Below are positions 1 to 26,301 of a stretch of DNA of 26,301 nt, one piece after another. Position 1 is the first letter of the stretch. Each line of letters starts with the position of its first letter. A program made the translations under genes and the position numbers. The notes under the pieces were generated by a model. The model searched no databases, was not told the DNA's origin, and saw only the letters and a program-made list of their open reading frames with translations. Source of the DNA: a virus; IMG/VR virus record IMGVR_UViG_3300027963_000292, positions 1 through 26,301 of that record; one strand, written 5' to 3'.

Positions 1-272
1 AGCATCACCATTACATCAGGTACGATGCCTAGCCCAATCATGTAATCGTAAGAACCGTTCATCGCCCATACTTTTGCGCCGTTTTGGTGGCGTAGCCGCA
101 ACTGGTCAATCGTGTCAACCAAACTTGGCCCACCACCAACAAGACAGACGCTGCCTTGGGGTGACTCGTCAAAATCAAACCAAGGCAGCGATCTTTTGAC
201 GGATCGCTGCACATTGCCCAACAAAACGTCAGGCTCTGTGTTCCCTACAACATCAAGTACAGCTTCAATCAT
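1..272 (-). CDS. MptE/DUF115-like protein, 3' part cut by window edge
   Basis: About 90 N-terminal residues are visible. The start ATG directly follows the TAA of the upstream gene (TAAATG), which fixes the start. A glycine-rich VGGGPSLVDTIDQLR stretch near residues 43-57 is followed by KVWAMNGSYDYMIGLGIVPD. This is the pattern of the DUF115/MptE-like Rossmann-type proteins (named after an archaeal 6-hydroxymethylpterin diphosphokinase), which phages and bacteria often carry near glycan genes. What it does here is unknown; a link to sugar or virion modification is inference from the two other modification genes in this late operon (glycosyltransferase and FkbM methyltransferase). The C-terminal part lies outside the window. 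Confidence 0.55.
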   Translation of the reverse strand, partial: MIEAVLDVVGNTEPDVLLGNVQRSVKRSLPWFDFDESPQGSVCLVGGGPSLVDTIDQLRLRHQNGAKVWAMNGSYDYMIGLGIVPDVMVM

Positions 273-806
273 TTAGGTGATCTGTGACTGGAGATGTGGA
301 CGGTTGATGGTAACGGTAATGGTTGAAGTCGTAGAAGTGACGGTTGTCAGGTTGGCTGAACGAGCAGCAACAACTTGCAAGCCGGCAGATGCCAAGACTT
401 TTACACGACCGGCTGTAGCCGACAAGAATAGAGTGACGTTAGGTGCAACGGTCACAGCAGTTTTCTTGATGACTGCATTACCAGCGATTTGATACCAACC
501 ATAAAGACCCGCAGTAGTAGCCGCCATAGCGACTGCAACAGGCACGTCTTGAACGGCGGTGTTGACAACCAAAGTTGTTTGGTAAGTTGTAGCGTTGTAA
601 CGCACAACCGAGCCAACAACAGTTGATGCCACGCCTAACAGCAAGATGAACTCGCCTTCGCCGTAAGTTGGATCAAATGCACGAACAATAGTACCTAAAA
701 CAGCTGGGGGCGTTGGGATAGTTGTGCCGCCTGCTGTAGTAATACCAGAGTCCGTTTGAGCAATTTGCAGGAGTCCTGCACGAGGTTCGTCGAATGTATA
801 TGCCAT
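273..806 (-). CDS. Putative capsid decoration / head-associated protein
   Basis: A 177-residue protein immediately downstream of the major capsid gene, with a good ribosome site (AAGGAAA) before its ATG. It has no transmembrane segment and almost no charged residues. It is rich in Thr, Val and Ala, with beta-strand-like runs (for example TSTTSTITVTIN near the C-terminus). Position after the capsid gene, size and composition fit a head decoration or stabilisation protein. No specific family motif is recognised, so the role is inferred from place and composition. A minor head-tail connector protein is an alternative. Confidence 0.55.
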   Translation of the reverse strand: MAYTFDEPRAGLLQIAQTDSGITTAGGTTIPTPPAVLGTIVRAFDPTYGEGEFILLLGVASTVVGSVVRYNATTYQTTLVVNTAVQDVPVAVAMAATTAGLYGWYQIAGNAVIKKTAVTVAPNVTLFLSATAGRVKVLASAGLQVVAARSANLTTVTSTTSTITVTINRPHLQSQIT

Positions 807-817
807 GATGGTTTTCC

Positions 818-1819
818 TTAAGCGATCAGAACGCCGCAGAATTGCGGGCCTGAAGATGTGAGGTTGCCGGCAAATCCGATGAGCTTAACGATAGCGTCTT
901 GGTTAACTGCTTGACGCTCGCCGCCGATTGGCACGAAATTACGATCAGCGTGTGGACGGAACATAATGTACTTAGTGTTCAAGAACCACATATGGTTTGC
1001 TGTTGCGGCTGAACCGATACCACCGTCCAAAACCACATCAGATGCCATACCTGCGCCGTAGTATTTCAACGATGCGAAACCAGCGCCAGCTGACGAATTG
1101 CCACCGTCTGTGATGCGTTGGATCGACTGCAACGATTGCAAATACAATTTGTAATAGTTGTTGTCGCAAACGATCAAATCAGGCTTGTCAGTTCCACGAA
1201 TCAACTGAACAGCTAGAGCATCCATGTATGCTTGGATGTTCGATGCCGAAACAGCAGAGCCGCCGTTGGTCACGCCTGAGTAGGCAACAGATTGCCAAAA
1301 CGTAAAAGTCGCACGGTTAATGCCGCCGTAAGTGCCGGTTGTTGGTGCGTCAGGAATTGCAGCACCGAGGCCGGTGATGTTTTTGCCTGAGTTGCCAGTA
1401 CCATCAAGGTAAATGTCACCCGAAATACGGTTAGCCAACTGAGCTTCAGCCACATTCATACGACCATCGAGCAAGTCAATAATCGCTTCTTTGCCGCTGT
1501 TTTGGATCATTTCCAAGCCGCTGATCGAAACAGCCGATGCGTATTGAGTGATCGAGAACTGAGCAGCCGAAATGGGGCTGTTCTGCGAAACGTTCAACAC
1601 TTCATAGCCTGAATAGCTGTTGGTGTTGTTGGTTGTTGAGTCGTTATACATGATCTCTTGCAAAATCACGTTACCGCCTGAAAACGTCTTTACGTTGCCA
1701 CGTTCTTTCAAACGGCGCAGTAAAGCGTTGTTATTTGTTACGTTATCAGCAAGTTCACCTGTGCGGCTTTGAATGTTAGTCGCAATGATGTCGCTGATCG
1801 AGCTATTGGCAAATGCCAT
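818..1819 (-). CDS. Major capsid protein
   Basis: A 333-residue protein lying between the scaffold gene and the decoration-like gene, as is usual for the capsid subunit. It starts MAFANSSISDIIATNIQSRT and has the familiar capsid pattern: an N-terminal helix, then NNALLRRLKERG, a GNVILQEIMY strand, then SAAQFSITQYASAVSISGLEMIQNSG, and a long central helix that includes DLLDGRMNVAEAQLANRI. The C-terminal part holds KPDLIVCDNNYYKLYLQSLQ and the FVPIGGERQAVNQDAIV stretch seen in many podovirus and siphovirus capsid proteins with the HK97 fold. GGAG lies about 8 bases before the ATG. No separate protease gene and no long N-terminal delta domain are seen, so assembly probably depends on the separate scaffold protein. 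Confidence 0.9.
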   Translation of the reverse strand: MAFANSSISDIIATNIQSRTGELADNVTNNNALLRRLKERGNVKTFSGGNVILQEIMYNDSTTNNTNSYSGYEVLNVSQNSPISAAQFSITQYASAVSISGLEMIQNSGKEAIIDLLDGRMNVAEAQLANRISGDIYLDGTGNSGKNITGLGAAIPDAPTTGTYGGINRATFTFWQSVAYSGVTNGGSAVSASNIQAYMDALAVQLIRGTDKPDLIVCDNNYYKLYLQSLQSIQRITDGGNSSAGAGFASLKYYGAGMASDVVLDGGIGSAATANHMWFLNTKYIMFRPHADRNFVPIGGERQAVNQDAIVKLIGFAGNLTSSGPQFCGVLIA

Positions 1820-1839
1820 AGTAATCTCCGATTAGGTTA

Positions 1840-2754
1840 TCAAAAACGCTCATTAAGATTGTCAAATTGCTCTAACAATAATGAACGCCTATCTTGCGCT
1901 TTGGTACTCGTTGCCGCCCCTGGTGTGGAACTTTTAACGCTGACCGCTGCCGCCCTGGCTGCTTTCGCTGCCCTGTTCGATTGTTCCCGTTTCGCTGCAT
2001 CTGCTGCGCCCTGTGAGGCTTGCTGATGTTTCGTAAACAGGTCGTTATCTAGGCGTATTGCTTTTTGATACGCATCATCCAAGTCCTTCGCCACACCGCT
2101 GTTAAGCAGTTGGATCATTGTTGGACGTGCTTCCTCAAAATACTCTGCTTTTGTCTGAAATTCACTAATTTCGTTCAAAAGTGCTTGATTCTGTGCTGCT
2201 TCCTGCTGTTGCTTCCAATTTAACACCTCGCCACGAACTTGTGCAAGCTCGTTTTGAATGGCGTAAAAATTAGGATCAGTCGGTTGAATCTGCACTTCGC
2301 CCATATTGATCCCATACTGTTGGGCTAGTTGGGCAAAATATGCTTGTTTCTGTTGTGGCGATCCGTGGCGCAATACATTATCAGCTTCCATCAAGGCTTT
2401 GACCGCCTGCGGTGCTTCAATGCCAAGCCCACGAATGTTTTGCATATAAGGCTCAATGGCCTGCTGCATTTGATCGGCAAATTGGGCTTTTGAAAGCAAA
2501 GGTTGAACCCCTGCTTTCATTTCTTCTTCACGTTTCCAAGCGTATTCTTTTAGCTTTGGATCAGCGGTTGTCCAGGCTTCGTGATAATCCTTCTTCCACG
2601 ATGCTGGCGGTCTTTCCCAAACGGGTGGTTCTGGCGGTGGCTCAAGATCGGGTTCGGGCTGAGTCCTAACTGCCTCGACGGGTGTTTCATTCTGAACCTC
2701 GTCAAACTGCTGTGACAGTAATTCTCGACGATCTGGCTGTTCAGTATTGTCCAT
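1840..2754 (-). CDS. Scaffolding protein
   Basis: A 304-residue, highly charged, Gln/Glu/Ala-rich protein just upstream of the capsid gene, the normal place for a scaffold. A proline-rich segment (about residues 30-55, PEPDLEPPPEPPVWERPP) is followed by long predicted helices and coiled coil (about 100-260), then a basic Ala/Lys-rich stretch. The first and last segments carry nearly the same motif, DRRELLSQQFDEVQNE at the N-terminus and DRRSLLLEQFDNLNER at the C-terminus. Scaffolds are needed for procapsid assembly and leave before or during packaging. The assignment rests on position and composition; no enzyme motif is seen. Confidence 0.8.
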   Translation of the reverse strand: MDNTEQPDRRELLSQQFDEVQNETPVEAVRTQPEPDLEPPPEPPVWERPPASWKKDYHEAWTTADPKLKEYAWKREEEMKAGVQPLLSKAQFADQMQQAIEPYMQNIRGLGIEAPQAVKALMEADNVLRHGSPQQKQAYFAQLAQQYGINMGEVQIQPTDPNFYAIQNELAQVRGEVLNWKQQQEAAQNQALLNEISEFQTKAEYFEEARPTMIQLLNSGVAKDLDDAYQKAIRLDNDLFTKHQQASQGAADAAKREQSNRAAKAARAAAVSVKSSTPGAATSTKAQDRRSLLLEQFDNLNERF

Positions 2755-2764
2755 TCATACCCCT

Positions 2765-3085
2765 TTAGGTAAATTTACGGCGTAGTTGTGAAAGAATCTG
2801 ATTTGCTTGCTTGTGTGTCATGTTGCCCAATTGTTGCCGCATAACTTCCCGTCGTGTATCTTTTGGCGATGGCAATTTGGTTTCCATCTTTTCGTTGCCC
2901 ACTTCAATGCAATTGTGTTGCCTAAGATGGTCACGATGCACCGAACGGCTCGTAATCATTGAACCGTCGATCATAGATTTGTAGGGTTGAATGTCTGGCA
3001 TCACCATTGGGCCAAGGCTTTCGTAATGCTCTTTTGAGCCTTTTTCGACTAATTCACCATTAACGTATATGTAAGTTTTTTTCAT
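2765..3085 (-). CDS. Conserved phage protein of unknown function, near scaffold
   Basis: A 106-residue protein between the portal-side small gene and the scaffold gene. The centre reads MPDIQPYKSMIDGSMITSRS followed by HRDHLRQHNCIEVGNE. I know this arrangement from many podovirus-type head operons, always uncharacterised. The C-terminus is basic (QILSQLRRKFT). Its ATG overlaps the stop of the upstream gene by four bases (ATGA), so the two are probably translated together. A role in head assembly is inferred only from place. Confidence 0.65.
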   Translation of the reverse strand: MKKTYIYVNGELVEKGSKEHYESLGPMVMPDIQPYKSMIDGSMITSRSVHRDHLRQHNCIEVGNEKMETKLPSPKDTRREVMRQQLGNMTHKQANQILSQLRRKFT

Positions 3086-3441
3086 ATCAGAGCTAAAACG
3101 TCCTCATCATCCATTTCTATGTGTTCGTTATAAATTCTGTTTACTCGATCTAAATCAGCCAACATTGCATCGTAATTAATTACCGCTGGCGCTTGCGCTG
3201 TTGCTTCAATCACAAACGGTTCTGCAATTTCCTCCGCAATCCTTGGTTTACCCTCTACTATTTGCTCAAATAACGCTAAAACCTCGTCCCGTCTTGCTTT
3301 TGCCTTTGCTGCCTCTGCCCTGCGGTGTTCTTCTTCCTCTTTTTTGCGTTTACCGCCATCGTGCATATCCATCTCGACGATGACAGGCACATAATCCCAT
3401 GTCGCATCGCCCCACGTTCCGGTGTCCCAGTAACCGTTCAT
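3082..3441 (-). CDS. Conserved phage protein of unknown function, downstream of portal
   Basis: A 119-residue protein that overlaps the portal stop and the next gene start by four bases each. It begins MNGYWDTGTWGDATWDYVPV, a tryptophan/tyrosine-rich head seen in small genes next to podovirus portals. A strongly charged helix (GKRKKEEEEHRRAEAAKAKARR, about residues 30-51) and an acidic C-terminal half follow. No enzyme motif is visible. It is probably a head-assembly accessory protein, by context only. Confidence 0.6.
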   Translation of the reverse strand: MNGYWDTGTWGDATWDYVPVIVEMDMHDGGKRKKEEEEHRRAEAAKAKARRDEVLALFEQIVEGKPRIAEEIAEPFVIEATAQAPAVINYDAMLADLDRVNRIYNEHIEMDDEDVLALI

Positions 3442-5786
3442 GCAAGCTCAACCCCAGCGGCTCTCCCGTCTGCGCCACGGATAATCTTCTTAGGCGCTGC
3501 AATAACAGTCATCACGCCATTGATTTTATCCATTGCCATATTGTGCATATTGCTCATGTTGTCGTGCATCTGAACCATGCGGTTCATGGCTTGCGTCACA
3601 TTGTCACCCAGTTCTGCGGCAATCTTGGTGCTTGCAGCCTCTTGAGCCTCAAGCAATGGCAAGTCTAAGCCTGGGTTCGCCCCAATCCTAGCCACCATAA
3701 TCTTGGTTGCAGACTCTAGCTCAGTTTTCCATTTCTCTAACTGTTCAGCAGCTTGCAACTTGGCTTGTTCCATTGCCTGCATATATTGCTGCTTTTGCGC
3801 CTCTAATTGCGTTTCGGCTTGCAATTTCATTTGTGCCATCTGAACATCTGCTTGTGCTTTGGCTTGGGCAACTTGAATATCGGCTTGCGCCCTAAGTTGT
3901 TCAGATTGCGCCGTGGCCTGCATCTTCATTTGTTCGTTTTGGGCTTGAGCTTGCATCTTCATCTGCTCAAACTGTTGTTCGGCTTGCATCTTAACCACTT
4001 CAGGATTAAGTGGTGGTGGCTGCGTTGCCATTTGCTGTTGTTTCATCTGCAACTGTTGCATCGCTTGGTCAATTGTGCCTTCAATTGGCGCTGCCTTCTT
4101 GTATGCGCCAACGCCAAACTTAACCAATTCAATAAGCATTGGCACTAACTCTGGCGCTTGTTGACCCATTGGCAACGCTTGCGTCAAGAACCCACCCATT
4201 GCTTGCAAAAACTCGACTCGCTCACGTTTGTTTTGATTCTCGTCAATTTGCACCAGGCTGTCCGAGTCCACTTGGATGCGGAACGATCGTAATGGCTTGC
4301 TTTGAATTAACTGCAAGGCTTGTGGAATCAGCGTCTGATCTGCCGGCTGCATACCTTGTGCGGCAGCGTACATAAGGATCGTTGTGGGCTGAAACTTAGT
4401 GCAAATAACTTGGGCTTTTAACTGGAATAGCTCACTCGCAAACAGGGCAACATCTTCTTGCATCGAGCGCAAGCGCAGTCCTGCATACTGACCCTTAATC
4501 TGTTGTGCCGTGGCTGTTTCGCTGGCAGCTGTTTGTCCCCGAACAATGTCACTAATACCTGTAATTTCATAGATTTGGTTTTTAATTTCATCTCTTGCCC
4601 GATAGCATTGCAATAGAGCATTTGACAGGGTATCCAACGGCAGCAAGTCAATAGACCCTTTTAAGCCGCCTTTCTCAGAGAACGCCATCCACTTATCAAC
4701 AGGAATAAGTGTGTTGTTATCGCCCTCAGTCAAAAGACGCTGCAAGGTGGGTTGTGATGCGTCATAGACCCCACGCACACGCAACGCTTTAACTAACCCG
4801 TCGATACGATCAGTCAGAATGTCTAACTCTGTTGCTTGGTCTTGATAAAGCACAAAATCAGGCACAGGCACAAGCGTGTCGCTCGTCATTGTGGCGTATA
4901 ACGGTTTAGCGCATGGAAAGAAGTTCTCAAGCTCTAGCGGATCGTCACGTTCGTCCAATATGTCTGGGCAACTCTTGCTGATCCAATACACCTTGCCGCT
5001 TTCTTTGTCCCAAATTTCGCAAATTTTAGCTCTTGTGAAATCTTTGGATTGGGTCGAATACTGTTTATTCGTTTCAGGCCCTGCATCCAATGGAATCTTT
5101 CTAGCCATTTCCTCGCCAAATCGTTCGGCAAGGCTTTCTTTGGTCATGTAAACCCAGCGCCAAACGCTTGTGACTTCTTCCCATGTTCTTGCAACCGAAT
5201 GACCAAAGTCCTTCCAATGCACATAGTCGGTAGGCGCACATTCGTACTCAATTTCTTCTTGTGGTTCGACTTCCTCACCCAAAGCGCCATCAATGCCAGG
5301 CATTGCTGTCTTAACTTGTTGACCTTCGCTGTCAACTTCGTCCACATCTTCAGTTACTTGCAGCCCATCTTCAGGAATGTCTTGCGCCCGAACGTGCGGC
5401 TCGTACCGAACCCATGCCACGCCTCGACCACCCAAAAACCTATCCTCAACTGCGTGTTTCATTGTCGATCTGAAATCGGTGTAATGCTCAATTTCAAAAT
5501 CCAAGGCACGTTCAATAAGTTGTGCGGCAACACGGGCAACTGGATCGTTATCCCCAAAGCGCCTAGCAACGTCTGCTTTCGGCAATCGAGCGTACACGGC
5601 AGGGATCAACGTCTGTACGTTAGACCACAGAATATTGAATTTAGCGGTTTCGTTTGTGTTCTGATTGCGGTTGTCATCACGGTAACGCTTAACAATCTTA
5701 GTGGTGCGACCTTCCCACTTTTTAAATTCATTATCGTATTGGCTGATCGTATTCAGCCACTTTTGAACACCAGTCAATGCTTCCAT
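3438..5786 (-). CDS. Portal protein
   Basis: A roughly 782-residue portal, the dodecameric ring at the packaging vertex through which DNA enters and leaves. Its N-terminal part (WSNVQTLIPAVYARLPKADV, then a long helix and FLGGRGVAWVRYEP) is typical of podovirus-type portals. The C-terminal 200 or so residues contain a long Gln/Met/Lys/Ala-rich coiled coil (repeats such as EQMKMQAQAQ), consistent with the helical barrel of P22-like portals. A longer frame begins with a TTG at 5801, but the ATG at 5786 comes one base after the upstream stop, so I chose it. It overlaps the next gene by four bases. Confidence 0.9.
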   Translation of the reverse strand: MEALTGVQKWLNTISQYDNEFKKWEGRTTKIVKRYRDDNRNQNTNETAKFNILWSNVQTLIPAVYARLPKADVARRFGDNDPVARVAAQLIERALDFEIEHYTDFRSTMKHAVEDRFLGGRGVAWVRYEPHVRAQDIPEDGLQVTEDVDEVDSEGQQVKTAMPGIDGALGEEVEPQEEIEYECAPTDYVHWKDFGHSVARTWEEVTSVWRWVYMTKESLAERFGEEMARKIPLDAGPETNKQYSTQSKDFTRAKICEIWDKESGKVYWISKSCPDILDERDDPLELENFFPCAKPLYATMTSDTLVPVPDFVLYQDQATELDILTDRIDGLVKALRVRGVYDASQPTLQRLLTEGDNNTLIPVDKWMAFSEKGGLKGSIDLLPLDTLSNALLQCYRARDEIKNQIYEITGISDIVRGQTAASETATAQQIKGQYAGLRLRSMQEDVALFASELFQLKAQVICTKFQPTTILMYAAAQGMQPADQTLIPQALQLIQSKPLRSFRIQVDSDSLVQIDENQNKRERVEFLQAMGGFLTQALPMGQQAPELVPMLIELVKFGVGAYKKAAPIEGTIDQAMQQLQMKQQQMATQPPPLNPEVVKMQAEQQFEQMKMQAQAQNEQMKMQATAQSEQLRAQADIQVAQAKAQADVQMAQMKLQAETQLEAQKQQYMQAMEQAKLQAAEQLEKWKTELESATKIMVARIGANPGLDLPLLEAQEAASTKIAAELGDNVTQAMNRMVQMHDNMSNMHNMAMDKINGVMTVIAAPKKIIRGADGRAAGVELA

Positions 5787-5787
5787 C

Positions 5788-6399
5788 TTAGTATCTCGCA
5801 AAAATTACGTCACGGTTAACCCGCCCGACAATCTCATAATCCCAACTTTGGAGTAATCCGATTGTGTCCTCGTCGGTGTATCCATAACGACTGCCCAAGC
5901 CTTTAAGCTCTAGCGTGATAACTGGATACGTTCTCTTAATTGTTTGTTCAGCGCCCAATATAGCTAAATGCTCGTAGCCTTCAATGTCTAATTGAATAAA
6001 GTCGCAATCATCTACTTCTAAAGAATCAATTGGCATGACCTTAATATTGTTGCCGGCCTTTAACTGGTGCGCCCCAATGTTCTCAGGGTATGGATGCTCG
6101 ACTGACGCTGTGCCGTGTTTGTCACCAAATGCAGCCCAATGATGCTCAATGTTGTCGTGGTTAAAAACATTCAGTAACAAATATTGATAATTGACCGTAT
6201 CAGGCTCGACTGTAATCACACGTTCAAATTGCCCCGCCATCGTAGCGGGATAAACACCGATATTGCCACCGGCCTGAATGACTGTGCGAAATTGGTTCAA
6301 GTGGGTATAGCTCACATTCAAGTCTGGCAGCTCAACCAAGAGTGCGTTAATGCAACACTCGTCTATGTCGGGAACTTGCCAGCCTTCAACCAATTTCAT
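5788..6399 (-). CDS. FkbM family methyltransferase
   Basis: A 203-residue SAM-dependent methyltransferase. The SAM-binding loop reads VIQAGGNIGVYP (about residues 41-52), followed by the acidic strand end VITVEPDTVNY. The FkbM signature DFIQLDIEGYEHLAILGAE sits at about 134-152, and the C-terminus carries TLELKG. FkbM enzymes usually O-methylate sugars or small molecules. The gene lies between portal and glycosyltransferase, overlapping the latter by 14 bases. Modification of a glycan, on the virion or on the host surface, is a reasonable inference; the substrate is not visible in the sequence. Confidence 0.85.
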   Translation of the reverse strand: MKLVEGWQVPDIDECCINALLVELPDLNVSYTHLNQFRTVIQAGGNIGVYPATMAGQFERVITVEPDTVNYQYLLLNVFNHDNIEHHWAAFGDKHGTASVEHPYPENIGAHQLKAGNNIKVMPIDSLEVDDCDFIQLDIEGYEHLAILGAEQTIKRTYPVITLELKGLGSRYGYTDEDTIGLLQSWDYEIVGRVNRDVIFARY

Positions 6400-6976
6400 A
6401 CGGTATCCTTGTTTGTTCCCACGGTCTAGGTTTGCCGTGGAATATCACAACCTTGGCATCCTCTAACCCTTTGGGCAGCACATCAGCCTTAAAGCTCACA
6501 ATCCCATCTGCAATGTCCTGCCAGTACGTCACTTTGTCCCGCATATGGTGTTCGATATAGCTCTGATCGCCACCAGCAGCATACATTTGCAATGCGGCAA
6601 ACTTGTCATACAAATCAACATACTTTGACCAATACATCATGCTGCTCTGCATGGCTTTTGGGTTGTACTGACCACGGTAAACGTCACGCATAATCACAAA
6701 ATCGTGCTGCTTTGCCGCCTCAATCATTGCCGTACAATCACCAGTCAACACGGTATCTAAGTCAAAGTACAGCGCACTTGGTAGCCGAAACAACTCCATC
6801 TTTGCCCACCAACCAACCCAATCATGCAGCAAAGGGATGGTTTCGCACTCTAATTCCATATCTGTCAGGCACACAAACTTGTGCGGTGGCAAATATTTAG
6901 CGCACATTTTTTCAAGCGCATAAACGTGTTCAGGCTTGAAATCACCGCCTGAACGCAATACTGATGCAACGATCAT
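6386..6976 (-). CDS. Putative glycosyltransferase (GT-A, GT8-like)
   Basis: A 196-residue protein with a metal-binding DxD motif in ALYFDLDTVLTGD (about residues 67-79). The region KMELFRLPSALYF just before it and the late VVIFHGKPRPWE (about 175-186) are typical of small GT8-like and related GT-A transferases in phages. AAGGDQSYIEHH fits the conserved Gly-Asp-Gln acceptor-side motif. It would transfer a sugar from a nucleotide-sugar donor; donor and acceptor are unknown. It overlaps the FkbM gene by 14 bases and shares one base (TAATG) with the upstream gene, so the pair is almost certainly co-expressed with the head genes. Confidence 0.8.
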   Translation of the reverse strand: MIVASVLRSGGDFKPEHVYALEKMCAKYLPPHKFVCLTDMELECETIPLLHDWVGWWAKMELFRLPSALYFDLDTVLTGDCTAMIEAAKQHDFVIMRDVYRGQYNPKAMQSSMMYWSKYVDLYDKFAALQMYAAGGDQSYIEHHMRDKVTYWQDIADGIVSFKADVLPKGLEDAKVVIFHGKPRPWEQTRIPYEIG

Positions 6977-7296
6977 TATGTGAAAATACCTACCGCCATA
7001 ACTTCAGAGCCTGCGCCAGTTGTTACTTTCCAAGCGCCATTTGCAGAAATAGCATTGATCTCAATACTATAAACACCAACGCCACCAGCAACAGCGTTTG
7101 GCAGAATGGTATGTGTCAAAACGCCTGCACCACTTCCGTCTACGATCTGAACGGCTGAAGTCAACGCCGTGTTTACTGTAATGATTAAACGATGCAGATA
7201 ATCACCAACTGCGCCAGTTGTACCTAAAACCTGTGCGGTTTGGCTTGCTGAAACGTGTTCATAAAAATAACGATAGGGATTTGCTACGCCACTCAT
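6976..7296 (-). CDS. Small virion-like protein of unknown function
   Basis: A 106-residue protein poor in charged residues and rich in Gly, Ala, Val and Thr, with probable beta strands (YLHRLIITVNTALTSAVQIVDG, then GVYSIEINAISANGAWKVTTG). Similar small beta-rich proteins beside large terminase genes are common in phages and have no proven role. It overlaps TerL by four bases. A capsid-surface or neck protein is plausible from composition and neighbours. Confidence 0.6.
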   Translation of the reverse strand: MSGVANPYRYFYEHVSASQTAQVLGTTGAVGDYLHRLIITVNTALTSAVQIVDGSGAGVLTHTILPNAVAGGVGVYSIEINAISANGAWKVTTGAGSEVMAVGIFT

Positions 7297-8630
7297 AATC
7301 TGCTACTCCTAGTTGGTTTGTGGGTTGCCCACATATCATTCAATGTAACTGTGTTTTCAGGCCCAACCATCAGCGGTTTTTCAACGTCTGGTGGCTTAAC
7401 CTTTGGCTCTAACCTCCAAGCAATTGCCAACATCCTAAATGCATCTGCTGGGTGGCTTGTCCAATCATGCCTGGGCGTTTGCCTAAATGCCTTCTTGTCC
7501 TCGTCGTATTCTCGCTGATATTGCCTTAAAGCCTCTAACCCATCGTGCGTTCGTTCAGCATCAAACCAACACATTGGCAGCATTTGCCTGACCGCCTGAA
7601 TCCCATCTTGCACCGACAAGTCAGGCACGATAGCCATGTTGTTGATGCCTAGATACTCACTTAATTGCTCAATAACTGACTTACCCGCTGCTGCTAGTGT
7701 TTTAGCCCTTGCGTCATGCGGCAAGTAATGTTTTGCGTATTTATACGGCTTTTCTACGACTATTTTAGCTATTTCTGCAATGTTTGCACCACTTATTGCA
7801 AAATAATCAATGATGTGGATTTCGTTACGCACGACTTGATACCACCAAATAGCCGTGTCATCTCGATAGCCTAAGTCCCAAGCCGTGTATGTGGGTAGGT
7901 GCGGATCGTAGTCAACACGCCTAACTTGACCGGCATCTGTGATCTTGCGTATGTCCTCGCCATAAAAAGCACCAAGAATTGCCGCCTCAAACGAACACTC
8001 GTACTCTTGTAGAAATTGGTCATCGCTGATCTGTGCGGCAGCTGCTCGTAGCTCTGTGTCAGGCAACAGCCCAGATTCACTAGCCTTTAAAACAAGGTGA
8101 AACCACTCGTCAGGCGTTTTCTTAGCTGTTTCAAATATCTGCCAAAATTGGTTCTTACCCTTTGGCGTACCGGCAAACACAGCCCAACCCTGCTTGTCTG
8201 ACAAAGTAGGACGAATGACGTTACCCCAAACGCTAGGTCTAAAGTCACCATATTCGTCCATAAACACGCCATCAAAGCCCAATCCCCGCATAGCATCTGC
8301 GTTGTCAGCCCCAAACAAGCGTATCTTGCCGCCAGTTATCAACTCAATAGTTAACTCGGCCTCATTGGATGATGCAAGAACTGGTCGAGCAAAGTGTTTG
8401 AGATAATCCCAAACTACGCTTTTAGCCTGGCTGCGAAACGGTGCGATGTACGCAAATAGCGGGCTTTCAGTCTTGCACATAAGTGCGGCACGAATAATGT
8501 CGTTAATTGCTGCAACAGTCTTGCCTGCTCGACGGTGCGCAACTAGGCAAGCCCAACGTTTGGTGCGGTTGTGAAACGGTTTAAACGCAGCCCGTGGTTT
8601 ATACGGGATTGTTTCTACTCGTCTTGCCAT
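7293..8630 (-). CDS. terL: Terminase large subunit
   Basis: The 445-residue packaging motor. The N-terminal ATPase has Walker A AHRRAGKT (residues 31-38), Walker B with catalytic Glu in GVFMDEY (121-127) and the coupling motif AGTPKG (153-158). The C-terminal RNase H-like nuclease begins at AWDLGYRDDTAI (250-261, first metal Asp) and continues with LPHDARAK and the late SHPADAFR motif. It pumps DNA through the portal and cuts concatemers. It overlaps the small subunit gene by 16 bases. Size and motifs are normal for the family. The packaging strategy (pac, cos or terminal repeat) cannot be told from this alone. Confidence 0.95.
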   Translation of the reverse strand: MARRVETIPYKPRAAFKPFHNRTKRWACLVAHRRAGKTVAAINDIIRAALMCKTESPLFAYIAPFRSQAKSVVWDYLKHFARPVLASSNEAELTIELITGGKIRLFGADNADAMRGLGFDGVFMDEYGDFRPSVWGNVIRPTLSDKQGWAVFAGTPKGKNQFWQIFETAKKTPDEWFHLVLKASESGLLPDTELRAAAAQISDDQFLQEYECSFEAAILGAFYGEDIRKITDAGQVRRVDYDPHLPTYTAWDLGYRDDTAIWWYQVVRNEIHIIDYFAISGANIAEIAKIVVEKPYKYAKHYLPHDARAKTLAAAGKSVIEQLSEYLGINNMAIVPDLSVQDGIQAVRQMLPMCWFDAERTHDGLEALRQYQREYDEDKKAFRQTPRHDWTSHPADAFRMLAIAWRLEPKVKPPDVEKPLMVGPENTVTLNDMWATHKPTRSSRL

Positions 8631-8941
8631 TTCACAATCAGTTCAATCGGACTGTTATCCACGCCACTATGTTCGGTTCGTGCAAGTTTAGGTGAGGCAA
8701 ACTCTGCTAATTGAGCAATAAGCGTCAAAGCACCCTTTGGGTCTGGTTTAACTTGATCGCCATCACCGTGGGCAACGGTTTCTAGCCACTTGCCAACGTT
8801 ATCAGCGTTGTTCTCAAGCAAGGCTGTAACGGTATCTCTAAAAGCTTTTGTAGCCTTGTTGACACTACCTTTCTTTCTGCCGATCCCTGCTGCGGGTGGT
8901 TTAGGTCGCACACCAGACTTCACTACTTTGCTGATTTCCAT
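8615..8941 (-). CDS. terS: Probable terminase small subunit
   Basis: A 108-residue protein directly upstream of TerL. GIGRKKGSVNKATKAFRDTVTALLENN (about residues 19-45) resembles the DNA-binding N-terminal region of small terminase subunits, and the C-terminal half (LTLIAQLAEFASPKLART) looks like the oligomerisation helices. A slightly longer frame starts with TTG at 8953. The ATG at 8941 with an upstream GAGAAAAG is the better start. It would recognise the packaging site and hand DNA to TerL. The call depends mainly on context and on the GRKKGSVNK head. Confidence 0.7.
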   Translation of the reverse strand: MEISKVVKSGVRPKPPAAGIGRKKGSVNKATKAFRDTVTALLENNADNVGKWLETVAHGDGDQVKPDPKGALTLIAQLAEFASPKLARTEHSGVDNSPIELIVKWQDE

Positions 8942-8985
8942 ATCTTTTCTCAATGGTCTTAGATTTAAGATTGGTTGAGTTTAGC

Positions 8986-9270
8986 TTACTTATTGCGTTC
9001 GCTAATATTCTTAGCTTTTGCCCTTGCATCTTCTTTGCTTGATGCGCCCCATGCTTTTAAGGCTAAAGCTAACCTAGTAGGTTTTCCGTCTTTTTCCATT
9101 GGCCCTGGCATATTTCCCATGCGTGCGAGAAAACTGGCTCTGCGTGGGTTATCACCTGACTTGACTGGTGGCTTGAGGTTCATGCCCTCTGCTTTGGCAC
9201 TCGCTCGACCTTTGGCATTTAGACCGCCAGCAGGGTTTTGCCCCTCTTTGCGTTGCCAAGCCGCTGTCAT
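8986..9270 (-). CDS. DUF6321-like small basic phage protein
   Basis: A 94-residue basic protein with the run AWQRKEGQNPAGGLNAKGRA, then MNLKPPVKSGDNPRRASFLARM and GNMPGPMEKDGKPTRLALALKAWGA. I recognise this from a phage family of unknown function (DUF6321) found from T4-like phages to small podoviruses. Its ATG overlaps the stop of the 51-residue gene upstream (ATGA). It may bind nucleic acid, given its charge, but that is inference. Between it and the small terminase are about 40 bases with no clear promoter. Confidence 0.75.
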   Translation of the reverse strand: MTAAWQRKEGQNPAGGLNAKGRASAKAEGMNLKPPVKSGDNPRRASFLARMGNMPGPMEKDGKPTRLALALKAWGASSKEDARAKAKNISERNK

Positions 9271-9422
9271 TTCTTATTGTCCTTGGCAGTCTTGGCTGAT
9301 TCTTTAAAGTCTTTAGCCGTGGGTGCGCCTGGATCACCTGGCTTTCTCATCTTTTCGCCGCTGCCTGCTTTGATGCGTTCTTGTTTGGCAAGAATTGCCG
9401 CATATAGTCCATGTTTGCTCAT
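9267..9422 (-). CDS. Small conserved phage protein, 51 aa
   Basis: A short gene that starts MSKHGLYAAILAKQERIK and continues GSGEKMRKPGDPGAPTAKDF. It overlaps both neighbours by four bases (ATGA at each end), which is strong evidence that it is real. The GSGEKMRKPG..GAPTAKDF motif recurs in short phage proteins and is usually seen beside DUF6321-type genes. Function is unknown. It is very basic and has no hydrophobic segment. Confidence 0.75.
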   Translation of the reverse strand: MSKHGLYAAILAKQERIKAGSGEKMRKPGDPGAPTAKDFKESAKTAKDNKK

Positions 9423-9775
9423 TTGAACGCCTTTAGTTTATAAAGGGTTGAATCAATCAAAGCCGCAATTTCGTCGATTTGGTTTTGTAGATTTGTGTCT
9501 TTAGGCAATTCATCACGAATGTCCTTTACAAATGCTTTGACGCTTGTGATGTATTTAACTGGGTCTGTCGCTAGATGAAAATCTTTTGGATAGCTTTTGA
9601 TTTGCTCGTAAGCCCCTTGATAACTTTCTGCCCAAGTATCAACTAGGTCAATAATGCCTTCGTAGTATTTTTGCAACGCTTTATGTTTGGCATAAGAGTC
9701 TGTTTGCAAGTGCATGAAATGTGCGTTTGTCCCGCTATGGAACAAGGTTGAGACAAATACGGCAGGATAGTCCAT
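9419..9775 (-). CDS. DUF5856-like, Dps/ferritin-like helical protein
   Basis: A 118-residue, all-helical-looking protein. HSGTNAHFMHLQTDSYAKHKALQKYYEGI (about residues 13-41) has several histidines (13, 19, 22, 31), followed by DLVDTWAESYQGAYE. This is close to the first helices of Dps/ferritin-like proteins and to the phage family DUF5856. Iron binding or DNA protection would follow from that fold, but no such activity is shown for the family as far as I know. GAGGTC before the ATG gives a clear start. It stands eight bases after the RusA stop. Confidence 0.55.
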   Translation of the reverse strand: MDYPAVFVSTLFHSGTNAHFMHLQTDSYAKHKALQKYYEGIIDLVDTWAESYQGAYEQIKSYPKDFHLATDPVKYITSVKAFVKDIRDELPKDTNLQNQIDEIAALIDSTLYKLKAFK

Positions 9776-9782
9776 AGTGACC

Positions 9783-10133
9783 TCATAGGGTAGCTATCAC
9801 AATTGTACAACCGCCGCCTGATTTAATCGACCCCCTTGCAATCTCTATTTTGTCAAACTGTCCGTCATCGTCAAACACGCCTGCATCCTGCAAAGCGTCA
9901 AATAAGCCTTTTAGCCTGTTGTCTAGGTCAATGCTGCGCCTATCCCTTGGAAAGATAGTAATGATCGCCATAAGCCTGTTTGAGCCAAAACTAGGCACTT
10001 CGTTGACCGTAACGTACTCTTGCACCGCTTGTTTGTAATCTCGCCCACCCTGACTAAGTATTGTCCTGCCTCTAAAATTGCGCCAGTAAGTGTTTACACT
10101 TGGCGGTATCGGTAGTTGCAGGGTAGCAATCAT
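9783..10133 (-). CDS. rusA: RusA-type Holliday junction resolvase
   Basis: A 116-residue resolvase. It begins with PIPPSVNTYWRNFRGR, the RusA N-terminal signature. It carries the metal-binding acidic set in RRSIDLDNRLKGLFDALQDAGVFDDD, equivalent to the DxD plus downstream Asp of E. coli RusA, and ends with KIEIARG. RusA dimers cut four-way junctions formed in recombination or by branched replication intermediates. A longer frame exists to 10175, but the ATG at 10133 overlaps the upstream stop (ATGA) and leaves a normal-length protein. It works naturally with the ERF, SSB and nuclease genes upstream. Confidence 0.9.
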   Translation of the reverse strand: MIATLQLPIPPSVNTYWRNFRGRTILSQGGRDYKQAVQEYVTVNEVPSFGSNRLMAIITIFPRDRRSIDLDNRLKGLFDALQDAGVFDDDGQFDKIEIARGSIKSGGGCTIVIATL

Positions 10134-10870
10134 ATAAGTGAGTGTTGCAATTGTTCCGGCACAAAGAAATTCCATCGGGCCGGTGCATTGTGCGACTCAA
10201 TTCTAGCTCTCATCACTTGCGCCCTGACTTCTTTGCTTGGTGGCATATAGTTACCCTTCCAAGATTGGTCTATTCCGATATTCCTGCCAATGTTTGTGCT
10301 GTCAGCTGACGCAAATGGTAGCTTTGTAAATACTTCAGGGTTTAACATCCGCAGGCCGTGCAACTTTACTAATGGCTGACCGTCATCATTGCAGATCACC
10401 CGCATAGCCTGGGCGATACGTTGCCACCATTGTTGTGTGCCGATTGTTGCGTAATTGCCGCTACTGCCTAAACAAACCCTTGGATAATCATTTGCTAACC
10501 GTTGTAACCGATCAAATGATTCATGCATATGCCAAACTGGTGCGCCAAACCATTTAGGCAATGACCATTCGGCTAATAATGCATCGTTATCGGCCTCATT
10601 CCCGTCAATTACGTCAGGAATCACCGCAAAGTCACAGGACGGGACGAGTTTAGCTTTTGCTGCCCATTCGTAGTAACCCGACCAATCTAATATCGGTTTG
10701 CCTTTTTTCCATGCGCTAAATGCCCCATTGTCTACGGCAAAACTTTGACAAACCTCAATAGCAATCGGCAATTGTTCAGGATGGGCGTAACTTATAAAGG
10801 CATGGCCTGTTGTAATTGCTAACGCTGCCGCAGTACCAGGTGTAATTGGCAAGCCATGATAATGAATCAT
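10130..10870 (-). CDS. TGT-like / DpdA-like 7-deazaguanine transglycosylase
   Basis: A 246-residue protein that can be lined up by eye with tRNA-guanine transglycosylases. FAVDNGAFSAW (44-54) matches the SDSGGFQ region with catalytic Asp47. CDFAVIPDVIDG (79-90) matches the substrate-binding Asp strand. VCLGSSGNY (132-140) matches the Gly-Gly loop. KLHGLRM (169-175) followed by FASADSTNIGRN (186-197) matches the nucleophile region, with Asp190. The zinc signature CxCxxC of tRNA enzymes is not seen. Phage members of this superfamily (DpdA) swap guanine in DNA for a 7-deazaguanine. The QueD-like gene directly upstream, overlapping by ATGA, supports that reading. Which base it inserts, and whether tRNA could be the target, is open. 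Confidence 0.62.
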   Translation of the reverse strand: MIHYHGLPITPGTAAALAITTGHAFISYAHPEQLPIAIEVCQSFAVDNGAFSAWKKGKPILDWSGYYEWAAKAKLVPSCDFAVIPDVIDGNEADNDALLAEWSLPKWFGAPVWHMHESFDRLQRLANDYPRVCLGSSGNYATIGTQQWWQRIAQAMRVICNDDGQPLVKLHGLRMLNPEVFTKLPFASADSTNIGRNIGIDQSWKGNYMPPSKEVRAQVMRARIESHNAPARWNFFVPEQLQHSLI

Positions 10871-11196
10871 TCAAATTCACCGTTGTAAACCGCACCCAGA
10901 CCGATTGATGGTCGCTCAACTCTGATTTCAAATAATCTTAAATGCTTAAGTAAAATCCAAATTTCCCTTGCTATATTTTCACTTGTTGGTAAATCAAACA
11001 AATTATCTAAATTTTTATGATCAAAAATTGATTTAACAAATAAACATTCTTTTTCAAGTTCAGACTCTCGAATGACATACCCATCTACAGCATTGCCTTG
11101 TACCCAAACTTCAACATGATAAGAATGACCGTGTATTTCTGGGTAATCCGGTAAAGAGTGAGCCGCTTCAAACGTAAATCGTTTAAAAAGTTTCAT
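10867..11196 (-). CDS. QueD-like 6-carboxytetrahydropterin synthase homolog lacking the catalytic Cys
   Basis: A 109-residue T-fold protein. LFKRFTFEAAHSLP near the start matches E. coli QueD closely. Zinc ligands His13, His22 and His24 (HGHSY) are kept, as are Asp59-His60 (SIFDHKNLD) and Glu94 (RVERP), and PTSENIAREIW is typical. However, the loop between HSLPDYPE and HGHS is about six residues shorter than in QueD and has no cysteine, so the residue equivalent to Cys27 is missing. QueD makes 6-carboxytetrahydropterin from dihydroneopterin triphosphate, for 7-deazaguanine synthesis. The gene is visibly more A/T-rich than its neighbours, which hints at a separate origin. It sits between DpdA-like and Ref-like genes with ATGA overlaps. 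Confidence 0.8.
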   Translation of the reverse strand: MKLFKRFTFEAAHSLPDYPEIHGHSYHVEVWVQGNAVDGYVIRESELEKECLFVKSIFDHKNLDNLFDLPTSENIAREIWILLKHLRLFEIRVERPSIGLGAVYNGEFE

Positions 11197-11459
11197 AATA
11201 ACGCTTCTGTTTGGGCTAATAAATCTTCTTCTGTAATCCCATATTTTTGAGCAAACGCCTTTTTGCCCAGTCCGTGTACCCCATCATTGCCGGTATGATG
11301 ATTTGGGCATAACGGTATAACCGGCGCATTTTCACGTTTCATTCCTAATCGTCTAATGTGATGAATATGGGCTGGTGTTTCCCCATATCCCAAGTGTCGG
11401 CACAACGAGCATCCAAGTTCTGCAAGTTTTTCGTAATGCTTACGTTGTGCTTTTGTCAC
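11193..11459 (-). CDS. Ref-like HNH nuclease domain protein
   Basis: An 88-residue protein with CSLCRHLGYGETPAHIHHIRR (Cys17, Cys20, His32-His34 region), then VIPLCPNHHTGNDGVHGLGKKAFAQKYGITEEDLL. This is the C-terminal zinc/HNH-like domain of phage P1 Ref (recombination enhancement function, a RecA-dependent nuclease). P1 Ref has an extra basic N-terminal tail that is not present here. The start is GTG and overlaps the upstream stop (GTGA), which implies coupled translation. In this cluster it probably nicks or processes DNA during recombination. Confidence 0.75.
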   Translation of the reverse strand: MTKAQRKHYEKLAELGCSLCRHLGYGETPAHIHHIRRLGMKRENAPVIPLCPNHHTGNDGVHGLGKKAFAQKYGITEEDLLAQTEALL

Positions 11460-11785
11460 TTAGTTAATTTCTCGATTTGACGGTTACTGGCCTGCTCTGT
11501 ACGCCAAGCATCGAATCGTAGTTGTGCGCTCGTTAACCGCCACTTTAACAACTCGGCTTTCTCAGTTGCTGCGCCGATTGCAACACACAGGTTTTGATAA
11601 TCAGGATGAGCATATGCCTCGCGCTCTTGGGCAGTTACAGCAGATTCTCCTGATTTCTTCATTAGAATAGCCTTTAGGCTTGACTTAAACGCCTCCAGTT
11701 GCGCCAGTTCGCCCTTGGCCTTAGCGTAATGAGGTGCGTTGTCCCAAATGTACTCGATTGCAGGATGGGGTGAGTAGTCGGTCAT
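11456..11785 (-). CDS. Helical phage protein of unknown function
   Basis: A 109-residue protein starting MTDYSPHPAIEYIWDNAPHY. It continues YAKAKGELAQLEAF, LMKKSGESAVTAQEREAYAHPDYQNL and a final helix ending in WRTEQASNR. This layout, with QERxAYAHPxY in the centre, is common in early regions of siphoviruses and podoviruses and has no known function. A longer frame runs to 11818, but the ATG at 11785 overlaps the upstream stop by ATGA like its neighbours. Helix-rich, with no membrane segment. Confidence 0.65.
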   Translation of the reverse strand: MTDYSPHPAIEYIWDNAPHYAKAKGELAQLEAFKSSLKAILMKKSGESAVTAQEREAYAHPDYQNLCVAIGAATEKAELLKWRLTSAQLRFDAWRTEQASNRQIEKLTK

Positions 11786-12078
11786 ATCAAATCCATCTGT
11801 TTTGGCATAACCTTCCATTCCCGTTCTGCTCGACCAGATTTGCTTTGTACGTTGCGACCAGTTAGCAGAATTTCATGATTGCGTTCTAACTCACTAAGCC
11901 GCCTAGCAACCTGATTGCCATCGAGTCCTGTAATCTGCGCTATGCCGTCTTTCCCCATTGCCCCATACTTGCATAAGGCTTGAATGATTATCGTGGCGTG
12001 TTGAGCCGCTAAAGACTTTGCAGAGTCAGCAGCAGCCCAACTTGTTATGGGATCGGTGTTTCTAGCGACTTGGTTCAT
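11782..12078 (-). CDS. Winged helix-turn-helix protein
   Basis: A 98-residue protein beginning ARNTDPITSWAAADSAKS, a head often seen in phage HTH proteins. GKDGIAQITGLDGNQVARRLSELERNHEILLTGR (about residues 42-75) is a winged helix-turn-helix: recognition helix DGNQVARRLSEL, then the wing. It is likely a DNA-binding regulator or replication accessory protein. Its target is not known. It overlaps genes on both sides by four bases, so it is expressed with the recombination/modification cluster. Confidence 0.65.
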   Translation of the reverse strand: MNQVARNTDPITSWAAADSAKSLAAQHATIIIQALCKYGAMGKDGIAQITGLDGNQVARRLSELERNHEILLTGRNVQSKSGRAEREWKVMPKQMDLI

Positions 12079-12503
12079 TCATCGCCCCTTGCTTTGTCAA
12101 TGATTCGTTGAAATGCGTCGCTATGACTCATTCCTAATGCTTTACTAATTAAAGCAAGTGATTGATAAATCATAGATTGATATTTAAGCGGGGCTTTATA
12201 TTTTAAAATTTCAAATGTTGCTTTTGCATCTTCTAAAGCCGCAATGTCTGCACTGTTTACTGCCCACAGCAATTCAATATCTAACTCAAGAGGATAAGCA
12301 TTTTCACTAAATGTTTTTACCGTAATTGAAAATGTACCAAATTGATTTGGAGTAGGTTGTTCCATTTCTTTAGCATATAAATTGTCACGCTCGTCTTGGC
12401 GTACAAGTTCGGCAAATTGTTCAAGTTCGTACTCATCGCAGTGATAATCCCAAGACAAATTAAAACCTGCTTGTGCGGCAAATTCTTTTAATTTCTCGTT
12501 CAT
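12075..12503 (-). CDS. Hypothetical phage protein, 142 aa
   Basis: Not recognised. The protein is acidic and mostly helical by appearance, with EYELEQFAELVRQDERDNLYAKE near the N-terminus and a helical C-terminal half (YQSMIYQSLALISKALGM). The frame extends to 12572, but the ATG at 12503 overlaps the stop of the small membrane protein gene by ATGA, so I start there. A/T-rich compared with the terminase region. No domain can be named. Confidence 0.6.
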   Translation of the reverse strand: MNEKLKEFAAQAGFNLSWDYHCDEYELEQFAELVRQDERDNLYAKEMEQPTPNQFGTFSITVKTFSENAYPLELDIELLWAVNSADIAALEDAKATFEILKYKAPLKYQSMIYQSLALISKALGMSHSDAFQRIIDKARGDE

Positions 12504-12688
12504 TGCATCACCAGGCTTAAAAGTGGAAAGAAACCAAACACCAACGCCAAAGCCAGCAATCCCATCACCCATGCAACTGGTGGTATACGGTCATCAGGTC
12601 GTTTGTAATCACGCATCTGTCGAGTCGTGCGACCCGTCCAGTTAGGTTTGCTCATGTCTGTGCCGTAAGGCCAGTTACGCTTATTCAT
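12500..12688 (-). CDS. Small single-span membrane protein
   Basis: A 62-residue protein with a basic, polar N-terminal part (NWTGRTTRQMRDYKRPDDR) and one strongly hydrophobic C-terminal helix (VAWVMGLLALALVFGFFPLL, about residues 38-57). It is probably inserted in the inner membrane with the basic N-terminus inside. It overlaps the upstream gene by eight bases and the downstream gene by four. Function unknown; early phage membrane peptides often act on the host envelope or exclude other phages, but nothing in the sequence proves that. Confidence 0.6.
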   Translation of the reverse strand: MNKRNWPYGTDMSKPNWTGRTTRQMRDYKRPDDRIPPVAWVMGLLALALVFGFFPLLSLVMQ

Positions 12689-12938
12689 AATCTTCCTCGT
12701 TAGCTGTCACGGTTTCAATATGGTTAACGTCAATGAAGTGTGTGTACATTGGCACAGCGCAGCACAATACGTCATCAGCATCAATTTTGATGTACGGTTC
12801 GCCATTACTGTCTGTTTTTACGCCATCTGCAAATTGATCCATAAGCTCTGCAATCTTTTTGTCGGTCAGCTCACGGCTAAGTTCACGCATCAATTGGCGC
12901 TTGCCTTCGTCTGTCATTTGGATGTATGAGTATTTCAT
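12681..12938 (-). CDS. Hypothetical acidic phage protein, 85 aa
   Basis: Not recognised. Helix-rich N-terminal half (EGKRQLMRELSRELTDKKIAELMDQF) and an acidic C-terminus (VTANEEDYE). The ATG has a good AAAGGT ribosome site. Its leader is a near-copy of the leader of the next gene upstream (see the repeat entries), so the two may be translated at similar rates. Confidence 0.6.
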   Translation of the reverse strand: MKYSYIQMTDEGKRQLMRELSRELTDKKIAELMDQFADGVKTDSNGEPYIKIDADDVLCCAVPMYTHFIDVNHIETVTANEEDYE

Positions 12939-12959
12939 TTATGTACCTTTTGTCGTAGT
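12930..12959 (-). repeat. Leader repeat, copy 1 (start region of the 85-aa gene)
   Basis: On the minus strand this reads ACTACGACAAAAGGTACATA followed by AATGAAATAC. It matches copy 2 at 13148-13179 with only two substitutions and one extra A. It contains the ribosome site (AAAGGT) and the start codon. Confidence 0.8.
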
Positions 12960-12961
12960 AA

Positions 12962-12977
12962 TGGGGCTTGCGCCCCA
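12962..12977 (-). other. Intergenic hairpin with GCAA tetraloop
   Basis: A perfect 6-bp stem (TGGGGC / GCCCCA) closed by GCAA when read on the minus strand. It lies between the stop of the 57-aa gene and the ribosome site of the 85-aa gene. There is no T-run after it, so it is more likely an mRNA-stabilising or partial-termination hairpin than a full terminator. Confidence 0.5.
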
Positions 12978-12982
12978 AGAAT

Positions 12983-13156
12983 TTATTTGTGTGAATTTGC
13001 GGGAGTGGTAATAGTCATGCGGGGATCAAAAGAATCTGATTTTTGAAAAGCAAGCACATCGTCATGCGTTTCAAACCAAACATAGGTGCAAGCAACGTGA
13101 ACGCAATAAAATCTGTCTGCTAAATAACCATCAAAATAATCTGTGTTGTATTTCAT
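12983..13156 (-). CDS. Hypothetical phage protein, 57 aa
   Basis: Not recognised. Starts MKYNTDYFDGYLADRFYC and is rich in aromatic residues, with CVHVACTYVWFETHDD in the centre. The ATG at 13156 is preceded by AAAGGTG at a normal spacing; an upstream in-frame GTG lies inside that ribosome site and is therefore not used. It is the first gene after promoter 13201-13229 and probably heads the transcript that runs on through the recombination and DpdA/QueD-like cluster. Confidence 0.6.
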   Translation of the reverse strand: MKYNTDYFDGYLADRFYCVHVACTYVWFETHDDVLAFQKSDSFDPRMTITTPANSHK

Positions 13157-13179
13157 TTTATGCACCTTTTATCGTAGTT
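13148..13179 (-). repeat. Leader repeat, copy 2 (start region of the 57-aa gene)
   Basis: On the minus strand ACTACGATAAAAGGTGCATA followed by AAATGAAATAC, the partner of copy 1. A shorter version (AGGTGCATAAATGAAA) also precedes the ERF gene at 15804. Confidence 0.8.
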
Positions 13180-13200
13180 GATCGCCTGTTGCGATAACTA

Positions 13201-13229
13201 ATATTAAGCTATCTAAACAGTAATTGCAT
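13201..13229 (-). promoter_or_regulatory. Promoter with shared operator-like element (site A)
   Basis: On the minus strand the -10 is TAATAT (13201-13206), with a weak -35 (ATGCAA) 17 bases upstream. The spacer holds TGTTTAGATAGCT. Together with the -10 it forms TTTAGATAGCTTAA (13204-13217), a quasi-palindrome of form TTnAGnnnnCTnAA found also at 15852-15865 and 16743-16756. It lies just after the terminator at 13281-13304, so it restarts transcription of the downstream genes. Confidence 0.6.
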
Positions 13230-13280
13230 AAGTGTTAACCCTAGTTTTGCAATTATTTTTAATTTATTTGGATTTTTACA

Positions 13281-13304
13281 ACAAAACGCCCCAATTACGG
13301 GGCG
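13281..13304 (-). terminator. Rho-independent terminator after the PD-(D/E)XK gene
   Basis: On the minus strand a 6-bp stem CGCCCC / GGGGCG with a GTAATT loop is followed by TTTTGTTGT. It stands about 40 bases downstream of the nuclease stop and ends the ERF-SSB-nuclease transcript before promoter site A. The T-run is short, so some read-through is likely. Confidence 0.7.
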
Positions 13305-13341
13305 GTCGATGGAACAAGGAGTGAACAACACCGACAATTTA

Positions 13342-14076
13342 TTATAGGTTGTTTTTACGTTTGTAAAACGCTAGTAAATACTGAAAACAATCCCATGCAG
13401 AGGCTAAATCATCCTCTGAATGTTCGATCAGTTTCACATCGCCTTCAGCAGTAAAGAACACGTTAGCGCATCTGGCTGTGGGCTTGCCAAGGCCAACACG
13501 GTAAGCAGACAATTGCATGATTTGTTCGTGGTACGGCACAACCTTGTCGAGCTTATCCTTGCTCTTAAAGTCGATCACGATGTTTTCAGCAATCAAATCA
13601 ACTTTGCCACCAAACCCTTCATATGCAAACGAACGTTCTGCCTCCCAAGTTTGGTCATGCCCAAAGTGGATTCTGATCGACGCATCAACCTGGTTAACAT
13701 AAACAGGGTAATCGTCTTGTTCGCCACGGTAAAAACGCTCAAGCACCCCATGCATTTGTGTGCCACGATCCATAGCGTCACGGCCTGTAGACTTACTGTC
13801 TGACATTACTCGCTCTAACCAGTTTTCTTCGGTTTCGCCGGCAATGCGTGGCAACGTCAGCGCAGCCAGTAATACTTGTTGTTGCAACCAGTTTGATAAG
13901 CCAGGTTTGGCAACCAATCCCAAAACCGTAGTTACCGACGGTACTAAATTGAGTTCCCGTGCGTCACGAACCGTTGTGTTGCGTTCTTTGCCGTTCTTGC
14001 CAATGATTTTGTACGCTGGTGAACCGTCAGCTGCGTAAAAGTGACCGCCTTCTTTTTCGTTTGTTTTAATTAACAT
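13342..14076 (-). CDS. PD-(D/E)XK nuclease (Cas4/RecB-like exonuclease)
   Basis: A 244-residue nuclease. The conserved parts are GTQMHGVLERF (His109), the active-site strand GFGGKVDLIAENIVIDFKSK with Asp160, Asp169 and Lys171, and YHEQIMQLSAYR (about 182-193), the C-terminal Gln-Tyr motif of RecB-like enzymes. It probably resects double-strand ends to give single-stranded DNA for the ERF protein. The frame extends to 14100, but the ATG at 14076 overlaps the upstream stop (TAATG) and has GGGAG at a good distance, so I chose it. Confidence 0.85.
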   Translation of the reverse strand: MLIKTNEKEGGHFYAADGSPAYKIIGKNGKERNTTVRDARELNLVPSVTTVLGLVAKPGLSNWLQQQVLLAALTLPRIAGETEENWLERVMSDSKSTGRDAMDRGTQMHGVLERFYRGEQDDYPVYVNQVDASIRIHFGHDQTWEAERSFAYEGFGGKVDLIAENIVIDFKSKDKLDKVVPYHEQIMQLSAYRVGLGKPTARCANVFFTAEGDVKLIEHSEDDLASAWDCFQYLLAFYKRKNNL

Positions 14077-14555
14077 TAAATTCTCCCAAATTGACCACAA
14101 CGATTTTTAACTTCTTGACAATAAATTGCATACGCTTCTTCAGCTGTTTTGTAATGACCAAAAACGTACTTTATGCCGTTTATAAATATGCTTGCTCGGT
14201 ACAATTGCCTTTGTGCAACAAAAGAAACGCCTTTAAATCCACTTTTGTTTCTTCGGTGCATATTTCGATTTAAGTTATTTTGCGAATGAGTCGCTTCTCT
14301 TAAATTTTCAATTCGATTGTCATCAGGTATGCAATTGATATGATCCAAAATTTTTGGCTCGTATCCGTAATGCATAACCCAAATAAGACGATGCACTCTG
14401 TAAGGTTTTCTTTTAATTAAAGTTTTAAGATAACCATCTTTGTCTTTTGTACCTACAACAGACCCCGCTTTAACGCTATTTTTGTGCGTTATTTTGTGCA
14501 GCAATTTGCCATCTTTGTAATCAAATAATTGAAGTAAAACGTCTTGAGCAATCAT
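14076..14555 (-). CDS. HNH homing endonuclease with AP2 domain
   Basis: A 159-residue free-standing endonuclease. HNH part: RVHRLIWVMHYG (53-64), ILDHINCIPDDNRIENLREA (69-88, with DH at 71-72 and Asn80/84), and SQNNLNRN. The C-terminal AP2-like DNA-binding domain is GFKGVSFVAQRQLYRASIFING (about 106-127) plus GHYKTAEEAYAIY. Such genes move by cutting alleles that lack them. It is more A/T-rich than its neighbours and splits the SSB group from the PD-(D/E)XK gene, consistent with insertion. Ribosome site GGGGTG. No intron boundaries are seen, so it looks free-standing. Confidence 0.9.
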   Translation of the reverse strand: MIAQDVLLQLFDYKDGKLLHKITHKNSVKAGSVVGTKDKDGYLKTLIKRKPYRVHRLIWVMHYGYEPKILDHINCIPDDNRIENLREATHSQNNLNRNMHRRNKSGFKGVSFVAQRQLYRASIFINGIKYVFGHYKTAEEAYAIYCQEVKNRCGQFGRI

Positions 14556-14591
14556 GATCGCACCCCGTTACGGTGGAAATCGTTACTGAGA

Positions 14592-14647
14592 AACAAAGGC
14601 AGAATGGTAACGAATCATCTTTTCCCCCGCTAAGGGTAGCCTTTGTT
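14592..14647. repeat. 9-bp inverted repeat between HNH gene and the 48-aa gene
   Basis: AACAAAGGC (14592-14600) pairs with GCCTTTGTT (14639-14647) over a 38-base loop. On the minus strand the loop holds a strong GGGGGAAAAG followed by ATG and an 11-codon reading frame (14583-14618). It may be a leader or the remains of a gene disturbed by the HNH insertion. No clear terminator T-run is present. Confidence 0.4.
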
Positions 14648-14657
14648 ATATTTTACG

Positions 14658-14804
14658 CTACTTGACTTGCACCTGTTTAGCTAGTTGTTTAAGCATCTCG
14701 ATTGCATCTTGTAAGTCTTGCATGGCCCTAGCGTCTAAGACCATGCCTTCGTACCATTGCTGGATACGCCAAGAAATAAGTATTGCCTCCTCCGTCTGCG
14801 TCAT
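14658..14804 (-). CDS. Small helical protein downstream of SSB, 48 aa
   Basis: The ATG shares one base with the SSB stop (TGATG), and the frame runs 48 codons to TAG. The protein begins MTQTEEAILISWRIQQWYEG and ends in a Gln/Lys-rich amphipathic helix (DAIEMLKQLAKQVQVK). It is not recognised. The tight overlap with SSB supports its reality. Confidence 0.6.
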   Translation of the reverse strand: MTQTEEAILISWRIQQWYEGMVLDARAMQDLQDAIEMLKQLAKQVQVK

Positions 14805-15241
14805 CAGAACGGCACATCGTCGATCATTTCATCAAGAGGCACAACAATTCCCTCTTTGATTGACCTGTAAGCGTCAGATTTTGGTTTGGCAGGCGCAGCA
14901 ACTGGCGGTGCATCTTCAGCAGGCCGACCACCAAGCATCTGCATTTGGTCAGCAACCACCTCAGTTGTGTATTGATCCACGCCATCTTTGTTTTGCCACT
15001 TGCGAGTAGTCATACGACCCGCTACAAAGACCTGTGAGCCTTTCTTTAAGTAGTCGGCACATATTCCTGCCAACTTGCCAAACGCTGTGATCCTGACCCA
15101 TTCTGTCGTTTCTTTCGTTGCGGTCTTGTAGCCGACAGCAATAGAGAAATTACAGATTGCGTTGGAATCAGCGGTGTAACGTACTTCAGGGTCTTTGCCC
15201 AAGCGCCCAATGAACTCGCAGCGGTTAAGATCGTTTGCCAT
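14804..15241 (-). CDS. ssb: Single-stranded DNA-binding protein
   Basis: A 145-residue SSB. The OB-fold (about 1-108) shows LNRCEFIGRLGKDPEVRYT, ICNFSIAV, WVRITAFGKLAGICADYLKKGSQVFVAGRM and TTEVVADQMQMLGGR. A short Pro/Ala linker leads to the acidic tip DEMIDDVPF, the peptide by which bacterial-type SSBs recruit recombination and replication partners. It coats single strands made by the nuclease and works next to ERF. It shares one base with the ERF stop (TAATG). Confidence 0.95.
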   Translation of the reverse strand: MANDLNRCEFIGRLGKDPEVRYTADSNAICNFSIAVGYKTATKETTEWVRITAFGKLAGICADYLKKGSQVFVAGRMTTRKWQNKDGVDQYTTEVVADQMQMLGGRPAEDAPPVAAPAKPKSDAYRSIKEGIVVPLDEMIDDVPF

Positions 15242-15804
15242 TATTGTTGTTCCCAGTTTGCTTTAATTCCGTCATACATCGCTTTCAAGACGGGCTGTTG
15301 TTCTTTCAGGCATTGTGTCCAAGCCAGTCTAAATATGTCCTTCAGGCTTTCATAGCTGACCGCTGCCGCCATTTGGTCAACAGTTGCATCCATATCTATG
15401 CCTTTAGGTTTCTCAACCTTTGGTGGCGCTGATTTAACGGCAGATTCACCATCATCGTCAGCCGAGGCAACGCACATGGCTGTTTGGATTGAGTACCTCT
15501 TTGCGTAGCTTAAAGCTGAACCGAAACCTTGACTGTCGTGTTTGCTTGCAGGCACAAACAATTTGCCAAATGACATTTCTTGACCTGATTCGTGAATAAT
15601 CACGGTTTCCACACAAACACCACCTTCGGCATCGTGTGTTTTTTGTACAACAGCTAATCCGTTTGCAGACAAATGCGGTCTAACAGCGTCAATGACTGAT
15701 GCCAGACTTGAGTATGCAGATTTAAAATGTGGGTTTTTACTATCTTTGGCTGCGTGTGACATTGCTGCCTGAGCCGTGACTAATGCTTTTGCTAGTTCTT
15801 TCAT
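15241..15804 (-). CDS. erf: ERF family single-strand annealing protein
   Basis: A 187-residue recombinase. The ERF core is AMSHAAKDSKNPHFKSAYSSLASVIDAVRPHLSANGLAVVQ (about 14-54), then ETVIIHESGQEMSF and the family signature QGFGSALSYAKRYSIQTAMCVAS. A Lys/Pro linker leads to a short C-terminal helical domain. ERF anneals complementary single strands during phage recombination and circularisation. It is the first gene of the leftward transcript, behind promoter 15849-15877, with ribosome site CAGGTG. Partners are the SSB, PD-(D/E)XK and RusA genes downstream. Confidence 0.9.
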   Translation of the reverse strand: MKELAKALVTAQAAMSHAAKDSKNPHFKSAYSSLASVIDAVRPHLSANGLAVVQKTHDAEGGVCVETVIIHESGQEMSFGKLFVPASKHDSQGFGSALSYAKRYSIQTAMCVASADDDGESAVKSAPPKVEKPKGIDMDATVDQMAAAVSYESLKDIFRLAWTQCLKEQQPVLKAMYDGIKANWEQQ

Positions 15805-15848
15805 TTATGCACCTGTATGTTGTCCTGACGGGTATGTCAGTAAGATAG

Positions 15849-15877
15849 ATATTAAGCCAACTAAACAGATTCGTCAA
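15849..15877 (-). promoter_or_regulatory. Leftward sigma70 promoter with shared operator-like element (site B)
   Basis: On the minus strand TTGACG (15872-15877), 17-base spacer, TAATAT (15849-15854): close to consensus. The spacer and -10 hold TTTAGTTGGCTTAA (15852-15865), which keeps the TTnAGnnnnCTnAA symmetry seen at sites A and C. It drives ERF and SSB. A repressor bound there would cover the -10 box. Confidence 0.75.
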
Positions 15878-15906
15878 ATAGATTCGGAAAATAGAAACAG
15901 TCATGT

Positions 15907-15912
15907 TAAGAT
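15907..15912 (+). promoter_or_regulatory. Candidate -10 box for the Cro-like gene (leaderless)
   Basis: TAAGAT lies six bases before the ATG, so transcription would begin at or next to the start codon. No clear -35 is seen and no ribosome site fits. TTAAGATTGCTACA (15906-15919) also resembles the shared operator with one mismatch, but one such match is expected by chance several times in this window. Confidence 0.35.
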
Positions 15913-15918
15913 TGCTAC

Positions 15919-16134
15919 ATGAATACAACAGAAATCATCGATTGTTTGGGCGGCACGTTTGTCGTAGCTAAGATGTGTCGCGTTACTCCAGCTGCCGTCA
16001 GTCAATGGCGAAACAACGGATTGCCTGGTCACCAACTCTTGCGAATTGCCGCCGAGCTTGAAAAAAAATCAGACGGTAAATGGAATCGTAAAATGGTTAC
16101 CAACTGGCAACAAATCTGGCCAGAATTACATTAG
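15919..16134 (+). CDS. Cro/YdaS-like helix-turn-helix regulator
   Basis: A 71-residue DNA-binding protein. IIDCLGGTFVVAKMCRVTPAAVSQWRNNGLPGHQLLRIAAELEK (about 6-49) is a Cro/YdaS-type helix-turn-helix: GGTFVVAKMC is the first helix and TPAAVSQWRNNG the recognition helix. It is read away from the ERF operon, across a 114-base divergent region, like cro or cI in lambda-type switches. It is the best candidate to bind the operator-like elements at sites A, B and C. A second, opposing repressor gene is not seen in the window. Confidence 0.8.
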   Translation: MNTTEIIDCLGGTFVVAKMCRVTPAAVSQWRNNGLPGHQLLRIAAELEKKSDGKWNRKMVTNWQQIWPELH

Positions 16135-16206
16135 ACTGATTAAGCCTTTAGCAAGCAGAAACTCATCAATGATAAGGGTCGTGTTTCATCAGGTTAGCTT
16201 TAGACC

Positions 16207-16235
16207 TTGACACATCGGAAAGACGGTGGCAGAAT
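16207..16235 (+). promoter_or_regulatory. Promoter for the structured RNA
   Basis: TTGACA (16207-16212, perfect -35), 17-base spacer, CAGAAT (16230-16235, four of six matches to the -10 consensus). The expected start is near 16242, about 20 bases before the large stem. It lacks the operator-like element found in sites A, B and C. Confidence 0.55.
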
Positions 16236-16241
16236 TGAATT

Positions 16242-16349
16242 GTTATCGTGATGGATAATGAAGCCGTTATAGCTAGTGTCTGATCTCGCAAGAGATGATC
16301 CGCAAGGATTCCATCACCGGACACTAACTACAACGGCTTTTTTGTTTTT
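16242..16349 (+). ncRNA. Structured RNA with three-way junction and terminator
   Basis: A 20-position outer stem pairs 16261-16280 with 16320-16339, broken only by two A-C mismatches. Inside are two small hairpins, ATCTC-GCAA-GAGAT (16283-16296) and ATCC-GCAA-GGAT (16298-16309), both capped by GNRA tetraloops, forming a three-way junction. The outer stem runs straight into six Ts, a G and five more Ts, so the 3' side is also a strong plus-strand terminator. With the promoter upstream it would give an RNA of about 105 bases. It may be a phage small RNA, or an elaborate terminator/attenuator behind the Cro-like gene. I do not recognise it as a known RNA family. A 10-codon frame (16251-16283) overlaps the 5' side of the stem and is probably incidental. 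Confidence 0.65.
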
Positions 16350-16456
16350 AAAGATAACTGTCAGGGCGCATTAGCTAATAGAGTGACCGCTCGTACCCGT
16401 TTAGGTCAGTTATACATTTGTTATATAGCTTTATCCCGTGTGACCCGCACGCCCTA

Positions 16457-16486
16457 GTAGAGAAATCGAACGTAGAGAAATCGAAC
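16457..16486 (+). repeat. Perfect tandem 15-bp repeat, iteron-like
   Basis: GTAGAGAAATCGAAC occurs twice back to back (16457-16471, 16472-16486). The core TAGAGAAATC occurs a third time at 16502-16511, inside the small palindrome CTAGA-GAAA-TCTAG (16501-16514). The stretch lies in a 640-base region without protein genes, between the structured RNA and the rightward operon. Such repeats are typical protein-binding iterons; the protein that reads them is not known. Confidence 0.75.
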
Positions 16487-16659
16487 AGGATATAGACAGA
16501 CTAGAGAAATCTAGTAAAACCATTTACTGTAGGTGTTGATCTTTATTGCTTGCAAGGACTGCTAGTAATTTAGGGAATCTACGGGTGGGGTGAGATGCCT
16601 GCCATAAGCGTTACAACGCACAGGTCTGTCGTAAAGGATTTATCCTCAACTACTACGGT

Positions 16660-16680
16660 GGGTGGGTATAAGGGTAGGGG
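16660..16680 (+). other. G-quadruplex motif
   Basis: Four G-runs on the plus strand, GGG-T-GGG-TATAA-GGG-TA-GGGG, with loops of 1, 5 and 2 bases: a canonical quadruplex pattern. A short hairpin GGAT-TT-ATCC lies just before it and an A/T-rich tract (16681-16700) just after. It is about 50 bases upstream of promoter site C. The rest of 16350-16730 holds no gene I can support. Confidence 0.65.
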
Positions 16681-16730
16681 AACTATATTTAAAATAAACA
16701 GAGTAAGGGTTATCACTTAGTTAATACTTC

Positions 16731-16759
16731 TTGAATGTTGTGTTTAGATAGCTTAATGT
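16731..16759 (+). promoter_or_regulatory. Rightward sigma70 promoter with shared operator-like element (site C)
   Basis: TTGAAT (16731-16736), 17-base spacer, TAATGT (16754-16759). The element TTTAGATAGCTTAA (16743-16756) is identical over 14 bases to site A read on the other strand. It drives the rightward operon starting at 16779. Confidence 0.7.
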
Positions 16760-16778
16760 ATCCTTTTAAAGGGAATAT

Positions 16779-17051
16779 ATGTCAACAGAACAAAAGATAT
16801 TGCGGTATTGCATCGAGCCTAAAACAACAGTTGATATTGCTGATTACTGTGGCCTTGAAAAGATCAGCATCTACACTCAACTTGCCAAACTTCAGCGCAA
16901 CAACAAGATCGAGAAACGTGGGGATGGTAGGCGTGGCTCACCTTGTGTTTATGTCACTATTCGACAAGCACCGACTGCTACAGAATCTTCAGATAATTAC
17001 GAAAACCTAGTTGTTAAACACGCTCATAACCCGTTTGGACTGCGCTTATGA
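16779..17051 (+). CDS. Winged helix-turn-helix protein, first gene of rightward operon
   Basis: A 90-residue protein. STEQKILRYCIEPKTTVDIADYCGLEKISIYTQLAKLQRNNKIEKRGDGRRGSPCVYVT (2-60) is a winged helix domain: recognition helix EKISIYTQLAKLQRN, then a basic wing. The C-terminal 30 residues are polar. AAAGGG five bases before the ATG gives a strong start. It may be a regulator, or bind the neighbouring repeats at a replication origin; neither is shown. Confidence 0.7.
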   Translation: MSTEQKILRYCIEPKTTVDIADYCGLEKISIYTQLAKLQRNNKIEKRGDGRRGSPCVYVTIRQAPTATESSDNYENLVVKHAHNPFGLRL

Positions 17052-17260
17052 ACAAGACCGACTATATCCATCTGTTTAAAGAAGCTTGCGGTGGTCGCTG
17101 CAACGCTGAATACAACCCTTGTGCGTTTCGCCAGGCTGCTGACAATCTAGCTAAATTAAAGCCCACAGGATACATCGGGGACAAAGGTGTGTTGATTAAC
17201 GACACAACGCATCCGCATCTTTATACCGCCCTTTACGCTTTAGACAGGACACATAAATGA
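17048..17260 (+). CDS. Hypothetical phage protein, 70 aa
   Basis: Not recognised. It starts MNKTDYIHLFKEACGGRCN and has three cysteines in the first 26 residues (Cys14, Cys18, Cys25), which could bind a metal but do not form a standard zinc motif. Its ATG overlaps the stop of the winged-helix gene and its stop overlaps the next ATG, each by four bases. Confidence 0.6.
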   Translation: MNKTDYIHLFKEACGGRCNAEYNPCAFRQAADNLAKLKPTGYIGDKGVLINDTTHPHLYTALYALDRTHK

Positions 17261-17682
17261 ACCCACTTAGCCCGAAACAAATTCTGAGAAACTTAGAAAA
17301 TGGGTTTTTTATGACGCATCAAGAACAAACTGAGGCAGCTGAATACATTCGTCAATTACAAGCATCCAATCAATCATTAACCGAGGGAATGCTTAAATAT
17401 GCAGAAGAAATTGTTGCTCTGCGCCGTGATCTGCATAACTCAACTGGGTTTAACGTAAATGTTACAGAATTTGAAAACCATATTAGAACCGATCAATTAA
17501 AAAGTATTTTGCAAGCTATAACTGATCCTGAAAATCAACCAAGTCAATTTGGTACTGTTCCAATTAAATACATGGAACAGCAAATATTGCGAGAACGTAA
17601 AGCTTGTATTGATATTGTTATGCAAAACGTTTCCCCAGCAATGGCTAGAGAATGTGAAGATGCAATTAACGCAAGGAATTGA
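17257..17682 (+). CDS. Hypothetical coiled-coil phage protein, 141 aa
   Basis: Not recognised as a family. The N-terminal half is helical (EQTEAAEYIRQLQASNQSL, then EGMLKYAEEIVALRRDLHN) and probably coiled coil. The C-terminal part contains QQILRERKACIDIV, a stretch common in small phage early proteins. It overlaps its neighbour by ATGA. A/T-rich. Confidence 0.6.
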   Translation: MNPLSPKQILRNLENGFFMTHQEQTEAAEYIRQLQASNQSLTEGMLKYAEEIVALRRDLHNSTGFNVNVTEFENHIRTDQLKSILQAITDPENQPSQFGTVPIKYMEQQILRERKACIDIVMQNVSPAMARECEDAINARN

Positions 17683-17684
17683 TA

Positions 17685-17963
17685 ATGAAACTATCTAACT
17701 TATATTTAGCTGCGGCTGACAAACTTAGGCATAAAGGCTTGTTACCAGACTCCCGTGACGCAATGCTTGCAATGTGTGCGTCAGAACTTGGAAACATTGC
17801 GCCGACTGGCGAACGTGCGTTGCTTGAGAAATACCTAACCCACATTGAAAAGAAGATCGACAGGTTTGACAGGCCTGCTTACAAGCTATCGCCAGCCATG
17901 CGTATAGCCGCTCAGAGAGCCGAACAAGAGCAAACGGTACTCATGGGTGTGGGAGGCTGGTGA
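17685..17963 (+). CDS. Hypothetical phage protein, 92 aa
   Basis: Not recognised. Begins MKLSNLYLAAADKLRHKGLL, with a helical body and a Gly/Trp end (MGVGGW). A TTG two codons upstream is in frame, but the ATG at 17685 has AAGGA at a proper distance. The stop shares a base with the next ATG (TGATG). Confidence 0.6.
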   Translation: MKLSNLYLAAADKLRHKGLLPDSRDAMLAMCASELGNIAPTGERALLEKYLTHIEKKIDRFDRPAYKLSPAMRIAAQRAEQEQTVLMGVGGW

Positions 17964-18160
17964 TGACGATCTGGGACTGGATGTTTATATTTTATTGCTC
18001 TGCTGCCGCATTGGTTGCTACAGCTCTTTGGGTTCGTTGGTCACGCCCAACAAATTACCCAAAAGAGTTTGTCTGTGATGGCTGCGGTCAAGTTTGTACA
18101 ACGTTGCGTGACGGGCTTTGTGTGTACTGCGATAGGCAATTTAAGCCAACATCGAAGTAG
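17963..18160 (+). CDS. Small membrane protein with Cys4 zinc-ribbon-like tail
   Basis: A 65-residue protein. One N-terminal membrane helix (WDWMFIFYCSAAALVATALWV, about 4-24) is followed by a soluble tail with CDGCGQVCTTLRDGLCVYCD, in which two CxxC pairs could bind zinc. The start is the ATG after GGGAGG; it shares a base with the stop before it. It is the last plus-strand gene and overlaps the endolysin gene tail to tail by 20 bases, so no terminator separates the two operons. Role unknown. Confidence 0.65.
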   Translation: MTIWDWMFIFYCSAAALVATALWVRWSRPTNYPKEFVCDGCGQVCTTLRDGLCVYCDRQFKPTSK

Positions 18161-18653
18161 CCTTTACCTTAACGTCAGCGACCCGATTTAGCCATCCTTT
18201 GCCAAACGTTGCAAAGGTAGTCAAAGACCGATAGAAGTCCTCTTTGGCTTGGCTAAATCGCTCAATTAGATCAACAGGGTCAACAGCCTGCACAGCTGCC
18301 ATTGTCATCGGCCCAAACCCACCGTCTGGAGTAACACCCACAGCGGTCTGGAGGGTCTTTATCGAACGACCCGCACCAGCGTTCACGGCGAAATCAAAGC
18401 AAAGGTATGAAATCCCCGCGGGCAGCTCGTCACCACGCACAGCGTCCCAATACTTCTTTTTGTATAGCGGCTCAACCTTTTCAGGCGTAAGTCCACGCAT
18501 TTCTGCCTCGTCAGACGCACGACCAACCCAGTTTTCCCACGTTGCCTTGGTTACGCCAAGGTTAGTCATACCACCTGGGTCAGCGGGATTGTTAACGTAA
18601 CCACCTTCTGACTTGAGCATTAACTCAAACGATTTTTGCCAATCACTTTGCAT
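18141..18653 (-). CDS. Endolysin, GH108 N-acetylmuramidase
   Basis: A 170-residue lysin. KSEGGYVNNPADPGGMTNLGVT (about 14-35) is the glycoside hydrolase 108 signature with catalytic Glu16. YWDAVRGDELPAGISYLCFDFAVNAG belongs to the same domain, and a C-terminal peptidoglycan-binding part follows (TAVGVTPDGGFGPMTMAAV, about 103-121). It cleaves the glycan strands of the cell wall. No signal peptide is seen, so it depends on a holin. It overlaps the holin-like gene upstream. Confidence 0.92.
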   Translation of the reverse strand: MQSDWQKSFELMLKSEGGYVNNPADPGGMTNLGVTKATWENWVGRASDEAEMRGLTPEKVEPLYKKKYWDAVRGDELPAGISYLCFDFAVNAGAGRSIKTLQTAVGVTPDGGFGPMTMAAVQAVDPVDLIERFSQAKEDFYRSLTTFATFGKGWLNRVADVKVKATSMLA

Positions 18654-18855
18654 CGTCTTTTCCTATTTTTATACCGGCTATAGTGCCTACGAAAGCCCCA
18701 ACAATCATATTAAAGGCTGGGTTAATCAATTTAAAAATTTCAGCGTTATCAACCAACGGGTCGAACAATCCAATTAAGACCACAACCACCGTTGACAGCA
18801 ATACAACAGCGAGGGACACGCAACAAATTATGGTTATACGGTCAGCAACAGTCAT
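18643..18855 (-). CDS. Holin-like membrane protein, directly upstream of the endolysin
   Basis: A 70-residue protein with two membrane helices: TIICCVSLAVVLLSTVVVVLIGLF (about 8-31) and INPAFNMIVGAFVGTIAGIKIG (about 44-65), ending in charged KDDAK. Size, topology and place next to the endolysin fit a class II holin or antiholin. It overlaps Rz by four bases and the endolysin by eleven. Confidence 0.65.
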   Translation of the reverse strand: MTVADRITIICCVSLAVVLLSTVVVVLIGLFDPLVDNAEIFKLINPAFNMIVGAFVGTIAGIKIGKDDAK

Positions 18856-19262
18856 TTGATACTTCGCACCCAGTTTTGCAATTCGGTCAACATTAAGGTC
18901 GTTTCAGCGCATTGTCTAATAAATTCTGTGTTGGTGGGGGTTGCATTAGGGCAACTGGTGGGCTTGGGAACGGTGGGCAAGTTACCGCTACTGGGATTTG
19001 GCTGCACCCTGTCAGCGTAATAATTATGAACAGCAGACAGACGAGCTTCATATTGATTTGAGATTGAAGCCGATATAGTTTCATGCTCTTTCACCTTTGC
19101 AGCGTTAATTGTTTCCTGTGCTTTACCCAATGCAGCAATCTCAGCCTGAAAAGCAACGAATTTCTTGTGTTCATTGTTCCACCCCAAAAAGTACATTAGC
19201 GCACAAAGCGCAAGAATTGCACCAATTTTCATCCACAAAGCACTAGGAAATATTGGGAACAT
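18852..19262 (-). CDS. Rz: Inner-membrane spanin (Rz-like)
   Basis: A 136-residue protein with one N-terminal membrane helix (WMKIGAILALCALMYFLGW, about 10-28) and a periplasmic helical coiled coil (FVAFQAEIAALGKAQETINAAKVKEHETISASISNQ), typical of i-spanins, which join the outer-membrane partner to fuse the membranes at lysis. A longer frame begins with TTG at 19265, but the ATG at 19262 overlaps the upstream stop (TGATG). The Rz1 gene lies wholly inside it in another frame. Confidence 0.85.
   Translation of the reverse strand: MFPIFPSALWMKIGAILALCALMYFLGWNNEHKKFVAFQAEIAALGKAQETINAAKVKEHETISASISNQYEARLSAVHNYYADRVQPNPSSGNLPTVPKPTSCPNATPTNTEFIRQCAETTLMLTELQNWVRSIK
18893..19084 (-). CDS. Rz1: Outer-membrane spanin lipoprotein (Rz1-like), nested in Rz
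   Basis: A 63-residue protein encoded fully inside Rz in another frame. A hydrophobic signal (KLVCLLFIIITLTGC) ends in the lipobox LTGC with Cys27, followed by a short Pro-rich mature part (CPPFPSPPVALMQPPPT), the standard Rz1 composition. AAAGGTG seven bases before the ATG supports the start at 19084; an internal ATG at 19051 could also serve. It is an outer-membrane lipoprotein that pairs with Rz. Confidence 0.85.
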   Translation of the reverse strand: MKLYRLQSQINMKLVCLLFIIITLTGCSQIPVAVTCPPFPSPPVALMQPPPTQNLLDNALKRP

Positions 19263-19459
19263 CAATGCCCTCTAAAGTTGTTGTCATCTATTGTTGCAAA
19301 GCCCATATATGAGCCTACAACGGCGCTGACAAAGATATAGAACGGCATGGCTATAGTGCCAAGCGTAGGGGACTCAGATACTAAGATAAGCAGAGGAAAA
19401 ACCAAAGCAGCAAGCATAGACAACCACGCCATTCTGCGTCGATTCTTCCACCTATCCAT
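19262..19459 (-). CDS. Two-span membrane protein, possible second holin
   Basis: A 65-residue protein: basic start (MDRWKNRRR), helix AWLSMLAALVFPLLILVS (about 11-28), helix MPFYIFVSAVVGSYMGFAT (about 38-56), polar end. The topology is that of class II holins. Together with the protein at 18643-18855 it may form a holin/antiholin pair; which is which cannot be told. TAATG overlap with the tiny gene upstream. Confidence 0.65.
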   Translation of the reverse strand: MDRWKNRRRMAWLSMLAALVFPLLILVSESPTLGTIAMPFYIFVSAVVGSYMGFATIDDNNFRGH

Positions 19460-19530
19460 TAGAACTTAGCCACCATGCGCCACAACCACGCTGTAAAAGC
19501 TTGCCACTCTGATTTTAAGTAATCAATCAT
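19459..19530 (-). CDS. Tiny 23-aa Trp-rich peptide in the lysis cassette
   Basis: MIDYLKSEWQ continuing to TAWLWRMVAKF. Its ATG overlaps the previous stop (ATGA) and its stop overlaps the next ATG (TAATG), so it is coupled at both ends. Three tryptophans and an amphipathic pattern suggest a membrane-surface peptide. It may tune lysis timing or only relay ribosomes between the neighbours. Confidence 0.55.
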   Translation of the reverse strand: MIDYLKSEWQAFTAWLWRMVAKF

Positions 19531-19781
19531 TTGTCTACCTTTGATTCAAGTTTATCGAACAAACGGTCAAGCAACATTTCAACACGATCAAACCGCTTAT
19601 CCATCTCTGATTTAAGCGTTTCCATTTCTGACTTTTTAACGTAGGCATCGCTCACATGAAGTTTTAAGTCTGCAATGTCAGACTTTAATTCTTTGACAGA
19701 ATCCCACAACTGGCGAGCGAACCAACCCACAACGCCCAAACCGGCGCCAGCACCTATATTGATGAGATTTTGCCAATCCAT
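19527..19781 (-). CDS. Membrane-anchored coiled-coil protein (XhlA/holin-like)
   Basis: An 84-residue protein: N-terminal hydrophobic, Gly-rich segment (INIGAGAGLGVVGWFARQL, about 7-25), then a long coiled coil (SVKELKSDIADLKLHV through DKRFDRVEMLLDRLFDKLESKV). The XhlA-type hemolysin/holin-accessory proteins combine a coiled coil and one membrane segment in a similar way but in the reverse order. It is probably a lysis accessory, by context. Confidence 0.55.
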   Translation of the reverse strand: MDWQNLINIGAGAGLGVVGWFARQLWDSVKELKSDIADLKLHVSDAYVKKSEMETLKSEMDKRFDRVEMLLDRLFDKLESKVDK

Positions 19782-19882
19782 TATTTACCCTTAAACATTG
19801 CAAAGATTGCCCACGGGATAAGCCACACGCTGCAAAGCAGTATCAATGGCGAAAGAAACAGTATGGCAATAAAGTTAAACAA
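19781..19882 (-). CDS. Small 33-aa hydrophobic peptide, TTG start
   Basis: From TTG at 19882 the frame gives FNFIAILFLSPLILLCSVWL and then IPWAIFAMFKGK, almost entirely a membrane helix with a basic tail. The stop overlaps the next ATG (TAATG) and the start overlaps the end of the upstream gene, the pattern of all neighbours. The TTG start lowers confidence. Probably a lysis-cassette membrane peptide. Confidence 0.45.
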   Translation of the reverse strand: MFNFIAILFLSPLILLCSVWLIPWAIFAMFKGK

Positions 19883-20222
19883 CTTCTACCCATGATTGTG
19901 TAGCCTCGTCCCAATCATACGGGCCACCAGTTTTTGGCATTGCAACTGGCGCTTCCCACAAAAAAGTTAGTGGGCTGATTACCCATGATGCGTAAGGCTG
20001 AGGTGAGTAGAAAACGTCTGCTACGGGGTCGTAGGTGTAACCAATGCCTGCATAATTGCCACGCAAAGGTGTGCCGCCTTTTAAATGTTTGTTACCAAGC
20101 GTGTTGTATGAAGTCTGCAACCATGTGCCAGGGCTTGAATCCACAAATGTGTCAAAAAACTCAGGCTCTGCAACAATAACTTGCGTTACTTTACCATCTA
20201 CTACTTTTGCAAAATGTCCCAT
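19875..20222 (-). CDS. Conserved phage protein beside tail fibre, function unknown
   Basis: A 115-residue protein starting MGHFAKVVDGKVTQVIVAEPE, with GTWLQTSYNTLGNKH, GGTPLRGNYAGIGYTYD and SWVISPLTFLWEAPVAMP. This is a widespread phage/cyanophage protein found next to tail fibre genes, rich in Trp and Tyr, without proven role. It may be a fibre chaperone or tip protein. Eight bases separate it from the fibre gene. Confidence 0.7.
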   Translation of the reverse strand: MGHFAKVVDGKVTQVIVAEPEFFDTFVDSSPGTWLQTSYNTLGNKHLKGGTPLRGNYAGIGYTYDPVADVFYSPQPYASWVISPLTFLWEAPVAMPKTGGPYDWDEATQSWVEVV

Positions 20223-20230
20223 GATGATCC

Positions 20231-21757
20231 TTATGCGGTATATGTACTAGACGATGTAAAGGTGTGGATTGTATAGCCGCCCGATGATGTCACCGTACCG
20301 CCTGTGCCACGCTGACTGCCGAGGTATCTAATAATAACAATGCCTGAGCCGCCAGAACCTGACGTTACTGTAGTGCCAGCGCCTGAACCAGAAGCGCCAC
20401 CACCACCACCTGTGTTAGCCGTTCCGTTTGTTCCATTTCCAAGGTTTGCACCTCCAGCACCGCCGCCGCCTGATCCACCTGCACCCGCAGAAGCTGTAGC
20501 ACTTGCACCTGCGCCGCCGCCCCCAGCATAAGTGACCGCAGAGCCGCTAATACTATTTGATGCCCCTGCACCGCCAGCACCACCAGTATTGCCAGAGGCG
20601 CTTGTACCGGACGCACTAGCACCTCCACCGCCACCCGAACCATTTGTTGCGCCGTTGCCACCAGAGTAACCTTGACCAGTAGTGCCAGCGCCCCCAGTTA
20701 AAGTTGTTCCCGCCCCACCGCCAGAACCACCAGACGATGGTGAAAATGAACCGCCAGCACCACCCGCACCACCACCAATCGCAATTGCAAGCGAAGCAAT
20801 ACTAGAATTTGAACCCGAATTTCCTTTAACGTCTGCGCTTGATGAAATTGCAGCACCACCTGCGCCTACTGTAATTGTGTAAGCAATGCCTGAACTTAAT
20901 GTTGTTGTGCTAGTCAGTAAACCACCAGCACCGCCACCGCCCGATGAACCCGCACTTGATGCGCCAGTAGCAGCACCAGATGCCCCACCCGCCACAGCAA
21001 GGTAATCAACCGAATACCCAGCAGCTTGCGTAAATTGTAACCATTGCGAACTTGTAACGTCATACCACTCAGGATTACCCGTTGTAGAGTTTTGACGAAT
21101 TAAGCCAGATGCACCTGTTGGACGTTGCGCTGTTGTACCAACAGGCATTTTCCATGCGCCAGTCCCTGAACTAGTTAACTGAACGCCTGCGCCTGAAAGC
21201 GTTAAAACACCGCTAATCGTCAAGTTTGTAAATGTCGTTGCAGATACGCCAACAACTTGAAATTGCGTACCGTCGTAGACAATAACAAACAGGTAATTTG
21301 CAGTTAAATCACCGGCTACTAATGCGGTGTTACCAGTTTTAGTAATAGCTTTTGCGCCTAACGAACTGATGTTAATTGTTACCGCACCTGTGTTCGTATT
21401 AGCTGCAACAAACGCAAACATTTGACCAGATCCGTATGCGGTCAACGCTGGGCTAACAGTTGCTGTAATCGTGTCTGTTCCCGATACCGTCAAAAACGAT
21501 CCAAACGAGTTTTGCACTTGTGCAATATTTGCAGAATCAGTTGCTGCCGATCCCGCACTTAGCCCTGTGAACTTAAAAGTTCCCATCGGAAGATTGGCTG
21601 TCGGTGTCGTTTGACCGTCTTTGGTCAAAGCAGTCGATAGGCCAGTAGCTAAATCAGCAGTCAGCGCATTAAACGCTGTTGATGAAATGACTGTGCCTGT
21701 GACAACTGGCTGACCAGTTGAGTTGATTACAAATGTACCGCTGCCGTTATAGCTCAT
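20231..21757 (-). CDS. Glycine-rich tail fibre / receptor-binding protein
   Basis: A 508-residue protein. The N-terminal half holds phage tail repeats and the linker MPVGTTAQRPTGASGLIRQN (about 204-223), common in fibre proteins. From about 250 to 475 it is an extreme Gly/Ala/Ser-rich domain (runs such as SSGGGGAGG), framed by VDYLAVAGG and SGIVIIRYLGS, the hallmark of the Gly-rich adhesin domain of tail fibres. It ends GGYTIHTFTSSSTYTA, typical for such fibres. It probably binds a host surface receptor. The low-complexity part (about 20330-20990) is likely to vary by recombination. T-rich alternative frames here are only by-products of the GGN codons. Confidence 0.8.
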   Translation of the reverse strand: MSYNGSGTFVINSTGQPVVTGTVISSTAFNALTADLATGLSTALTKDGQTTPTANLPMGTFKFTGLSAGSAATDSANIAQVQNSFGSFLTVSGTDTITATVSPALTAYGSGQMFAFVAANTNTGAVTINISSLGAKAITKTGNTALVAGDLTANYLFVIVYDGTQFQVVGVSATTFTNLTISGVLTLSGAGVQLTSSGTGAWKMPVGTTAQRPTGASGLIRQNSTTGNPEWYDVTSSQWLQFTQAAGYSVDYLAVAGGASGAATGASSAGSSGGGGAGGLLTSTTTLSSGIAYTITVGAGGAAISSSADVKGNSGSNSSIASLAIAIGGGAGGAGGSFSPSSGGSGGGAGTTLTGGAGTTGQGYSGGNGATNGSGGGGGASASGTSASGNTGGAGGAGASNSISGSAVTYAGGGGAGASATASAGAGGSGGGGAGGANLGNGTNGTANTGGGGGASGSGAGTTVTSGSGGSGIVIIRYLGSQRGTGGTVTSSGGYTIHTFTSSSTYTA

Positions 21758-21767
21758 TGATTACCTC

Positions 21768-23654
21768 TTATTGGTTCATTAATTCGGTTGTTGGCGCACC
21801 AAACATTGCAGGAGTTAATTGACCTCGTAAAGCAGCTGCCATTAATCGACCTCGCTCAGATGGTGCTGCTTGAGCAATTAACTGTGCCGTTGCTTTTGGA
21901 TCAAGTAAAGCCTGGGCTAACTGTTGTTGCATCGTTTCAGTTGCGTTTTCATAAATTTTTCTAGCCGGTGCGCCAAGATAAGGCATATTGACTAAACCAA
22001 AAGGCAAACCTGTTTTTTGTGCAATATTTGCCATTGCAAGGTTTTGAAACGTATTTGATCCCACGCTCCGACCATAATCTTGTGCGTTACTTTTTCGTGC
22101 TAATTCAGTTGCAATGTTTTTCAACGTTTGCAATTGTTCAGGGCTACTTGCAAATAATTGTTCTAAATCATTACCGCCAAATCCAGTCGCTAATTTTGGC
22201 GTATTTGGGTTTCTCAATGCCTCAGTAAATGAACCAATGTTTTCTCTAAGTAAGTTGCCTTCTTCACCAACGGCAGGCACTAACTTATTTTTTAAGTATT
22301 CGCCAACAGCCATTTGATTTAAAGGTTTGCTACCTTCTGCATAAGTTGCAACGGCCTCTGCATACTTTGGGCTTTGACGTTGCAAGAAAGACATAAGCCT
22401 TTCTTTAACACCCATCAAAATGCGCTTTTCGTTGTCACCTTCGGCAGTTGCAATTTGCTTGTCTAATGCACGCTTTGTGTAATCAAGACCCTGAATTGAA
22501 CCTTTTGGGTCTTTAATATCAATCCGTTCATTTTTCGCCAAAATAACAGCATCTTTCATTGCTTGTTGAATAGCAGGCGTATCTAACAAATCTGCAATTT
22601 CAGCGTTTGCCGCATCACGATCTGCTTTGGGCAACATTTTGCCGGTAACTGGATCACGATTTACATTCAACGTTTGTTTGTATGCTTGTTTATAAAGCAA
22701 ATCAGCAGCGTCTGCTCTTGCTGTTTCAAACAGTTCTTTTTTACCTACATCACCCGCAATTTCACCAATTGCCTCACGTCTGGCTTGCACATTTGCAGCC
22801 TCTCTAGGTGCAAACACTTGAGGATATTTTGATGCGGCTTGACGTTGTAATGCTTCTAATCCACCGCTTTCTGAAATTTCGCCAACTGTGGGTTGAGAGC
22901 CTGGCACTAATCCTTGCGCTTGATCTAGCCGGTTTACAACATCACCAATGTCGCTTGGTCTAATTTGACCACGCAAATTTGAACCAATAATTGCTTTTTT
23001 GCCAGATTCTGTAAATGGTTGAGCCAATGCTTTAGCAAGCTCATAACCACGACCAAGCACTTGACCGACTGGTGCTAATGCCGCACCAAAAACACCACCA
23101 GCGCCTGTTTGAATGGCTTTTTGACCGGCAAAATTATCAGTATTTTCGGTAACGGGAGTTAAAGCGCCACCCGTCAACCCCATGTAACCGCCAGCCTCCA
23201 TCAATGCAGGAATGGTTTTAGCCATTGGCGCAAGATGTTTCATCAACGCTAAATTTGGCAAACTCATTGCATTGCCAGCAAATCTTGAAATATCTGCACC
23301 TTGAAAGTTTGTCGCTAACTTAGCGGCATCCATTTCTGCTTTTCTTTTTGCGATACCTTCGTCAACGCCTGCGGCTTGTCTGTCAAGCCAATTGCTAACT
23401 GGATTGGGATTAAGCCCACCCAATGATGATACGGTAGACAATGCTCTTGGCAATAATTGAGCGCCTGCGTCAATAAACTCGCCTGCGCCGCTTATAAACC
23501 GACCCGCTGGTGATGCAAGAATTTCTTGCCCAATGGTCGGCTCATACTTTGCCATATCCAAACCATTGGCTTTTAATTTTGCGTTTAGCTCTGTCTTTGT
23601 AATATTGTCGGGTACGTCTTTAATGACCGTACCATCAGGTAGCGTAACGTCCAT
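21768..23654 (-). CDS. Ejection / internal virion protein, 628 aa
   Basis: Begins MDVTLPDGTVIKDVPDNITK, a short head domain often seen at the start of large podovirus internal virion proteins. A Gly/Ala/Leu-rich, weakly hydrophobic stretch (about 120-210, with GAGGVFGAALAPVGQV) could interact with the membrane. Long helical segments follow. No enzyme motif is seen. Together with the next gene it probably forms part of the ejection apparatus that carries DNA across the envelope. It shares one base with the upstream gene (TAATG). Confidence 0.65.
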   Translation of the reverse strand: MDVTLPDGTVIKDVPDNITKTELNAKLKANGLDMAKYEPTIGQEILASPAGRFISGAGEFIDAGAQLLPRALSTVSSLGGLNPNPVSNWLDRQAAGVDEGIAKRKAEMDAAKLATNFQGADISRFAGNAMSLPNLALMKHLAPMAKTIPALMEAGGYMGLTGGALTPVTENTDNFAGQKAIQTGAGGVFGAALAPVGQVLGRGYELAKALAQPFTESGKKAIIGSNLRGQIRPSDIGDVVNRLDQAQGLVPGSQPTVGEISESGGLEALQRQAASKYPQVFAPREAANVQARREAIGEIAGDVGKKELFETARADAADLLYKQAYKQTLNVNRDPVTGKMLPKADRDAANAEIADLLDTPAIQQAMKDAVILAKNERIDIKDPKGSIQGLDYTKRALDKQIATAEGDNEKRILMGVKERLMSFLQRQSPKYAEAVATYAEGSKPLNQMAVGEYLKNKLVPAVGEEGNLLRENIGSFTEALRNPNTPKLATGFGGNDLEQLFASSPEQLQTLKNIATELARKSNAQDYGRSVGSNTFQNLAMANIAQKTGLPFGLVNMPYLGAPARKIYENATETMQQQLAQALLDPKATAQLIAQAAPSERGRLMAAALRGQLTPAMFGAPTTELMNQ

Positions 23655-25210
23655 TATTTAGGTAAATCCCCGTAATTGATAGTTTTAGGCGCAGACCCTC
23701 GTTGCAATGGCGCATAAGTTTTACCGGCTTTGCCGTATGTTTGCTTAACGCCTTGCTCAATAATATCCAAATAGTCTTTAGCTGCTTTATTAAATTCAGC
23801 TTCAGATGTTGCCGTAGACATACGATTTTTAGCTGCTGTAGCTTTTGTGCCTTCAACTTCAGTAATTGCACCTGTTCCACGCAATGTATCAATAGCGGTA
23901 AGAAATGCGCCACCTTGAACTTGATCCAGTCTAGAACGAAAATCTGCTTGTGGTGTACCAGGTATATATTTTGCACCAGGTATCCCCATACCAACAGATG
24001 ATTTAAAACCAGGATGCGTTAACAATTCTTGCACGTTTTGAATTGCTGTTTGTGCGTTATCTACAACTTTTGGTAAATCAATTGTTGCTTGAGCTTGTGA
24101 AGTTCCTGCTACTTTGCCGCCTGCTTCAGCGCCTGCAACTGTTCCCGCATAATCAGCGGCAGTCTTTGCTGCGCCAGGCGTAGCCGTAACAATTAAATTG
24201 CCTTTCGCATCAATATTTGATGGATTTAATGAACCGCCTTCACTAACTTTTGGCACAAAACCAGGTATTGGCGTAGTACCAGTTGTATTAATTTGTCCAG
24301 GCTGAGATGTAACAAGCAATTCTTTATTAATTAATGCTTCAGCAAGTTCTTTAAAGCGTGGATTATCAGGAGTAATTCCTGCGTCTTTTAATTTCTGAGC
24401 AAAACTTGTTTCAGTAGGCGCAGGCTCGTAGTTAGACAAATCAAACGTGCCACGGTTATTAGGCTGCACATATTCCATTTTGCCCGTAACACGGTTACGA
24501 ACGTACATTGGAGCCATAGACGTAGGCATACTGACGTTTGTAATAGAACGCCCTGCTTGTGCTTGCTGCGTCTTGTATTGATCAATTGTGCCTTTGTAAC
24601 CTTGCTGCACCGCAAGACGGTATTCAGCCAATGGCCCAGTTTCTTGTTTGCTTAATTGCTCGTATTCCAATTTAGCAACTGGCGCAATATACGGATTTTG
24701 ACTCATCATCATTTGAACAAGTCGTTGCCGTTTTTGCTCTGGGTCTAATGGCGCACCGCTTGTTGGCGCAATAGCAGCTTGCGGTGCTATAGCGGGCTGA
24801 TACGGCACAGCAGGCGTTTCTACGTTGCCGGACGGTGCTGTTTGCAGATTCGGATTGTCCTCATAGTCAGCGCCCATTGGCTTAAATGATGTTGCTGCCT
24901 GTGCAGGCACTTCAGGCCGTCCCATAACTGCGGCACGACCAGGCGAGGCAGTTGGGTTAAGGCTCGACAACATTTGTTGCGCTTCTGTTTTAGCTTCTTG
25001 AGCTAATTTAATGCGTTCTTCATCGCTCGTACCTCGTGCGCCCATGTAGGCTTGCAAAACTTTTGCAAGACCAGATAATGGTGAAATAGGCGCTTGAATA
25101 CCTTGATAGCTTTGAATATCAATTGGCTGAAACGCTTGCTGTTGCATAATCTGCGCTAACTTTTCGTTACGCTGAATTGCCGCTAGTCGAGTGTTGTAGT
25201 CTAAATCCAT
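23654..25210 (-). CDS. Ejection / internal virion protein, 518 aa
   Basis: Helical, Gln/Ala-rich protein. After a charged N-terminal part and a Pro-rich linker (about 105-155), the C-terminal 130 residues contain LLTHPGFKSSVGMGIPGAKY, TPQADFRSRLDQVQGGAFLTAIDTLRGTGAITEVEGTKATAAKNRM, a domain found in many phage virion and DNA-transfer proteins. GGGGT before the ATG. By neighbours and composition it is part of the injection machinery; the precise role is not known. Confidence 0.65.
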   Translation of the reverse strand: MDLDYNTRLAAIQRNEKLAQIMQQQAFQPIDIQSYQGIQAPISPLSGLAKVLQAYMGARGTSDEERIKLAQEAKTEAQQMLSSLNPTASPGRAAVMGRPEVPAQAATSFKPMGADYEDNPNLQTAPSGNVETPAVPYQPAIAPQAAIAPTSGAPLDPEQKRQRLVQMMMSQNPYIAPVAKLEYEQLSKQETGPLAEYRLAVQQGYKGTIDQYKTQQAQAGRSITNVSMPTSMAPMYVRNRVTGKMEYVQPNNRGTFDLSNYEPAPTETSFAQKLKDAGITPDNPRFKELAEALINKELLVTSQPGQINTTGTTPIPGFVPKVSEGGSLNPSNIDAKGNLIVTATPGAAKTAADYAGTVAGAEAGGKVAGTSQAQATIDLPKVVDNAQTAIQNVQELLTHPGFKSSVGMGIPGAKYIPGTPQADFRSRLDQVQGGAFLTAIDTLRGTGAITEVEGTKATAAKNRMSTATSEAEFNKAAKDYLDIIEQGVKQTYGKAGKTYAPLQRGSAPKTINYGDLPK

Positions 25211-25213
25211 GAC

Positions 25214-25513
25214 TTACCCCGTGTAATTGTTTGCAGTCTGCATTGGCGCTTGAGCGTTAGCCGAATCAAACATACCGCCAGTCTGCGCTTGACCTAATTT
25301 AAGTCGAGCCATGTAATCTTGCATATCTTGCATTTGATTCTGTTTTTGCATTTGCCCGTACATACTCATGGCGTTCTGTGCGCCAGCCATAGGATTCTGA
25401 GCTTGCGGCATTTGCCCCATGTCTTGACCTTGCAATGGAGTAGTTTGCTGTTGCTGTTGCAGCATCTGAGCCATTTTTTGCTGTGGAGTCATGTTGACGT
25501 ATTGATTAAGCAT
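25214..25513 (-). CDS. Gln/Met-rich small virion-like protein
   Basis: A 99-residue protein with extreme Gln and Met content (MAQMLQQQQQTTPLQGQDMG, then NAMSMYGQMQKQNQMQDM). It lies upstream of the two ejection proteins and overlaps the PP-loop gene by eight bases. Composition and place fit a small internal virion protein. No family recognised. Confidence 0.5.
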   Translation of the reverse strand: MLNQYVNMTPQQKMAQMLQQQQQTTPLQGQDMGQMPQAQNPMAGAQNAMSMYGQMQKQNQMQDMQDYMARLKLGQAQTGGMFDSANAQAPMQTANNYTG

Positions 25514-26198
25514 CGCAATTCCTTAGTAACTCTAAAGTAGGCAACAAGGCAGACTTTAGTGCCGCCATGTTTATTTTATATTTTTCATGCAAATTTGGGT
25601 GTTTTTCTTTCATCCATGCCACTCGATCCGCTGAGTTCGCCAAATACGCTGTGCAATCGTAACAATCAAGGCTTGAATGGTCGATTGCATAATGTTCTGG
25701 TAACTGACATTGTGTCCGTAAAAACGCCAAAACTTGCTCTTTAGTCCATGTTTCTATCGGTTGAATGTAAGTTACACCATCAACTACCGACCCGTGCCGA
25801 GCCGTGGATTTGTGGCTTTCATCAAGCCGTTGACCACGAATCAAATGCGTAATGCCACGTTTTGCAATTGCCTCTGTCAGAGGTTGCCCTACGTTTGCCC
25901 AACAGCAATTTAAATAACTCTGTACTCGTACTGGTTTATCGCCTGAAAATTGCATACCTTCAAGGCTATGGTCAACCGGCACAACGTCGCTTGGATAACC
26001 ATAAAATTTAATTTGCTGCTCTTGATCTGACTTTACTTCAATAAACTCAACTGCATCTGCTTTAACCTGTTCAATGATTTTCATCGTTTCAGGATAAACC
26101 TTGCCTGTATTTGCCCAAAAAACAATCGGATTCTTTTCACGGTACAAATACCAACACGCTAAAGAATCCTTTCCACCTGAGAACGCTAACCCAAGCAT
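25506..26198 (-). CDS. PP-loop enzyme of the PAPS/APS reductase-DndC superfamily
   Basis: A 230-residue protein with the ATP PP-loop LAFSGGKDSLACW (4-16), PIVFWANTGKVYPET, and IRGQRLDESHKST (120-132). Cys98-Cys99 and Cys179-x-x-Cys182 form the CC...CxxC pattern that binds a 4Fe-4S cluster in APS reductases and DndC. The catalytic ECGxH tail of CysH enzymes is missing, so true sulfate reduction is unlikely. Transfer of sulfur, or modification of nucleic acid or protein, is possible. It sits inside the virion/ejection operon, overlapping both sides (TAATG upstream). The substrate is not visible. Confidence 0.75.
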   Translation of the reverse strand: MLGLAFSGGKDSLACWYLYREKNPIVFWANTGKVYPETMKIIEQVKADAVEFIEVKSDQEQQIKFYGYPSDVVPVDHSLEGMQFSGDKPVRVQSYLNCCWANVGQPLTEAIAKRGITHLIRGQRLDESHKSTARHGSVVDGVTYIQPIETWTKEQVLAFLRTQCQLPEHYAIDHSSLDCYDCTAYLANSADRVAWMKEKHPNLHEKYKINMAALKSALLPTLELLRNCDA

Positions 26199-26301
26199 TA
26201 GAAATACATTGCTGCCATGCCGCCCAAAGACGCAATACCTTGAATACCCGCATTAGCGCCTGATTGTTGGATACCGTAATTTTGCAATGCTGCTTGGCCT
26301 G
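26198..26301 (-). CDS. Internal virion protein, C-terminal end only
   Basis: The last 34 codons or so of a gene entering from the window edge: GQAALQNYGIQQSGANAGIQ, then IASLGGMAAMYF and TAA sharing a base with the next ATG. Gly/Ala/Gln-rich tails of this kind end small internal virion proteins of podoviruses. Too little is visible for a firm name. Confidence 0.45.
   Translation of the reverse strand, partial: GQAALQNYGIQQSGANAGIQGIASLGGMAAMYF

What the first reader, a model, noticed from the sequence alone, without database searches (positions are those of the whole stretch)
10130..11196. DpdA-like and QueD-like pair: candidate 7-deazaguanine DNA modification system
Two genes overlapping by ATGA encode a TGT-superfamily protein (Asp47 in FAVDNGAF, Asp190 in FASADSTN, no CxCxxC zinc motif) and a QueD homolog. 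Known phage DpdA enzymes insert 7-deazaguanines into DNA and protect it from restriction. Here FolE, QueE and QueC are absent from the window, so the precursor would come from the host or from genes outside. The compact enzyme (246 aa) embedded in a recombination cluster may be a distinct subgroup.
Basis: partly seen in the sequence, partly recalled or inferred. Interest (0 to 1): 0.75.

Follow-up and report, generated by a model that had tools for sequence, protein, structure and literature searches.

The report
Phage DNA-base-swapping gene with companion
A phage carries a compact enzyme of the family that swaps guanine in DNA for a 7-deazaguanine, coupled to one gene related to the enzyme that starts making that unusual base; hundreds of related phages carry the same enzyme, mostly with one of three alternative companion genes, which suggests how phages with a 'lone' DpdA obtain their base.

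Summary
ORF 10130-10870(-) is a compact DpdA: it belongs to phrog_887, is a clear homologue of Salmonella phage 7-11 DpdA (whose DNA contains dADG) and a distant one of CAjan DpdA. ORF 10867-11196(-) is a PF01242 (PTPS/QueD) T-fold protein. FolE, QueE and QueC are absent from this record and from 21 related ones. The enzyme falls in the known 'singleton DpdA' group; the pairing appears undescribed in the papers I could read. In about 190 relatives, the compact DpdA mostly sits next to one of three companions: a QueD-like protein (two independent lineages, on either side), a Vut_1/YhhQ-type 7-deazaguanine transporter, or an unknown ~80-residue protein (phrog_37496). Reverse searches found DpdA beside 71/73 QueD-like, 80/80 transporter and 87/87 small-protein loci. 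The window QueD-like protein lacks the catalytic cysteine. I first read this as loss of QueD activity, but cysteine-less QueDs sit in chromosomal queE/queC operons, so it is not decisive. Best model: host QueE/QueC plus phage QueD supply the precursor and DpdA inserts it into phage DNA. Insertion, the base and QueD activity are inferred, not shown.

The parts
10130..10870 (-). compact DpdA (246 aa), TGT-superfamily transglycosylase; Asp47 codon 10730-10732, Asp190 codon 10301-10303
   Evidence: phrog_887 E 2e-73; hhalign to phage 7-11 DpdA Prob 99.8 E 2e-30 and CAjan DpdA Prob 95.6 E 1e-8; D47/D190 invariant in 46 relatives; dN/dS 0.015-0.07
10867..11196 (-). QueD-like T-fold protein (109 aa, PF01242); zinc ligands His13/22/24 and Asp59-His60 kept; Tyr18 in the place of the catalytic Cys, loop 6 residues shorter than E. 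coli QueD
   Evidence: PF01242 E 7e-18; AF2 pLDDT 88.5 and Foldseek to PH0634/E. coli QueD E 3e-10 to 5e-10; alignments; NCBIfam QueD equivalog 58.4 bits vs cut-off 89.25
10867..10870 (-). ATGA overlap of QueD-like stop and DpdA start
   Evidence: sequence; 4-bp overlaps recur in both gene orders
11193..11459 (-). neighbour upstream: RecA-dependent nuclease/HNH-like (88 aa), also ATGA-overlapping
   Evidence: PF16786 E 8e-10
9783..10175 (-). neighbour downstream: RusA resolvase; likely start at 10133, giving an ATGA overlap with DpdA
   Evidence: PF05866 E 8e-13; sequence

Best explanation
The pair is a minimal 7-deazaguanine DNA-modification module. The compact DpdA (TGT superfamily) exchanges guanines in phage DNA for a 7-deazaguanine base, most likely preQ0 or ADG, through Asp47 and Asp190. 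The QueD-like protein is its precursor-supply companion: it takes dihydroneopterin triphosphate, the branch point with folate, into the preQ0 pathway, which host QueE and QueC complete. Other phages with the same DpdA solve the supply problem with a Vut_1/YhhQ-type importer or with an ~80-aa protein of unknown function. Shown: homology of both proteins, purifying selection, repeated and near-exclusive adjacency in two gene orders, recruitment of two QueD lineages, and the presence of QueD and QueC in genomes that carry this DpdA. Inferred: insertion into DNA, the identity of the base, CPH4 synthesis by this cysteine-less QueD, and protection from restriction.
For: DpdA homology to enzymes of phages with measured 7-deazaguanine DNA: 7-11, CAjan, MED16 40.6% identity; LC-MS data in PMC6884629 and PMC8306585. 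QueD-like query: 71 of 73 viral loci have this DpdA adjacent. Companions are nearly exclusive: 92 Q, 29 S, 17 V, 5 S+V loci. Reverse scans: transporter 80/80 and small protein 87/87 loci carry DpdA. Partner changes are scattered over the DpdA tree (at least 29 by type on the quick tree). The Ser-type phage QueDs nest with alpha/beta-proteobacterial QueDs while the window type is a separate clade, so QueD was recruited at least twice. Cysteine-less chromosomal QueDs lie beside queE/queC. All 17 genomes with this DpdA that could be searched encode a PTPS protein and all 15 tested encode QueC. dN/dS well below 1.
Against: The window QueD-like protein fails the CxxxHGH signature and the NCBIfam QueD cut-off, and its short-loop clade has no bacterial QueE-linked member in my sample. 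Hosts already have QueD, so a supply benefit is not obvious. Levels in the tested relatives are tiny (dADG 0.02-0.13% of G), and those phages lack a companion next to DpdA. No related phage with a QueD companion is known to me to have had its DNA measured. hhalign of the DpdA alignment against E. coli TGT alone found nothing.
Confidence: 0.56

Rival explanations
1. The QueD-like protein no longer makes CPH4. It is a T-fold partner that binds or chemically tailors the free or inserted 7-deazaguanine (for example preQ0 to ADG or another derivative), and phrog_37496 is a second, analogous partner.
For: Catalytic Cys replaced in all viral copies linked to this compact DpdA (Tyr/Phe or Ser); zinc site and Asp-His kept; near-exclusive alternation with phrog_37496, which has a weak co-linear resemblance to QueF (E 0.0055, Prob 6.6%).
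Against: Cysteine-less QueDs are found in chromosomal queE/queC operons, so loss of Cys need not mean new chemistry; alternation with a transporter fits supply better; MED16 and 7-11 have dADG although no such companion was found beside MED16 DpdA or is annotated beside that of 7-11.
Confidence: 0.2
2. The DpdA homologue acts on tRNA, not DNA, and the pair raises queuosine in host tRNA during infection.
For: TGT superfamily; databases label the family 'queuine tRNA-ribosyltransferase'; hosts have Q-pathway genes.
Against: 9g DpdA does not complement delta-tgt and CAjan delta-dpdA loses dPreQ0 in DNA (PMC6884629); family members 7-11 and MED16 have dADG in DNA; no CxCxxC zinc motif; no profile match to E. 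coli TGT alone.
Confidence: 0.1
3. The PTPS-fold protein serves folate (PTPS-III type, bypassing FolB) and its adjacency to DpdA is a consequence of gene packing.
For: Best PDB sequence and fold match is PH0634 (2dj6), which carries the PTPS-III motif ExxHGH.
Against: The window has Pro at the Glu position and the position varies in relatives; adjacency to DpdA in 71/73 loci in both orders, and a Vut_1 transporter in its place in other loci.
Confidence: 0.06
4. Hitch-hiking: both genes are passengers in a densely packed recombination cluster with no joint function.
For: Neighbouring genes in this cluster also overlap by ATGA, so coupling is not specific to the pair.
Against: Pairing persists in different contexts, in both orders and with two QueD lineages; strong purifying selection.
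Confidence: 0.04

Closest known systems
Singleton DpdA of gamma-proteobacterial phages (Hutinet 2019 group 3, e.g. Salmonella phage 7-11; MED16 'DpdA/TGT_1' cluster)
   Same: Same homologous enzyme family, short length, two catalytic Asp, no full preQ0 pathway in the phage
   Different: MED16 has none of the three companions within the 2.5 kb searched on either side and none is annotated beside 7-11 DpdA; the window has a coupled QueD-like gene. Hutinet lists no DpdA+QueD-only group and reports no correlation of YhhQ with any group.
CAjan / 9g / Rosebush DpdA1 with full FolE-QueD-QueE-QueC pathway
   Same: CAjan DpdA is a distant homologue; QueD present
   Different: Full pathway and Cys-type QueD where the motif could be read (Ares, classed with Rosebush; Sonali, Dp-1, BSTP8); window lacks FolE, QueE, QueC and the QueD cysteine
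Bacterial cysteine-less (Ser-type) QueD in queE/queC operons (e.g. Acidovorax, Variovorax, Cupriavidus)
   Same: PF01242 and no Cys in CxxxHGH; clade in which most phage QueD companions nest
   Different: Window protein is in a separate clade with a shorter loop and Tyr/Phe instead of Ser
PTPS-III (PH0634, Plasmodium PTPS)
   Same: T-fold; PH0634 is the top PDB hit
   Different: ExxHGH Glu not present

Membership tests
DpdA (7-deazaguanine DNA transglycosylase) | Sequence homology to experimentally studied phage DpdA | tested here: met
   7-11 E 2e-30; CAjan E 1e-8; MED16 40.6% identity
DpdA (7-deazaguanine DNA transglycosylase) | Two catalytic Asp of the TGT superfamily | tested here: met
   D47 and D190 invariant in 46 relatives and aligned with CAjan LDSGAF / SCDSSS
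DpdA (7-deazaguanine DNA transglycosylase) | TGT-type (beta/alpha)8 barrel | tested here: inconclusive
   AF2 pLDDT 68, residues 187-238 under 50; Foldseek gives weak TIM-barrel hits only, none to TGT among the 50 listed
DpdA (7-deazaguanine DNA transglycosylase) | Inserts a 7-deazaguanine into DNA | not testable with these tools
   needs LC-MS of DNA
bacterial TGT (tRNA) | CxCxxC...H zinc site and sequence match to TGT | tested here: not met
   No CxCxxC in the sequence; hhalign to E. coli TGT Prob 0.5
QueD (PTPS-I) | CxxxHGH signature with catalytic Cys | tested here: not met
   YPEIHGH: Tyr18 at the Cys position; signature as stated in PMC5041015
QueD (PTPS-I) | Three zinc His and Asp-His dyad | tested here: met
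   H13, H22, H24, D59, H60 invariant in 28 sequences
QueD (PTPS-I) | NCBIfam QueD equivalog cut-off | tested here: not met
   58.4 vs 89.25 bits
QueD (PTPS-I) | Operon link to QueE/QueC | tested here: not met
   absent from the window record and 21 related records; but met for cysteine-less bacterial QueDs
QueD (PTPS-I) | CPH4 synthase activity | not testable with these tools
   needs enzyme assay or delta-queD complementation
PTPS-III (folate) | ExxHGH signature | tested here: not met
   Pro19 at the Glu position
PTPS-II (biopterin) | CxxxxxHGH signature | tested here: not met
   no Cys in the loop

The most novel reading that the evidence does not exclude
The companions are not suppliers but obligate partners of the compact DpdA. 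Two unrelated small protein families (cysteine-less QueD-like and phrog_37496) do the same job beside DpdA, such as presenting or converting the base so that a new 7-deazaguanine derivative appears in phage DNA.
Probability: 0.18. Interest if true: 0.82.

Novelty: new variant of a known kind. Interest (0 to 1): 0.6.

Why it matters
The modification status of phages that carry DpdA but no preQ0 genes was called difficult to predict (PMC6884629). The companion pattern gives a concrete, testable answer for a large share of them: a branch-point enzyme, an importer, or one unknown small protein that had DpdA close by in every reverse-search locus. It also shows that the CxxxHGH signature used to call QueD misses cysteine-less QueDs in chromosomal queE/queC operons.

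Tried and rejected
(1) I first read the missing cysteine as proof of a non-QueD function; rejected after finding cysteine-less QueDs in chromosomal queE/queC operons. (2) PTPS-III (folate) reading from the ExHGH-like string; rejected because Glu is at the wrong position and is Gln in relatives. (3) Fold proof of the TGT barrel; the model was too weak. (4) The 80-aa companion as a mini QueF: co-linear CP...FHE pattern but hhalign only E 0.0055-0.013, Prob 3-7%, no credible Pfam or PDB match; kept as a lead. (5) ATGA overlap as evidence of a special pair; rejected because neighbours share it. (6) The PAPS-reductase-like protein at 25506-26198 as a QueC substitute; it matches PF01507 and the record gives no QueC hit. 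(7) I recalled that a CDG decarboxylase 'DpdL' might be QueD-like; the paper is not held, so it is not used. (8) A profile scan for the 80-aa family failed and was replaced by two single-protein scans.

Full report
The window is a 26.3-kb IMG/VR virus record with SSB, ERF, RusA, PD-(D/E)XK and RecA-dependent nuclease genes, a large terminase and an endolysin. The two ORFs of the finding are exactly where described. The 246-aa protein has no Pfam family but is phrog_887 (E 2e-73); the 109-aa protein is PF01242 (E 7e-18).

DpdA. Searches found 148 phage records at E<=1e-3 and 484 viral-contig stretches. Against single sequences, the 46-member profile matches the DpdA of Salmonella phage 7-11 over 209 columns (E 2e-30) and of CAjan over 140 columns (E 1e-8), with Asp47 and Asp190 falling on the CAjan LDSGAF and SCDSSS motifs. 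MED16 DpdA is 40.6% identical. In the literature CAjan loses dPreQ0 when dpdA is deleted, 7-11 has 50 dADG per million nucleotides (PMC6884629) and MED16 about 0.13% of G as dADG (PMC8306585). The AlphaFold model reached only pLDDT 68 and its best Foldseek hits are weak TIM-barrel matches, so fold confirmation is lacking. The enzyme therefore belongs, by sequence, with the known singleton DpdA group rather than a new one.

QueD-like protein. The model is good (pLDDT 88.5) and matches PH0634 and E. coli QueD (E 3e-10 to 5e-10, TM about 0.82). The three zinc His and the Asp-His pair are invariant in 28 relatives, but the catalytic Cys of CxxxHGH is missing (Tyr18) and the loop is six residues shorter than in E. 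coli QueD. It scores below the NCBIfam QueD cut-off. I first took this as loss of QueD activity. The test went against that reading. In Acidovorax delafieldii the only PF01242 protein found, and in Variovorax both, have Ser instead of Cys, and such proteins lie beside queE and/or queC in a number of proteobacterial genomes. Loss of Cys is therefore compatible with QueD function, although the window clade itself (Tyr/Phe, short loop) has no queE-linked bacterial member in my sample.

Companions. FolE and radical-SAM (QueE) genes were absent from all 22 records searched, and QueC from all 27 apart from one sub-threshold match; many of these records are fragments. Of the DpdA genes first collected, 92 had the QueD-like gene, 29 an ~80-aa protein (phrog_37496), 17 a Vut_1 (PF02592) transporter, 5 the small protein plus transporter, and 21 none of these. 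The QueD-like gene is upstream in the window type and downstream in the other large group, in both cases usually overlapping. Reverse searches are the stronger test. A scan with the QueD-like alignment gave 73 loci, of which 71 have this DpdA adjacent (L138 is one, with the order S-Q-DpdA). A scan with the transporter alignment gave 80 loci, all with DpdA (62 adjacent, 18 at 150-600 bp; 18 loci also hold the small protein). Two scans with small-protein queries gave 87 loci, all with DpdA (86 adjacent). The queries were built from DpdA-linked members and only the best 80 hits are kept, so these fractions apply to these subfamilies. The link extends to diverged DpdAs of cultured phages: Epa33, Mae-JY30 and RHph_X2_30 (small protein); AB3P2, PEAT2, Sadiya and RHph_N3_2 (transporter). 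PMC6884629 saw no correlation of YhhQ with any phage group.

Evolution. On a quick DpdA tree the companion type needs at least 29 changes and the groups are clustered but repeatedly interrupted (several branches are long or open, so the number is approximate, and one row, L001, the window itself, is mislabelled as downstream because it is on the minus strand). On the PF01242 tree most phage companions nest in the Ser-type proteobacterial QueD clade, while the window type forms its own clade, implying at least two recruitments. QueD is also exchanged within the window group: in L005-L013 several members have 58% identity in QueD while DpdA is 97-99%. dN/dS is 0.015-0.07 for DpdA and 0.06-0.28 for QueD against the window copy.

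Hosts. Named genomes with this DpdA are mostly beta- and gamma-proteobacteria (Acidovorax, Variovorax, Achromobacter, Cupriavidus, Pseudomonas, Yersinia). All 17 that could be searched encode a PF01242 protein and all 15 tested encode QueC. The nearest, a beta-proteobacterial MAG with 95% identical DpdA, has its own Cys-type QueD beside queE as well as the phage-type QueD; MAG contigs can be mis-binned.

Mechanism. The economical reading is supply: QueD commits the FolE product, shared with folate, to the preQ0 route, and the transporter would import a finished precursor. Both feed DpdA while the host provides the rest. The alternative, that the small companions handle the base chemically or structurally, remains open because the 80-aa protein is uncharacterised. 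What is shown is homology, linkage and selection; what is inferred is chemistry and benefit.

Noticed in passing
L035:3385-3639 and relatives (phrog_37496, alignment A3): An ~80-aa protein family of unknown function stands beside compact DpdA in 86 of 87 reverse-search loci (the other 150-600 bp away). Conserved F..CP....I.Y...E and FHE motifs are co-linear with QueF but significance is weak.
   Followed up: partly
L213, L214, L219, L220, L226-L237: Cysteine-less, Ser-type QueD genes beside queE and/or queC in proteobacterial chromosomes; the published CxxxHGH signature would miss them.
   Followed up: yes
L221 (G032 C5:610115-611134), Achromobacter aestuarii: One ORF with three PTPS domains in tandem (two Cys-type HGH motifs and one without Cys) between queE and queC; several other genomes show 2-3 PTPS hits in one 360-440 aa ORF.
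   Followed up: no
L028:2559-3302 and 4317-5057: Two DpdA genes in one contig, each followed by a Vut_1 gene.
   Followed up: no
L143:6394-6702 and 6733-7149 (Acidovorax delafieldii): The DpdA homologue is split into two ORFs, suggesting a decaying prophage copy or a sequence error.
   Followed up: no
L005-L013 vs window 10867-11196: In several of these loci QueD-like is only 58% identical while flanking DpdA is 97-99% and HNH about 90%, pointing to replacement of the QueD allele by recombination.
   Followed up: partly
window 25506-26198: PAPS-reductase-like (PF01507) ATP pyrophosphatase gene; another PAPS-like gene lies directly downstream of DpdA in L011 and two other loci.
   Followed up: no
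window 9419-9775: DUF5856 / phrog_858 ('starvation-inducible transcriptional regulator') protein just downstream of RusA.
   Followed up: no
window 5788-6976: FkbM-type methyltransferase gene next to an unassigned gene (6386-6976), lying between the terminase and a large portal-like gene.
   Followed up: no
L156 (Terriglobia MAG): Compact DpdA followed by a QueD with the canonical Cys motif, the only Cys-type companion of a compact DpdA seen.
   Followed up: partly
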